DNA of 63,418 nucleotides from the NCBI GenBank assembly GCA_009838625.1, contig VXRG01000036.1, positions 1-63,418 on the forward strand. The letters are read 5' to 3'. This DNA is from Caldilineaceae bacterium SB0664_bin_27 (GTDB lineage: Bacteria; Chloroflexota; Anaerolineae; Caldilineales; Caldilineaceae). Shown here one piece after another: positions 1 to 63,418 of the stretch (its first letter is position 1; every line of letters begins with the position of its first letter). Both the position numbers and the translations under genes were made by a program. The notes below the pieces were generated by a model that worked only from the letters and a program-made list of their open reading frames with translations, was not told the origin of the DNA and made no database searches.

Positions 1-169
1 GGCCGGAAATGATCCAACCGCTGGCATAGGTTTGCGACGGCTCGCCCCCTTTTGGGACTGCATCCAGCAAATCTGAACTCTTGCGGCTAGGTCCGAATTC
101 AGGTAGGTTGTGGGAGTTGAAACTGATTCAAACTGCACAGGCCGGGGCATCTGCCGAAAGAGAGTGTAT

Positions 170-487
170 ATGTCTGAACAGTCAGTATTGCGTCACGTCG
201 TCCTTTTTCAGTTCAAGGACGGAACGCCGGATGACAACGTTCGCGAAATCGAGGACGCGTTCAGGGCTCTGCCGGGCAAGATCGACGTGATCCAGGATTT
301 TGAGTGGGGTACGGATGTGAGCGTCGAGGGCAAAGCAGCAGGGTTTACCCACTGCTTCTTCGTCACATTCGCCAGCGAGGCTGACCGCGACGCCTATCTG
401 CCCCATCCCGACCACGCAGCCTTTGGAGCCGTCCTGCGTCCTCACCTCGAAAAGGTCGTGGTCGTAGACTACTGGCAGAGAACATGA
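170..487 (+). CDS. Dabb family (stress-responsive alpha/beta barrel) protein
   Basis: A 105-residue protein that opens with the typical Dabb strand LRHVVLFQFKDGTP and contains the middle FVTFASEADRDAYLPHPDH segment and a final VVVVDYW strand. The length matches single-domain Dabb proteins, which form small ferredoxin-like dimeric barrels of mostly unknown substrate. I chose the ATG at 170 because the family fold begins just after it and an AAAGAGA element lies upstream. An earlier in-frame codon at 110 would add 20 residues unlike the family. It is followed after 33 bases by a convergent gene, so it is probably monocistronic. The biochemical role is unknown; the family call is firm. Confidence 0.85.
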   Translation: MSEQSVLRHVVLFQFKDGTPDDNVREIEDAFRALPGKIDVIQDFEWGTDVSVEGKAAGFTHCFFVTFASEADRDAYLPHPDHAAFGAVLRPHLEKVVVVDYWQRT

Positions 488-520
488 GAAGTGCCGGCGT
501 TTGTAAGACGAGCGGCGGTC

Positions 521-2551
521 CTAGCGCAAGGAAATCTCCACGATCTGATGTCCTTCCACCTTGGGCACGGTAAAGTTTAGCCTTCCTTTCGCCTCGTCGA
601 AAGACAGTGTCACCCCGTCCGGGACGCAGCGTACGCCGGCCACCTGCCCAGGTAACTTCAGGCTGACGTCGACGTCGTACAGGGGCAGCACGTCCTCAAT
701 AACGTCGAAATCCTGGCCGCGCCGTTCAGGAACGTAGTGGAGGAGGTGCAGGACCATACGCCTCTGATCAGGCTGCTCGTTCAGAGCGGTCAACATTCCT
801 GTTGGGCCGCCGTGCCTCAGAAGCGGGTCAGGCAGAAGCATATCCAGCGCGTTCAAAAGCAGTTGCTTGCACCAGCGGGGCGCGTTGCGGTGGTACTGGC
901 GAAAGATGGGATGGGCGAAGTAGACGACGTCTCCCGTGCGTACCGCGGCCGGCGCCCCAGGTTCGCCGCTGCTGGGTGTCTGCCGGTGTGAGCAGAAGTG
1001 CTGCCACGTCCGGTCGAAGTAGGAGGGAACCATTCTGGCCAGAACTTCTGCGTCCTCTCCAGCTGAGATTTCCAGCCCGCGCATGTACATGACATATTCG
1101 GTCTGCCGCAGGCCCCCGGCCAGCGAGTTCTCCGCGCGAAGGTAATCTACGTAGTCCCCGCTGTGAAAGTGGCGGCCCCGCACAGTTTCGCCGCCGGCGT
1201 CAACCGGGCCTTCACCGGCCTTTCGGACGCCCCAGTCAGATAAAGCGAAATCGACCAGATCGGGCGTGAGTCCGGACTCAAAAGAGGCAATGAGCCTTCC
1301 GCCCCCGGCGAGGTAATCTTCAACCTTGCCTGCAAGCTTTTGGTCGAGGGTCACAGCATCAGGCAGGATGAGCACACGGTAGCTGTCCCAACCGGTCTCG
1401 CTGTCGACGACGTCAAACTGGTGGCCGCCCTCCTGCAACATTCGAACTGCGCCAACGGTCTCTACGGTCAGCCGCTCGCCTGTGAACTCCTCCAGAGTGA
1501 AAACTCCGATATCCGTCATAGGTCTAGCGCCCCGGCACCAAGGCTCCTTGCGCGCCACTTCGCGGTAAACCGGGCGAACCAGGTCGTACGTGGCCTGGTC
1601 GAGCCTCCCAGTGGGATGCAGCTGGTCGCCGATGGAGCATTTTGCGTTCAAGGCGAGCATCTGGAAGCACTCGTATTGGAGAGCGGACTCGTTCTTGTAG
1701 GACTGGAAGTCACCCCAAGAGGTATGGAACTTGCCTGTCATGCCCAGGCTGTCGTGGCCGGTCGTGCGAGCGTATCGCTGTGAGAGAGGGAAGTGCATGT
1801 AGCCCCAGCCTCCCGAAGGCAGCGATTCGAGTTCCCAGTGGCTGTAGGTCTCCCCAGTGGCGCGTTGCCGCGGGCCGACGTGGCCGGAGTTGTAGAAGAT
1901 CGTGCAGTCCTGGCTGTGGTTGCGCACATGTGCGGACATCGCTCGCTTGAAGCGGTCGGTCACCCCTTGGCCGAAGGCCTGGCGGTCGGCATCGCTGGCT
2001 GGGTCAATGCCCCGGGCCAGCATTTCATGCCGGCAAGCAGTGCAGGAGCAGTCCTGGTCCTGGACGATATCGAAGAAGAGACCGTCCACTGCGGGCAGGC
2101 AAGCGAACATGTCGTCGACGTGGGCCTTGAGAAGGTCGACGTATTGTGTGTTCAGGCAGAGCTTCGCATAGAAACCCGCTTCATAGGGCTTCTGTCCCTG
2201 GATCGAACCGTCGGCGGCTGTCTGCAACCATTGCGGCTGTTTCTGGGCGGTATAGTAGTCCCACTGAATGGTCGTATAGATGGGTACGCGGATATTGCTT
2301 TCGTGGGCGGCTTCGATCTGCTCTTTCAACAGGTTGCACTGCAGGTGGGGATGCCGCCGCTCCGGGTGGGCCTGAGTTTCATAGAAGATCATGCCGTGGT
2401 GGCCGCGGGCGAAGCAGGTAATAGAGTCGACAGAGGCGTCGACCAGCTGTTGGGCCCATGCCCTGGCGTCGAACTCTCCGCCAATGTTGGTGATCTGTTC
2501 ACTGGTGTGGAAGTCGAGGTGGATCTGGCGGTAGCGGAGAAAGTCAGACAT
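521..2551 (-). CDS. GH-like TIM-barrel hydrolase with beta-galactosidase trimerisation-like domain
   Basis: A 676-residue protein. Residues 1-340 look like the TIM barrel of the hypothetical glycosyl hydrolase 6 group: DSITCFARGHHG near 42-53, DGLFFDIVQDQD near 156-167, and a CSCTAC cysteine cluster at 168-173. Residues about 345-450 carry a beta-galactosidase trimerisation-like glutamine-amidotransferase fold, including VGAVRMLQEGGHQFDVVDS and GGGRLIASF. The C-terminal part is beta-rich. No signal peptide is seen, so it probably acts in the cytoplasm on an imported sugar or uronide. An AGGAG lies about 11 bases before the ATG. The substrate cannot be inferred; neighbouring sulfatase, PhyH and dehydratase genes elsewhere in the window fit carbohydrate scavenging. 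Confidence 0.7.
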   Translation of the reverse strand: MSDFLRYRQIHLDFHTSEQITNIGGEFDARAWAQQLVDASVDSITCFARGHHGMIFYETQAHPERRHPHLQCNLLKEQIEAAHESNIRVPIYTTIQWDYYTAQKQPQWLQTAADGSIQGQKPYEAGFYAKLCLNTQYVDLLKAHVDDMFACLPAVDGLFFDIVQDQDCSCTACRHEMLARGIDPASDADRQAFGQGVTDRFKRAMSAHVRNHSQDCTIFYNSGHVGPRQRATGETYSHWELESLPSGGWGYMHFPLSQRYARTTGHDSLGMTGKFHTSWGDFQSYKNESALQYECFQMLALNAKCSIGDQLHPTGRLDQATYDLVRPVYREVARKEPWCRGARPMTDIGVFTLEEFTGERLTVETVGAVRMLQEGGHQFDVVDSETGWDSYRVLILPDAVTLDQKLAGKVEDYLAGGGRLIASFESGLTPDLVDFALSDWGVRKAGEGPVDAGGETVRGRHFHSGDYVDYLRAENSLAGGLRQTEYVMYMRGLEISAGEDAEVLARMVPSYFDRTWQHFCSHRQTPSSGEPGAPAAVRTGDVVYFAHPIFRQYHRNAPRWCKQLLLNALDMLLPDPLLRHGGPTGMLTALNEQPDQRRMVLHLLHYVPERRGQDFDVIEDVLPLYDVDVSLKLPGQVAGVRCVPDGVTLSFDEAKGRLNFTVPKVEGHQIVEISLR

Positions 2552-2766
2552 TTGGCAGGGCGCTCCTGTAAGTTGGATGGAGAAACCGGACCTTGCCCTG
2601 TCGTCGTGTAGTGTAACTTAACGGCGAGGCAGTCTTCAAGCAGTTCACAGTCGCCACCACAGTGGCGGGGTCGGTTCAAGACCAGCACAGAAAGAGCAGC
2701 GCCCCGACACAAGGTCAGAGCGCATAGGGCTACAGCATCTGAAGTTCGTCCGTCCAGTACCCATTA

Positions 2767-3594
2767 CTAAGCCCAACAACCCTCACTGTAGGCTTCGCGG
2801 AGGAACAGCTTCCTGCGCGCCGGGTTGGCTCGGGCAATCCATTCAGAGGGAATCTCCTGCGTATATCGGTGCGGCGGGCCCGCCTCCTTGAATATGTCGA
2901 TATTGAAGATCCTGTAGGGCTGGGGAGAGTCCGCGGGCTTGGGTTCAACGCCATGGAAAATACGAGCGTTGATGTAGACCATGCTGCCCGGCGGCAGCTC
3001 GAGGCGCTTCTCCTTAAGCGGCCGGCCCGCTTCGTCGTCGAACTCACCGGCGAGCATTCTGTCCGGTGTGGCGTCATCAGTGGGCGCGACGCGGTGGCTG
3101 CCTGGGATAACTTTCAGATTGCGGTCGCCCAGTGTGAAGCCGTTCAGGTAGTAGAGAATCTGAACATAGTATTTGTCGCGTTCTGCGAGGTTGACGGGGT
3201 TTGCATGCTTCCAATGATGATGGTCCTGGTGATGGCGAAGAGGACCGATGCCCCGGGGCGCGATGTTGAGGGCGGAATGGCAGTAATGGTAATCGTCGCC
3301 GATGGTGGCGCGCAGAAGCGAGGCGATGAAAGGATCGTCGATCAGCTGGTCGGCGTAGGGGCCTCGATCGTTCCAGGGTCTGATAAAGTAGGGTTTCGGG
3401 TCGTCGCTGTGGTTACCCAGTTGTTGGACGAAGTCGCGCACTTGGTCGAGGCCTTCGATCTCCTCAATGAGGGCTTCCCTGGCTTGGTCGGAGAAGACGT
3501 TGGGATAGGCTATGTAACCGTCGTTATGGAATGAGTCGAGGTCGGCCTGGGTCGGACCGGGGATGCGGAAGAGAGAGTGCAGGTCTGTTGCCAT
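2767..3594 (-). CDS. Phytanoyl-CoA dioxygenase (PhyH) family Fe(II)/2-oxoglutarate oxygenase
   Basis: A 275-residue protein with the facial triad expected for this family: an HxD at His122-Gln-Asp124, distal His214 in RIFHGVEP, and Arg228 in PYRIFNID placed to bind 2-oxoglutarate. The start of the fold, FHNDGYIAYPNVFSDQA near residues 22-38, is typical of PhyH. The family hydroxylates small molecules or CoA esters; the actual substrate is unknown. The gene has a good promoter 23 bases upstream of its start and an AAAGGAGG ribosome site. It appears to stand alone between a GH-like gene and a long non-coding stretch. Confidence 0.85.
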   Translation of the reverse strand: MATDLHSLFRIPGPTQADLDSFHNDGYIAYPNVFSDQAREALIEEIEGLDQVRDFVQQLGNHSDDPKPYFIRPWNDRGPYADQLIDDPFIASLLRATIGDDYHYCHSALNIAPRGIGPLRHHQDHHHWKHANPVNLAERDKYYVQILYYLNGFTLGDRNLKVIPGSHRVAPTDDATPDRMLAGEFDDEAGRPLKEKRLELPPGSMVYINARIFHGVEPKPADSPQPYRIFNIDIFKEAGPPHRYTQEIPSEWIARANPARRKLFLREAYSEGCWA

Positions 3595-3616
3595 GTGCGG
3601 GCCTCCTTTTGTTTGA

Positions 3617-3645
3617 ACTGTAGCACACGGCAGGGACGTTTACAA
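3617..3645 (-). promoter_or_regulatory. sigma70-type promoter of the PhyH gene
   Basis: On the minus strand TTGTAA and TACAGT are separated by 17 bases. They are followed by AAAGGAGG and the ATG at 3594, so the untranslated leader would be only about 15-20 bases. Confidence 0.55.
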
Positions 3646-4479
3646 GGAAGGGGCGCTATGATAGTCTGGCCCTTTTTGTATTGTCGTCTCAGGCTGGACT
3701 TGCAAAAAGTGAGGGCCCTTTTTTGAACTTTGCGGGTCTTGGGCATGGGGACTAGTCGGAATGTTCGGCGTGGAAGAGTAAGCGGGAAACGAACTGAGGC
3801 GGAGACTTCTCACTTAGACATACTGGGATACGACTGTTCATCCTGCGCTCGATCCGTCCTCAGTAGCCTGTTTCGATTCTTTCTTTTGGGCGACATTTCC
3901 AGAGGACCCACTAGAATAGAAGTCAGGCCGGGGCTGTCCTGTTCTACAAGGATATGCTTTATGTGCCACGTCAGTCGCACGAATCCTACAAACGCAAAAG
4001 CAAAGACAGTCCGGACTCCCGCCAGCATGTTCCTCCTCACTGGTTCTCTCTTTTCCCTTCCCGGGTCAAGGTACTCTTGCAATTCAAAGATCGGCCGTAC
4101 TTAGTGACGGCACAGGCTCGCTATTGCTCTACAGTCCATTTACTACGATACATTGGCGCAGTGCCATTGTCAAGACCCACTCGACAACGGGTGCAGACCA
4201 GATTTGGGGCGGGAACAGTCTAGCTGGGAATCAGTGGCGGCTGCGGGTGGCACTGTTTACGGGAAATTGGAGAGAGGCAAGGCCTGCCCCTACTGTAGAA
4301 TGGGGGTGGAGGTGGAGGGTGCGATATGCACGGAGGGGCAGGGGCACGACCTGGCCATGCGTTTCGGGTAGGCTACCAAGAAACGGACACGGTAAGACGC
4401 GATAGCCCTGGGCCCAAGGGGAGGCCGGATTTGCCCCATCGCCCGCGGTACTTTCGAAGTGAAGAAGAGTGGATCAGAA
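3646..4479. other. Long intergenic stretch, no convincing gene
   Basis: About 830 bases between a divergent gene pair. Six-frame reading gives only short ORFs without family resemblance. The best candidate is a small hydrophobic minus-strand ORF, listed separately. A plus-strand frame near 4278-4310 contains CPYC followed by a distant Cys, but the remaining ligands of a zinc ribbon are absent. No tRNA-like cloverleaf or U-tract terminator was recognised. Confidence 0.5.
3810..4028 (-). CDS. Possible 72-residue membrane microprotein
   Basis: An ATG at 4028 is preceded by GAGGAGGAAC, a strong but closely spaced ribosome site. The product would begin with a hydrophobic segment (VRTVFAFAFVGFVRLTW) and end in a very basic, hydrophilic tail. 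I recognise no family. The good ribosome site is the only positive evidence and chance is quite possible. Confidence 0.2.
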   Translation of the reverse strand: MLAGVRTVFAFAFVGFVRLTWHIKHILVEQDSPGLTSILVGPLEMSPKRKNRNRLLRTDRAQDEQSYPSMSK

Positions 4480-4509
4480 TTGCAAGGACAGATCGGAAGG
4501 GAATACAAT
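4480..4509 (+). promoter_or_regulatory. Candidate promoter of the acyl-CoA dehydrogenase gene
   Basis: TTGCAA and TACAAT are separated by 18 bases, ending 37 bases before the ATG at 4547. An AAAGAGGG ribosome site lies between. Confidence 0.45.
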
Positions 4510-4546
4510 TTGTAAATTGAGCCGGCTCAAAAAAAGAGGGACTCTA

Positions 4547-5719
4547 ATGACAGCGCCAGTCAATGACTTATTTCAATTTGATGATCTCCTATCGCCAGCT
4601 CAGCGCGCGGTGCGCGACCGCGTGCGGGCGTATATGGAAGAGGTCGTCAAACCGGCCATCAACGATTACTGGGAACAGGGAGAAATCGCGCTTGAACTGG
4701 CGCTGGGACTGCGAGATCTGACAATCGTAGGCGGGACGCAGATTGGGTACGGCTGCGCCGGCCTCGACTGTGTCAGCGACGGGCTGGTGAAATACGAGAT
4801 CTGCCGCGTGGACGGCTCTATCAGTACCCTGTTCGGCGTGCATTCCGGCCTGGCGATAGGTTCAATAGGTTTGTTGGGTTCAGATGAGCAAAGGGAGCGC
4901 TGGCTGCCGGCGATGGCGCGCATGGAAAGGCTGGGCGCGTTTGCGCTGACAGAGCCCGAGCGGGGATCGGACGCGGCGCACGTGCTAACGACTGCGAGAC
5001 GTGTGGGCAGCCACTATGTCCTCAACGGCAAGAAGCGGTGGATCGGTAATGGGACGATCGCCGACCTGATAATCGTCTGGGCGCGAGACGAGAGCGGGCG
5101 CTTTGGGGGATTCGTGTTGGAGGATCCAGGACAGCTCCCCGGCTTTACCGCGACGGCGATGCAGGGCAAGATCGCAAAGCGTGCAGTGCACCAGGCAGAA
5201 ATTACGCTCGAAGACGTGTATGTACCGGCGGCGAACCGGCTCGCTGCATGCAACAGCTTTCGCGATTTGACGGCGGTCCTGGCGAACACACGGGCGGGCG
5301 TAGCATGGGAGGCGGTCGGTTTAGCGGCCGGCTGCTACGAAATTGCGCTCGAATACGCCTGCGAACGGGAGCAGTTTGGGAAGCCAATAGCGGCTTTTCA
5401 GTTGATCCAGGCCAAACTGGTGGAGATGGCGGCCGACTTGACGCAGACGCAGTTGCTTGTCTGGCGACTGGCCAAACTGATGGAAACCGGCGCCGCCACC
5501 TCAGGTCAACTCTCGCTGGCGAAACAGACGTGTGCGGTCAAGGCGCGGCGCGCTGCCGCGCTGGCTCGGGAGATTCTGGGCGGCAACGGCATCCTGATAG
5601 ACAATCACATCGCGCGTCTGTTCACCGACGTCGAGGCTACGTACACCTATGAGGGCACAAACGAGATAAACCTCCTGATCGCCGGTCGGGAGATTACGGG
5701 CATTGGCGCGTTCGTATAG
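4547..5719 (+). CDS. Acyl-CoA dehydrogenase, glutaryl-CoA dehydrogenase-like
   Basis: A 390-residue flavoenzyme that oxidises an acyl-CoA to the 2-enoyl-CoA and passes electrons to ETF. Seen: the N-terminal helical domain, the FAD/substrate signature FALTEPERGSDAAHV near residues 130-145, NGKKRWIGNGTIADL, and the C-terminal YTYEGTNEINLLIAGREITG with the catalytic Glu of YEGTNE. The Arg-rich middle and overall form resemble glutaryl-CoA dehydrogenases, but substrate is not proven. I start at 4547 because AAAGAGGG sits seven bases before it; the upstream in-frame ATG at 4469 lies in promoter sequence. A CoA ligase gene follows on the same strand after 207 bases, which suggests a joint role in acid activation and beta-oxidation. 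Confidence 0.85.
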   Translation: MTAPVNDLFQFDDLLSPAQRAVRDRVRAYMEEVVKPAINDYWEQGEIALELALGLRDLTIVGGTQIGYGCAGLDCVSDGLVKYEICRVDGSISTLFGVHSGLAIGSIGLLGSDEQRERWLPAMARMERLGAFALTEPERGSDAAHVLTTARRVGSHYVLNGKKRWIGNGTIADLIIVWARDESGRFGGFVLEDPGQLPGFTATAMQGKIAKRAVHQAEITLEDVYVPAANRLAACNSFRDLTAVLANTRAGVAWEAVGLAAGCYEIALEYACEREQFGKPIAAFQLIQAKLVEMAADLTQTQLLVWRLAKLMETGAATSGQLSLAKQTCAVKARRAAALAREILGGNGILIDNHIARLFTDVEATYTYEGTNEINLLIAGREITGIGAFV

Positions 5720-5926
5720 TTTCAACTGCTGGGGCCAGGGGCTGAATGTCCTAGAGGGAGGGAAGAGCAGTTCGAGCGAAACAGACTGGTCACTGCACCG
5801 GCTCCAGGTTGGCGAATGGATTGGAGGGGCGGTTGACCAAACGCGTAGCAGGTACTACAATCTGCCAGAGAGTTTCTCCCCGCTTGCGACCTCGTAAACC
5901 GTTACCAAGACTCAAGGAGTCGTCGA

Positions 5927-7555
5927 ATGCTTACCGGCCTGATGATGGACTATCAGCTCACGATCGACCGCGTTCTGGAACACGGGAATCGCCTGTATCC
6001 GTCCAAGAAGGTCAAAACTAAACAGCCTGACGGGATGTTGCACGAGTATTCGTACCGGGACCTCTTCGGGCGGGTGAAACGACTCTGCAATGTGCTCAAA
6101 GGGCTTGGCGTGCAGCCAGGCGACCGCGTCGGGACGTTTGCGTGGAACAACTACCAACACGTGGAGCTATACTTCGGTGCGCCCGGCGCGGGGGCGGTGG
6201 TTCATACACTGAACATTCGCCTGTTTCCGGACCAGCTGGCCTATATCATCAACCACGCCGAGGACAAGGCTATATTCATTGACGCGACGCTGCTGCCACT
6301 GATGGAAGGGCTGGGCGACAAGATCAGCGGAGTCGAGCACTTCGTGCTGTTCAATGGAGACAAGGGCGGGGCGGAGGCCAGTCTGCCGGGCCAGGTCCAT
6401 GATTACGAGACGTTGATGGCGGCTGCGGAGGATGAGTACGTTTGGCAGGTGGAGGGTGAGAACCAGGCAATGGGGCTCTGCTACACCAGCGGCACGACAG
6501 GCCACCCCAAAGGCGCGCTTTACAGTCACCGCTCGATGTACCTGCATACGGTGGGGTCCTGCCAGGCAGCCGCGCTGGGCCTGACGGAAAACGACGTCGT
6601 CATGCCGGTTGTCCCTCAGTTTCACGCCATGGCTTGGGGCCTGCCTTTTGCGGCAGTCAACGTCGGAGCCGACCTGGTGATGCCGGGACCGCACATGCAG
6701 CCGGCCGCGCTGGCAGAGTTGATCGAGACGGAGCGGGTGACGGTCGCCGCCGGCGTGCCGACGATCTGGAATGGGCTCTATCACGATCTGAAACAGAGGC
6801 CACGAGACATATCATGTATCCGCGCCCTGGTGGTCGGCGGTTCGGCAATGCCGCGTAGCCTGATCGAGGCCTATGAGAAGGAACTGGGTGTAAACGTCGT
6901 TCATGCCTGGGGCATGACAGAGATGTCTCCGCTGGGAACGGTATCGAAGTTGCTCAGCCACCACCAGGCACTGCCGCAGGAGGAGAGGTGGGACGTCAAG
7001 GCCCGACAGGGCTACCCGATTTCCGGAGTCGACATGCGCATCATGGACGACGCGGGCCAGGAACTGCCTTGGGACGGTGAGACTTTTGGCGAGTTGCAGG
7101 TACGCGGGCCGTGGGTGGCGCAAGCCTACTACAATTTGGAAGGCGGCGACGACAGCTTTACCGAGGATGGATGGTTCCGAACGGGGGACGTAGTCACGAT
7201 TTCCGCTGACGGATTCATGTCGATAACGGATCGCACAAAGGATCTGGTGAAAAGCGGCGGCGAGTGGATCTCATCAGTGGAGCTGGAAAATCTGTTGATG
7301 GCCCATCCACAGGTGCTGGAGGCAGCCGTTATCGCCGTGCCCCATGAACGTTGGGGCGAGCGTCCGCTGGCAGTAGTCGTACCAACAGACGACGAGACCC
7401 CACCCGGCGCTGAGGAATTAAGACAGTTTATGGAGCCGCAGGTTGCCAGATGGTGGTTGCCGGACGGCTACGAATTCATTGACGAGATTCCGAAGACCGG
7501 TACAGGCAAGTTCGACAAGAAGGTTTTGCGGGAGCGCTTTGGCGGAGGAGTCTAG
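5927..7555 (+). CDS. Fatty/short-chain acyl-CoA ligase (AMP-dependent synthetase)
   Basis: A 542-residue ANL-superfamily enzyme that adenylates a carboxylic acid and transfers it to CoA. Motifs seen: the phosphate loop [18 protein letters not shown] near 186-203, [13 protein letters not shown], the DGWFRTGDV hinge region, and the C-terminal catalytic lysine in [15 protein letters not shown]. This pattern fits the long/medium-chain FadD-like group (FACL) rather than acetyl-CoA synthetase. AAGGAG lies seven bases before the ATG at 5927. It follows the acyl-CoA dehydrogenase and ends 41 bases from a convergent gene. Chain-length preference is not readable from the sequence. Confidence 0.85.
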
Positions 7556-7596
7556 ACAGTTCCTCTTCCTTAGCTCGAAGGACTCAACGTACGGTA

Positions 7597-8454
7597 CTAC
7601 GTCGCACTTTCCCAGGCATTGCGCAGCATCTCGATGCTCTTGGGAACGGCGGTAGCGGCGTTCTCCGCGCCTTCCATCTCGATCGAGCAGTAGCCGCCCC
7701 AACCGGCGTCGAGGAGAATCCGGAAAATACGCGCGTAGTCGAGGTCAAGACTGTACCAGTTTCCGCCGCCAGGGTAGGTCTTGGCGTGGGCCAGGCGAAC
7801 GTAGGGGGCGACGCGCTTCATGGCGGCGTACATATCGTCCTCGAAGAGGAAGTTGCCCATGTCCAGAATGGCCTGCAACCAGGGCGAGTCGATGGTCTCG
7901 ATGATGCGGGCCATATCGTGGGCGAATGTGGTCAGGCCCCAGTGGTTCTCTAACAGCAGGAGCACGCCCCTGCGCTCTGCGTGGGGCAGGCAGCGCTCGA
8001 TGGCGTCGATCACCCAATTGAAGCCGTCATCCATGGTGAAGCCGTCCCACGGCTCCACCCACCCTTTGGCCTTGATCAGATCGTCGAAGCTACCCTGTTT
8101 TCGGAAGCCGCCCGAGTTGACGCGAATCGACGGGATACCCATTTCGTGGGCCAGATCAATGCAGTGGATGGTGTGGTCGATGTGCTGCTGGCGCACGACC
8201 GCATCGTCGTGGACGAAGTCCTGGTGGATCGAGAGATTGTAGATGTCCAAGCCGAGTGTGAATGCGTGCTTTTTCAGCTTTTGCAGGTATGCATTCTCCT
8301 CAGATTCCATCTGCCGGTGGAGGATTTCCACCCCTGACAGACCGAGCTCTGCCGCGGCATCGAGTACGGATTCTATGGGTGTTTTCTCCGGCGTAAAGTG
8401 CCAGTAGGAGTAGGTCGAAGTGCCGAGGCGGAGGGCGTTGTTGCCAGAGTTCAT
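7597..8454 (-). CDS. Sugar phosphate isomerase/epimerase (xylose-isomerase-like TIM barrel)
   Basis: A 285-residue AP-endonuclease-2-type TIM barrel. Typical elements are the opening LGTSTYSYWHF, GLSGVEILH, IRVNSGGF, LLLENHWG, ILDMGNF and the late WGGYCSIEMEGAE, which bring together the Glu/His/Asp metal ligands of the family. It lies directly downstream of ilvD (54 bases) at the end of the long minus-strand anabolic run, with GGGAG eight bases before the ATG. Its link to amino acid synthesis is not obvious; it may simply be carried in the operon. The family is broad (myo-inositol, hydroxypyruvate and 3-ketosugar enzymes), so no substrate is assigned. Confidence 0.8.
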   Translation of the reverse strand: MNSGNNALRLGTSTYSYWHFTPEKTPIESVLDAAAELGLSGVEILHRQMESEENAYLQKLKKHAFTLGLDIYNLSIHQDFVHDDAVVRQQHIDHTIHCIDLAHEMGIPSIRVNSGGFRKQGSFDDLIKAKGWVEPWDGFTMDDGFNWVIDAIERCLPHAERRGVLLLLENHWGLTTFAHDMARIIETIDSPWLQAILDMGNFLFEDDMYAAMKRVAPYVRLAHAKTYPGGGNWYSLDLDYARIFRILLDAGWGGYCSIEMEGAENAATAVPKSIEMLRNAWESAT

Positions 8455-8508
8455 GGGTGTTGCTCCCGTTAGAGTCTCTTCCTTGCAAATCCAGCCGAGT
8501 TTCCCGGC

Positions 8509-10218
8509 CTAAGCGTCGGTTACGCAGCCTTCGGAGGCGCTGGAGACGGTCCTGATATATTTCCAGAGGACGCCGCTCTTTGCCTTGTATTCAGGTGGGC
8601 TCCAGGCCACGCGGCGGCGGTCGATTTCCTCTTCAGCAATTTCAAGCGTGAGCGTGTTTTCTTCGGCGTCGATGGTTATGGTATCGCCGTTCTGCGCAAG
8701 TGCGAGCAGGCCGCCCTCCTGCGCTTCGGGCGTAATGTGGCCGACGACGAATCCGTGACTGCCGCCGGAGAAGCGGCCGTCAGTTATCAGGGCGACATCA
8801 CTGCCCAGCCCCTTCCCCATGATGGCACCGGTAATGCTGAGCATCTCACGCATGCCCGGTCCTCCCTTGGGCCCCTCGTAGCGGATGACGACGACGTTTC
8901 CTGGCAGAACTTCGTCGCTCTCGATGCCGGCGAGGCAGTCTTCTTCCGAGTCGTAACAGACGGCGGGGCCTTTGAAGCGGAGGCCCTCTTTGCCCGTTAT
9001 CTTGGCGACGGCGCCGGTCTCCGCCAGATTGCCGTAGAGGATCTGCAGGTGGCCGGTCTCCTTGACGGGCTTATCCACAGGCATGATGATCTTCTGGCCC
9101 TCCGTCAGGTCAGGAACGGTTTCCAGGTTTTCAGCAAGCGTCTTGCCTGTAACCGTCATGCAGTCGCCGTGAAGAAAGCCTTCGCGGAGCAGCATCTTCT
9201 GCACTGCGGGAACACCGCCGACTTCATAGAGGTCTTCCATGACGTACTGCCCGCTGGGCTTGAGGTCGGCAAGCAGGGGCGTACGGTCGGAAATATCCTG
9301 GAAGTCGTCAATGGTCAGGTCGGCATCCGTGGACTTGGCGATGGCCATCAGGTGCAGTACGGCGTTGGTTGAGCCGCCGAGGATTACCGTGAGCGTGATT
9401 GCGTTTTCGAAGGCCTCGCGGGTCAGAATGTCGAGCGGCTTCAGGTCCAGCTCCAGAAGGTTGTGGATGGCCGCGCCCGCCTCCAGGCACTCCTGCTGCT
9501 TACCCTCGCTGGTCGCAGGGTAGGAGGAGCTAAATGGAAGGCTCATGCCCAGCGATTCAATGGCGGAGGCCATTGTGTTGGCGGTGTACATGCCGCCGCA
9601 GGCGCCTTCACCGGGGCAGGCGTTGCGCAGGACCTCGCGCATCTGCTCCTCGTCGATGTCGGCGGCCAGATACTGGCCGTAGGCTTCGAATGCCGAAATG
9701 ATGTCCAGTTTCTGGAGGCTGCCGTTTCCAGGCTGCTGCAGAAAGCCTGGGCTGATCGTGCCCCCGTAAACCATAAGGCTGGGCCGGTTGACGCGTGCCA
9801 TCGCCATCAGCACGCCGGGCATGTTCTTATCGCAGCCGGGCAGCGATATATTGGCGTCGTACCACTGGGCCCGCATGACGGCTTCGATCGAGTCGGCAAT
9901 GATGTCGCGACTCAGGAGCGAAAACTTCATCCCGGCCGTGCCCATGGACATCCCGTCGCTGACGCCAATAGTGTGGAAAATCAGGCCGACTGCCCCCGCC
10001 TCCTGCACGCCCTGCTTAACCCGCCGCGAGAGAGCGTTGAGGTGCATGTTGCAGGTGTTGCCCTCCCAACCCATCGAAGCGATGCCGACCTGGGGTTTGT
10101 GCATGTCTTCATCGGTCAGCCCGACGCCGTAGAGCATCGCCTGAGAGCCGACCTGCGAGATCGTCTGGGTGAGCACGCTGCTGTACTTGTTGAGTTTGTG
10201 TCTGGTTGAAACTGACAT
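8509..10218 (-). CDS. ilvD: Dihydroxy-acid dehydratase
   Basis: A 569-residue iron-sulfur dehydratase that converts 2,3-dihydroxy-isovalerate and 2,3-dihydroxy-3-methylvalerate to the 2-oxoacid precursors of valine/leucine and isoleucine. Cluster-binding segments are clear: [14 protein letters not shown] near 127-140 and [19 protein letters not shown] near 200-218. The C-terminal catalytic region [19 protein letters not shown] is also present. Length is normal. It is separated from the other ilv genes of the window and sits at the far end of the gltB-to-ilvD run, 56 bases after cimA, so its expression should follow citramalate synthase. Confidence 0.95.
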
Positions 10219-10274
10219 TGGATTCTCTTTCTTGTTGAAAGTAGGGCCGGCCCGAAAGATCTGCGAGACCCCTC

Positions 10275-12050
10275 CTATCCGGCGCTTGAGAGTTCCGCGC
10301 TGTGTCTCTCCTCGGAAACCACTGGCGTGCTGTCTGCAACGTATTCACTGACCGATGGCTGCGCGTAGTCGATATCAGCGCCACGGGCTGGCAACCCGCT
10401 TTCGACGTTCGGATCGTAGTTGATGAGGAAATATTCGACGGCATCGGATATGGCCGTCCAACTGGCCTCGATAATGTTCGTGCTTGCCCCCACAGTGGTC
10501 CAATTGTGTACGCCGTCGGAACTGGTGATGAGCACGCGCACCGATGCCCCGGTGCCCTGGTCGCTGTTAATGATTCGCACTTTGTAGTCAAGAAGGTGCA
10601 TACGGTCCAAGTGAGGGAAGTGGCCCTGGATCGCCTTGCGCAGGGCCAGCATCAGTGCGTTGACCGGCCCGTTGCCTTCGGAAACCTCGTGGTAGATTTG
10701 GTCACCTACTTCAGCCTTTATTGTCGCTTCCGACGAGAGTCCGCGTCCGGCACGGTTCGCCACCGACACAGAGTAGTCGATCAGCGAAAAGCGTGGCCGG
10801 TATCCCTCCTGCGAGCGCCGCAGCATGAGGTCGACGCTGGCTTCGGCGCTCTCAAACTCGAATCCGACGTTTTCCAGCTCCTTAATCTGTTGGAGGACGG
10901 CTCTTTCCTTTTCCCGGGACAGACCTTCGACGCCGAACTCATCGGCCTTGATGGAGATGTTATCCTTGCCGCTGAGCTCGCTGACGAGGACGCGGGTCTG
11001 GTTACCCAGTCGCTCCGGCTCGACATGCTGGTAGCTGTCGACATTTTTGAGGACGGCATTGACGTGGGTCCCCCCTTTATGCGCGAAGGCGCTCAGGCCG
11101 ACAAAGGGCTGGTGCGTGTTGGGCCTCAGGTTGGCGAGTTCGTTGACATAGTGGCTGAGGTCGGTCAGGTGAGCCAGCCTCTCCTTCGAAACGAGATCGT
11201 AGCCCATTTTCAGCTGCATGTTGGCGATAATGCTGACAAGGTTGGCGTTGCCGCAGCGTTCGCCATAGCCGTTGATGGTGCCCTGCACGTGCGTGCAGCC
11301 GTTGCGCAGTGCTTCCAGTGAGTTGGCAACGCCGGTGTCGCTGTCGTTGTGGGCGTGAATGCCGAGAGTGACTGTGCCGGAACATGGCTGCGAGCTGCTT
11401 TTGCCGTTTACGCCTTCCACGATCGACGCCAAGTCGGAGGCCAGCTCCAGGCGAACCGTCCGTACGATTTCGCCGACCTCCCAGGCTAAGCTGCCGCCAT
11501 TGGTATCGCAGAGGACGACGCATGAAGCTCCCCCTGCAATGGCCTGCCTGAGCGTGTCAAGCGCGTATTGGGCATTCTCCTTATAGCCGTCGAAGAAGTG
11601 CTCGGCGTCGTAGACCACCTCGCGGCCGCGGCCGGTGAGATAGGCGATCGACTCGCGAATCATTCGCAGGTTCTCGTTCGGCGTCGTCTGCAATACATCG
11701 CGCACGTGCAGGTCCCAACTCTTGCCAAACAAGGAGACGACCGGGGTGTTGGCCTGTAGAAGCAGTTGAATCTGCGGATCGTCGGCGGGGTCGATGTCGC
11801 GCTTGCAGGTGGAGCCAAAGGCCGTCAGTCGGGCGTGTCTGAGCTTCAGTTCGCTTCCGGCTCGTTCAAAGAACTCCATGTCTTTCGGGTTGGAACCTGG
11901 CCAGCCGCCCTCAATGTAGTCGATGCCAAACTCGTCCAGGCGGGCGGCGATGCGCAACTTGTCGTCGCAGCTGAGCGAGACGCCTTCGGCCTGGGCGCCG
12001 TCGCGCAGAGTGGTGTCGAATAGTTGAATCTTCACGTCTCCAAACTCCAT
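10275..12050 (-). CDS. cimA: (R)-citramalate synthase
   Basis: A 591-residue DRE-TIM metallolyase condensing pyruvate and acetyl-CoA to citramalate, the threonine-independent entry to isoleucine. Seen: [17 protein letters not shown] near the N terminus, [12 protein letters not shown] (the GGWPG form separates CimA from LeuA), [35 protein letters not shown], and a C-terminal LeuA-type allosteric domain from about residue 400 that usually binds isoleucine. It lies between ppc and ilvD on one strand. No threonine deaminase is in the window, which fits a citramalate route. The ATG at 12050 has only a weak ribosome site; a GTG five codons downstream has GGAG very close, so the start is slightly uncertain. 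Confidence 0.93.
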
Positions 12051-12110
12051 ATCGGTCCAATCGCGTTCGTGTCGCCAGGAATGACGACGAATTGTCGGTG
12101 CTGCTTGCTG

Positions 12111-15032
12111 TCAGCCCGTCGCCTGTAGACCGGCCGCGATTCCATTGATAGACAGCAGAATCGCCTGTCGCAGACGGGGGTCCTCTTCGGTGGCGTCGCG
12201 GTCTGCCTGGGCGTCCTCTGACGCTGGCTCAACCGTAGTTCGTTGCTTGTTAAGCAACGCGACCTGAATGTAGTTGAGCGGGTCTACGTAGGGATTGCGC
12301 AGATTGATGCTGCGCTGGAGCCAGGGCTCGTTGTCCAGGAGGGCAGCCTGTCCCGTAATCCCCAGAATGATGCGTTCCGTGCGTTGGAACTCTTCAATGA
12401 ATTTGTTGAAAACCTCAGCACGAGTCGCGTCCGCGGCCAGCGACGCGTAGAGCGAGGCAATGGTCATGTCGGCACGGCGCATCGAGAGTTGCGCTCTGTC
12501 GATGACCGTGCGGAAGAAGGGCCAGTCCTGGTACATGTCCTGCAACATACTCAGGCGTCGAATCGAATCGTCGTGCAGTCCGGTGCCAAGGCCGTACCAG
12601 CCAGGCAGATTCACGCGACTCTGTGTCCAGGCGAAAACCCAGGGGATCGCACGCAGATCGGAGATGTCCGAGGTCTGGCGGCGCTTTGCCGGCCGCGAGC
12701 CGATGTTCATTTGTGCCAGCTGTTCAATCGGCGTCGCCTCGTGGAAGTAGTCAAGAAAGGCGGGACTCTCCACAAGTGTCCGGTACTTCCTTTCCGAGCG
12801 TTCGCTGGCCTCCTCCAGTATTCTCACCCAGCTCGTCTCGACGGCATGCGAAGCGTTCTGGCTGCCATCCTCATCCCCCAGGTCTTCATGATGGGATTCA
12901 CAGCTCGCTATCAGGACGGCGTTGACGAGCTGATCGAGATGACGCTTGGCAATGGCCCGGTTGCTGTAGCGGGCGCTGATCACTTCCCCCTGTTCTGTCA
13001 GCTTGATCCGGCCCTGCACCGACCCCGGAGGCTGCGCGAGAATGGCGCGATTGGCAGGACCGCCGCCGCGTCCGATCGAGCCGCCCCTTCCATGGAAGAG
13101 AGTCAGCTTGACGTCGTAGTCGCTGCAAGCAGCGGCCAGTCTTTCCTGCGCCTGATAGAGCGACCAGCTGGACCGCAAAAAGCCGCCGTCCTTGTTGGAG
13201 TCGCTGTAACCGATCATAATCTCCTGGCAGTTGTCCCGCTGCGCCAGGTGTTTGCGGTAGATCGGGGATTCGAAGAGAGCGCTCATGACTTCGGGCGCTC
13301 GAACCAGATCGTCAATCGTTTCGAAAAGGGGCGCAATGTCGATCTTGCCGAATAGGCCAGCGTCCTTGGCCAGTAGCAGGGCCTCCAGTACATGGCTGAC
13401 GGAGGTGGTCATGCTGATGATGTATGCGCCGATTGCCTGAGGCGCGATGCGCTCATGGGCCTGACGGATGAGCCGGAAAAGGGCGACCGTCTCATTGGTT
13501 TCGTTGCCGTACTGCAGGCGGGCGGTCAGGGGCCGCGGGCTTTCGATTTCTTCTACCAGCAGCCGCGTCCGTTCTTCTTCCGGCAACTGACGGTAGTCAA
13601 AATCTGGATCCTGCGGCCTGTAGTAGCGATGCAACAGTTCAGCGACGGCGTCCCGGTGGCGGTCCGAGTGCTGGCGAATATCCATGGACGCAAGATGGAA
13701 TCCGAAGATACGTGCCTGCTGGACAAGCCGAGCGAAGCGTCCCTCGGCCAGCCGGTTGCCTCTGTTCTGTCGAAGGCTTCGCTGGATCAGTTCCAGGTCG
13801 GCAATGAATTCACCGGCGTTGGGGTAGGCCCAGGGGTCCGGACGCTGTGCCTGCCAGGCTTCCCTGCTCTGTGCCAGTGTAGCGCCCAGCCTTCGATAGA
13901 TCAGGATCATTTTCTGGCGGTAGGGTTCCAGAGAAAAGCGGTCCAGGCGCGCTTTGTCGTTCGGCGGCGCGCGTTCCAGGTCCCCTGCCAAGCTGTCGAG
14001 AAACTCCTGAGAAAAGGCGCCCCGGGAGTTGGCCACGCTCAAATGGCCGTACATGCCGACGACAGTGCGGCGGTAGAGTTCCAGCGCCTGCTCCTTCTGC
14101 TGCCGCAGGGCGTTTTCCGTGACATCCTGAGTTACGAAAGGATTGCCGTCGCGGTCACCTCCGATCCAGGAGCCGTAACGCAGGAAGGTCGGCAGACCGT
14201 CAGAGAACCCTGCCGCGCCACTGCTGACGGCGCTGTCCGGGTATTCCTTTGCGAGCGCCCGCTCCAACTCGCTGTAGACGTCCGGCAACAGGTCAAACAG
14301 GGTAGTTTCAAAAAAATAGAGTCCCTCGCGGACCTCGTCCAAAACATCCGGCCTCCGGTCCCGATTTACGTCGCTCTGCCACAGCGAGACAACGATCTCG
14401 CGGATCTGATTCCAGTGGTCCCTTTTTTCGCTTGGCAGGAGCACGTGGGCGTCCAGTTCGTGCAACAGCCGGGTCAAGTCGAGCAGCTTCAGAAGGATGG
14501 TCCGGCGTTTGGCCTCGGTAGGGTGAGCAGTGAAGACGGGCTTGATCAGCATCTCATCGAGCAGACGCCTTAATTCAGAGGGGTGTGTTCCCCCCTTGCG
14601 CAGCCCCATGACGGCGGCCCCTATGGTTTCGGGCATGTGCCTGTCGTTTTCTTCCGCCTGTGCCGTGCGCTGTCGAATGACGCGAACACGCTGCTGCTCT
14701 TCGGCCAGGTTTACGAGTTGGAAGTAGGTAGTGAAGGCTTTCAGCACACCGAGCGTGCTGTCAAGGTCGTCGACCAGGTCCCCGGTCAGCCGCTCGATCT
14801 GCGGGCCGGCGTTCGAGTCCCCCTGACGCTGGGCTCGGGTGAGAGCCCGCAACTCTTCGACCAGATCCAGGATCGCCTGTCCTTCCTGCTCGACGATCGT
14901 TTCGCCGAGAAGGTTGCCAAGCTGGCGGACTGACCGTCGCAACTGGCGGTCTGCATCTGTAGGGGCCGAATCGCCGCCTTTCTCGAATTCGACTTCTGTA
15001 TTGACTTCGCTCTGGCTGGGCTTGGTAGCCAT
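12111..15032 (-). CDS. ppc: Phosphoenolpyruvate carboxylase
   Basis: A 973-residue enzyme making oxaloacetate from PEP and bicarbonate. Motifs: the catalytic His170 in VFTAHPTEAKRRTIL, GGDRDGNPFVT, GYSDSNKDGGFLRSSW, and FHGRGGSIGRGGGPANRAI. The C terminus keeps the RNPYVDPLNYIQVALL segment and closing NGIAAG, but has about 25 extra charged residues between them (TTVEPASEDAQ...). Residues 1-35 form an acidic extension absent from the E. coli enzyme. Its position between leuB and cimA suggests it replenishes oxaloacetate for aspartate- and 2-oxoglutarate-derived amino acids made from the same transcript. Confidence 0.95.
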   Translation of the reverse strand: MATKPSQSEVNTEVEFEKGGDSAPTDADRQLRRSVRQLGNLLGETIVEQEGQAILDLVEELRALTRAQRQGDSNAGPQIERLTGDLVDDLDSTLGVLKAFTTYFQLVNLAEEQQRVRVIRQRTAQAEENDRHMPETIGAAVMGLRKGGTHPSELRRLLDEMLIKPVFTAHPTEAKRRTILLKLLDLTRLLHELDAHVLLPSEKRDHWNQIREIVVSLWQSDVNRDRRPDVLDEVREGLYFFETTLFDLLPDVYSELERALAKEYPDSAVSSGAAGFSDGLPTFLRYGSWIGGDRDGNPFVTQDVTENALRQQKEQALELYRRTVVGMYGHLSVANSRGAFSQEFLDSLAGDLERAPPNDKARLDRFSLEPYRQKMILIYRRLGATLAQSREAWQAQRPDPWAYPNAGEFIADLELIQRSLRQNRGNRLAEGRFARLVQQARIFGFHLASMDIRQHSDRHRDAVAELLHRYYRPQDPDFDYRQLPEEERTRLLVEEIESPRPLTARLQYGNETNETVALFRLIRQAHERIAPQAIGAYIISMTTSVSHVLEALLLAKDAGLFGKIDIAPLFETIDDLVRAPEVMSALFESPIYRKHLAQRDNCQEIMIGYSDSNKDGGFLRSSWSLYQAQERLAAACSDYDVKLTLFHGRGGSIGRGGGPANRAILAQPPGSVQGRIKLTEQGEVISARYSNRAIAKRHLDQLVNAVLIASCESHHEDLGDEDGSQNASHAVETSWVRILEEASERSERKYRTLVESPAFLDYFHEATPIEQLAQMNIGSRPAKRRQTSDISDLRAIPWVFAWTQSRVNLPGWYGLGTGLHDDSIRRLSMLQDMYQDWPFFRTVIDRAQLSMRRADMTIASLYASLAADATRAEVFNKFIEEFQRTERIILGITGQAALLDNEPWLQRSINLRNPYVDPLNYIQVALLNKQRTTVEPASEDAQADRDATEEDPRLRQAILLSINGIAAGLQATG

Positions 15033-15159
15033 ACAAGAATATCTACAGTTTTACCTTCAACACTGCCCGTTGTAGGCACGCCTATAATTGACGTCTCTAA
15101 GTGTAGTGGGAGGGGCACGGGTGAGATGTCGTCACCACGTTATCTTATCGATCCCTCTG

Positions 15160-16248
<1,089 letters not shown>

Positions 16249-16456
16249 TCGTCTCTTTTCCTTCTTCGGTACCGTCCCGGACTCAAGCTGGTCTACGCTC
16301 TGAAGTCAGGGAGATGATGTTGCTTGCTTAGCGCAAGAAATATTATGTATACAACCTTGCTCGGGGGGACCTACTCCTGACTCTACCTCCCAAACCTGAC
16401 CTGCTAGACCACGTGAAGACCAGTTGGTCCGCAATTCGCTAACAGGGATCCCAATG

Positions 16457-17329
16457 CTATTCCTGGTAGTCGAAGTTCTCCTCTTGCATCAGGGGGCGTC
16501 TACCGCCAAGGACCGCCAATTCGAAAACCTTGAAATAACAGTCAACATCATCGAAGCCGATCTCTCGCAGCCAGTCGCATTGCGTCTCCACCGGGGCCAA
16601 AATGTTAGCCTTTTTGTCTTCCCTGCCGTGATATGCGGCCGCCACCTGGTCGCGTGTATGGCCGTCGCCTTCCGTCAGCTGGCTCGCCCACATTGTGTCG
16701 ATGAAATAGTCGTCATAAATCGCCTCGATTCGGGGCGTCGCCGAGGAGACGTGCTCAATGTTTACGAAGACGCCGCCGGGCACCAACAGGTCAAAAATGT
16801 CAATATAGATTTGGTGCTTGACTGAATCGGGTTGGTGGTGAATCGAAAAGCCGGAAACAACCGCGTCAAACGGCGCATGGGCGGAGATAATATCGAACCA
16901 CGAGGGGTCCGTGTAGTCTGCTGACGAGACATGCAGCGACTTGCTATACGCCTCCAGGTTGTTCAGAGCGGCCTGGAGCATGGACGTTGAGAAATCGACC
17001 AGTGTCCCCTTGGCGCGAGGGTACTTCTCCAGGATCGTTGCCGCAAGGATTCCGTCGCCGCAACCCAAGTCCAGGAAATTGTGTACAAGGCGCTCGCCCT
17101 GGGCCTGGTCCTCTTCCGGCCCGGCGATAACACGCATCATAACGTCTAACTGGATCTGTGCCAGGGGAATGCCCTTGCGAACTCTGCGAAGGTAACTGTC
17201 AACAAGCGAGGGGTCTTTCCACACTACACTCTTATCGTCCGCCGGAGGCGCGCCCGCTGTCATCCGCTTCATCCCTTTCCCGTGTGCCAGCGCCTGATCT
17301 GTCGCTGCCTGTTCACTTACTCTCAGCAT
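16457..17329 (-). CDS. Class I SAM-dependent methyltransferase inserted in the leu operon
   Basis: About 290 residues with methyltransferase motif I FLDLGCGDGILAATIL, an acidic motif II in GTLVDFSTSML, and a post-motif VSGFSIHHQPDSVKHQIYIDIFDLLVPGGVFVNIEH of the ubiquinone/small-molecule type (I quote parts only as landmarks: SGFSIHH and LLVPGGVF). It lies 23 bases after leuD and before leuB. No ribosome site supports the ATG at 17329; an ATG at 17272 following GGGAAAGGG is an alternative. Function and substrate are unknown; insertion in an otherwise continuous leucine cluster is unusual. Confidence 0.75.
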   Translation of the reverse strand: MLRVSEQAATDQALAHGKGMKRMTAGAPPADDKSVVWKDPSLVDSYLRRVRKGIPLAQIQLDVMMRVIAGPEEDQAQGERLVHNFLDLGCGDGILAATILEKYPRAKGTLVDFSTSMLQAALNNLEAYSKSLHVSSADYTDPSWFDIISAHAPFDAVVSGFSIHHQPDSVKHQIYIDIFDLLVPGGVFVNIEHVSSATPRIEAIYDDYFIDTMWASQLTEGDGHTRDQVAAAYHGREDKKANILAPVETQCDWLREIGFDDVDCYFKVFELAVLGGRRPLMQEENFDYQE

Positions 17330-17352
17330 GGGCAACGTGAGAACAAGAACTG

Positions 17353-17969
17353 TCAGAGTGACGCCGCGGCCTCAAAGGCGCTGATCTCCTCCTCCTTGTC
17401 CAGCAGATAGCCGAGGTCATCCAGGCCGCGCAGGAGGCACTGTTTGCGAAAAGGATCGATGTCAAATGACCAGGGACCTTCCGAACCTCCCGTTGTACTG
17501 CTGTCAAAGTCCGGCAGCGTCACGGTCTGGCTTGGCAGGTCGAGGCATATGCTGGTATGCGGTACTTCCTCGACCAGATCGAGCAGCCGGCCGACAGTCT
17601 CTTCGGGCAACCTGATCGGCAGGAGTCCGTTTTTCAGGCTGTTGTTGTAGAAGATATCGGCGAACGCAGGCGAGATTACGGCCCGGAAACCGTACTGGGT
17701 GAGCGCCCATACCGCATGTTCACGGCTGGATCCGATACCGAAATTGCGGCCGGCCACCAGAATCTCGGAGCCCCTGTATTGGGGCTGGTTGAGTACGAAG
17801 TCGGGATTCGGACTGCCATCGCGCGCGTACCGCCACCACGAAAACAGCCCGTCGCCCATGCCCTCCTGGGTGACGGCGGTAAGGTACCGGGCGGGTATGA
17901 TCTGGTCCGTGTCGACGTTTTCGGTGCGCAGCGGCAGTGCGGTTGATGTCAGGGTGGTGAAGGGTTGCA

Positions 17970-17970
<1 letters not shown>
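17353..17970 (-). CDS. leuD: 3-isopropylmalate dehydratase small subunit
   Basis: A 205-residue swivelling-domain subunit that pairs with LeuC to isomerise 2- to 3-isopropylmalate. Seen: NVDTDQIIPARYL near 18-30, GRNFGIGSSREHAVWAL, ISPAFADIFYNNSLKNGLLPI and a normal C terminus. The ATG shares its A with the leuC stop codon (TGATG), a classic translational coupling that keeps the two subunits in balance. It is clearly distinct from the shorter LysU homologue near 48 kb, which lacks the N-terminal extension. Confidence 0.95.
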
Positions 17971-19373
<1,403 letters not shown>

Positions 19374-19421
19374 TCTATCTTTCCTAGCCTCTGTTTTCTT
19401 ACAGTTTTGGGGTCGGCCTGC

Positions 19422-20921
19422 TTACGGAAGGCTCGTCTCGCCCATCAGGAAGCGGTCGCACTCTCGCGCCGCGCCGCGGCCCTCATTGATCGCCCATACG
19501 ACCAGGCTCTGCCCGCGACGCATGTCGCCGGCGGCGAAAACACCGGGCACGTTGGTGGCGAAGTTTCCGTACTCGGCCTGGGCATTGGAGCGGGCATCTC
19601 TCTCGACGCCCAGCTGGTCCAGCACCGGGTTCTCCGGCCCCCGAAAGCCCATCGCCAGAAACACCAACTGGGCCGGCCAAACTTTCTCTGTGCCAGGCAC
19701 CTCGCGCAACTGGGGTCGTTGGCCGTTCACGCTCGGTAGCCACTCGATCATGACCGTATGCAACTCCTTCAATCGGCCACTTTCGTCTCCAACAAATCTC
19801 TTTGTACTGATCAGGAAAGTGCGGGGGTCATCGCCAAATCGCGCCGCCGCCTCGGCGTGACCGTAGTCGACCCGAAAGATGTTCGGCCATTCAGGCCATG
19901 GATTGCCTGCGGCCCGTTCCGGCGGCGGCTTGGGCATGATTTCGAACATGTTGACGCTGTTGCATCCGTGCCGCATCGCTGTCCCCAGACAGTCGTTGCC
20001 GGTGTCACCGCCTCCAATTACGATAACGTCTTTGCCCTCGGCAGAAATGAAGGGATAATCGAAACCCTCACCGGGAACTTCGCCATACTTGCCATCCAGG
20101 AGATGCTTGGTATTTCCGTGCAGGAACTCCATCGCAAAGTGGACGCCTTCCAACTCTCTGCCTTCAATGGGCAGGTTATTGGGATTGGTCGCGCCCCCGC
20201 AGAGCACAATTGCATCGTTTTCTTCAAGCAGACTGTCTGCAGGTATGTCTTTTCCGATTTCGCAGTTTCTAATGAAGGCTACCCCTTCGGCCCGCATCAG
20301 ATCGACGCGTTGCTCAACGCGTTCCTTCTCCAGCTTCATGTTGGGGATGCCGTACATCAGCAGCCCGCCGATGCGATCGGCGCGTTCGTAGACGGTAACG
20401 GTGTGTCCCGCGGCGTTAAGCTGGTCGGCGCAGGCCAGACCGGCCGGCCCCGATCCGACGACCGCGACTTTCTTGCCGGTGCGTACTGCGGGCGGCTGGG
20501 CTACGACCCAGCCCTCTTCAAACCCCCTGTCGATGATCGCGCACTCGATGCTCTTGATCGTTACCGGCGGATCAATTATGCCCAGAGTGCAGGAGCCTTC
20601 GCACGGCGCCGGGCAAACGCGGCCTGTGAACTCAGGGAAATTATTTGTGGCGTGCAGCCTGTCCAGCGCTTCGCGCCAGCGATTCTGATAGACCAGGTCG
20701 TTCCACTCGGGGATCAGATTGTTGATGGGGCAGCCGCCCTCCGGCATCGTACCGGTATGGCAGAAGGGAATGCCGCAGTCCATACACCTGGCGCCCTGCT
20801 CCTGGAGGTCCTCTGTCGTCAAGTGGAGATGAAATTCGTCCCAATCTTGAATTCGTTCAAGAGGCGCACGTTCAGGGAAGGGCTGCCGTTCGAATTCAAG
20901 AAAGCCGGTTGGTTTACCCAT
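19422..20921 (-). CDS. gltD: Glutamate synthase [NADPH] small subunit
   Basis: A 499-residue beta subunit that feeds NADPH electrons to GltB. The N-terminal iron-sulfur region shows [20 protein letters not shown] and [13 protein letters not shown]. Two nucleotide-binding folds follow: [21 protein letters not shown] near 152-172 for FAD and [21 protein letters not shown] for NADPH. It ends with the family motif [28 protein letters not shown] lies seven bases before the ATG. It is placed 77 bases after gltB as the second gene of the operon, and leuC follows at once. Confidence 0.95.
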
Positions 20922-20998
20922 TCGAAATCTCCTGACTGCGTATTGCGTGGAAAGGGTTAACGCGCAATACCTGGTCGATGTACTTTGTTTCGCAGTTC

Positions 20999-23900
20999 TC
21001 AGTTACCGCTTACTCGTGCGGCCAGGTCCTGGCTGTTGCGTTCGAATGCAGCCATCAATGCCTCCGCGCCCTTGAGGCCTGCTGCTTCTACTTCGGCAAG
21101 ACATTGCAGCATCCGTTTGTAGTCTCTGGGCAACACCTTGACAAACTTGGGCAGGTAGGTCTCCCAATCCGAAAGGACACGTCCGGCAACTTCCGAATTC
21201 GTGTAGGCGTAGTGGCGCTGGATCATCTCCCGTACTTCAGCGATCTCTTCCGGGTCTTCGAGAGGCCCGATTTCGACCATTTCCAGGTTTACACGTTCGT
21301 CGAAATGGACGCCGTCCACAGGTTTCTCGTCCAGGACATAGGCGATCCCGCCGGACATGCCTGCGGCAAAGTTTCGTCCCGTGCGTCCCAGTACGACCAC
21401 ACGGCCACCGGTCATGTATTCGCAACCGTGGTCGCCTACACCCTCGATGACTGCGTGCATGCCGGAGTTTCGGACACAGAAACGTTCGCCCGCCATGCCG
21501 CGAACGTATGCTTCCCCGCTGGTCGCCCCGTAGAAAGCGACATTGCCAATGATGATGTTGTCCTCCGCCTTGAAAGTTGATCCGTAAGGCGGGTAGGCGA
21601 TGATCTTGCCGCCGGAGAGCCCTTTACCGAAGTAGTCGTTGCCGTCGCCCTCAAGTTCAAGCGTCATGCCATTGGGAATGAAGGCGCCGAAACTCTGGCC
21701 GGCAGCGCCGCTGAAATGCAGTTGAATGGTGTCTTCAGGCAGACCGGCCGGTCCGAAACGGCGGGTAATCTCACTGCCGGTGATGGTGCCGACAACCCGG
21801 TTCGTGTTTTGAATGGGCAGAGACTCCTTGACCCGCCTCAGCGAAGCCCCGGATCCACCGCCACTCTTGGCCTCGTGTGCCAGTTTCACATCTTCCACGC
21901 TGTTTTCGAGCGCAGGCATGCAGAGTTCAAGCAGGGTCGTATTGTCAAGCGCCTTGTCGAGGCCATGATCCTGGTCTATCTGGCAGTAGCGGCCCCAGTC
22001 TTCAGGCACGTCCGGTCGATGCAGGATCGCTGTGAGGTCAATGCCCTGCGCCTTCCAGTGTCCGATGGATTGGGGCGCTTGCAGACGGTCAGTGCGCCCT
22101 ATCATTTCGTTCACGGTACGGAAACCCAGTTTTGCCATGTACTCCCGCAACTCCTGGGCGATGAAGTACATGAAGTTGACGACGTGCTGCGGATCGCCGG
22201 TGTACATCTTTCGCAGTTCGGGGTTCTGCGTGGCTACGCCAACTGGGCAAGTGTCCAGGTGGCAGACACGCATCATGATGCAACCCAAAGCAACCAGAGG
22301 GCTCGTGGCGAACCCGTACTCCTCGGCGCCCAACAGCGCCGCAATCGCGAGGTCGCGGCCGGTCTTCAGCTGGCCGTCGGTCTCAACCACCACCCGGCTG
22401 CGCAGATTGTTTATGAGGAGCGTCTGGTGCGTTTCAGCTACACCCAACTCCCAGGGCAGGCCGGCATGCTTGATGCTGGTCTGCGGCGACGCACCGGTTC
22501 CACCGTCATGGCCGCTGATCAGGATGACGTCGGCGTGCCCCTTGGCGACGCCGGCGGCGACGGTACCCACGCCAACTTCCGACACCAACTTGACATTAAT
22601 CCGGGCGTGATGGTTGGAGTTCTTGAGGTCGTGGATCAGCTCGGCCAGGTCCTCAATCGAATAGATGTCATGGTGTGGCGGAGGCGAGATCAGCCCGACG
22701 CCGGGCGTTGAGTGCCGTACTTCTGCGATCCAGGGATAGACCTTCTTGCCGGGCAGCTGGCCTCCTTCGCCGGGCTTGGCTCCTTGCGCCATCTTGATCT
22801 GCAGCTCCCTTGCATTGACAAGATAGTTGCTGGTGACGCCGAAACGGGCAGAGGCCACCTGCTTGATGGCGCTGTTTTTCGAATCGCCGTTCGGTTCAAG
22901 GATGTAACGGGCCGGATCTTCACCACCTTCGCCCGTGTTGCTCCGCCCGCCGATGCGGTTCATCGCGATCGCCAGGGTCTCATGCGCCTCTTTGCTGATC
23001 GAACCGTAGGACATGGCGCCGGTCTTGAAACGCTTGCAGATCGCCTCTACCGGTTCCACTTCCTCGATTGGTATGCTCCGGGACCCCTCAAAGTCGAACT
23101 CCAGGAGGCCCCGCAAATTGCACCACTCCTTATTCATCTGGTCGATGTCCTTCGTGTAGGCCTTGAAGGATTCGTAGTCGTTGGTGCGGGTCGCCTTTTG
23201 CAGCAGGTGTACGGTGCGGGGGTTGAAAAGGTGCAGCTCCCCATCTTTGCGCCACTGGTAGTCACCGCCGGGCGACAGCAGCTGGCCGCCATGGCCATTG
23301 CCGTTTGCGGCAGACGCCTCCGGCATTATCTCGACCAGCCCATGGCCGTTGGACTCGGACTGCGCGTAGAGTCGAACCGGATAGGCCCGGTCGTGTCGAA
23401 CCTTGATTTCGCTGAAAATCTCCTTAAGACCGATGCCCTCCACGCGGCTGGATGTCCAGGTAAAGTACTTGTCCACCAATCTTTGGCTCAGGCCAAGCGC
23501 TTCGAAAATCTGGGCTCCGCAATAGCTCTGTATTGTCGAAATGCCCATCTTTGACAGCACTTTGACAACACCCTTCATGGCGGCCTTCAGATAGTTGTAG
23601 GTCGCAGTTTCGTGGTCTATATTGACGAGGAGCCGGTCCTGAATCATCTGGTCCAGAGTCTCCAGCGCCAGGTAGGGATTGACGGCGGTCGCGCCGAAGC
23701 CGATCAGAAGCGCGAGGTGATGGACTTCACGCGGTTCGCCCGATTCGACGATTAGCGCGGTTTGCGTTCGCGTCTCGTGGCGGATGAGATGGTGATGCAG
23801 CCCGGAAGTCGCCAACAGGGCAGGGATGGGCGCGACGCCGGGGCCGACACCCCGGTCGGAAAGAATGAGGATGTTGAACCCTGCCTCGATGGCGTCGGTT

Positions 23901-25819
23901 GCGGCCTGAAACAATTCTTCGAGCGCCTGATCCAGCCCTTCCCGTCCACCGTTTACATCGAATAGAATCGGAAGCGTCTTCGCCCGGAACCCCTCAGCGC
24001 CGCTGCTCTCAATGTGCCGGATCTTTGCCAGCTCCTGATTGTTGATTATAGGCTGGCGGAGCTTGAGCTGGCGGCAGTTTTCCGGCTTAGTCTCAAGCAG
24101 GTTCAACTCCGTGCCCATCATCACTTCGGTGGCGGTGATTAGTTCCTCGCGGATAGCGTCGATGGGCGGGTTGGTCACCTGGGCAAAGAGTTGCTTGAAA
24201 TAGTTGTAGAGCAACTGCGAGTGGTTGGACAGGGCTGCGGCCGGCGTGTCGTTGCCCATGGCGCCCAGCGCTTCAACACCGTCCGTCGCCATTGGCGCCA
24301 AGAGAATGCGCAACTGTTCAAACGTGTACCCGAACATCTGCTGCTGTTCGAGCATTGTGCCGTGGTCAACACCTGGCACTTCGGCCTCCGGCTCAGGAAT
24401 CTCGTCCAGGCTCACCAAATGCTCGTCGAGCCATTCGCGATACGGGTGCGCCGAAGCCATCGTCTCCTTCAACTCCTCGTCGGAGATGATGCGGCCCTGG
24501 GAGGTATCTACCAGGAACATGCGGCCCGGTTCCAGACGCGCCTTTTTGAGGATGCGGTCCGGCTCCATTGGCAGTACGCCGACCTCCGACGCCATCACTA
24601 CCATGTCGTCTTTTGTGACGCAATAGCGCGAGGGGCGCAGCCCGTTGCGGTCCAACACGGCGCCCACAATTGAACCGTCGGTAAAGACCATCGAAGCGGG
24701 CCCGTCCCACGGCTCCATCATGGTGCTGTGGTACTCGTAGAACGCCTTCTTGGCGTCGCTCATCGTTTCATGCTGCGACCACGGCTCCGGGATCATCATC
24801 ATCATGGCGTGCGGCAATGAACGCCCGGACAGATACAGGAACTCGAGTGTCTCGTCGAATTTGGCCGAATCACTGCCATCGTCGTGGATGATTGGGAGAA
24901 TCTTCTTGATGTCGTCCCCGAACAGTTCACTCTCGAAATGGGACTGTCTGGCGTACATCCAGTTCTCGTTGCCGCGCAACGTGTTGATCTCACCGTTATG
25001 GATCATGTACCGGTAAGGGTGAGCGCGCTCCCAACTGGGGAACGTATTGGTGCTAAAGCGGGAATGAATGACGACCAGCGCCGATTCCATGTCCCCGTCC
25101 AACAGATCGGGGTAGAAACCCCTTACCTGCGGCGCCATCAACATGCCCTTGTAGACAATGGTGCGCGAAGAGAGGCTGGCAACGTAGAAGGCGTCTCCTT
25201 CACGTAGCTGGGAGTAGCGGATCCGGTTTTCAGCCTGCTTCCGGATCACATACAGTTTGCGCTCAAATGAAAGATCGTCGTTTCCTGTCAAGCGTTCAGG
25301 GTTACGACCGATGAAGATTTGGCGCACCACAGGTTCGCCTAAGCGGGCAGTGTGGCCAATTTCAGTATTCTGAGTAGGTACGGTACGCCAGCCGAGAACG
25401 GTCTGACCTTCGGAGCGGACTATCTTTTCAAAAAGCTGCTCGCACAGGAAACGGTAGTCACCTCTCGGAGGAAGGAAAATCATCCCAACCGCGTAGTCGC
25501 CCTCGGGAGGCAAATCGATTCCCTCCTCCTCGGCCACCTTGCGCATGAACTTATCCGGCATTTGCATGAGCACGCCGGCCCCGTCGCCGGTATTCGGCTC
25601 GCATCCGCACGCACCCCTATGCGCGAGGTTGAGGAGTACTTCCAGGCCCTGGGAGACGATGGCGTTCGACTTCTGGCCCTTGATGTTTACGACGAATCCG
25701 ACACCGCAAGCATCGTGCTCGTAACGCGGGTCATACAGGCCTTGCTTGGCCGGCAGACCGGTTCGTGGATGGAGAGTGGGATGATGACAACAGGAAGGAG
25801 TGGGTTGCTTTTCCGACAT
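20999..25819 (-). CDS. gltB: Glutamate synthase large subunit
   Basis: A 1606-residue alpha subunit that transfers the glutamine amide nitrogen to 2-oxoglutarate. Order seen: a propeptide of about 37 residues ending before the catalytic Cys38 of HDACGVGF; the class II amidotransferase domain; a central domain with [10 protein letters not shown]; the FMN-binding synthase barrel with [11 protein letters not shown]; a [3Fe-4S] region [18 protein letters not shown]; and the C-terminal GXGXG beta-helix with [21 protein letters not shown]. Length is slightly above E. coli GltB. GAGGAG lies eight bases before the ATG. It heads the minus-strand run, tying amino-group supply to branched-chain synthesis. 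Confidence 0.95.
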
Positions 25820-25869
25820 AACGACATCTCCTCAACTAATTCTTCCATTTCGCGCCACTCGTTCAGAGT

Positions 25870-25890
25870 AGTGGTTAGGGGGTAACCACT
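25870..25890 (-). promoter_or_regulatory. Perfect hairpin in the gltB leader
   Basis: AGTGGTTA and TAACCACT form an 8-base-pair stem with a CCCCC loop, about 50 bases before the gltB ATG and about 130 bases after the promoter. There is no U-tract, so it is not a terminator; it could stabilise the message or bind a regulator. Confidence 0.4.
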
Positions 25891-26027
25891 CTGCATCTGA
25901 GCGGCTCTAGACCGTTCCGAATGCGAAGGAAGATCGTGTGCAAAGACCGGACGACGTCGTTGTCTTATCGCGAAAACCTTGCAAACTGATGAATACCTGG
26001 CGGCACAAATCCGCCATGATTTCGCAT

Positions 26028-26056
26028 AATTTACACGAGAATTGGCGTTTCGTCAA
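26028..26056 (-). promoter_or_regulatory. sigma70-type promoter for the gltBD-leu-ppc-cimA-ilvD run
   Basis: TTGACG and TAAATT separated by exactly 17 bases on the minus strand. The -35 lies inside the last codons of the YbjQ-like gene. The leader to gltB would be about 200 bases long. Confidence 0.6.
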
Positions 26057-26382
26057 CTTTCCGGACCTGCAGTGGACAAGCGGTAGCCATTGCCGTAAAT
26101 GATCACTTCCACGCCGCCGTCAACGACCAGGGGGTGGCTGATTTTGACACCCACTACGCCGTCATAACCCTTGGAAGCAGCCTTCTCCTCCAGGTCGGAC
26201 ATTCCTTGCTCGATGGCTTTCGCAATTAGGGATTCATAGTGGGTCATGCGGCCGCCGACCAGGTTGCGGATAATCTCCCTAACATCCTGAACAACGTTGG
26301 CGGCGTAAACGACGACGACAACCAGAAACTCGCCGACCTCTACGTCCGCATCATGAGCCCGGTCGAATGCGATCAGATTCAC
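26053..26382 (-). CDS. YbjQ/UPF0145-like protein
   Basis: A 109-residue protein resembling YbjQ-type heavy-metal-binding-domain proteins. The N-terminal strand [18 protein letters not shown] is followed by a helix with [21 protein letters not shown], then [14 protein letters not shown], which corresponds to the family GADAVVGV segment. Function of the family is unsettled. The start is a GTG that overlaps the preceding gene's stop by four bases (GTGA), so it should be translated with the upstream repeat protein and may belong to the same process. The gltB promoter lies in its 3' end. Confidence 0.7.
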
Positions 26383-28646
26383 TGTGCGTCCTCCTCGTCG
26401 CTCTGGGCTTGTTTCTCTTCCATTTGCGTTCTAGCGCCCCCGCCATGACTGTCGGGCAGTACCACGTTCACATTGACCTCATGCCGCCGGCGCGGGAATA
26501 CCCTGAACCAGATTATGGCAATAGCGATTATGCCCGCCAGGACGACCAACACCATGCGCAATGTGGAACCGTCGTAACGCCAAAAGAGCGCCCAAGGCAG
26601 TTCACCGCTGAGCATCGGGGCTGCGGAAGTTACCAGACGATGCAGGCTTCCGATCCAAGTCGTCGATCGCGTTCCCTGGACAATGTAGTTCAAAGTGGCT
26701 TCTAGGTTGTCGCTATCTAGCAGTGCCTTGCGAATCGCGTCTACTTTGAGCTCGGGGATTACGTCCGGCTCATCTATCACACTCGTCAGGACTATATTGC
26801 GGTGTTGTGGCTCCAGTTTGGTCAGTAAGTCGATGGATAGCCAGGAAAGATTTTCTTGGCTCAGCTCATCCAAAGATTGTCCGATTTGCTCCGGTGACAG
26901 ACCCAACAAGCCAACGCGGACGTCTGGCTCCAACTGCATCAGTTTGCGAATAAGCTCTGCATCATCCAGCTCGAGAACCGCTTCCAACTCCGTCTGATCC
27001 GTGAAGTCAGAAGGCGCAGCAAAGAAAATCACTTCCAGCTCGACGACCTTAGCGATCTGTTCAACTGCCAGTTCGGCCCAAGTAAGGATGCTAGCAACAA
27101 ATCTGCTCTTGTCCTGCTGAGCCATGTCGACCAGATACTCTTGTGCTAGCCAGGACAGGATTTCTGAATCTAACGTATCCAGAGTCTGACCAACCTGTGC
27201 TGACGAAAGTTCCAGCAACTCATCCCGTACGTCCTGCTCCAGTAACATCAGTTTCTGGATGATCCCGACATCCTCAAGCTCGAGAACGGCCTCCACATCC
27301 GCTCGATCCCTGAAATCAGAAGGCGTGGCTACGCGATACAACTCCAGCTCTACAACTTTAGCAGTCAATGCCCCAGCCAAGTCAGCCCATGCAATGACAA
27401 GCTCCGCGTCTCCAGTAACGCGAAACATGTTAAGCCCAGTTTCTTCAAGTGAAAGAATGCGCTCAAATTTGCTTGAGTCTATCAACTCAGCAAGCCCGTC
27501 TGCGCCGAGTTTCTCCTCAGTCAACGCTACCAATTTGGCCAAATGCCTTACTTTCTTTATGGGTGTTCGGTCTAGAATTGACTTGAAGCGCTGGTCCTCC
27601 TGCGCGAGGTCAACCACGCGGGCGTAATTCTTGCGAAACTCTTGCCACTGGCTGAATACGTCGTTTGAGAGCGAGCGAGCGAGTGGCGGCAGCTCTTTTC
27701 GCAACTCATCCTCCACTGTGGACGTAACTACGACGCGAATCTGCTGCTTTACTTCCTCCTCTTTGAGCGCGTCCCGAATCATGGGAAGCGAACCTTGCCT
27801 AGCGTTGAAGAAATCCCAAGCAATAAGGGCAACGCCGAGTAGGTTGCCGACGAGAGGAATAACTCCAACTATCGTTCGGGTGACAATGCGCGTTACAAGC
27901 TGGGTAGCCACCCTCTTGGACAGCGCTACCCCCACCCTCTTGACGATATTTGAGACGATGATAGCCCCGATGCCCTTCAACAACTCAGGATGAGCGTCCG
28001 CAATTGTCAGCCAATTGACCTGTGAATCATCTGGGTTCAATCTAATCTCGTCAAGTTCTGCCTGGATCTGTTTCTCTAGCAATGCAGCCATGGTCGGGGA
28101 AACAGTGTCGCCAAGAAACGTCTGAACACATAGAAGCGCAGAGGAAGCCGACTTCGCGATCATCAGCTGAATTTCTGCCACCAGTTCTTCCGATATTTCG
28201 TGAGATAACAGGTCGAACGCCTCCTGAAATTCAGAGGAGGCGAACGTGTAGTCCGCGACCTCTTCGGTCAATTCCTTTGCCTTTTCCGGATCCCATCCTG
28301 AAATGAATTTCTCCCACCATCCGGTCTCTTCCATTACGCGCTCAGTGGCCGCGTCCACTGCATAATCCAAGACCGAATCCAAGCCAACCTTTTCCCAGTT
28401 GAGCTTGACTATCCCATCAACGGATAGATCGCTTCGCTCTTCGGCAACTACCGATTGGGTAACGCGGTTCAACTCATCGCGTAAATTGGACTCACTAATG
28501 CGGTCGCACTCTTCAAAAGTATAGGCGGGCGGCGAACCGCTTTGCGCGTGCGCCGCCTTGTTCGGCATCGCAGCTATGAGCAGACTGACGATGAGCAGAC
28601 CATACACCAATGGCTTACGCGCTTTTGTTACGAATCGGACTTTCAT
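26379..28646 (-). CDS. Secreted, C-terminally anchored helical-repeat protein, unknown family
   Basis: A 755-residue protein with no family I recognise. Residues 1-34 are a signal peptide (basic start, hydrophobic core [19 protein letters not shown] cleavage). A domain from about 40 to 200 contains two cysteines (Cys47 and the one in [10 protein letters not shown]) shared with the neighbouring paralogue. A glycine-rich hydrophobic segment [20 protein letters not shown] follows, then alpha-helical repeats with the recurring ATPSDF/AAPSDF and VLELDD motifs. Near the end lies one membrane helix ([17 protein letters not shown]) followed by RRRH and an acidic tail. The basic flank predicts the tail inside and the repeats outside. 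It overlaps the YbjQ-like gene by four bases and follows the paralogue by 83 bases. Confidence 0.75.
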
Positions 28647-28729
28647 TTGAGTACCCCATGTTGCAATCGCGCCAATCTCTTAACTGTTCATAGTCTTGCT
28701 TGAGAGCGATCAAAATCGAGCTGCAATGC

Positions 28730-30658
28730 TTACCGCCGCCGGCGGTAATACTTCCAAAAGAAGTATAGGGCGGTTAAGGACACCACGGCGAGGAACAAAT
28801 ATAGGATCGGAAAATCTGGCGCTTGCTCCGGTTCGAGGCCAGGCTCTGCAACTGGGGGCGCAGGCGTGACAGTCGGTTGTGCCTGGTCCATGACGGTGCG
28901 ATCTGCCTCTTTCGCCTTGTCCTCTAATCCGAGCGGCATCAGTCGGCTGGCAAGTGAACTTAGTTCATGCCCCGAAAGTGTTTCCAATACAGCTTTGGTC
29001 AAGTCTTTCGGCAAATTCAGTATTTCGGCCCGCTCGTCCATTGTAAGATCCATGATCTTTCCAATTGCCTGCCCATCACCAATCGCGAGCACTTTCAGCA
29101 GCGTTTCTGTCGAGTCGAAATCCGACGGAGCGGAGCGATTATACAACTCTGTCGCAACAACCTTGTCGATGGCATCGCCAGCCAAATCATTCCACGCAAG
29201 AATTACCGCTGGTTCGCCGTTATCCCGCAGAATCTCGAATGCCCTTTCCGGCAGTGCGAGGATCCTTTCAAACTGGCCTGTTTCGATGGCGGCGATCATT
29301 TGTTCCGGCGTCATGCTTTCTTGTGCAGCCACCACGAGGGCGGTCAGCTTCGCTACTTCACGCACTGCCGTTCGTTCCAAAACACGGCTGAACGCCTCAC
29401 TCGCCGCTGCAAGGGCCAGTACAGTGGGAAACTGCTCCTGCAGGCTTTCTGAATCTTGCAAGGTGGAGATAAACACATCGTCGCGCATTACAGTATCAGC
29501 CAACAAGCCCACCGTATGAACCGGGAATTCCGACAGGTAAGAGGCTACCCAGACAAGGTCTTTCATTCTAAGTTCAGTCAGTGTCCAAACTGCTTTTGGC
29601 GTCGGCAACTGCAGAAGAGCCTCGCGTGCTACAGCGTCTAAATTCATCAGCCTCTCGACTGCGACTGGATTCCCAAGGGCAAGAATACGCGCAAGCGTAC
29701 CCGTCGAGTCGAAGTCCGACGGCGCAGCGTGCTTGTACAACTTGGTCTCAACAACCAGATCAATGGCCTCTCCCGCCAGTTCGACCCATGCGAGGACGAC
29801 TGCCGGACTACCAGTTTCTCGGAGGATTTCATAAGTGTTCTGAGAAAGTGCAAGAATCTCCTTCAATTGACCCGATTCAACCATGTCCGCTAACTGCTCC
29901 GCATCCAAGACTTCGGACGCCACATAAACCAGTAAAGACAGTTTTTTCACTTCTGCAGTTGCCATTTCGGCTAGAATCAGATCGATTTCAGCGTGTTCCT
30001 TCTGGTATTTCTCCGCATTCTGCCGCCGACGCCTCAGTTCGACTAGAATCGAATTGATTTCATCGAATTCCCCTGCCAGGTTGAGAACAGCGACAAACTG
30101 CGATTGCAAGCCCTCTGTCTCCTGCAAGAGGGAGATCAGGCCACGATCCCGAAACACGAAATCAATCAGCCGGCCTTGGGAGGACGACGGCAGTTCTAAG
30201 AGATAAGAAAGCACCCAGACAATCTCTGTACTGGACAGTTCAGTAAGTATCCACTTCGTCTGCGACGTCGGTAATCCCAGCAACACCTCTCGTTCATCAA
30301 CTCCTTTCTGCATCAAGGCTTGAATTGTCAAGGAGTCTTCCAGAGCAAGAATCTTTTCCAGTGTCTCACGATCCCCAACCGTTTTGGGCGACGCATACTT
30401 GTGTAGTTCCATCTTTACCACACTGTCAATTCTCACGTCGGCAAATTGGGCCCACCTCAGAACCAGCCCCGGATCAGAGGTGTCACGAAGAATCTCGAAT
30501 GACTTTTGCGGCAGAGCAAAGATCTCCTCGAACTGGCCTGATGCAATTGCCTCGGCCAACTGGTCTTCCGACAATGCCTCCCGCGCCTTCGCGATCAAGT
30601 CAGCTAGCTTCTCGACTTTGGCCACCTCATTCGTCCGGTGGCCCTCACTTTCGTCCAA
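28730..30658 (-). CDS. C-terminal part of the interrupted repeat protein
   Basis: A 642-residue frame that begins with a TTG but in truth is open back to the TAG at 30959, so it is probably not an independent gene. It holds three related helical repeats at about residues 16-195, 236-420 and 435-580. Each has the shared core SGQFEEI-ALP, FEILR(D/E), PSDFDST and a LVWV-SYL stretch. A proline-rich linker near 595-612 leads to one membrane helix (ILYLFLAVVSLTALYFFW) and the tail KYYRRRR. The arrangement predicts that the repeats lie outside the cell with a short cytoplasmic tail. No family is recognised. Confidence 0.55.
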   Translation of the reverse strand: MDESEGHRTNEVAKVEKLADLIAKAREALSEDQLAEAIASGQFEEIFALPQKSFEILRDTSDPGLVLRWAQFADVRIDSVVKMELHKYASPKTVGDRETLEKILALEDSLTIQALMQKGVDEREVLLGLPTSQTKWILTELSSTEIVWVLSYLLELPSSSQGRLIDFVFRDRGLISLLQETEGLQSQFVAVLNLAGEFDEINSILVELRRRRQNAEKYQKEHAEIDLILAEMATAEVKKLSLLVYVASEVLDAEQLADMVESGQLKEILALSQNTYEILRETGSPAVVLAWVELAGEAIDLVVETKLYKHAAPSDFDSTGTLARILALGNPVAVERLMNLDAVAREALLQLPTPKAVWTLTELRMKDLVWVASYLSEFPVHTVGLLADTVMRDDVFISTLQDSESLQEQFPTVLALAAASEAFSRVLERTAVREVAKLTALVVAAQESMTPEQMIAAIETGQFERILALPERAFEILRDNGEPAVILAWNDLAGDAIDKVVATELYNRSAPSDFDSTETLLKVLAIGDGQAIGKIMDLTMDERAEILNLPKDLTKAVLETLSGHELSSLASRLMPLGLEDKAKEADRTVMDQAQPTVTPAPPVAEPGLEPEQAPDFPILYLFLAVVSLTALYFFWKYYRRRR

Positions 30659-30958
30659 GAGATCCCGAATGCGGGGGTGTTGCTCAATGAATCGCAGAAC
30701 CTGCTCATAATGGTTCAGAAAAGATTTCCAATGCTCGTAAACATCCTTTGCAATGTACCTTGCAATCGCCGGTAACTCGTTCTCTAACTCATCGTCGACG
30801 ATCTCTGTTATCTCTTTTCGAATCAGCTCCTTTACTTCCTGTCTCTTGAACTCTCTCTCAATCTGAGGAAGCGCTCCATTCCACGCGTTGACTATGTCCC
30901 AAATAATGAGCAGTCCGCCAATAATCCAACCGACGACAGGAATTACTGCGGTCGCTGC

Positions 30959-31750
30959 CTAACCAACAATTCGTCCAAATATCTTTCCGGCAAGCCCTTG
31001 CGCGAAATTCTTCCCTAGCGCGCGTGATATCTGTGCAGCGGCAAAGAAAACTATGCTATCGAGCGTTATGTTAACTCTACGAAGTGAGTCAGTATCCAGT
31101 TTCTTCTTGACTTCTTCAATATTTACTCCGTGCAGCCCTTTCTGAACGTGATCCTCCAGCGCAACTACCATCGTTGCGGAGAATTTCCTGGAGATGAACT
31201 CCTCTACGCACAGCAGCGCCGAGGACGCAGACGCGATGGTGATCAACTGAATTTCCTCTTCTAGGTCATTCACTACACGTTCTGAAAGTTCGTTTATTTC
31301 GTTCTTGAAAAGGTCAGAACTAAAGGCACTGTCGGCGACCCGACCTGCGAAATACTCGGCCCAATCGACGCGAAAGCCGGACAAAAAGATATTACTTCTC
31401 AAGCTGTTACTCTTCACCCTCTCCACAGCATCGTCCACCGCTCTATCAACGACGGCATCCATATTTTTCCAGTTGTCGATAACGATCTTCCCAACATCAA
31501 TCCCGCCACTTCTGTTTTCACTTTCCAATACATCGAGGGCGATTCGTTCCAAATTCTCTTGCAGATAGGCTTCGTCCACATCCGCGCATTCCGAGACATC
31601 GTAGACGGCCGATACCTCCTGCGCAGACAATGTGCGCGCCGGCAGGATCGCGGCCAACAAGACCGCGATGAAGCACGCGTTCGCTAGGCGCGTCAGAGCG
31701 CGACGGCCCAAGACTTTAGGCTGCCCCCATCCCCTGTAGTTCCCGCCCAT
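30959..31750 (-). CDS. N-terminal part of the interrupted repeat protein
   Basis: A 263-residue frame with GGAG seven bases before the ATG. Residues 1-43 look like a signal peptide (basic region GRRALTR, core ACFIAVLLAAIL, cleavage LSA-Q). The following domain matches the N-terminal domain of the 755-residue paralogue, including Cys55 in SECAD, the [12 protein letters not shown] motif and the KIFGRIVG run that enters the hydrophobic segment. The TAG cuts the protein exactly there. If translation ends at the TAG the product would be secreted without its anchor. Confidence 0.6.
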   Translation of the reverse strand: MGGNYRGWGQPKVLGRRALTRLANACFIAVLLAAILPARTLSAQEVSAVYDVSECADVDEAYLQENLERIALDVLESENRSGGIDVGKIVIDNWKNMDAVVDRAVDDAVERVKSNSLRSNIFLSGFRVDWAEYFAGRVADSAFSSDLFKNEINELSERVVNDLEEEIQLITIASASSALLCVEEFISRKFSATMVVALEDHVQKGLHGVNIEEVKKKLDTDSLRRVNITLDSIVFFAAAQISRALGKNFAQGLAGKIFGRIVG

Positions 31751-31823
31751 GACATCGCTCCGCTCTCGCTGTACGCGACTGAATCCGACTGAGCGGCAGT
31801 TTCCCGCCTCAGTGTGTCCACAG

Positions 31824-31866
31824 AAAAAAAAAGGGCGGCAATTCGGCCTTTCCCGAATCGCCGCCC
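31824..31866 (-). terminator. Rho-independent terminator of the ilvBNC-leuA operon
   Basis: A 14-base-pair stem (GGGCGGCGATTCGG with CCGAATTGCCGCCC, one mismatch or wobble) with a GAAAGG loop, followed by nine U residues on the minus strand, 19 bases after the leuA stop. It separates the operon from the repeat-protein genes. Confidence 0.9.
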
Positions 31867-31884
31867 CCTTGCGTGCGCCTCCTA

Positions 31885-33657
31885 CTATATCCCGACCGTA
31901 GCAACCTCCGAATCATTGGCAGCGATCGCCACTTCGGCGTCATCCTCATCTGCCGCGCACAGCTTGTTCAACGCCTGCAGATACGCCTTCGTGCTGGCCA
32001 CGATAATATCCGTGTCCACCCCGCGACCGCTGAACAGCCGCCGCCGTGGACGCCCCTGCGCCGTCCTGCTATGACCGCGGCTCTCCGGCGCACCGATGCG
32101 CACAGTCACATCGCCGTTAGCGTCGATTCCTTCGGTTACCGCCTGCACCAGGAACTCTGTCAGTTCGTTCGGCTGCTGCACGATTTTGTCGATACAAGTG
32201 TAGACCGCGTCCACCGGACCCGCGCCAAAACTGGCCTCGGTGATCTCATCCTCGGTCTCATTGTTGCGCAGCGTAACCACGGCAGTCGGTGTCATGTTCG
32301 TCCCGCACTGCACCTGAATCCCTTGTAGTTCCCAAATCTCAACCGGTTGATACAGCTCATCTGCGACCAGCGCCTCGATGTCCGCGTCGGTTACCGTCTT
32401 CTTCTTGTCCGCCAGATCCTTGAAGCGCGTGAAGATTTCGTTCAGGTCTTCCCGGTCCATGTGATAGCCCATCTCCTGAAGACGGACACTGAGTGCATGG
32501 CGGCCCGAATGCTTACCCAGGACCAGGCGGCTCTGGTGCAAACCGATCGTATCTGCGTCCATGATCTCGTAGGTGCGCTTGTTCTTCAGCATCCCGTCCT
32601 GGTGGATGCCGGCCTCATGAGCAAAAGCGTTCGTGCCTACGATCGCCTTGTTGGGCTGTATCACCATCCCGGTGTAGCGGCTGACCATGTCGCTGCTGCG
32701 GTGGATTTCCTGGCTGCGTATATTCGTGCGGAGATCGAAGACCGACTGACGCGTGTACAGCGCCATCACCGACTCTTCCAGGCTGGTATTGCCGGCGCGT
32801 TCGCCAATACCGTTGATGGTGACCTCAATTTGGCGAGCTCCGTTCTGCACACCCGACAACGTGTTTGCGGTCGCAAGGCCGAGGTCATTGTGGCAATGAA
32901 CGCTGAATATTACGTCCTTACCTCCCTCGACATTCTCTCGCAAATAATCGATCAGCTCGCCAAACTCTTCAGGCGTCGTATAGCCGACAGTATCGGGAAT
33001 ATTCAGAGTTGTCGCCCCCGCCTGAACCGCAACGCTACACACTTTGACGAGAAACTCGGGGTCGCTGCGGCCGGCGTCTTCAGGACTGAACTCGACGTTT
33101 TCGCAAAGGCTGCGGGCATATTGCACCATGTCGCCTACGGTTTCGAGCACCTCGTTGGGCGACATGCGCAGTTTGTGCTGCATGTGAATATCGCTGGTGG
33201 CGAGAAACGTATGAATGCGCGGCCGTACGGCCCCCTGGACCGCTTCCCAGGCCTTGTCGATGTCGTTCTTATTGGCTCTGGCCAGGCCGGCGACGATAGG
33301 TGGGGCAGTCGCATTGCCTTCTTCATCCAGCCGAGGCGTACGTCCCACCGTTTCGGCTATACGCTTGACGGCGGCAAGGTCGCCTGGCGAGGCAGCCGGG
33401 AAACCGGCCTCCATGATGTCGATTCCCAATCGCGACAACTGACGGGCGATTTCGAGCTTCTCCTGCTCGTTCAACGTTGCGCCCGGCGACTGCTCCCCGT
33501 CGCGCAGCGTCGTGTCGAAAACCAGGACTGTGTTGCCGTGGGCAACGTCCTTCGCCCACTGGTCGACATCGGCCAGGCGGAACTGTTCAATGTCGATCGA
33601 CGAACCGCCTTCGACGGCGGCCTCGTCGCTTTCTTGCGCATCAACTGTGTTTGTCAT
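31885..33657 (-). CDS. leuA: 2-isopropylmalate synthase
   Basis: A 590-residue class I LeuA condensing 2-oxoisovalerate and acetyl-CoA. Seen: [17 protein letters not shown] near 45-61, [13 protein letters not shown], the [13 protein letters not shown] metal site, [13 protein letters not shown], and [15 protein letters not shown]. The C-terminal regulatory domain from about 400 is where leucine feedback normally binds; it has a short basic insertion near 535 ([16 protein letters not shown]) unlike typical LeuA. The N terminus has about 30 extra residues. GGAGG lies nine bases before the ATG. A 44-codon ORF overlaps the start by four bases. Confidence 0.95.
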
Positions 33658-33788
33658 GGCAATATGCCTCCGGAGGTGAGTCTGTACAAGAGATGACAGT
33701 TACGTCCCTCGCGCAAAGCTGCGGTGGACGGCGTGATCGCGGCGCGCAACTCAGCGCTAAGACTAAGGTCACTAAGGCCGTCATCCAT
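33654..33788 (-). CDS. 44-codon upstream ORF coupled to leuA, candidate leucine leader
   Basis: Too short for usual gene finders but strongly supported. The ATG at 33788 is preceded by AAAGGGGGTGATG, which matches the ideal Shine-Dalgarno AAAGGAGGTGAT at all but one position. The stop TGA overlaps the leuA ATG (ATGA). The product begins [17 protein letters not shown] and has nine leucines and two isoleucines in 44 residues, with three CTT codons in the first ten. It starts 46 bases after ilvC. I infer a leader whose translation controls leuA by coupling or by ribosome stalling; a real microprotein is the alternative. Confidence 0.6.
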
Positions 33789-33833
33789 GTTCATCACCCC
33801 CTTTCGTTCCGTGTATGAACTGTCCCCTGCAGG

Positions 33834-34835
33834 CTAAACTTCCTTGGCGTCCAGGAAGGTCATCATCCTGCGCAACTCTTTGCCCACGTTTTCAAGCTGC
33901 TGACTCTGTTCGTTGCGGCGACGCTCGTAGTAAACCTTGCCGCCACCGTGATACTCGTCCATCCACTCTTCGGCAAAGGCGCCCGATTGGACATCCGCCA
34001 GAATCTTGCGCATTGACTCTTTGGTTTCATCAGTGATTACGCGCTGGCCGCTCTTGTAATCGCCCCATTCTGCCGTGTCGCTGACGCTGTAGCGCATGTA
34101 GTTCAGCCCGCCCTGGTACATCAGGTCCACGATAAGCTTGAGCTCGTGCAGACATTCGAAATATGCGATCTCCGGCTGATATCCGGCATCCACAAGGATC
34201 TCGAAGCCGGCTTTGATCAGCTCGCTGACGCCTCCGCACAGGACGGTCTGCTCGCCAAACAGGTCCGTTTCAGTCTCCTCGGCAAAAGTCGTTTCCAAAA
34301 CGCCGGCGCGTGCCGAACCAATCGCCTTGGCATAGGCGAGCGCGTTGGCAAGCGCATTGCCTGAAGCGTCCTGATGGATTGCCACCAGGGCGGGGACGCC
34401 TGAACCTTCCACAAAGACCTCCCGCACCCGGTGTCCTGGGGCCTTCGGCGCCACCATCGACACATCTACTTCATCTGGCGCAACAATGAATCCGTAGCGC
34501 ACGTTAAAACCATGCGCGAACATCAAGGTGTTGCCGGGCTCGAGGTTCGGCTGGATCTGCTCCTCATACACCTTGCCCTGGATCGGGTCGGGAATGACGA
34601 CCATGATGAAATCGGCTTCGCGAGCGGCGTCGGCCACACTCACCACGCGCAGTCCGTCGGCTTCGGCCTTGGCCTTGCTGCGGCTGCCTTCGTGCAAACC
34701 GATGCGAACGTCCTGGCCACTGTCCTTCATGTTCAAGGCATGTGCATGGCCCTGGCTTCCGTAGCCGATTACCGCGATCTTCTTGCCTTCCAACCGCGCC
34801 ATATCAGCGTCTTTATCGTAATAAATCGTTGCCAC
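33834..34835 (-). CDS. ilvC: Ketol-acid reductoisomerase (class I)
   Basis: A 333-residue enzyme that isomerises and reduces acetolactate and acetohydroxybutyrate. The Rossmann segment [19 protein letters not shown] and the specificity loop [12 protein letters not shown] suggest NADPH use. Further landmarks are [40 protein letters not shown] with magnesium ligands, and [18 protein letters not shown]. The start is a GTG at 34835 with GGAGGGGAAT directly upstream; an out-of-frame ATG overlaps it. It is the third structural gene of the ilv operon. Confidence 0.95.
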
Positions 34836-34981
34836 ATTCCCCTCCGAGAATCTGAGTTTCCTGTATTTTGAGAGCTTATCTAGGACTTACTGTCGTCGCG
34901 CCTGCTACCGAGACCAGACCACGTGCTGGTAATCGCGCCTTGGAAAGCCACGGTCTTTGACCATTCTGAAAAAACCGTAGT

Positions 34982-35542
34982 TTACTCCTGGTCGCCGTGT
35001 CCGCTGCCATTGAGACTGGCCGCGGCTTTGAATATTGAAGTCGGTTGTTTGTTTCGTTTCGGCCGTTCGTCACCGCGGCTCAGCGCGACGCGGCCCGTGC
35101 GCACCATCTCCTCAATGCCGAAGGGGCGCAGCAGCTCGATCAGCGAATCCACCTTGTCTTCGGTCCCAACTGCCTGCACGACGAGATTCTCCGTGTTGAC
35201 ATCCACGATCTGGGCTCTGTAGATTTCGGCGAACTGCATGATCTCCCCGCGCGTAGCCGGCGTCGTCCGAACGCGTATCAGAGCCAGCTCTCGCAGAATT
35301 GCCTGGCGGTTCGTAATATCCTCTACCGCGGTGACGTCCACGACTTTGCGCAGCTGCTTGACCACCTGGTCGGCAACTCGCTCGTCGCCATCAACCACAA
35401 AGGTCATGCGGCTGATGCCCGGTGTCTCGCTGTGGCTGACTTGGAGGCTGTCGATGTTGAAATTGCGCCTGCGCAGCATGCCTGACACCCGATTCAGGAC
35501 GCCGGGCTTGTCACGCATCCAGGCGACAAGAGTATATTGCAT
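34982..35542 (-). CDS. ilvN: Acetolactate synthase small (regulatory) subunit
   Basis: A 186-residue subunit that activates IlvB and gives valine feedback sensitivity. The N-terminal ACT domain runs [21 protein letters not shown] and [21 protein letters not shown] (quoted in part); a second regulatory domain follows with [19 protein letters not shown] and [19 protein letters not shown] choose the ATG at 35542 because the ACT domain starts there and GGGGGAAACCA precedes it. A GTG at 35590 would add 16 unrelated residues. It lies 92 bases after ilvB. Confidence 0.93.
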
Positions 35543-35634
35543 TGGTTTCCCCCGTGGCGATTCCATTTCCCAATTTCCGGAGGCGTCCACCGGCCGGTTA
35601 GCTTTAGTCCGCCAGCGACCTGCCTGCCAGGCGA

Positions 35635-37425
35635 TTACCAGCTCGGCTGCACGCCGCTGTATCCCTGGACATAACCTGGCTTAGGCCGCCGGATCAGCTC
35701 ATCCACGGCCGCGCCGGGCGCCACCATCGGATAGACATTCACTTCCTCTTTCACCTGGAAATCGACCAGAAACGGCCCATCGGTTGCGTGCGCCTGCTCC
35801 AGGACCGGCACCACTTCGCTCGGATGACTAACGACTGCGGCGGGGATGTCATAGGCGTCAGCCAGCTTTACATAGTCCGGAGAGAGAATTGGCGTTCCAA
35901 CATAGCGCTTGTCGTAGAAGATCTGCTGCCACTGGCGCACCATGCCCAGAAATCCGTTATTGATAATGCCGATCTTGACCGGCAGCTTCTCCTGCTGGAT
36001 GGTGGCCAGCTCCTGCAAAGTCATCTGGAATCCGCCGTCACCTGCCACGCACCAGACCAGCGCATCCGGATCAGACATTTGGGCGCCGAGTGCGGCCGGC
36101 AGTGCATATCCCATCGTGCCCAGGCCGCCGCTGGTCAACAGCATCCCGGCATGTTCATGGATATAGTACTGGCTCTCCCACATCTGGTGCTGGCCGACGT
36201 CGGTAACTACGATTACGCGCTTTTCGGTCCGCTCGGTGGCATGCCAGAGCTGCCGGATAACGTAGGGAGGAATCAACTCCTCTACTTCGAACTGAATGAT
36301 GTCGGCCTCGTCTGTCTCCGATCGCCACTCGTTCAGCGTGTCTACCCACTCCTGATGGCGCCGTTCCTTAACAAGCGGTAGATAGGCGGGCAGCGTATCG
36401 GCCAGGTCCCCCACCACGGCCACGTCGGGCACAATGTTTTTGCCCACTTCCGCCTTGTCCAGTTCAAAGTGGATGATCTTGGCGTTCGCGGCAAATCGAT
36501 CCAACCGCCCTGTGATGCGGTCGTCGAAGCGCATGCCCATCGCGATCAGAACATCGCAGGACTGAACTGCCCGATTTGCGAACGCCTCGCCGTGCATTCC
36601 ACCCATTCCCAGGCTCAGGGGGTGCGTCTCTGGGATGTTACCCGTACCGAGCAACGTCGTAACCACTGGTATGCCGGCCTTTTCGACCAGTTGCAGCAGC
36701 TCTTCACTGGTATTCGAAAGGTGGACCCCGTGACCCGCAAGAATCAGCGGGCTTTCGCACTCGTTCAACAGGTCGGCCGCTGCCTGCACTGATTCGGGAC
36801 TGTATTCAGGCCATGGCTCGAACCCGGGCAGGTTTATCTCGAAATCGTAGCGGAATGTGCCGGTCTCAATCTGAACATCCTTGCAAATGTCGACCAGCAC
36901 AACGCCCGGCCGGCCTTCGCGAGCGATGTAGAATGCCTCCTTCATCACCAGCGGCAACTCGGCAATATCGGTCACCAGATAGTTGTGTTTGCAAACAGGC
37001 AGCGACACGCCCACAACGTCCGACTCTTGAAACGCGTCCGTGCCCAGCAGGTATGTCGGGACCTGACCCGTGATCGCGACAACGGGCACACTGTCCATCT
37101 GCGCAGTTGCAAGCCCCGTAACAAGATTCGTCGCACCGGGACCGCTGGTAACTATGCAAACGCCTACGTCTCCAGTGGCGCGGGCGAAGCCGTCGGCCAT
37201 GTGCGCAGCGCACTGCTCGTGCCGCACGAGGACGTGATGGATGCGGCCGTCCCCCTCATATTCGGCAAGCGCGTCATAGGCCGGCAGAATCGCACCGCCC
37301 GGATGGCCGAAAACAATCTGGACGCCCTCGCGCAGGAGGGACTCCCAGATCATCTCAGACCCGGTCATCTCCTGTGGACCCAGGTCATATCCGCTGTCTT
37401 TCGGTACTCTCTTGGCTAGTGCCAT
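35635..37425 (-). CDS. ilvB: Acetolactate synthase large (catalytic) subunit
   Basis: A 596-residue thiamine-diphosphate enzyme making acetolactate and acetohydroxybutyrate. Seen: [29 protein letters not shown] with the catalytic Glu in [19 protein letters not shown] (parts only), FAD-binding middle domain, and the diphosphate/magnesium motif [17 protein letters not shown] followed by [13 protein letters not shown] start at the ATG at 37425, which has AGGAGG seven bases upstream; an in-frame TTG at 37470 lacks a site. It is the first structural gene after the attenuator. Confidence 0.95.
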
Positions 37426-37565
37426 CCTTATCCTCCTGCTACCTGGCTCACTTTCTGTTGGGATAGTCAATCAGACCCACTTGGCCGGGTGTCCGCCATC
37501 CTGTACTTGCACTTCATAAGATGCTCTAAAGGCCGCGCTTGTTCCCTGACACTTACTCTCTTATT

Positions 37566-37596
37566 AAAGAAAAACCCTTCCCGGTTGGGGAAGGGT
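37566..37596 (-). terminator. Attenuator terminator ahead of ilvB
   Basis: On the minus strand ACCCTTCCC and GGGAAGGGT form a perfect 9-base-pair stem with a CAACC loop, followed by TTTTTCTTT. It lies about 140 bases before ilvB and 57 bases after the leader peptide stop, in the transcribed leader, so it must be conditional if ilvB is expressed from the promoter at 37.8 kb. Confidence 0.85.
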
Positions 37597-37659
37597 CTGC
37601 ACTGACCTGAGCAAGGAGTCCGAACTTCAGGACTCCTGCCTTCACCAACCATTCAAGGC
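37583..37659 (-). promoter_or_regulatory. Competing hairpins of the ilv attenuator
   Basis: Three alternative pairings can be read. Region 1 (37655-37659, GCCUU, in the last leader codons) pairs with AAGGC at 37638-37642. Region 2 (37639-37650, GGUUGGUGAAGG) can instead pair with region 3 (37583-37594, CCUUCCCCAACC), 11 of 12 bases, which uses up the 5' arm and loop of the terminator. A separate perfect hairpin AGGAGTCC/GGACTCCT (37614-37637) lies between and brings regions 2 and 3 together. Confidence 0.7.
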
Positions 37660-37745
37660 CGAGAGCCGCTTACAAGAAGGGCTACAAGGCCGGGAAGAAT
37701 GACCGTAAGGCTGATAAGCAGGTTCAAGACAGAAATGCTACTCAT
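37653..37745 (-). CDS. ilv leader peptide rich in Ile, Val and Leu
   Basis: A 30-codon ORF starting at the ATG at 37745. Fifteen of the 30 residues are branched-chain: three Ile, eight Leu, four Val, in runs such as VLNLLISLTVILPGL and VALLV. It lies about 45 bases after the predicted transcription start and directly before the competing hairpins. No clear Shine-Dalgarno is seen. Starvation for a charged branched-chain tRNA would stall a ribosome here and free region 2. The alternative reading is a small hydrophobic membrane peptide, but the following terminator favours attenuation. Confidence 0.75.
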   Translation of the reverse strand: MSSISVLNLLISLTVILPGLVALLVSGSRP

Positions 37746-37796
37746 TACAATTGAGAATCGGCGACGAACTGGGTCGCGAGTCGATAGTTTCGCCCT

Positions 37797-37824
37797 ATTA
37801 TATGCAGAATGAGGAGTTGTGCAA
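37797..37824 (-). promoter_or_regulatory. Promoter of the ilvBNC-leuA operon
   Basis: TTGCAC and a perfect TATAAT separated by 16 bases on the minus strand, about 52 bases upstream of the leader peptide ATG. Confidence 0.75.
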
Positions 37825-37867
37825 CTTCTGATTCAGGCAATTTACAGTGACGCCTGAAACTGCCTGA

Positions 37868-38236
37868 AGCTCTTCCAATGCCGACGGATGTCTTAAGTCA
37901 CGATGTGCCTCTATCCCCTACGAAGAAGCACGGCAAGGAAAACCTACGGAGACTGTATCGAATGGCAAAGCGCATGACCCATCCCGACCAGACTTGGAAC
38001 TTTGGATCGTCGGAGAGGTAAAATTTAATCTAACGATGCGGGACTTGGACCTATTCTCCAAGTTGGTGGCGCGTGCCGGCTCACATCTGGCCGGTGAAGT
38101 CGTTCCGGTCTGCTTCTGTTACAGGATCCGACCTGAAGTTCAGAAGAGAGTGCTCGAAAGTGGTTACCGGCTTGTAATGTCAAGTGGGCGCATGCCGCAA
38201 GGAAGCAACGGGATCCCTACTACCGCTCCGCAGTGA
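37868..38236 (+). pseudogene. Remnant of a DUF3782/PD-(D/E)XK-like protein
   Basis: A plus-strand frame open from 37868 to 38236 with no usable start at its beginning. Its middle reads ELWIVGEVKFNLTMRDLDLFSKLV, (quoted here as ELWIVGEVK and MRDLDLFSKLV) then GEVVPVCFCYRIRPEV and SGYRLVMSS. This resembles the end of DUF3782-type nuclease-like proteins, where IVGE-K carries active-site residues. The N-terminal part of such proteins is missing, so I call it a decayed fragment. It ends inside the convergent sulfatase gene by 17 bases. Confidence 0.35.
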
Positions 38237-39572
38237 TCATGGGGTCTCCCGCCGCCGCTTGCCAGCTGGCCAGCTCCTCTTCCAGCCTCTCCCTCTCTGC
38301 CGCGACTGACGCGTCCTTCGAAAGGTCGTTCAGTTCCCAGGGGTCCGACGCGAAGTGGAAGAGTTGCGTCCGTTCACTGCCCTGTTCCCCGTCCTTACTG
38401 TACCGAATCAACTTCCACTCTTGATCCTGGGTCATCCGCTGGACATGCTTATAGACCGAATGCAGGTATGGTCTGGTTGCTGTGACAGTTCCCTCCATCA
38501 GCGGCGCCAGAGATTCGGCATCCACACTCTCTGGAATCTTCAACCCCGCGAGGTCACATAGCGTCGGGTACACATCATATGTGTGGGTAAGTGCGTCTAT
38601 CTGCTGTCCGGCAGGCACGCCGGGTCCGCGCAGAATCAATGGAACGCGCACGCTGTGGTCATACAGATTCTGTTTGCCCAGGAGACCATGCTGGCCGACA
38701 GACAGCCCGTGATCAGCGGTGTAAACGACTATCGTGTTCTCCGCCAGCCCATTGCGCGACAGCGCCGCCAGCATGTCGCCGATCTTCTCGTCCATATCGG
38801 AAATCATGCCGTAGTACTCGGCAATGTGCCGCCGCGTGTTCTCCGCAGTGCGCGGAAAGTCGGCCAGCTTCTCGTCCCGTACCGACATCTCCCCGTTGTC
38901 GAATGGATGTATGCCCGCAAAGTTGGCGGGCAGGGGCATTGCTTCGGGCCTGTAAACGTCCGCCCAGTCCTGCGGCGGCGTGCGGGGATCGTGGGGCGCG
39001 GTGAAGGCGCAATACAGAAAGAACGGGCGGCTCCCGTCCTGACAGTTCAGAAAGCGAATGGCCGCGTCTCCGAAAAGGTCGGTCGAAAACTGATCGCCTA
39101 TCCGCTGGCGGCTCTTGTCGTAGGCTCCGTTCGGGTCGAAGTCCTGAACGGGGACCGCGAAGTGGCTGTCCATGCCGCCGAAAAAGACATTCTCCGCTTC
39201 GCCGAAAGAACGGGCAAAACTGGCGGCGTCATTGTGCCATTTTCCGGTGGCGAAGGTGGCGTACCCATTTTGGCGGAACAGTTCGGCCAGGTAAGTGTGT
39301 CCGGGATCCAGCGTATTCAGGGTCTCGCCGTCATTCATGTCGTTGCCGGCCGAAGCGCGAAAGACATGCGCGCCCGTGTGAATGCAGGCCCGCGTCGGGA
39401 CGCAGACGGCTCCGCTCAGTCCCCCCATGTGGCAGTTTCGGCGGAAGGAAGCCCCCTCCGTGCAAAGGCGGTCAAGCACCGGTGTCCGCACACTGGGATC
39501 GCCGTAGGCGCCGATCGCCGAAGCGCGGTGGTCGTCGGCGATGAGGAACAGAACATTGGGCTGCGTAGACAT
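38220..39572 (-). CDS. Type I sulfatase (formylglycine-dependent)
   Basis: A 450-residue arylsulfatase-superfamily enzyme. The metal-binding N terminus NVLFLIADDHRASAIGAYG contains Asp13 and Asp14. The maturation motif is Cys57-Val-Pro-Thr-Arg61 (C-x-P-x-R), whose cysteine an FGE enzyme would convert to formylglycine. Later landmarks are FLYCAFTAPHDPR, VVYTADHGLSVGQHG and LYDHSVRVPLILRGPG. No signal peptide is seen, suggesting a cytoplasmic substrate or non-standard export. Such enzymes remove sulfate from carbohydrates or other esters; the substrate is unknown. Confidence 0.88.
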   Translation of the reverse strand: MSTQPNVLFLIADDHRASAIGAYGDPSVRTPVLDRLCTEGASFRRNCHMGGLSGAVCVPTRACIHTGAHVFRASAGNDMNDGETLNTLDPGHTYLAELFRQNGYATFATGKWHNDAASFARSFGEAENVFFGGMDSHFAVPVQDFDPNGAYDKSRQRIGDQFSTDLFGDAAIRFLNCQDGSRPFFLYCAFTAPHDPRTPPQDWADVYRPEAMPLPANFAGIHPFDNGEMSVRDEKLADFPRTAENTRRHIAEYYGMISDMDEKIGDMLAALSRNGLAENTIVVYTADHGLSVGQHGLLGKQNLYDHSVRVPLILRGPGVPAGQQIDALTHTYDVYPTLCDLAGLKIPESVDAESLAPLMEGTVTATRPYLHSVYKHVQRMTQDQEWKLIRYSKDGEQGSERTQLFHFASDPWELNDLSKDASVAAERERLEEELASWQAAAGDPMITAER

Positions 39573-39679
39573 ATGACGTGCGCTCCCAATCGGAATTGGA
39601 AAGTCTTGACTCTCAAACGTGGTCTCGGTTGACGATACGGCATTCTGGCCGAGCGAGGAATGTAGTCAACTCGCGCCCG

Positions 39680-41500
39680 TCATTCCTGCTCCATGAACTG
39701 CCGCTGGTACAAAGTAGCATAAAGGCCGCCTTCCTCCAGCAGCTCGTCGTGCGTTCCTCTGCTGACAATCTCACCGTCCTGCATTGCGCAGATCAGGTCC
39801 GCCTTGCGAATCGTGCTCAGACGGTGGGCGATTACGATGGCGGTGCGACTGCTCAGCAGCCGGTCGAGGGCCTCTTGTATCAGCGCCTCGGTCGCAGTAT
39901 CTACACTGGCGGTGGCTTCATCCAGAATGAGGATTCGAGGATCGGCCAGCACTGCCCGGGCAATGCAGATCAGCTGCCGCTGGCCCATCGACAGGTTGGC
40001 CCCGCCTTCAAGGATTTCTGTTTCATAGCCGTTAGACAGGTCCACGATGAATTCGTGCGCATTGGCCTGCTTTGCCGCCGCTTCCACGGCGCCGCCTTCA
40101 ATATCCGGCAGGCCAAAACGAATGTTGTCGAGCACGGTTCCCGCAAATAGAAACGGCTCCTGGGAGACGATGCCGGTCTGCCTGCGCAGAGACTGCTGCG
40201 TTACGGTTCGCACGTCGATATCGTCGATCAGCACTTTCCCCTTGCTGACGTCATAGAAGCGGGCCACCAGATTGGCAATGGTCGACTTGCCGGCGCCGGT
40301 GGGTCCAACCAGGGCGACCGTCTGCCCTGCCTCGATCAACAGGTCTACAGCGTGCAGCACCGGCACGTCGCTGCCGTAGGAAAAGTGCACGCGACGCAAC
40401 TCAATGCGGCCGGCAACTGCTGGCATCTCCTTGCCATCCGAGGGATCGGCCACCTCCGGCCTTGCGTCCAGAAGCTCCAGCACACGCTCGCCACCGGCCA
40501 TGGCCGACTGCATCGTAGTGTACAACTGACTCAACTCCTGAATCGGCTGAAAGAAGCGGGTGACGTAGGCCAGAAAGGCCACCAGTACACCGATTTCCAC
40601 AGCCCCTTGCGCTACTGCCCTCCCCCCGAACCACAGAACAATGGCAGTTGCCAGCACTGCCAGAAACTCTACGGTGGGCAGAAAAATGAAGGAGAGCGAC
40701 ATCGCGTCGACATAGGCAGTTCTGTTCGCTTTGTTGGCGTCATCAAAGCGATCGCGCATCGCCTCCTCCTGCGCAAAAGCCTGTACAACCCGCATCCCCG
40801 CCAGGTGCTCCGCCAGGGTTCCGACGACTCCCGCCACACTCTGTCTCGTCTGGCGGAAAGCGACTTTGGCCTTACGCGAAAAGAAGTACGTAGCCACCAG
40901 CATCAGCGGGATTGTACTGAACGTCATAAGGGCCAGCGAAGGACTTAGAAACAGCATCACCACGATGATTCCAACCAGCACGAGAATGTCGCCGATTAGC
41001 GTTATCAACCCCTGCGATAGCAGCTCGTTGATCACCGCCACGTCGCCAATCACCCGTGAAATCGTGACCCCGACGATATGCCGGCTGTGGTATCCCAGCG
41101 AAAGGGCCTGCAGGTGACGCATGAGTTGCCCGCGCAAAGTGGACAGCACCCTTTGCCCAACCCACGACAGCAGAAAGCGCTGGCCTGAAGCTGCTCCAAA
41201 TAGCGCCAGGAACAAGACCGCCATGACGATCGAGATCTGCCCGAGGCCGCTCAGGTCCTTGGAAGCTATGTATCGGTCGATCGCCACCTTGAGTAGAAGG
41301 GGAATGCCCAGTGTTGTGCCGGTGACGACGAGCATGAGCGCAAAGGCGACCAACATCTTCCCGCGATGAGGCCGCAGGTAGGTCAGTAATCTGCCCACCA
41401 CCTGCCCATCAAAGGCCTTGCCATCGGCCTCGTTCGCCATATTTCGCAGGAGGCTCTGAGGTCCGCCGCTGCGTCCAGTTGATCCTATTGAAATAGACAT
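39680..41500 (-). CDS. ABC exporter half-transporter, catalytically intact subunit
   Basis: A 606-residue protein with an N-terminal six-helix exporter domain (about 45-340) and an ATPase domain. Walker A GPTGAGKS is at 399-406, Walker B ILILDE at 523-528 with the catalytic Glu528, and the H-loop His559. The signature is LSMGQ at 503-507, with Met in place of the usual Gly. It lies 42 bases after a second half-transporter gene on the same strand. The two probably form a heterodimeric exporter of lipids, peptides or drugs. Confidence 0.9.
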
Positions 41501-41542
41501 CTGCCATGTTTACCGGGTGCTGCAGGGTGGCAACTACGCCGC

Positions 41543-43327
41543 CTACTGCACTTCGGTCTTTTCCAGCTGCTCCTCGTAAATCTTGCGATACAGTTCCGAC
41601 CTTCCGAACAGCTCCTCATGCTTGCCGGCAGCCGCGATTCTACCTTTTTCCAACATCAAGATCTGGTGGGCCATCCTGACTGTGCTGAGACGCTGCGCGA
41701 TTATGACCGATGTACGCCCCTTCATCAGATTTGAAAGAGCTTTCTGGATCAGGTGTTCGGTCTCGGTGTCCACGCTTGAAGTGGCGTCGTCGAGAATGAG
41801 TATGCGTGGATCGGTAAGCAGAGTTCGGGCGATAGCTACGCGCTGTCTCTGGCCGCCGGACAAGGTAGCGCCGCGCTCCCCCACTCTGGTGGCGTAACCG
41901 TCCGGATAACTCTCGATGAACTCGTGGGCCTGTGCCGCCTCAGCCGCTTCGAACACCTCCTCGTCACTGGCATCGGGCCGCCCAAAGGTTATGTTATCGC
42001 GGATGGAGGTAGCAAAGAGAGTGGACTCCTGAAGAACGATTCCAATCTGGTTTCGCAGCGAATTCAGCGTTGCGCCCCGAATGTCCTGGCCGTCCAGCAG
42101 AATTCGCCCTTCCGTCGGGTCATAAAAGCGGGGAATCATGTTTATGATTGAAGACTTGCCCGATCCGGTGGGGCCCAGCAGAGCGAGGATCTGGCCAGGT
42201 TCAATTTCAAAGGAGACCTCGCGCAGCACATTGTGGGGCTTGGCGTAGCTGAACGACACATTTTCAAACTGTAACTGGCCGCGAATCGTTCCCAGAGGCG
42301 TCGCGTCAACCGCCTCTTCTACCTGCGTCTCTTCGTCTAGAATCTCAAATACGCGCTCTGCAGAGGCGCCCGCCATGGCAATCGAAGGCACAAGAAACCC
42401 GAGCCTCCTGATCGGAGACGTTAGCTGCGCGAGGTAGGTGATGAATGCTACCAGCTCGCCCAGCGTCATTGATTCTCGGATTACCAGGTAGCCCCCCAGC
42501 CAGATGATTATCACAGTTGCTAGATTGGCTATCAGGTCCAACATGGGGATATTCAATGCCGTGAGCCGGGCAGTTGCCGCGGCCAATCCAAACCACTTCT
42601 GATTCTCGGTCTCGAATCGGTCGATCTCGGCATCTTCCTGGGCGAACGCCTTGACAATCCGCGCGCCGCGAAGATTCTGTTCCAGTCTTGTCGTAAGGAC
42701 GGCAAGCTGCTCCTGAATCTCCATTGACAAGGGCCGGTATAGGGTCCCGAAAACCATGGCGCGGTGCGCCAGGATCGGCATCGTCAGCATGGCCAGAACG
42801 GCGAGCAGGGGGTTCATGACGATCAGCGCAGCAGCCGACCCAATGAGCAGCACAACTCCGTTCGCCAGCCCCAGAATAGACCGACCGGTGAGCATTCGCA
42901 CCCTCTCCACGTCCTGCATCGACCGCGACAGAAGCTGGCCCGATTCGGTTCGGTCGTGATAGGCAAATGAGAGTTCGGTGAGCTTGGCGTGGAGTTCGCG
43001 GCGCAGATCGTAAGACACACCTTGCGAAGCAGTTTCCGCAAACTGGTTGGAGAAGAAAGTCAGCAGACCGCGCAGTGCAGTGAGCCCCAACAGCGTCAGG
43101 ACCGACCAGGTCAAGAGTTGAAGGTCGTTCTGGCGAATGCCTCTGTCGACAATCCAACGGATAAACTGGGGCGTGACAATAAGAATCGCGGTGGTGCCCA
43201 GCAGGGCTGCGTATGCGGCTACCGTCAGCCGCAAGTACGGTCGAAGGAGTTTGAGCGCCCGCAACAAAAAGCGACGATTCTGGTTTGAACTGGACAGTCT
43301 CGCCAGATTTCTGGACAGGGATGCCAT
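41543..43327 (-). CDS. ABC exporter half-transporter with degenerate ATPase residues
   Basis: A 594-residue six-helix plus ATPase protein. Walker A GPTGSGKS is at 385-392 and the signature LSGGQRQ is intact. The Walker B reads ILILDD, with Asp514 where the catalytic Glu should be, and the H-loop is IIAQRLS with Gln545 replacing His. The partner carries the altered signature LSMGQ. In a head-to-tail dimer these defects fall in the same composite site, leaving one consensus site, as in known heterodimeric exporters (BmrCD, TM287/288). It is the first gene of the pair and has an extended -10 promoter. Confidence 0.9.
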   Translation of the reverse strand: MASLSRNLARLSSSNQNRRFLLRALKLLRPYLRLTVAAYAALLGTTAILIVTPQFIRWIVDRGIRQNDLQLLTWSVLTLLGLTALRGLLTFFSNQFAETASQGVSYDLRRELHAKLTELSFAYHDRTESGQLLSRSMQDVERVRMLTGRSILGLANGVVLLIGSAAALIVMNPLLAVLAMLTMPILAHRAMVFGTLYRPLSMEIQEQLAVLTTRLEQNLRGARIVKAFAQEDAEIDRFETENQKWFGLAAATARLTALNIPMLDLIANLATVIIIWLGGYLVIRESMTLGELVAFITYLAQLTSPIRRLGFLVPSIAMAGASAERVFEILDEETQVEEAVDATPLGTIRGQLQFENVSFSYAKPHNVLREVSFEIEPGQILALLGPTGSGKSSIINMIPRFYDPTEGRILLDGQDIRGATLNSLRNQIGIVLQESTLFATSIRDNITFGRPDASDEEVFEAAEAAQAHEFIESYPDGYATRVGERGATLSGGQRQRVAIARTLLTDPRILILDDATSSVDTETEHLIQKALSNLMKGRTSVIIAQRLSTVRMAHQILMLEKGRIAAAGKHEELFGRSELYRKIYEEQLEKTEVQ

Positions 43328-43365
43328 TCTTCAAATCCGGTTTAGTTAGTATGCGTGGCGAGCCA

Positions 43366-43374
43366 ATTATATCA
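43366..43374 (-). promoter_or_regulatory. Extended -10 promoter of the ABC exporter operon
   Basis: TGATATAAT on the minus strand, 39 bases upstream of the first ABC gene. No good -35 at the expected distance, which fits an extended -10 promoter. Confidence 0.5.
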
Positions 43375-43928
43375 CACTGCCTTGTCCACGCGCCACTGCA
43401 ACGCGTTGGGCTTGTATCCCAAAGACCGGCGCAAACTTTCGAATACGAAGAGTGAAGTAAGTGGACGGCGGCCAGTTACTGGGGCGGTAGATTGTTGATT
43501 GGAGTGAGGAGGAGATAGAAACCTGCTCTCTAGCCCGCTCTGAATCGCGCTCGGGCAGAGGCCTGGTGACTACGCCTTCCGCCCTCAGTGAACTCCGCAG
43601 CGACGGAAGAACTGTACTCTTACATCGGCGGCATTACGCGAATGAAGCCAAGGGCGTGTCGAATTCACTTGGCGAAATTGTGCCGTCCTTCTCATGTAAG
43701 CAGTTTGACTCTGCAGGCCGCTATTCTGACAAAACGCAGCGAACCTTGTCTCCTCTTACGGCTCTGCGGATGAAGCCGCGAAGGATTTTGGCACAATCTG
43801 GCACAATCTGGCACAAATTGTCGCTTTTTTGGGGGACCCCTCATCTCCATCCAACATCTCAACGACGAGAGCTCGCGGGGCCCATCCAAAAAATGTATGC
43901 TGGAGATGACTGTTGGAGGCGCGAACTC
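43375..43928. other. Intergenic region with no gene seen
   Basis: About 550 bases between the ABC promoter and the end of the MOSC gene. The only structure noticed is a short tandem repeat near 43.8 kb. A plus-strand ORF from 43566 runs into the MOSC gene antisense and has no family resemblance. Confidence 0.5.
43789..43818. repeat. Three tandem 10-base units
   Basis: TGGCACAATC repeated twice and then TGGCACAAAT, followed by TGTCGC. The period of about one helical turn would place identical sites on one face of DNA. It lies 111 bases beyond the end of the MOSC gene. Confidence 0.7.
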
Positions 43929-44474
43929 TCAGAGTCGACGTACTTTGTCACCCGCACGGATCGGCCCGGGCTGGACCACCTTTGCATACATACCGCGCAG
44001 CCGAAGCTCCTTGCCCACCGGCGTGCTGACAAACTTGACCGCATCGACGCCGAAGCGCTCTGCGAACTTCTTGCACCCGGTATGGTCAATTGGTGTAACC
44101 TCGATGATCGCCTCTCCCATGGCAAGCCGCGTGCCGACTGGTAGATTCGTCTCGCTCAATTCGAGGTCAATGTAAAGCTGGTCGCCGAACAGCTCCCAGC
44201 GGTCTTCGTCCTGCGCAAGCAAGCCGGCAACTCGGGCATTCATTATCGTAAGCTGGCGTTCCGGTTCCAGTGCGGCATCCGGGGAACGCGTGCTCCAGTT
44301 GTCACCGACCAATCCCTCGGCAACGGACAGTTCGCCGGCTTCGATGACTTCTCGTTTTCCTGATCGAGGCCGCCTCACGATCAGGGCCAGCTTGCCCTCG
44401 CTCTTGGGTGAACGCCGGATCTCTTCCAGATTCTGCTCCAGTTCCGCCATTTCCAAATGGGTGATAGTCGACAT
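43929..44474 (-). CDS. MOSC domain protein
   Basis: A 181-residue MOSC (MOCO sulfurase C-terminal-like) protein. Landmarks are the LSVAEGLVGDNW entry, MNARVAGLLAQDED, the LGTRLAMGEAIIEVTP-like segment (here VGTRLAMGEAIIEVTP) and the conserved cysteine in DHTGCKKFAERFG. MOSC proteins usually handle sulfur or molybdenum cofactor and in YiiM/YcbX types reduce N-hydroxylated compounds. AGGAG lies seven bases before the ATG. It follows a small membrane protein by 29 bases at the end of the lysine run; a role in lysine synthesis is not expected. Confidence 0.85.
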   Translation of the reverse strand: MSTITHLEMAELEQNLEEIRRSPKSEGKLALIVRRPRSGKREVIEAGELSVAEGLVGDNWSTRSPDAALEPERQLTIMNARVAGLLAQDEDRWELFGDQLYIDLELSETNLPVGTRLAMGEAIIEVTPIDHTGCKKFAERFGVDAVKFVSTPVGKELRLRGMYAKVVQPGPIRAGDKVRRL

Positions 44475-44503
44475 CGATCTACTCCTGTTTCGTCCTTGGC
44501 CGT

Positions 44504-45073
44504 TCAGCCTGCGGCCTCCTGTTGGGAGGAAGAAATGGATTCTGTTTCAACCCTCTGCCAGCCAACTTTCAATCCTGCGAGCCAGCGGCGTATCGCTTCT
44601 TCGTCGGGCTGATCGCGCCGGCGCTGCACGTATAGCAATACTATCAGGAGCGAGGGCAGTAGAACGGGAAGCAAGTAAGGTAGGGCGTCGCGAGCGGTGC
44701 TCTCCGGTGTCCCTCTCAAGGCGCCGGCCACAAGAAACGCCAGCGGGATCACGGCGCTTAGCGCCATCCAGGCGGCAGCATAGATGCGCCCGACCGGATG
44801 CCACTGGAAATGACCTACCAAACGGCAGTTCTCACCATCTTCCTGAACAATTGCGTATAGGTAGGTCGAGAAAATACCTTTTACAGCTGACTTTCTGGGA
44901 AGACGTCTGATCTTCACGGCTCGTTCAGCTACCCGCCCGCTGAATTCTTCGCTTGAGCTTAACTCATCTTCAAGGCGACGCACAACGGCCTCGACATTCC
45001 CGTCAAAGGTCAACGAGAGCCGTCGACGGGTGGGCGTCCACAGCAAAGAGACGACCGACTTAAACTCAGTCAT
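44504..45073 (-). CDS. Two-helix membrane protein of unknown function
   Basis: About 189 residues from the ATG at 45073. Residues 1-90 are soluble and beta-rich (VSLLWTPTRRRLSLTF, YLYAIVQEDGENCRLVGHF). Two membrane helices follow (IYAAAWMALSAVIPLAFLVAG and LPYLLPVLLPSLLIVLLYV), then a cytoplasmic helix with EEAIRRWLAGL. I recognise no family. The ORF is open 14 codons further upstream without a better ribosome site. It sits between lysY and the MOSC gene, about 107 bases after lysY. Confidence 0.55.
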   Translation of the reverse strand: MTEFKSVVSLLWTPTRRRLSLTFDGNVEAVVRRLEDELSSSEEFSGRVAERAVKIRRLPRKSAVKGIFSTYLYAIVQEDGENCRLVGHFQWHPVGRIYAAAWMALSAVIPLAFLVAGALRGTPESTARDALPYLLPVLLPSLLIVLLYVQRRRDQPDEEAIRRWLAGLKVGWQRVETESISSSQQEAAG

Positions 45074-45180
45074 GATCGTGCGTACCTGGACACTTCTGCC
45101 GCAAACTTGGCGCAAACCGGGTCGTTACTTCTACACCTGTCCCAGTTTCCGACCCGTATCGCCCCTTGACTTCGCACGGG

Positions 45181-46287
45181 CTAGACCGGATGCAATCCTG
45201 CGAATCCCAATCCCATTGACTCCTCCCAGCCGCACATCAAATTCATGCTCTGAAGGGCACTGCCCGCTGCCCCTTTTACCAGGTTGTCAATGGCGCAAAG
45301 CGCAACCACACGTCCCGTCCGTTCATCCAGTTCGAAACCGACGTCCGCGTAGTTGCTGCCGCTCAGAATCTTCGGTTCCGGGTATCGGTAGATGCCGGTC
45401 TTCTCCTTCACGATTCGGACGAATGGCTCGTCCCGGTACGTCTGCCGGTAGGCCCGCCATAGGTCCCGTTCGCTGACGCCATCTTTTACGAAGACGTGGG
45501 CGGTGGCCAGCACACCCCGCACATTGTCGACCGCAGTCGCGCTCATGTGTGCCTTGACATGCGAATAGTCTTCCGCTTCCGTCAGTGCCAGGGCCTGCAG
45601 AATCTCTGCAGTGTGGCGATGGCCGGTAGGGGCGAAACTACGCATCGCCCGCGCCCGTTCCGGGTGATGGGTCGCATCTCCGGCTCGATTCCCGCCTTCG
45701 CTGCTTCCTACTTTCACCTCACAGATCAGGTCCCGCGACGCGTCAGCCAGCCCTGCCGCGAAGAGCGGCCACACGGCCAGTACACTCGCAGTTGCGTTGC
45801 AGCCGACCCCACTCACATAAGATGCACCGCAGATCTGTTGGCGGTATAATTCCGGCAGTCCGTAGACGAATCTTTTGAGCCAGTCAGGATTGCTGTGCTC
45901 CTTGCCATACCAGTCTGCGTAGGCCTGTACATCTTGCAGTCGGAAGTCGGCGCTCAAATCTATGATGCGATTGGCCAGCCCTGCGAACTCGTCGATTCGC
46001 CCCATCGCGCCGCCGTGAGGCAGCCCCAGCACAAGCAGGTCGCAGGGCCCAAGCTCGGCCGCGCTTACAAACTTCAGTCGTGTACGCCCGCGCAGGTTCG
46101 GATGGGTGAAATGGACAAACGACCCCGCATTGCGTTCGCTCGTCACCTGGGCGATCTCGACATGCGGATGATCAAGCAGCAGACGCAGTAACTCACCGCC
46201 TGCATAACCGCTGGCACCGAGGATAGAAACAGATAGCTTAGAACCTGAACCGGCTTGCCCCACGATCTGAACGCTCCCTTTCTGCAT
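45181..46287 (-). CDS. lysY: LysW-aminoadipyl-6-phosphate reductase (ArgC family)
   Basis: A 368-residue NADPH-dependent reductase that turns the LysW-bound aminoadipyl phosphate into the semialdehyde. The nucleotide loop GASGYAG is at 24-30 and the catalytic Cys163 is in SGVGCNATAS. LGLPHGG and IDLSADFR are typical of the ArgC/LysY family. The assignment as LysY rather than ArgC rests on its position after lysW and lysX. In some organisms the same enzyme serves arginine synthesis, so dual use is possible. Weak ribosome site at the ATG at 46287; the true start may be a GTG nine codons downstream. Confidence 0.85.
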   Translation of the reverse strand: MQKGSVQIVGQAGSGSKLSVSILGASGYAGGELLRLLLDHPHVEIAQVTSERNAGSFVHFTHPNLRGRTRLKFVSAAELGPCDLLVLGLPHGGAMGRIDEFAGLANRIIDLSADFRLQDVQAYADWYGKEHSNPDWLKRFVYGLPELYRQQICGASYVSGVGCNATASVLAVWPLFAAGLADASRDLICEVKVGSSEGGNRAGDATHHPERARAMRSFAPTGHRHTAEILQALALTEAEDYSHVKAHMSATAVDNVRGVLATAHVFVKDGVSERDLWRAYRQTYRDEPFVRIVKEKTGIYRYPEPKILSGSNYADVGFELDERTGRVVALCAIDNLVKGAAGSALQSMNLMCGWEESMGLGFAGLHPV

Positions 46288-46311
46288 CTGAAACGATTCG
46301 CACCGTCCACG

Positions 46312-47190
46312 TCAACTGTTAGCGGCTTCCCAGCCCTCTCGCCCCACTTGCAAGACAAAATCAGCGATGCGGCCAGGTATATTCACGCCGGTCGGCTGCA
46401 CACTGTTGCGAAACTCCATTGTGTAGTTGACTTCGTTCACAAGCAGCCCTCGATCCGGATCCTCTAGCACATCAATGGCCACGCAACCGCCGCCAACGGC
46501 CTGTGCAGCCCGTACGCAGATGTCGTTCAGTTCCGGCGTTACAGGGCAGACGGAAGCAAGACCGCCTCGTGCCGTGTTGGTAATCCAGTGCGGCGAATCC
46601 CTGTAGATGGCGCAGATCGTCTCGCTCCCCACCGTGAACGCGCGGATATCGCGCCCCGGCTTCTCGACGTACTCCTGTATGTAGAAAATGCTGTGATGGT
46701 AGGTCCCCAATACCTCCTTGTGCTCCAGGACCGTCTCCGCCGCTTCTCGATCGTTTATCTTGCTTAACAACCGACCCCACGATCCAATTGACGGCTTCAT
46801 CACCACTGGATATCCCAGCTCTTCCATTGCCTCCAGCGCGCTTTCCGACGTGAAGGCAACCTTCGTGCGCGGCGAAGGAATGCCGGCTGCTGTCAGAGCG
46901 CTCGTCGTCTGAAGCTTGTCGCCGCACACGTCCGCCACCTGCACCGAATTGACCGTCGGGATCCCGCGATCATTGAGAATGCGCAGACTTACAAGGGCGC
47001 GCCCGTGATGGATACAGCGCTCGACGATTACATCGTAGTCGTCGTAACACGTCGAATCCGCCCCGCCCGAGATGTCAAAGATCAGTTTCCTGTCGTCGAG
47101 CAGGTCGAACTCGGCGCCTCTCAACCTGAACTCTTCGAACAGCAGCTTCTCCTCCGCGCGTACGCGGCTGTAGAGGATGCCAACTCGCAT
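46312..47190 (-). CDS. lysX: alpha-Aminoadipate-LysW ligase
   Basis: A 292-residue ATP-grasp enzyme that joins the alpha-amino group of aminoadipate to the C-terminal Glu of LysW. Seen: [37 protein letters not shown], the nucleotide segment [18 protein letters not shown], and the late magnesium/substrate motif [20 protein letters not shown]. The EVNYTMEF sequence matches LysX rather than RimK. It begins five bases after lysW, so carrier and ligase are made together. Confidence 0.93.
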
Positions 47191-47195
47191 CGGTC

Positions 47196-47381
47196 CTATT
47201 CTCCCCAGTCCTCGTCCTCTTCCGGCGCCAAATCAAGCGCCACAGGATCTAACCCGATGACCTCCAGGTCCACGCCGCACTCGCCGCACTGGACGATTTC
47301 ATTCTCCATCACGTCGTCGAGTTCGACTTCGCCGAAGCATTCCGGACATTCTGTCACAGCGGAAACGGTTTGAACTGCCAT
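47196..47381 (-). CDS. lysW: Amino-group carrier protein LysW
   Basis: A 61-residue acidic carrier. Four cysteines form a zinc ribbon (Cys12, Cys15, Cys32, Cys35). The C terminus EDEDWGE ends in the conserved EDWGE glutamate to which aminoadipate is attached. I use the ATG at 47381, which has AGGAG seven bases upstream; the longer in-frame reading to 47480 adds a basic stretch not found in LysW. It identifies the whole cluster as the LysW-dependent aminoadipate route to lysine. Confidence 0.95.
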
Positions 47382-47442
47382 GCCACTTCTCCTGATCTGT
47401 TGTAGATTCCTATTTCTGAAACAAGTCCCAACTGTTATATGC

Positions 47443-47913
47443 CTACCAGGAAGTCGCCGCGGCCTCTTCACCGGCTGCAAACTCGGCGATTCGCCTGCGC
47501 GTGCCGGGGGATGTCCCTACGGGCAGTTCGTTGAGCGCGAAACAGTCGGCGCTCTCGATCTCCCTGCTACCCACCTGTCTCCAGGTAAAGTCCTCACACA
47601 AAAAGACGACGATGTGGTCGCTCTTTCCTTCGACGAAGCTGCTGTATACGCCGAACAGCCGCAGTTTCTGAAAACTTACGCCGGCTTCCTCGGCAGCCTC
47701 CCGGCTGACGGCGGCAAGTAATGTCTCACCTGCCTCCACGCTGCCGCCCGGAAGATACCAGCCGTCAAGGTAAGTGTGCTTGACGAGAAGCACCTCGCCC
47801 CCTTTGACCGCCAGCAACCTGACGCCCAACGTTGTTGGTTTGCTCAGACGCCAGGCTAGCCGCTGTACGGAATGCAGAAACCTCGCAAACTTTGGCAACT
47901 GCACTGGTAACAC
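47443..47913 (-). CDS. Nudix hydrolase within the lysine operon
   Basis: A 156-residue Nudix protein with a full Nudix box: [24 protein letters not shown] (G-x5-E-x7-REUxEExGU, quoted as its two halves [11 protein letters not shown] and [10 protein letters not shown]). The preceding WYLPGG is typical. Substrates in this group are nucleoside diphosphate derivatives. The start at 47913 is a GTG. It lies between lysU and lysW, an unusual place; I know no Nudix step in lysine synthesis, so it may be a house-cleaning enzyme or simply a passenger. Confidence 0.85.
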
Positions 47914-47949
47914 TGTGCTTCCAGACCTTAGAGCTGTTCTCTCAATTTC

Positions 47950-48453
47950 TCAATCAGACAAGCGAGTTGACGCAAGGCGACGCTTGACCTGTTCGACTAA
48001 CCCGCCAGCCTCCAGAATCTCCTGCACGGTCGCGCTCATTGGCGGGAAACCAAAGCTTCCGGAAGCGCAGTCGATGGTCCGCCGCTCCAGGTCCACCGAG
48101 ACATCCTCCTGTCCTTGGATCGCCTGCGCGGCCTCCGGGCAGACGATTACAAGCAGGCCGTTGTTGATGGCGTTGCGGTAGAAGATTCGCGCAAAGCTTT
48201 CCGCAACTACTGCGCCGACCCCGCTGTAGACCAGGCAAGTCGCGGCCTGCTCGCGACTTGACCCGCAGCCAAAGTTGCGGCCGCCTACTATCAGATCGCC
48301 GACGCGCACGTCGGACGCGAACGCGGGATCCAGGTCTTCCAGTGCATGGCTGGCGATCTCGTCCCGACCCTTTGCCGTATACGTATATTTGCCCGGAAAC
48401 AGCACATCGGTATTGACATTGTCCCCGTACTTCCAGGCCCTGCCTCGAATCAC
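47950..48453 (-). CDS. lysU: Homoaconitase small subunit
   Basis: A 167-residue swivelling subunit of the LeuD/AcnA family. Seen: [58 protein letters not shown]. The short form (about 165 residues) is that of archaeal-type LeuD/LysU, distinct from the 205-residue LeuD in the leucine cluster. With LysT it converts homocitrate to homoisocitrate. I place the start at the GTG at 48453 because CGGAGGAATGAA precedes it; a GTG at 48495 has no site. Confidence 0.88.
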
Positions 48454-48539
48454 TTCATTCCTCCGGCCGGCGGCTGATTCCACATCGACCTGCACAGGCG
48501 CCGCGAGCTGGGCGACGCTGATTCACACATCATTGCTAC

Positions 48540-49907
48540 TTACATAACGTCCCTGGGATCGGCAATCCTGCCTGCAACCGCCGACGCCGCCACAACCGCC
48601 GGACTCGCCAAATAGATCTCGGCGTCGGTCGTGCCCATGCGCCCCCGAAAGTTGCGGTTGGCGCTTGAAATGGTTACTTCCCCAGTTGCCGGTACCCCCA
48701 TGTGGTTGCCCATGCAGGGCCCACATCCCGGCGTTCCGATGGCGGCGCCCGCGGCAACGAGCGCCTGAATGTAACCGCGGTTCATGGCCTCCTGCAACAC
48801 CAGGCTGGACGCGGGAATTACCAGCAAACGCGTACCTGCGGCAACCTGGCGGCCCTCCACAATTTCCGCGGCCTCAGCAATATCCTCGAGACGCCCGTTT
48901 GTGCATGTCCCGATAAACGCCTGCTGCACCGCAGTCCCCGCCACCGCCGACAATGGTGAGACATTGTCTACGGTGTGTGGGCACGATACGGTAGGCTCCA
49001 GTTCAAATGCGCTATAGCGGTAAGTCGCAAGGTACGCGGCGCCGTCATCAGGAAAGAGCTGCGACTCAGCAACACTTGGTGAAGCTTCTTCAGCCGTTCC
49101 CCCATCCTTCTCCCTCGCCGCTCTCCTCTCCAGGCCGGCCTCCAGGTAAGACCGCGTCTTTCCGTCAGGAGGCACGTATGCTGATTTGGCGCCGAACTCG
49201 GCCATCATATTGGCAAGGGCCATTCTCGAATCGATGCTCAGGACCCCGATGCCGCTGCCGCTGAACTCAACAGAAGTATATAGTCCACCGTCCGCGCCCC
49301 AGTCTCCGATAATACGCAATGCGAAGTCCTTGGCTGTAACGCCTTTCGGCAGTTCGCCCTCCAATACAATTCGGATCGACTCCGGAACACGTAGCCATAG
49401 TTCACCCGTAGCCCAGAGAGCAGCGACTTCGCTTCGGCCAATGCCTGCCCCGAATGCGCCCAGCCAGCCAAAGTGCGGCGTGTGACTGTCCGCGCCCAGA
49501 ATGGTCTGCCCCGGCAACACCAGCGCCTCTTCGCTGAGAACCTGATGGCAAATCCCCCTTCCTACTTCGAAGAAGTGGCGAATGCCCTGCTCCTGCACAA
49601 AACTGCGGATCTCAGCATGATTCTGTGCGTGGCGAGTCGTCGGCGGCGGCACGGCATGGTCAAGGGTGATCGCAAGTCTTTCAGGGATCACTACCAGCTC
49701 CTGCCCGAACTGTTGCCATATCTCCCGGATCGCGGCCGTGTTGTCGTGACTCAGCACTACGTCAGGGCGCACGTCCACGACCTCCCCTACTTCTACGCTT
49801 TCACAGCCGGCAGCCCGCGCGAGCGCCTTCTGCGCGAAAGTCTGGGCGTCTTGACTAACCTCTTTTTTTTGACCCACCGAGAGAGTCGAGGGCGACTGCT
49901 GGCTCAT
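48540..49907 (-). CDS. lysT: Homoaconitase large subunit
   Basis: A 455-residue aconitase-superfamily protein. Seen: [39 protein letters not shown], the first cluster cysteine in [19 protein letters not shown] and the pair in [14 protein letters not shown]. It is closer to the archaeal/Thermus LeuC-LysT type than to the 467-residue LeuC of this contig, and context (homocitrate synthase upstream) supports homoaconitase. Near codons 12-15 the gene contains eight consecutive A residues (GGTC-A8-GAGG), a place prone to slippage. It lies 11 bases after lysS. Confidence 0.88.
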
Positions 49908-49918
49908 CTCCGATCCTT

Positions 49919-51076
49919 TTACACAGGCGGTGAGGGTACAGTCACTGCACGGCTGTGGTACTCACGCAGCAACACATCCACATCGTCCAAGCTCAGCTTG
50001 CGCTGGTCTGCTTCCTCCTTAATGTGCGCGGTCACCTCTTTCACTTGCGGATCGGTCAGGTCCAGCTGAAGCTGCTCGGCACGCTGTTTGACCGCGTTCC
50101 AGCCGGTTAGGCGGTGGGCAATGTGCAGATAGCGCGTCAGGCCAAAATCCTCCGGATCTAGGATCTCGTACGTGTCAGGATTATTGAGGATCGCCTTGGC
50201 ATGAATGCCCGCCTTATGTGTGAACGCGGTGTACCCGGTGATGTAGTTGTTAAAGGGCACGTCTACGCCCACTATCTCCGCCACAAAGTTCTCCACTTCA
50301 CGCAACATCGGCAAATTGTACTTGCTGCGAATCTGCTCTGGATCGAGAGCGTACATGCGCGCCACAAGGCCGCCCAGCGGCGTAATGCCGTTACGTTCAC
50401 CGATGCCCAACACAGACGTGTCCACATGGGTCGCGCCGGCCGCCAGTGCGCAGTATGAGTTGGCTATGGCGCAGCCGGTATCGTTATGGCCGTGAAACTC
50501 TATATCGCAGGAGACGACCCCACGCAAAGTCCGGACCAGGTCATGGACCTGCAAGGGGGTGGCAATTCCGACGGTATCGGCTATACCCACCCTGTTAACG
50601 CCAATCTGGTCCACCTCGCGGTAGACGGTTAAGAGATCGACCAGGTCACTGCGAAAAGAATCTTCGCTGCTGAACCGGACCTCCAGTCCCTGGCTCTTGA
50701 TGAATTCAATTACCTGTACCGCGCTGTCTATGATCTCGCGGATCGACTTTCCGTGAGAAAACTCCCTCAAATAGCTGCTGGTGCCAAAGAGCACGTCGAT
50801 GCCGTCAACGCCGGTGTCCACCGCCAGGCGGGCATCGTCCAGGTGGCAGCGGGTATGCGTAAGCAGCTTCGTTCCGAGCCCCAGGCCGGCGATGCGCGTG
50901 CAATCGGCTCGACTCTGCCGGCTCGCGGCAGGCGATGTCAACTCCAGGTATTCCACGCCAAAGGCATCCAGCAGCCGGGCGATTTCGTCCTTTTGCCCGC
51001 TGTCAAAGAAGGCATTGGCAAACTGCTCACCCTCTCGCAGTGTCGATTCAATTATGGAAAACTGTTCAAGACTCAT
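49919..51076 (-). CDS. lysS: Homocitrate synthase
   Basis: A 385-residue DRE-TIM metallolyase condensing 2-oxoglutarate and acetyl-CoA. Seen: [81 protein letters not shown] and [14 protein letters not shown]. This is the Thermus-type homocitrate synthase rather than NifV. I start at the ATG at 51076: GGGAG lies seven bases upstream and the protein then begins like the family. An ATG at 51121 would put the N terminus inside the attenuator hairpin. It is the first structural gene of the lysine operon. Confidence 0.92.
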
Positions 51077-51106
51077 GCTCGCGCTCCCGGCGATCTTTCT
51101 GGCAAC

Positions 51107-51139
51107 AAAAAACCGGTCCATCCTGTCTGGAATGGCCGG
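51107..51139 (-). terminator. Attenuator terminator ahead of lysS
   Basis: On the minus strand CCGGCCATTCC and GGATGGACCGG pair (CCGG/CCGG, CCAT/ATGG, CC/GG with two single-base bulges) around an AGACA loop, followed by six U residues. It lies about 30 bases before the lysS ATG and 45 bases after the leader peptide stop. Confidence 0.75.
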
Positions 51140-51192
51140 TCGCTACGGTTGCAACGTCTGAGCAGGCGCAAACAACAGACAGGTCAGTCTGG
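51122..51192 (-). promoter_or_regulatory. Competing hairpins of the lysine attenuator
   Basis: Region 1 (51187-51191, CAGAC, in the last two leader codons) pairs with GUCUG at 51176-51180. Region 2 (51176-51183, CCUGUCUG) can instead pair perfectly over eight bases with region 3 (51122-51129, CAGACAGG), which consumes the loop and part of the 3' arm of the terminator. A ribosome held at the lysine codons would cover region 1 and favour the antiterminator. Confidence 0.7.
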
Positions 51193-51249
51193 ATTCCGCT
51201 TCTTGCTCTTTATGCAGGTCAACAGGGACGGTGTTTCCGAAATTCTCAT
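51184..51249 (-). CDS. Lysine leader peptide
   Basis: A 21-codon ORF from the ATG at 51249. Residues 13-18 read IKSKKR: three lysine codons (AAG AGC AAG AAG) within four positions, and these are the only lysines. The codons lie four to seven positions before the stop, so a stalled ribosome would cover region 1 of the following hairpins. The Shine-Dalgarno is weak (TAAGA far upstream). Support comes mainly from the combination with promoter, hairpins and operon function; a chance ORF is possible but the match in position is striking. Confidence 0.65.
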   Translation of the reverse strand: MRISETPSLLTCIKSKKRNPD

Positions 51250-51329
51250 TGGTTGTAGTCTTAGCCGCCTGTGCGGCCGCGCGCCTCATCCCGACATCTT
51301 TTGTTTCGCCGCTTATCCAACAAGGCGCA

Positions 51330-51358
51330 ATTGTACTGAACAAGGACGTATAAGTCAA
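51330..51358 (-). promoter_or_regulatory. Promoter of the lysine operon
   Basis: TTGACT and TACAAT separated by exactly 17 bases on the minus strand. The leader to lysS is about 250 bases and contains the leader ORF and attenuator. Confidence 0.75.
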
Positions 51359-51380
51359 ATACGCCCATCTGCTGGTGCAT

Positions 51381-51472
51381 CCCTAAATGAGGGCAAACGA
51401 TCGTACTCTACTGGCGGCAACCAGACCGCGGTCAGTTCCCGTTCCAATCTCCGGCAGCGGAGCCGCCGCCTC
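51381..51472. repeat. Dispersed repeat, copy A
   Basis: About 92 bases that align along their whole length with 61377-61467 at roughly 70 percent identity by eye: CCCTAAATGAGGGC, GGCAACCAG, GGTCAG, CAATCTCCGGCAG and CCGCCGCCTC are shared blocks. It lies 23 bases upstream of the -35 of the lysine promoter. Confidence 0.6.
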
Positions 51473-51595
51473 TTGGAAGAACTGACCGCTCGTGTGAGGC
51501 GTTTGGGAGCCCGCAAAAGTCTGAACTAACTTCCCACAAGGACGATGCGCGTGTCGATGTCCCTACGGCCCGCGTCTTGCCTGGGTGCTCTTAGT

Positions 51596-52015
51596 TTACT
51601 CTCTCTCCTCTTCATAGCGGGTACCCTCGGGCACGTCTGTATCGCTCTCGAAATCCAACCGGAATCCGTCGGGATCGGTCAGAGATGTGAGCCACAGGCC
51701 GTTGCTCACAAACGGTAGCGAAGCATCTAGCCCACGCGCTCTGAACTCTTCGTAGAGTTGCAACGCGTCTTCGCAGATGAAGACGACGGTGACCCCCTCG
51801 CCTACCTGCCCCGAAGGGGTCCACGAATCGTGACCCGAGGTTGGGAACTGCTGGAGCATCAACGCCGCCTCTCCCAATGTCAGCCAGCACCAACGCAACT
51901 GCCCATCCACCTCCCACTTCTGCGTGACTTCGCAGCCCAATCCGTCTACATAGAAACGGATAGACGCTCCCATGTCCGCAACCTTGAAAAAGGGCACTGC
52001 CTGCTTTACATTCAT
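51596..52015 (-). CDS. VOC (glyoxalase/bleomycin-resistance fold) protein
   Basis: A 139-residue VOC protein: AVPFFKVADMGASIRFYVDGLGCEV at the start, LRWCWLTLGEAALML, and the end LTSLTDPDGFRLDFES that carries the late metal-ligand position. The family includes glyoxalases, dioxygenases and drug-binding proteins; nothing decides between them here. It stands alone about 90 bases after a dehydratase gene on the same strand and is followed by the intergenic region containing repeat copy A. Confidence 0.8.
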   Translation of the reverse strand: MNVKQAVPFFKVADMGASIRFYVDGLGCEVTQKWEVDGQLRWCWLTLGEAALMLQQFPTSGHDSWTPSGQVGEGVTVVFICEDALQLYEEFRARGLDASLPFVSNGLWLTSLTDPDGFRLDFESDTDVPEGTRYEEERE

Positions 52016-52103
52016 CGAAATGTTCTTTCCGCCTCCCGCAGTTGAGAAACACTATCTGTAAGCGGCGGGAGAAATAGTGTGTGTGATGGCCTGACCTGCC
52101 GAC

Positions 52104-53267
52104 TTACCAATTGGTATACGACCCATCGCGCCGGCGCAAATGGGGAGCCTCCCAGAAACGAAACTCTTCCTTCTGCGCCCTTTCCTCGTTGAACTCGACA
52201 CCCAGGCCCGGGCCGTCTGGCACGACATAGTAATATCCGTCCAGCTCCGGCTGCTCGGGAAACCACTCTTCATCGTAGAATCTGCCTTCCTCGGTCGGCG
52301 AAACCCGCACCTCCAGCCATGCAAAGTTTGGCACCGCCGCCGCCAGATGAACTGTTGCCGCGCTGCAGATTGGGCCGAGAGGGTTGTGCGGCATCAGGTC
52401 GATGTAATGCGCCTCGGCCATGCCGGCAACCTTGACCGCCTCGGTCAATCCACCTACATTACAGACATCGATGCGCGCAAACTGAGCAATGCCCCGCTCA
52501 ATGTAGGGCAAAAACTGCCACTTGCTGGAAAACTCCTCGCCTATGGCAAAAGGGACGTCGGTCATGCTGCGCAGCGCCTCGTAGGCCTCGGGCGTCTCGT
52601 CACGAATCGGCTCCTCGAGAAAATCCAAAGTGCCCGAAGGCATCCGCTGGCAGAAGGACGCAGCCTCTGCCACGCTCAAGCGGTGATGGTAGTCGATGCC
52701 CATCACCGGTTCCGGCCCAATCGCCTCGCGCACGGCCGTCAGCCATTGGGCTGTAATGCCCAAAGATTCGCGCGGTTCGAAGATGAAGTCAGGCTCGCCC
52801 TCATCACTGGCCGCGCTGCGGCCGGCTCTGATGGCGGGCCAGCCCAGCTCCACCAACAGCTTGACATTCTCGATCAACTCTTCTTTCGTCGATCCTCCGG
52901 TCGAGGCAAAGCAGGGAACCAGTTCCCGCTGCTTTCCTCCCAGCAGCTGGTACACAGGGACATTGAGCGCCTTGCCGGCGATGTCGTACAGGGCAATGTC
53001 TATAGCAGAGATAGCCGCGGTCAGCACGCGACCACCTTCAAAGTACTGGCTGCGGTACATCTCCTGCCACAGTGCCCCTATCCTCAGCGGATCGCGGCCG
53101 ATAAGGAACTCCCGGTAATGGTTCACCGCACCTGTCACAGCCAACTCACGGCCGGACAGGCCCGCCTCTCCCCAACCATGCAGACCCTCGTCAGTTTCAA
53201 CCTTGACAATCATCTGGTTGCGCTGACCCACCCATGCTGGATATGTCTTGATGTCAGTAATTTTCAT
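52104..53267 (-). CDS. Enolase-superfamily dehydratase (galactonate dehydratase-like)
   Basis: A 387-residue mandelate racemase/muconate lactonizing enzyme family protein. It opens MKITDIKTYPAWVG and has GWGEAGLSGRELAV, AISAIDIALYDIAGKALNVPVYQLLGG, the acidic metal ligands in GIDYHHRLSV, FLEEPIRDE and IGEEFSSKW, and HNPLGPICSAATVHLAAA near the end. This layout is closest to D-galactonate dehydratases. The usual KxK-type catalytic segment reads IRAGRS, so the exact acid sugar is uncertain. I start at 53267, where GGGAGA precedes the ATG; an in-frame start at 53348 adds unrelated residues. Confidence 0.82.
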   Translation of the reverse strand: MKITDIKTYPAWVGQRNQMIVKVETDEGLHGWGEAGLSGRELAVTGAVNHYREFLIGRDPLRIGALWQEMYRSQYFEGGRVLTAAISAIDIALYDIAGKALNVPVYQLLGGKQRELVPCFASTGGSTKEELIENVKLLVELGWPAIRAGRSAASDEGEPDFIFEPRESLGITAQWLTAVREAIGPEPVMGIDYHHRLSVAEAASFCQRMPSGTLDFLEEPIRDETPEAYEALRSMTDVPFAIGEEFSSKWQFLPYIERGIAQFARIDVCNVGGLTEAVKVAGMAEAHYIDLMPHNPLGPICSAATVHLAAAVPNFAWLEVRVSPTEEGRFYDEEWFPEQPELDGYYYVVPDGPGLGVEFNEERAQKEEFRFWEAPHLRRRDGSYTNW

Positions 53268-53443
53268 GGCTTCTCCCTGTTCTTCCCCCAATCTCACCAT
53301 GCGATGGCAAAAATGAATGCGCAAGCTCCTCACCAAATAGCCGAACAAGAGATCTCACGATCCCTGCACCGGAAATGCCTGATTAGAAAAAACTCTCGCT
53401 GTTTCAGGAAACTGAGACGTGACCTCAATATCCAGCAATTCTG

Positions 53444-54376
53444 CTAACCCTCAACCGCCGCCCGCAGCCTGTTCCCTTCCTCGTCCGAAAGCGCCCGGCT
53501 GCCTGCGTCGGCGTTCGTACGCGCCTGCTCAGCTGACTTGGCGCCGGGGATCGACACTGATACAGCCGGATGACTGAGAGTATGGCGAATCGCAGCCTGT
53601 ACCATCTCTCTGCCAGGAGATACAACCTCGCCGAGCCGTCCTACCCGTGCAGCCTGGGCCTCGAACTGGTCCTGTTGTGCGCCGCCTTCGTTCCAGCTTG
53701 CCCGAACGGTATCTGTGAACACTGCCCCCCTCGAATAGCGCCCGGACAACAGGCCTTTGGCCAGAGGACCTCGTACCATCACCGCGATTCCGTGCTCCTG
53801 GCAGTAGGGCAGGAACGCCTTCTCGGGTCCGCGGTTCAGAAGAGAGTAGTCCACCTGAACTACGCTGCAAGTCCCCTCGCGATTGAAGCGCTTGAGCACC
53901 TCAAGGTCGTTGGTCGAAATGCCGTAGGCGCGCAAGCAGCCCTCATCCTTCAGCGCTTCAAACCCTTCCAGATAGACCTTCGGGTCGCCTAGATCTCCCT
54001 TGTGACAGAGGATAACATCCACCCAGTCAGTTCGCAGTCGGCCCAGGATGGCGTGGCCCGATATACGGATCGAGTCGACGCTGTTCTTGGGAATCTCGCC
54101 GCCCGTACGTTGAGCCCAGTTGCCGATTTTGCTGACCAGGATCACATTGTGGCGAATCCCGCTGAGCGCCTGTCCGACCCGCATTTCTGAGAGGCTGTTG
54201 GGAATGCCGTACGACTCGGCGACATCAAAAAGGGTCATGCCGGCATCATAGGCAGCCCGCACGGTTGACCAAGCCGTTGCATCGTCGATATCGCCCCACT
54301 GATTGCCAATGTTCCACGCACCCAGCCCAACCGCGGAGACGGGCCAGCCGAGTTTTCCAAACGATTTTGTAAGCAT
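53444..54376 (-). CDS. Aldo/keto reductase
   Basis: A 310-residue (beta/alpha)8 oxidoreductase. The start MLTKSFGKLGWPVSAVGLGAW (first part quoted) is typical. The catalytic tetrad can be seen: Asp51 in TLFDVAESYG, Tyr56, Lys83 in LVSKIG and the His in VILCHKGDLG. PLAKGLLSG and a C-terminal VSIPGAKSAEQARTNADA bind the NADP phosphate. I choose the ATG at 54376 (AAGGAG eight bases upstream) over an upstream frame to 54502. It probably reduces a sugar or aldehyde; it neighbours the dehydratase gene on the same strand. Confidence 0.88.
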   Translation of the reverse strand: MLTKSFGKLGWPVSAVGLGAWNIGNQWGDIDDATAWSTVRAAYDAGMTLFDVAESYGIPNSLSEMRVGQALSGIRHNVILVSKIGNWAQRTGGEIPKNSVDSIRISGHAILGRLRTDWVDVILCHKGDLGDPKVYLEGFEALKDEGCLRAYGISTNDLEVLKRFNREGTCSVVQVDYSLLNRGPEKAFLPYCQEHGIAVMVRGPLAKGLLSGRYSRGAVFTDTVRASWNEGGAQQDQFEAQAARVGRLGEVVSPGREMVQAAIRHTLSHPAVSVSIPGAKSAEQARTNADAGSRALSDEEGNRLRAAVEG

Positions 54377-54608
54377 GTAGGAGACTCCTTGCACTATTGT
54401 GGGAAAGCAAGATGTGAAGCCCACACATCCCGCTTGTAGCCCGAATTGTCTGCCATCGCGCAATAATTGGCAAAGGAGGGGAAGAGACATGTCACTGCAC
54501 AAGGCGTCTCCAATTGAGAATTCGGTAAACCGCTGCGAGAGATTCGAACCAAAATTCGTAACGATGCTTCAAAATATTTGACAAAAGACAAAAGAAATAC
54601 CAAATGTA

Positions 54609-54637
54609 TTGACAAGGGGCATCTAAATTGCTAGAAT
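54609..54637 (+). promoter_or_regulatory. Consensus-like promoter of the DUF2089 gene
   Basis: A perfect TTGACA and TAGAAT separated by 17 bases, 25 bases upstream of the GTG start, with GGAAGGAGG between. One of the strongest promoters in the window. Confidence 0.8.
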
Positions 54638-54661
54638 GCATCAACAAGGAAGGAGGATGAC

Positions 54662-55033
54662 GTGCGCAAAGTATTGGAAGAGTGCCCTTCGTGTGGAGGG
54701 GCGGTTGAAGTAACACGTGTTTCGTGTACTTTCTGCGACACCGAAGTAACCGGCCGCTTCGCGCCCTGCCGCTTCTGCCGCCTTCCCCCCGAGACGGCTC
54801 AGTTCCTGGAGGTCTTCGTCAGGAATCGCGGCAACGTAAAGGAGATGGAACGTGAGCTTGGCATCTCCTACTGGATTATTCGCAGTCGCATCAATGACCT
54901 GATAACCGACCTTGGATTTGAATCCGAGAAGCAGGACGAGTTCGCCAGCCAGCGGCAGGAGATTCTGGAAAGAGTCAGCGGTGGTGAACTGACTGCCGCT
55001 GAAGCGGCTGAGCTCCTTGGCCAGCTTCAGTGA
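54662..55033 (+). CDS. DUF2089 zinc-ribbon/HTH regulator
   Basis: A 123-residue protein with an N-terminal zinc ribbon (Cys8, Cys11, Cys22, Cys25) plus Cys36 and Cys39 in PCRFCRLP. A helix-turn-helix-like core follows: FLEVFVRNRGNVKEMERELGISYWIIRSRI near 50-77 (part only). It ends with a SHOCT-like helix, GGELTAAEAAELLGQL. DUF2089 proteins are thought to be DNA-binding regulators. The start is GTG with a very strong AAGGAGG eight bases upstream. The next gene, 115 bases on, also starts with a SHOCT-like segment, so the two probably act together. Confidence 0.88.
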   Translation: MRKVLEECPSCGGAVEVTRVSCTFCDTEVTGRFAPCRFCRLPPETAQFLEVFVRNRGNVKEMERELGISYWIIRSRINDLITDLGFESEKQDEFASQRQEILERVSGGELTAAEAAELLGQLQ

Positions 55034-55147
55034 AGAAAGCATGCCGGATGGTGTGCCTATCGAGGCTGGAACGACTGTAGTCAACTGTGTAACGAGGCGA
55101 AAGACCGCAAACCAGATAAACTGAGAAGAGATGAAGGAGCAGAAGAA

Positions 55148-55777
55148 ATGGCGCAGGAGCGGATCACCGTACTGAGGATGCTGGAAGAGGGAAAAATTAC
55201 AGTAGATGAAGCAACCGCGCTCCTCGACGTTATCGAGCAGCCGGACTTTTCAGAGGAACAGCAAACTGCTTCGTCTCCTGTCCAACCGCTTAAGAGGGAT
55301 CCCTTGGGTCAGCCCCAGCCCTCGGGCGCGTCAGAGGGAGATTTATCCGGAGTCGATCTGACAAAGATGACGAAGATGAAGATTCACGGCGTGACGCCTG
55401 AGTTCATCGAACGTATTCGCCAGCTGGGTCTTACCGACCTCTCAATGGACAAACTGGTGGAGATGCGCATCCATGGTGTAACGCCAGATTATGTTCTGGA
55501 GATTCGGGCTGCGGGGCTGGATCCTTCCGTGAACCAACTGATCGAAATGAGGATTCATGGGGTGACTCCCGATTATGTGCGGGAGCTTCAGATAATGGGA
55601 TACGCCGACCTGAACGTACCCAAGCTGGTCGAAATGCGTATCCATGGGGTGACTCCCGACTATATTCGGCAAATGGAAGCCCTGGGTGTGGAGGGGCTCA
55701 CGCTGGACCGACTTATCGAAATGCGCATCCATGGCGTCGACGCCGAATACCTGAAAAGTATGAACAAGTTGGGGTAG
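55148..55777 (+). CDS. SHOCT-like protein with five 29-residue MRIHGVTPDY repeats
   Basis: A 209-residue protein. Residues 1-30 form a SHOCT-like helical pair (ITVLRMLEEGKITVDEATALL). A charged, proline-rich linker follows to about 70. Then comes a tandem array with the core M(K/R)IHGVTP(D/E)(Y/F) at positions 77, 106, 134, 163 and 192, a spacing of 28-29 residues. The DNA is also repetitive. Related repeats occur in the extracellular or sensor parts of M56-type peptidases and anti-sigma-like proteins. No membrane helix is present. It is in an operon with the DUF2089 gene; I infer a protein-binding partner of that regulator. Confidence 0.8.
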   Translation: MAQERITVLRMLEEGKITVDEATALLDVIEQPDFSEEQQTASSPVQPLKRDPLGQPQPSGASEGDLSGVDLTKMTKMKIHGVTPEFIERIRQLGLTDLSMDKLVEMRIHGVTPDYVLEIRAAGLDPSVNQLIEMRIHGVTPDYVRELQIMGYADLNVPKLVEMRIHGVTPDYIRQMEALGVEGLTLDRLIEMRIHGVDAEYLKSMNKLG

Positions 55778-55966
55778 GGACCTTCTCGTTTCGCCCACTC
55801 TTCGAGGCAAGGCTCTGTCGCCACTGGTACTGCGAAATGGACATTCAGGGCGCCGTTCCCGTTTGCCGAGAATTGGAATTCATTGACAACGGCTTTTACA
55901 TGGGGTCAAATTGGGCAAGTCGGTCAAGGCTTTTCTCATGCTCAACAGAACACAAGCGAGCCCCTT

Positions 55967-57310
55967 ATGGCAACTCAACCCAATATACTGGTCATCCTTA
56001 CCGATCAGCAGACGCAAGCGGCACTTAGCGCCCACGGCAATCCCTTCCTGCACACGCCGCACATGGATTCCCTCGTCCATAGCGGGTTGACATTTCGAAA
56101 CGCCTACTGCGCCTCACCTGTCTGCGGTCCCTCACGGGGCAGCCTGCTCACCGGTCGGCTCCCACATAGGACCGGTGTAGAGGTCAACGGTCCTGCCGTC
56201 CAACCTGGCATTACTACGATGGGCCAGCACTTTCGACAGGCCGGCTACCGACCCTACTACGCCGGCAAGCTGCATCTAGGGCAGAATCCCAGGCAAGGCG
56301 TCGAGGAAGTCGGGGGAAGGCTGGGCTTCGAGTTCCTCTGCGACGAATACCCGGAAGGAACTCCCCGTCAACTTGGAACCGACACCGACCCCCTTTGGAC
56401 AGACCATGCAGTAGAATTTCTGCAGAATCAGGCCCCGACAGACTCCGGCTCCGATGTCCCTTTCCTACTCGTTGCCTCCCTCCACAATCCCCATGACATC
56501 TGCTACTGGGTAATGGAATGGCACCACATTGTCGATGTCCCCTCCGACAGCGAGTTGCCTCCTCTGCCTACCAACTTCCTGCCAGTCCCTGATGAGCCGG
56601 AATTTGTCAGTTTCTGCCGCCATCGAACCGAATACGGCCCCGAAATGAGCTGGACCCACAAATGGGACGAGAACGACTGGCGCAGATACCTCTATGTTTA
56701 CAATCGCCTGACCGAACGGGTCGATGAGCAGATTGGCAGGTTGCTCAGGGCGCTTGAAGAGAGCGGTCTCGCCGACGACACATTAGTCGTACTGACAAGT
56801 GACCACGGCGAAGGGGTGGCTGCTCACAAGTGGGTCACCAAATTGATACTTTGGGAGGAGGTCGTAAATGTGCCGTTCGTGATTCGGTTGCCCGGGGCGG
56901 TTCCGGAGAACCAGGTGGACCGCACGCATCTCGTTTCCGGCGTAGACCTGTTGCCGACTCTGTGCGACTACGCAGGCATCGCCGCCCCTGAAGGAATAGA
57001 CGGGCAAAGTGTGCGCCCGGTGATCGAGAATCCCGCACTGGCGGGGCGCTCTCATATTGTGACGGAGCTGCAGCCCTTTCTGGACGATGAAACAAAAAAG
57101 GGCCGCATGATCCGCACGGCCCGCTACAAATATATCGCCTTCTCGCACGGTCAGCGCCCGGAACTGCTCTTCGACCTGGAAAACGATCCCGGCGAAACCG
57201 AAAACCTGGCCTACCAGGTTGCCTACCGAGAGGTTCTGTCAGAGCACCGCGAGCTATTGAGCGAAGAAATCGGGAAGACTGCGGATCCGTTTGTGCTTCC
57301 GGTAGGCTAA
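55967..57310 (+). CDS. Type I sulfatase (formylglycine-dependent)
   Basis: A 447-residue sulfatase from the ATG at 55967. NILVILTDQQTQAALSAHG contains the metal ligand Asp13; the maturation motif is Cys53-Gly-Pro-Ser-Arg57 followed by GSLLTGRLPHRTG. Other landmarks are YYAGKLHLGQNP, VASLHNPHD, VVLTSDHGEGVAAHKW and LFDLENDPGETENLA. It differs substantially from the other sulfatase near 39 kb, so they likely serve different substrates. No signal peptide. An in-frame codon at 55883 would add 28 residues without support. The ribosome site is weak. Confidence 0.87.
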   Translation: MATQPNILVILTDQQTQAALSAHGNPFLHTPHMDSLVHSGLTFRNAYCASPVCGPSRGSLLTGRLPHRTGVEVNGPAVQPGITTMGQHFRQAGYRPYYAGKLHLGQNPRQGVEEVGGRLGFEFLCDEYPEGTPRQLGTDTDPLWTDHAVEFLQNQAPTDSGSDVPFLLVASLHNPHDICYWVMEWHHIVDVPSDSELPPLPTNFLPVPDEPEFVSFCRHRTEYGPEMSWTHKWDENDWRRYLYVYNRLTERVDEQIGRLLRALEESGLADDTLVVLTSDHGEGVAAHKWVTKLILWEEVVNVPFVIRLPGAVPENQVDRTHLVSGVDLLPTLCDYAGIAAPEGIDGQSVRPVIENPALAGRSHIVTELQPFLDDETKKGRMIRTARYKYIAFSHGQRPELLFDLENDPGETENLAYQVAYREVLSEHRELLSEEIGKTADPFVLPVG

Positions 57311-57363
57311 AGTACTCGGCAAGTCTGAGGCGGCGCATCTGACTTTGCCAAAGCCGAACATTG

Positions 57364-57987
57364 TCAACGCGCTATCGGAAACCAAGCCCTTAGGATCTCG
57401 GTGAGACTTTGGAATGACCTGTCCTCACACTTGGCCAGGGAAACTCTCTGTGCAATCTGCAGGTATAAGGATGAACTTCTCCTCTTCTTCGTTTTGCGCA
57501 AGGTAGCTTCAAAGGCTTCTTTGGGCCTGTCTGGCTTTAAGTTTCCCTGCTTCAACCAGTCGTTTTCGCGTAGCCAACGATATAGACCTCGGTGCTCGGT
57601 CTTCCAGCCTACAACCTCTTCGAGATGGCGTGAGTCTCGCCACAGCCACGCTTCCAGTTCCGGAACTATGACAATAGCCTTTGCCCTATCCTTCCAGTTT
57701 GAAAGGGCGAATTCCTCATTTAGATTCTCTTGCAATTTCGGAGGCGATAATTGCTCTTTCCCACACCCTTCGTAGTCGAAAACGAGCAGACCGCAGCAAT
57801 ATCGGTTAGAGAATCCTGAGCTGTCGAGAAACCCTACCCCGCGATGTGCGCAACCTGGATCACGCTCGGGATGTACGAGAATGTCAAAAGTAACTGGCCG
57901 GATTCCTAATGCGTCCGGTCTCCCCAACACGCCTTTCAAAGTCTGTTCCATGCTCTTATCTGCTGCCAAAATGATCAAGTCTTTCAT
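57364..57987 (-). CDS. TOPRIM/DUF4276-like partner of an ATPase
   Basis: A 207-residue protein with acidic motifs in TOPRIM-like order: LIILAAD at 4-10, LLVFDYEGCG at 67-76 and VPELEAWLW at 108-116. The C terminus is basic (KTKKRRSSS). This resembles DUF4276 and related TOPRIM-like proteins found next to AAA ATPases in OLD/PARIS-like and methylation-associated defence systems. The ATG overlaps the ATPase stop by four bases. I infer a nuclease or effector role controlled by the ATPase; the family assignment is by motif only. Confidence 0.6.
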   Translation of the reverse strand: MKDLIILAADKSMEQTLKGVLGRPDALGIRPVTFDILVHPERDPGCAHRGVGFLDSSGFSNRYCCGLLVFDYEGCGKEQLSPPKLQENLNEEFALSNWKDRAKAIVIVPELEAWLWRDSRHLEEVVGWKTEHRGLYRWLRENDWLKQGNLKPDRPKEAFEATLRKTKKRRSSSLYLQIAQRVSLAKCEDRSFQSLTEILRAWFPIAR

Positions 57988-59243
57988 CCTAAAACGCCTG
58001 ATGCGAGAAGTGTTCCCAATGCTACCTCTCCCTGCCAGTCCTGTAGCATAGGGTGCTCGGAACCAAAGACAATGTCAGTAGCGCCTGACTTGTCTTTGGC
58101 AAAGCAGAGCAAATCATCCATTTCGGCCGCATTTAGTACCATCAGCGAGTGCGTTGCAAGCAAAACCTGTGACTCATACATTGACGACAAAGAATCAAAT
58201 GCAGTTGCAACAGCGCGGGGATGAATGCCATTCTCCGGTTCTTCAATTAAGAATATTCCCTCTAGATCAGGAAGGTAGGCCGGCAAAGTGAGGCCTGTCA
58301 GACGCAGAGTACCATCAGAAACCAGCCACGAAGGCACTCTCAAATCTCCCTCATATTCGTAGACCAAATAGCAGTGTCTGTCCTCCGGCCGCTCTACAGT
58401 CCTTATGTCAACCAGATCTGTAAGGGCCGTCTGCAAGTGGGCAATCCATTCACTGTAGCGTTCCGGGCTTTCTTCCCGCAACTGAGCGACAACCCATGGC
58501 AGGTTTGATCCATCTAGCCGGAATCCTGATACCCTGGTGGGCGGGCTGGGCCGCCTGATCATGAGGCTGTTTAGGACGAGCTGTTGCACACCGCTTTGGA
58601 GAAGCTCTCGAAACCACGTGGCTACAGGAAAATCCTTCTCCACTTCCGGGAGATTGCCAAGGGCCGATTTTTGGGTACCCAATCGGAACGACGGGGCCCA
58701 TCCTTTACCCGACTGAATGTAAGCCTCGCTGTAGAAGTTGTCGTTTCCTCCGGGCACTTTATTGATCACAGCTTTGACATTTCGTTTTCCTTTTGGGGTC
58801 ACCAGTGTAGTCGGAGGGCTTAAGTTTTGAGGAAAGAGCGATCGGAGTTCTGTGTCATACTTGCCTGTCTCTTTGAGTAGTAGCTTTTCAGCCTTGAATT
58901 CGAATTGGCGATCGGTTTCGTCGAAGCCTATTGCAATTTCATACCGAACTGAATCTAGCACTCGCCTCGCAGTTGACTTACGCATTCCCTCCGGTATAAG
59001 TGCCTCTACCGCCAGTTCAAACCTCTCCCCATTGCGTCGGAAGAGCAGATCCTGCGGATTATTGGTGCGACTCTCCAAAGCCGCTTCCAGCCCTTCAGAT
59101 ACCAATTCCTGAAGAAATGCGACCACGTCAAGAAAGGTTGTTTTACCTGAAGCGTTCGGACCTACTAGGACGTGAAATGGCTTGAGCGGTCTTGAAATGT
59201 ATCTGAGACAACGGTAATTTAGAGCTTCCACTAGGGTGATCAA
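57984..59243 (-). CDS. AAA (OLD/RecF-like AAA_15/21) ATPase
   Basis: A 419-residue ATPase with Walker A Gly28-PNASGK-Thr35, a signature-like SDGTLRLTGL, Walker B FLIEE at 331-335 in GIFLIEEPENGIHP, and H-loop His365 in LLATHSLMVLNA. The arrangement is that of SMC/RecF-like ATPases of the AAA_15/AAA_21 group. The start is an unusual TTG that overlaps the methyltransferase stop (TTGA), preceded by GGAGGTGAGCG, a strong ribosome site. It overlaps the TOPRIM-like gene by four bases, so the three proteins are translated as a set. In known two-gene systems such a pair senses phage and triggers a toxic nuclease. Confidence 0.82.
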   Translation of the reverse strand: MITLVEALNYRCLRYISRPLKPFHVLVGPNASGKTTFLDVVAFLQELVSEGLEAALESRTNNPQDLLFRRNGERFELAVEALIPEGMRKSTARRVLDSVRYEIAIGFDETDRQFEFKAEKLLLKETGKYDTELRSLFPQNLSPPTTLVTPKGKRNVKAVINKVPGGNDNFYSEAYIQSGKGWAPSFRLGTQKSALGNLPEVEKDFPVATWFRELLQSGVQQLVLNSLMIRRPSPPTRVSGFRLDGSNLPWVVAQLREESPERYSEWIAHLQTALTDLVDIRTVERPEDRHCYLVYEYEGDLRVPSWLVSDGTLRLTGLTLPAYLPDLEGIFLIEEPENGIHPRAVATAFDSLSSMYESQVLLATHSLMVLNAAEMDDLLCFAKDKSGATDIVFGSEHPMLQDWQGEVALGTLLASGVLG

Positions 59244-60049
59244 CGCTCACCTCCGCTTCTCCTCCTCGTCCAGAAGGCCAGGTAAGGCGGACTGACCGCC
59301 TTGAAGTGCTCCCACGAGCCCGGCTCCGGGTCCTCCTCCCAGGTCGTGTGCTCGCTAAACGCCAGAATCTCGAACCCGCTTGATATCAGGCCGTTGACAA
59401 ACGTCGGCATCGTGTGTCGAAACTCTCTCGGACCAGGCACCTCTATCTTGGTGCCATCTTCGGTCTCAACGCCCCAGGTGTCAGTCCCATAGATGGTCCT
59501 CACGTCAACCTCGCCATCCCTGTAAATCGAGTTGGATGAATAGCCCCTGTCCGGATCGTAGTCGTCGGGGTTGGAGGTCTGCGTATAGGGATTGTGCCAC
59601 TGCACGTGATAGAGCCCGCCTGCCTTGAGAACACGGGCCGCGCCGGCAAAGACTGGGCGGACATCCGGCACGAAGTTGATCGAAAAGGGCTGGTAGACAA
59701 TGTCGAAGGCGTCCCTATTAAAACGGGAAAGATCTCGCATATCTCCCTGAAGCAGGACGGGCGAGAGCCCATAGTGATCGGCAGCTAGTCTATCCTTCTC
59801 GAGTTGCTCATCAGACAGATCAAGTACTGTCACTATTGCGCCTAACAGACCAAGCGCAGCCGACTGCTGTCCCCCGCCTCCTGCAAGGACGAGAACGCGC
59901 TTGTCGCGCACTTCTCCTAGCAAGCCCGCCTCGTCAACCATCTCTCTCGCAGCGGCTTCGTCCAATTCTAATTTGGGCCTCGAGTACAGGACTCCGGCGC
60001 GTGACAATCCGTTCCAGCGTTCCCGGTTGAGACTGGAAAGCTCATCCAT
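59240..60049 (-). CDS. SAM-dependent methyltransferase coupled to the ATPase
   Basis: A 269-residue class I methyltransferase with motif I LVLAGGGGQQSAALG near 53-67, acidic Asp77 in VTVLDLSDEQL, QGDMRDLSRF and FDIVYQPFSINFVPDV. The tail contains PTFVNGLISSGFEILAFSE. The motifs (GGGGQQS, and no NPPY or DPPY) point to a small-molecule methyltransferase, not a DNA modification enzyme. It overlaps the ATPase start by four bases, which is unusual. It may be a metabolic gene drawn into the same transcript as the ATPase pair, or part of the system. Confidence 0.82.
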   Translation of the reverse strand: MDELSSLNRERWNGLSRAGVLYSRPKLELDEAAAREMVDEAGLLGEVRDKRVLVLAGGGGQQSAALGLLGAIVTVLDLSDEQLEKDRLAADHYGLSPVLLQGDMRDLSRFNRDAFDIVYQPFSINFVPDVRPVFAGAARVLKAGGLYHVQWHNPYTQTSNPDDYDPDRGYSSNSIYRDGEVDVRTIYGTDTWGVETEDGTKIEVPGPREFRHTMPTFVNGLISSGFEILAFSEHTTWEEDPEPGSWEHFKAVSPPYLAFWTRRRSGGER

Positions 60050-60186
60050 TTAAGTTTGCTCTCTTGTTGATTTCAACTGGTCGGCGGATCGTGTCAGTGA
60101 GAAGAATGGTTCACTTCAAAGACAGGAATCTCTGTGCATTGCAGAGTCTGACCTGAAATCTCAACTTTGCTTTCTTATACGAGTTT

Positions 60187-60993
60187 CTAGAATCGGCGTT
60201 CTTCCTGTTGCTCCCGATTCCCCATCAGCTCCTGCCAGCATGCGTGGCGGATGATCCGCTCCTTGTAGTGGTCGCTCTGTGAGACCCCCAAAGGATTGCC
60301 AAAAGAAAGTATGTTAACCGCATCCTGCGCTTTGTCGCGTGCGTCCCAATCGCGCGTCCGGTTCAGTGCCTCCGGGTCATGGTTCCATGAGGGAGCGCTG
60401 TTCTCACTGGTGCGGTTGAACAGAAACTTGATCATGTGGCGCTTGACACTCGAACTGTTGCAAGCCGTGCCGTGCCACAAATCGTAGTGAGTGATTGCAA
60501 AAGTACCAGCCTGTACAGTCAGGGGCACCTGACCGCGAATGTTAGTGTAGGTCGCCATTCTGTCAGTCGGCGCGTTTCGAAACTGGGTTCCCGGAACGAT
60601 GACAGTAGGGCCCATCTCCGGAGTGATGGTGTGCGGGTAGTAGAGCCCCAGCAAGCGATCGATCGTCGTGCCGCGGTTGTTTGTGCCGTCCTGGTGCCAC
60701 TGCATATCGCCGGACCCGGGCAGTTTGCAGTGCCAGTGCCGGTGGGAATTTACAGTGTAATCCTCGCCAAGTAGGCTGATCAGGGCGCCTCGTACCTGCG
60801 GATGCTCGACAACCTGCCAAAGCTCGGGAACCGACTCGGTAATTGCGTCGCCCGGGTTGGCGGTCAGTCCATCTAGCTCTTCAGATATCTGCTTGTTTAG
60901 GCCGGCAGGCAGATCCAATTCGACGACATGGAAGCCATTGACCAGGAAGAGCGCCATGTCAACGTCAGTCAACAGATAATCGGTAGCAGTCAT
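60187..60993 (-). CDS. Phytanoyl-CoA dioxygenase (PhyH) family oxygenase
   Basis: A 268-residue Fe(II)/2-oxoglutarate oxygenase with His100-Gln-Asp102 in MQWHQDGTNN, distal His174 in DLWHGTACN and Arg185 to bind 2-oxoglutarate. It is only distantly like the other PhyH protein of the window. Its ATG overlaps the preceding 94-residue ORF stop by four bases. A methyltransferase follows after 137 bases. Oxygenase plus methyltransferase suggests tailoring of a small molecule; the substrate is unknown. Confidence 0.85.
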   Translation of the reverse strand: MTATDYLLTDVDMALFLVNGFHVVELDLPAGLNKQISEELDGLTANPGDAITESVPELWQVVEHPQVRGALISLLGEDYTVNSHRHWHCKLPGSGDMQWHQDGTNNRGTTIDRLLGLYYPHTITPEMGPTVIVPGTQFRNAPTDRMATYTNIRGQVPLTVQAGTFAITHYDLWHGTACNSSSVKRHMIKFLFNRTSENSAPSWNHDPEALNRTRDWDARDKAQDAVNILSFGNPLGVSQSDHYKERIIRHACWQELMGNREQQEERRF

Positions 60994-61274
60994 GGAATTA
61001 CCTCCATCTTCTGAAGTATAAATTCATAGCCGACGACATCGAGATCGGTATCGCTGAAAGGGGACTGCAAGTGAGGAAACTGAACAATCTGCCAGCCGTC
61101 TACTACGGCTTCATGAACGGTCGTGTAGGGCCACTCGAACGCTCCGCCGCTGATTTCAACTCTGAATCCCTTGACCGGTTCAATCAGAGTGTACCCCAGT
61201 ATCTCCGAAAACACGCTCGGAGTGCGGGCATGCAGATATAGCAATCGCTGGCGAGGCTGTGCGTGCGCATCCAT
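60990..61274 (-). CDS. Conserved-looking 94-residue protein of unknown function
   Basis: A small soluble protein with segments LLYLHARTPSVFSEILGYTLIEP and FEWPYTTVHEAVVDGWQIVQFP (parts: YTTVHEAVVDGWQIV). No motif known to me. It is first in its transcript, 49 bases downstream of a clear promoter, and overlaps the PhyH gene by four bases. The coupling implies a direct functional link, for instance as a small subunit or substrate-binding partner. Confidence 0.6.
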   Translation of the reverse strand: MDAHAQPRQRLLYLHARTPSVFSEILGYTLIEPVKGFRVEISGGAFEWPYTTVHEAVVDGWQIVQFPHLQSPFSDTDLDVVGYEFILQKMEVIP

Positions 61275-61322
61275 CTTCGATCAGTTCCTGTCGGGAAATT
61301 GGAGTAGGTCCTAATTCAGCAA

Positions 61323-61351
61323 ATTATATGTGAAGGCCCTCTCGGAGGCAA
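61323..61351 (-). promoter_or_regulatory. Promoter of the 94-aa/PhyH (and perhaps ATPase) operon
   Basis: TTGCCT and a perfect TATAAT separated by 17 bases on the minus strand, followed by the small ORF start at 61274. Confidence 0.7.
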
Positions 61352-61376
61352 GGTTTTCAGAAGACGCGGGCGCCTC

Positions 61377-61467
61377 CCCAAATGGGGGCGAACTAACGTA
61401 GGCCACTGGGAGCAACCAAGCCATGGTCAGATCCGGATACAATTCCCGGCAGAGAATCCGCCGCCTC
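61377..61467. repeat. Dispersed repeat, copy B
   Basis: The counterpart of 51381-51472 in the same orientation. It lies 25 bases upstream of a minus-strand promoter -35, almost the same distance as copy A from the lysine promoter. The first 13 bases form a short palindrome (CCCAAATGGGGG-like). Confidence 0.6.
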
Positions 61468-61543
61468 GGACCACTGCATTTCCCCCATGTCCCTGCCCTC
61501 GCCCCACAAGCCGCTCCACCTCTTACCACCGACCGCTACCGGT

Positions 61544-61578
61544 CTATCCACTATCCACTATCCACAATCCACCATCCA
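61544..61578. repeat. Five tandem heptamers
   Basis: CTATCCA three times, then CAATCCA and CCATCCA, a simple 7-base tandem repeat. Confidence 0.9.
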
Positions 61579-61860
61579 CTGCGGTTGCGCCGGCGGAAAG
61601 TTTGTGCTAGACTACAACCGAATTCAATATTGATCCAGCGGAGTGTCCCCAAGAAGCAAAAACGCACGCCGGTGGTTACCACGAGGTCTGGTCCCGTGAT
61701 AGACGTTTTCTATCATGGTCCGGGCCTTCTCGCGTTTATGGCCAAACTACCTGACCTGCACACGAAGATCGTCGAATTGTACGAGGCGCCGGACCAACCG
61801 CATTCCCAGCCATCCGGACACACAACCGGTGACATCCACGAGCCAGGGAGGATAATACCT

Positions 61861-63015
61861 GTGGCCAAAATGCTCTGCAAAGGAACCAGAAAGGACGGCA
61901 CCCCCTGCCAGGGAGTAGCTCTCGAACAGTACGACGGCTACTGCCTCGCCCACGGCGCGCCGCCCGAACAGGCCCATGAGTGGCGCTCCAAGGGCGGCAA
62001 GAACTCTGCCACCGCGGTGCGCCGCGACAAGCGTATGCCCGAACATCTGAAAGAACCTATCGACCACATAGTGGACTACATGCGGCGGCTGGCGGAAAAA
62101 GACCCCACGCCCGCCGGCCTCAACGCCCTGTCCCGCGCCGCCAAGACGCTGATCGAGCTCCGCCGCTTCGCCAACGAGGAAATGGATCTTATCCGCGCCG
62201 AGGAGATACGGGCTGAGGCCGCCGCACGCCTAGACGTGCAGACCGACCTCGAAGTCCTCGAAGCCGCCGACGACATCAGGGTCATGCGGGACCGGCTCCG
62301 CCGCGAATCCCTCGTCGATCAGGGCTTCGCCCGCTTCATGGAACCGTTCATGCAGGATGACCCACCCGAAGTCATCCTGAACGAAAAAGGGCGGCTCCGC
62401 TTCGGCTTCCAATACGTCGAAGAAAGACAGACGTGCCTGAAAGTAGTGGACGCTGAACTAACTGAGTATGTCCGTGGAGAGTCCGACCTTCCCGATCTAC
62501 CCACGCTCAGCGCAGGGTTGGAAGAAGTGCAGGAAGATCTCGAGGACACGCTGACCAAACTGGCGCGCGTGTCCGAGGCCCCGTACGACCCGATGACCGG
62601 CCAGCCATTCACCAGGCTCCCGGACAAGGTGAAGATCATCGCTCCTCGCGACAGTTACTGCTCCACGCACGAAAACCCGCAGCAAGCCCTGCAAGAGCAG
62701 CTCATTTATGTCAAGAACCTGCGGCGCAGAGTCAAAGAGATCATTGAAAGCGAAAACGACAAACGCAGACAGGTAGAGCGGGAAAGAGAAGCGGAAAAGC
62801 GGACGGAGCGGGAAGCAGACGCAGGCAACCGGTCAGACTTGAAAGCAGCCACTGAGGACCGGACAGTATCGGAGACAGACCCGGGAAACCAGGAAGAGCA
62901 GGAAACGGGCAATGGAGATGGGGCAAAACCGGATAAAGCCCCGGGATTCCAGTTCGTGATGATAAGAGACAACAGAAACCTGGCAGAGCCTGAACCAGAT
63001 CACCAGACCGACTAG
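61861..63015 (+). CDS. Protein with CCCH zinc-knuckle motif and coiled-coil tail, unknown function
   Basis: A 384-residue protein from a GTG at 61861, which has GGAGG nine bases upstream. Residues 5-27 contain C-x9-C-x11-C-x2-H (CKGTRKDGTPC ... GYCLAH), like DUF5763-type zinc knuckles seen in phage- and transposon-linked proteins. The middle is helical with RRFANEEMDLIRAEEIRAEA. The last 110 residues are very charged, starting with LIYVKNLRRRVKEIIESENDKRR and a long coiled coil, then an acidic linker. I do not recognise the whole protein. Such DNA-binding-like architecture suits a mobile element or small-terminase-like role, but no integrase or phage gene is near. Confidence 0.65.
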   Translation: MAKMLCKGTRKDGTPCQGVALEQYDGYCLAHGAPPEQAHEWRSKGGKNSATAVRRDKRMPEHLKEPIDHIVDYMRRLAEKDPTPAGLNALSRAAKTLIELRRFANEEMDLIRAEEIRAEAAARLDVQTDLEVLEAADDIRVMRDRLRRESLVDQGFARFMEPFMQDDPPEVILNEKGRLRFGFQYVEERQTCLKVVDAELTEYVRGESDLPDLPTLSAGLEEVQEDLEDTLTKLARVSEAPYDPMTGQPFTRLPDKVKIIAPRDSYCSTHENPQQALQEQLIYVKNLRRRVKEIIESENDKRRQVEREREAEKRTEREADAGNRSDLKAATEDRTVSETDPGNQEEQETGNGDGAKPDKAPGFQFVMIRDNRNLAEPEPDHQTD

Positions 63016-63131
63016 CAAACGGTTAGACAGCAGCTGTTGTCGCTGAGCGCCTCCCTTGCGCCGAGGTTCAACAGTCAAATAGAATATAATCGTCGTAACT
63101 GCAACCCTAAGCTAGCAGTAGTATACTCCTT

Positions 63132-63240
63132 CCCTTCGCGCCTAAAATTCCTCGCGGATTCCACCCCAAATCCACCAATCTCTCGTCATCTCTCGTACAA
63201 GCTCACAACACGCCCCGCAAATCGCGCATCCACCCCCAAG
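63132..63240. repeat. 109-base direct repeat, copy 1
   Basis: Starts CCCTTCGCGCCTAAAATTCC and ends near CCACCCCCAAG. It matches copy 2 block by block (CCCTTCGCGCC, AAATTCCTC, CCCCAAATCC, CCCGCAAA). Confidence 0.7.
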
Positions 63241-63295
63241 ACTGCCCTCCCGCTGTCTTAAGCCACAAGCGCCTAGCCCCTAACCCTGTCCCCTG

Positions 63296-63404
63296 CCCTT
63301 CGCGCCCGAAATTCCTCCCGGAGTCCCCCCCAAATCCCCCCATCTCGCGTCCACTGGCGTTCAGGCCCGCGACCCCCCCCGCAAACCCCGCGTCCCGCCC
63401 CCAA
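63296..63404. repeat. 109-base direct repeat, copy 2
   Basis: Same length and orientation as copy 1, 164 bases further on, but with many changes to C, such as CAAATCCCCCCATCTCGCG in place of CAAATCCACCAATCTCTCG. Confidence 0.7.
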
Positions 63405-63418
63405 CCGGCCCGGCCGCA

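Follow-up and report, generated by a model that had tools for sequence, protein, structure and literature searches.

A predicted lysine-codon attenuator ahead of the LysW-pathway lysine operon in Caldilineaceae and other Anaerolineae

The lysine operon of Caldilineaceae bacterium SB0664_bin_27 is very likely governed by a ribosome-mediated transcription attenuator, which would sense charged tRNA-Lys and thereby control the genes of the LysW pathway. We base this reading on the Lys specificity of a short leader open reading frame (ORF), its conservation, the co-variation of its antiterminator, and a fold that depends on the position of the ribosome. The element lies on the minus strand of the window (the whole stretch of 63,418 nucleotides that was analyzed), and all window features discussed below are on that strand. 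The source genome groups with Caldilineaceae metagenome-assembled genomes (MAGs).

The operon opens with lysS, encoding homocitrate synthase (49919-51076; TIGR02146, 482 bits against a cut-off of 413.55), followed by the large and small subunits of homoaconitase, namely lysT (48540-49907; hacA_fam TIGR01343 and related aconitase-family models) and lysU (47950-48495; TIGR02087). Further downstream are lysW, the only copy in the genome, which encodes the amino-group carrier protein with its C-terminus EDWGE (47199-47357; TIGR01206, 61.9 bits, above cut-off), lysX (46312-47190; TIGR02144, 341 bits, above cut-off), and an argC/lysY-type reductase gene (45181-46287; TIGR01850). A NUDIX protein is also encoded among the downstream genes. 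An earlier, sequence-only reading had proposed that these genes make lysine by the LysW route, and the profile matches of LysW, LysX, and LysS bear this out. An intrinsic terminator thus stands before the first structural gene of the pathway that makes the amino acid to be sensed.

The leader begins with a predicted sigma-70-type promoter (51330-51358), in which TTGACT (51358-51353) and TACAAT (51335-51330) are separated by a 17-bp spacer; a TTGAC box and a TAnnnT-like -10 box can be recognized in the listed same-genus upstream regions. It is followed by a leader peptide ORF of 21 codons, MRISETPSLLTCIKSKKRNPD and a stop (51184-51249), ahead of which no clear Shine-Dalgarno sequence was found. 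Its lysines are confined to codons 14, 16, and 17 (Lys14-Ser-Lys16-Lys17, 51199-51210), and the peptide ends in Lys-Ser-Lys-Lys-Arg-Asn-Pro-Asp-stop. Among 19 terminator-like sites in the window, the lysS site alone has a Lys-rich ORF end ahead of it. Arginine was considered as the sensed residue, given Arg18 right after the Lys codons, and rejected: the position is not conserved and holds Gln, Pro, Val, Ser, or Glu in other genera.

Four RNA segments can be told apart around the leader stop. Segment 1, CCAGAC (51187-51192), coincides with the Pro-Asp codons before the stop, and its CAGAC (51191-51187) pairs over 5 bp with GTCTG (51180-51176) to form the 1:2 core. This hairpin has an additional outer arm, in which GAGCA (51204-51208), overlapping the Lys codons, pairs with TGCTC (51160-51164); in other genera the outer arm is a 7-bp GAGCAAG:CTTGCTC pairing across the Lys codons. 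Segment 2, CCTGTCTG (51176-51183), lies directly 3' of the leader stop and is a perfect 8-bp complement of segment 3, CAGACAGG (51122-51129), most of which sits within the loop of the terminator. The latter (3:4 hairpin and six U, 51107-51140), ACCGGCCATTCCAGACAGGATGGACCGGTTTTTT, has a stem at about 51140-51112 and a run of six T at 51112-51107, folds with -15.3 kcal/mol, and is kept in the family. The start codon of lysS is the ATG at 51076. Another ATG further upstream (51121) falls within the terminator, and in relatives with the terminator 100-200 nt upstream the LysS protein begins with MSL. The consensus promoter, the 21-codon ORF with a single lysine cluster, the 5-bp 1:2 hairpin at the leader stop, the perfect 8-bp 2:3 alternative, and the 3:4 stem with six U just before lysS had all been noted in the sequence-only reading, and each was recovered here.

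Judging from the geometry, helices 2:3 and 3:4 should be mutually exclusive, because segment 3 and the 3' arm of the terminator are joined by a strand of 0-1 nt, which would need to bridge 8 bp. The 2:3 pairing of the window sequence, taken by itself, stays within the range of shuffled sequences (p about 0.10); its significance comes from its conservation and co-variation in relatives and not from single-sequence shuffles.

Folding constrained by the position of the ribosome gives the logic expected of an attenuator. With a ribosome placed at K14, K16, or K17 and the RNA in front of it folded up to segment 3, the computed probability of the 2:3 helix is 0.92-0.99. Without a ribosome, folding from the leader start up to segment 3 yields 0.90 for 1:2 and 0.10 for 2:3, and a ribosome at the stop codon covers segment 2 and makes it unavailable for pairing. 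As soon as segment 4 has been added, equilibrium favors the terminator in every state (0.97-0.99), and the 2:3 helix was not seen when the complete transcript, 5' UTR included, was folded at equilibrium. The switch shows up only if folding is confined to the RNA in front of the ribosome and the transcript has the right length. Since the full-length terminator wins in all equilibrium states, the modeled switch must be kinetic rather than an equilibrium one.

The mechanism that we propose runs as follows. Transcription would start about 74 nt upstream of the leader ORF, with a ribosome following RNA polymerase and translating the leader. Under a shortage of Lys-tRNA, this ribosome would stall at Lys14-Lys17 and sit on segment 1, leaving segment 2 to bind segment 3 as soon as the latter emerges. 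The 2:3 helix occupies what would be the loop of the terminator hairpin and is predicted to be incompatible with it, so polymerase would continue into lysS. With ample Lys-tRNA, the ribosome would reach the stop and cover segments 1 and 2; the terminator could then form, and transcription would end before lysS. An untranslated leader would fold into the 1:2 hairpin, likewise leaving the terminator free. The earlier suggestion that the level of charged tRNA-Lys sets readthrough gains computational support from the in-frame Lys codons, the co-varying stems, and the position-dependent folding.

Within the genus and family the element is well preserved. In a first search, lysS was found in 15 of the 16 same-genus genomes and in eight family-rank genomes, with the leader visible ahead of it. 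A covariance model built from 25 leaders and run on 46 Caldilineaceae genomes returned one strong-scoring copy per genome in 40 of them, directly before lysS wherever both positions were retrieved. Same-genus sequences agree best in the core, from codon 12 to the U-run, with a mean pairwise identity of 0.92; the value is 0.65 for the stretch separating the U-run from lysS, 0.64 for the promoter, 0.60 for leader codons 1-11, and 0.39 for the 5' UTR. None of the 16 has an interrupted leader frame, and in 14 an ATG precedes Cys12 by exactly 11 codons (the deviations being a TTG start in L002 and an ATG at 14 codons in L009). The C-terminus CIKSKK.xPD-stop is nearly invariant in the genus; one member (L004) has Glu in place of Lys16.

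The exceptions in the family are four genomes of the sister genus g26, G003 (81% complete, with no strong lysS match), and G272. In g26 (L046, L047, L118, and L120) lysS is present and the leader is absent, with unrelated DNA upstream. These upstream regions share a different conserved stretch, roughly 150 nt long and containing a TCGGTTATGCTAACGAGTCGGC motif. Because it stands where the leader is absent, control of lysS has probably been replaced in this genus. The case named beforehand as speaking against the attenuator, a relative that has no Lys codons and no alternative stems, does not occur in the genus or in most of the family, whereas g26 does lack the leader.

To look beyond the family, we assembled 152 distinct lysS upstream regions; they represent the class Anaerolineae along with a few other phyla, and a terminator is present in 83 of them. 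A cluster was counted when a short ORF located 20-150 nt before the terminator had, toward its end, at least 3 codons for one residue in a stretch of 6. Lysine is the sole strongly enriched residue: clusters of Lys occur at 58 of the 83 loci, followed by Leu (15) and Arg (14), and no other residue with two codons exceeds 3. With Caldilineaceae left out, Lys still leads with 29 of 51, ahead of Arg with 12. Going by the family labels from the lysS search, about 13 families have Lys-cluster leaders. At loci without a terminator, lysS lies directly behind another gene in 44 of 65 cases. Where lysX is the first gene (L061 and L069), the leaders precede lysX. The distribution across the class is patchy: in the flanks scanned, such a leader is missing within 3 kb of other lysS loci.

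Similar leaders also stand ahead of lysS in Holophagales and other Acidobacteriota bins. In four of these (L042, L044, L045, and L062), LysS is about 77% identical to that of the window, and the leader and terminator have the same CCGGCCATCCAG...CAGGATGCGCCGG look; taken together, both likenesses suggest horizontal transfer between Chloroflexota and Acidobacteriota.

Across the class, the leaders differ in sequence and share their segments. GAGCAAG covers the Lys codons, and CCGGACC comes ahead of the stop. GGTCTGG and GCTTGCTC serve as segment 2, which follows the stop in Caldilineaceae and elsewhere lies inside the ORF, where it reads Trp-Ser-Gly-stop. The 5' arm and loop of the terminator (e.g., GAGCAGCTTTCCCCAGACCAG) complement both parts of segment 2. 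In statistics uncorrected for phylogeny, a mean energy of -21.2 kcal/mol was obtained for cognate 2:3 duplexes and one of -17.1 (sd 0.43) after permutation of the partners, none of 10000 permutations being as low, and the first pair outside the GTCTGG:CCAGAC core is T-A in 6, C-G in 4, and G-C in 9 of 27 cases, i.e., Watson-Crick in 19 of 27 (shuffle p=0.0005). The antiterminator even exceeds the terminator in stability in several relatives (in L163, -37.5 vs. -25.8). The sequence-only reading had called for co-variation of both pairings: the antiterminator does co-vary class-wide, but the stems inside Caldilineaceae hardly vary and are uninformative in either direction.

Other readings of the same leader deserve consideration. 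The nascent peptide (...KSKKxPD) could act as an arrest peptide, stalling the ribosome at the stop under high free lysine, so that segment 2 would be covered and the terminator left free; free lysine rather than tRNA charging would then be sensed. A stall at the stop would lead to termination and so act in the same physiological direction, and the near-invariant C-terminus within the genus fits such a peptide. Across families, however, the C-termini differ (AKKKSKRIPEPD, NKKSKKQVAG, KSKSKKPDLWSG, GKEKKPDKNLVSCT, EGKKPGP, and ASKKPTAPPG in Deinococcus) and only Lys recurs, whereas the conserved PD-stop and W-S-G-stop are accounted for by RNA segments 1 and 2. We regard an arrest peptide as quite improbable.

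We give still less credence to a leader in which the stems serve a bound ligand or protein (an L-box riboswitch, a T-box, or a protein-binding antiterminator) and the short ORF is incidental. Such systems do combine a terminator with alternative stems, but the frame and its Lys codons are kept where the surrounding DNA varies, Lys is uniquely enriched, and no Rfam family matches at gathering or permissive thresholds, including the lysine riboswitch (RF00168) and the T-box. For lack of any match, a riboswitch or T-box identity was rejected. That the terminator forms in every state at equilibrium might also point to an unregulated terminator, or to a readout of general translation instead of lysine; with competing stems conserved and a codon enrichment specific for lysine, this is the reading in which we place the least belief. 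Attenuation through charged tRNA-Lys is the account that we retain.

The window leader is a single Lys unit and not tandem. In several other Anaerolineae, tandem Lys units stand before lysX or lysS: two complete sets of Lys leader, antiterminator, and terminator follow each other in L061 (1780-2085), L069 (1771-2085), L024, and L152, and L125 is probably tandem as well. Tentatively, and with rather more doubt than confidence, we suggest that an old and widespread Lys attenuator of the LysW pathway (in Chloroflexota, Deinococcota, and some Acidobacteriota) was duplicated in several Anaerolineae (these four loci and possibly L125) into two serial Lys-sensing units, giving a steeper response. If true, polymerase would pass two lysine checkpoints, making this a tandem amino-acid attenuator that senses one amino acid.

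Leaders of other kinds were also encountered. At 37745-37574 in the window, a 30-aa leader rich in Leu, Val, and Ile (MSSISVLNLLISLTVILPGLVALLVSGSRP and a stop), followed by the terminator GACCCTTCCCCAACCGGGAAGGGTTTTTC, precedes an acetolactate-synthase-like gene (35635-37470), beyond which lie ilvC- and leuA-like genes; this is likely a second attenuator. Weak second matches of the covariance model in G265 and G267 fall in another leader and not in a Lys leader, and one in G021 was not confirmed as a leader. The related leaders in question (MNCITFLRKSPEQ and MNQHKSCSSLLRKSPEQ, each followed by a stop, in L209 of G267 and L210 of G265) come with CCAGACAATTGTCTGG and the terminator GGCTCTCCGGACGGAGAGCC, and that of L209 reads into an argC-like gene; they are possibly arginine attenuators of similar build.

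How does the lysS leader relate to known systems? Control of lysine genes in bacteria is usually described via the L-box riboswitch or repressors. The lysS leader shares with the L-box the lysine-responsive control of lysine genes from a leader, yet has no Rfam match and no aptamer, and is a coding leader instead. It resembles the classical trp, his, leu, thr, and ilv attenuators in its regulatory codons, its 1:2, 2:3, and 3:4 stems, and its U-run before the first biosynthetic gene. In contrast to these, it would sense Lys, most of its segment 3 sits in the terminator loop, and in the window species the antiterminator appears to be favored kinetically and not thermodynamically. As for serial arrangements, we know of no description of tandem units that both read the same amino acid. 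The leader ORFs of the Salmonella mgtCBR operon respond to different signals, whereas both tandem units in Anaerolineae are Lys leaders. Tandem attenuators as such are known from that operon, with two leader ORFs in series as in some of the relatives studied here (PMC3641672).

The closest counterparts come from outside the phylum. On a Deinococcus plasmid, lysS-lysW-lysX is preceded by MTALATASKKPTAPPG and a stop, with a terminator hairpin of -21.9 kcal/mol and a 2:3 pairing of -20.4, so this Lys-Lys leader and terminator are comparable to those of Caldilineaceae. Leader-peptide attenuation has reportedly also been described for the lysine gene cluster of Thermus thermophilus (by Tsubouchi et al. 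in J Biol Chem, 2005). This cluster has the alpha-aminoadipate/LysW pathway, homocitrate synthase as the first gene, and control by a Lys-codon leader in common with the operon described here. It belongs to a different phylum, and the Caldilineaceae leader has its own family-wide core (KSKKxxPD-stop and CCTGTCTG:CAGACAGG). The view of the sequence-only reading that no ribosome-mediated attenuator had been described for the LysW pathway needs correction in light of these two cases, and because of them the lysS leader is not categorically new. A lysine-codon attenuator across about 13 Anaerolineae families would nonetheless extend the one case known to us, that of Thermus, to a major environmental phylum. 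It would also supply a covariance model, absent from Rfam, for the annotation of LysW operons, and the series of leaders, including tandem copies and losses, would offer natural material for the evolution of peptide attenuators. Set against its predecessors, the lysS leader is a classic kind of switch and not a new principle; what is new is its broad distribution, the co-variation of its antiterminator, and the tandem copies in some Anaerolineae.
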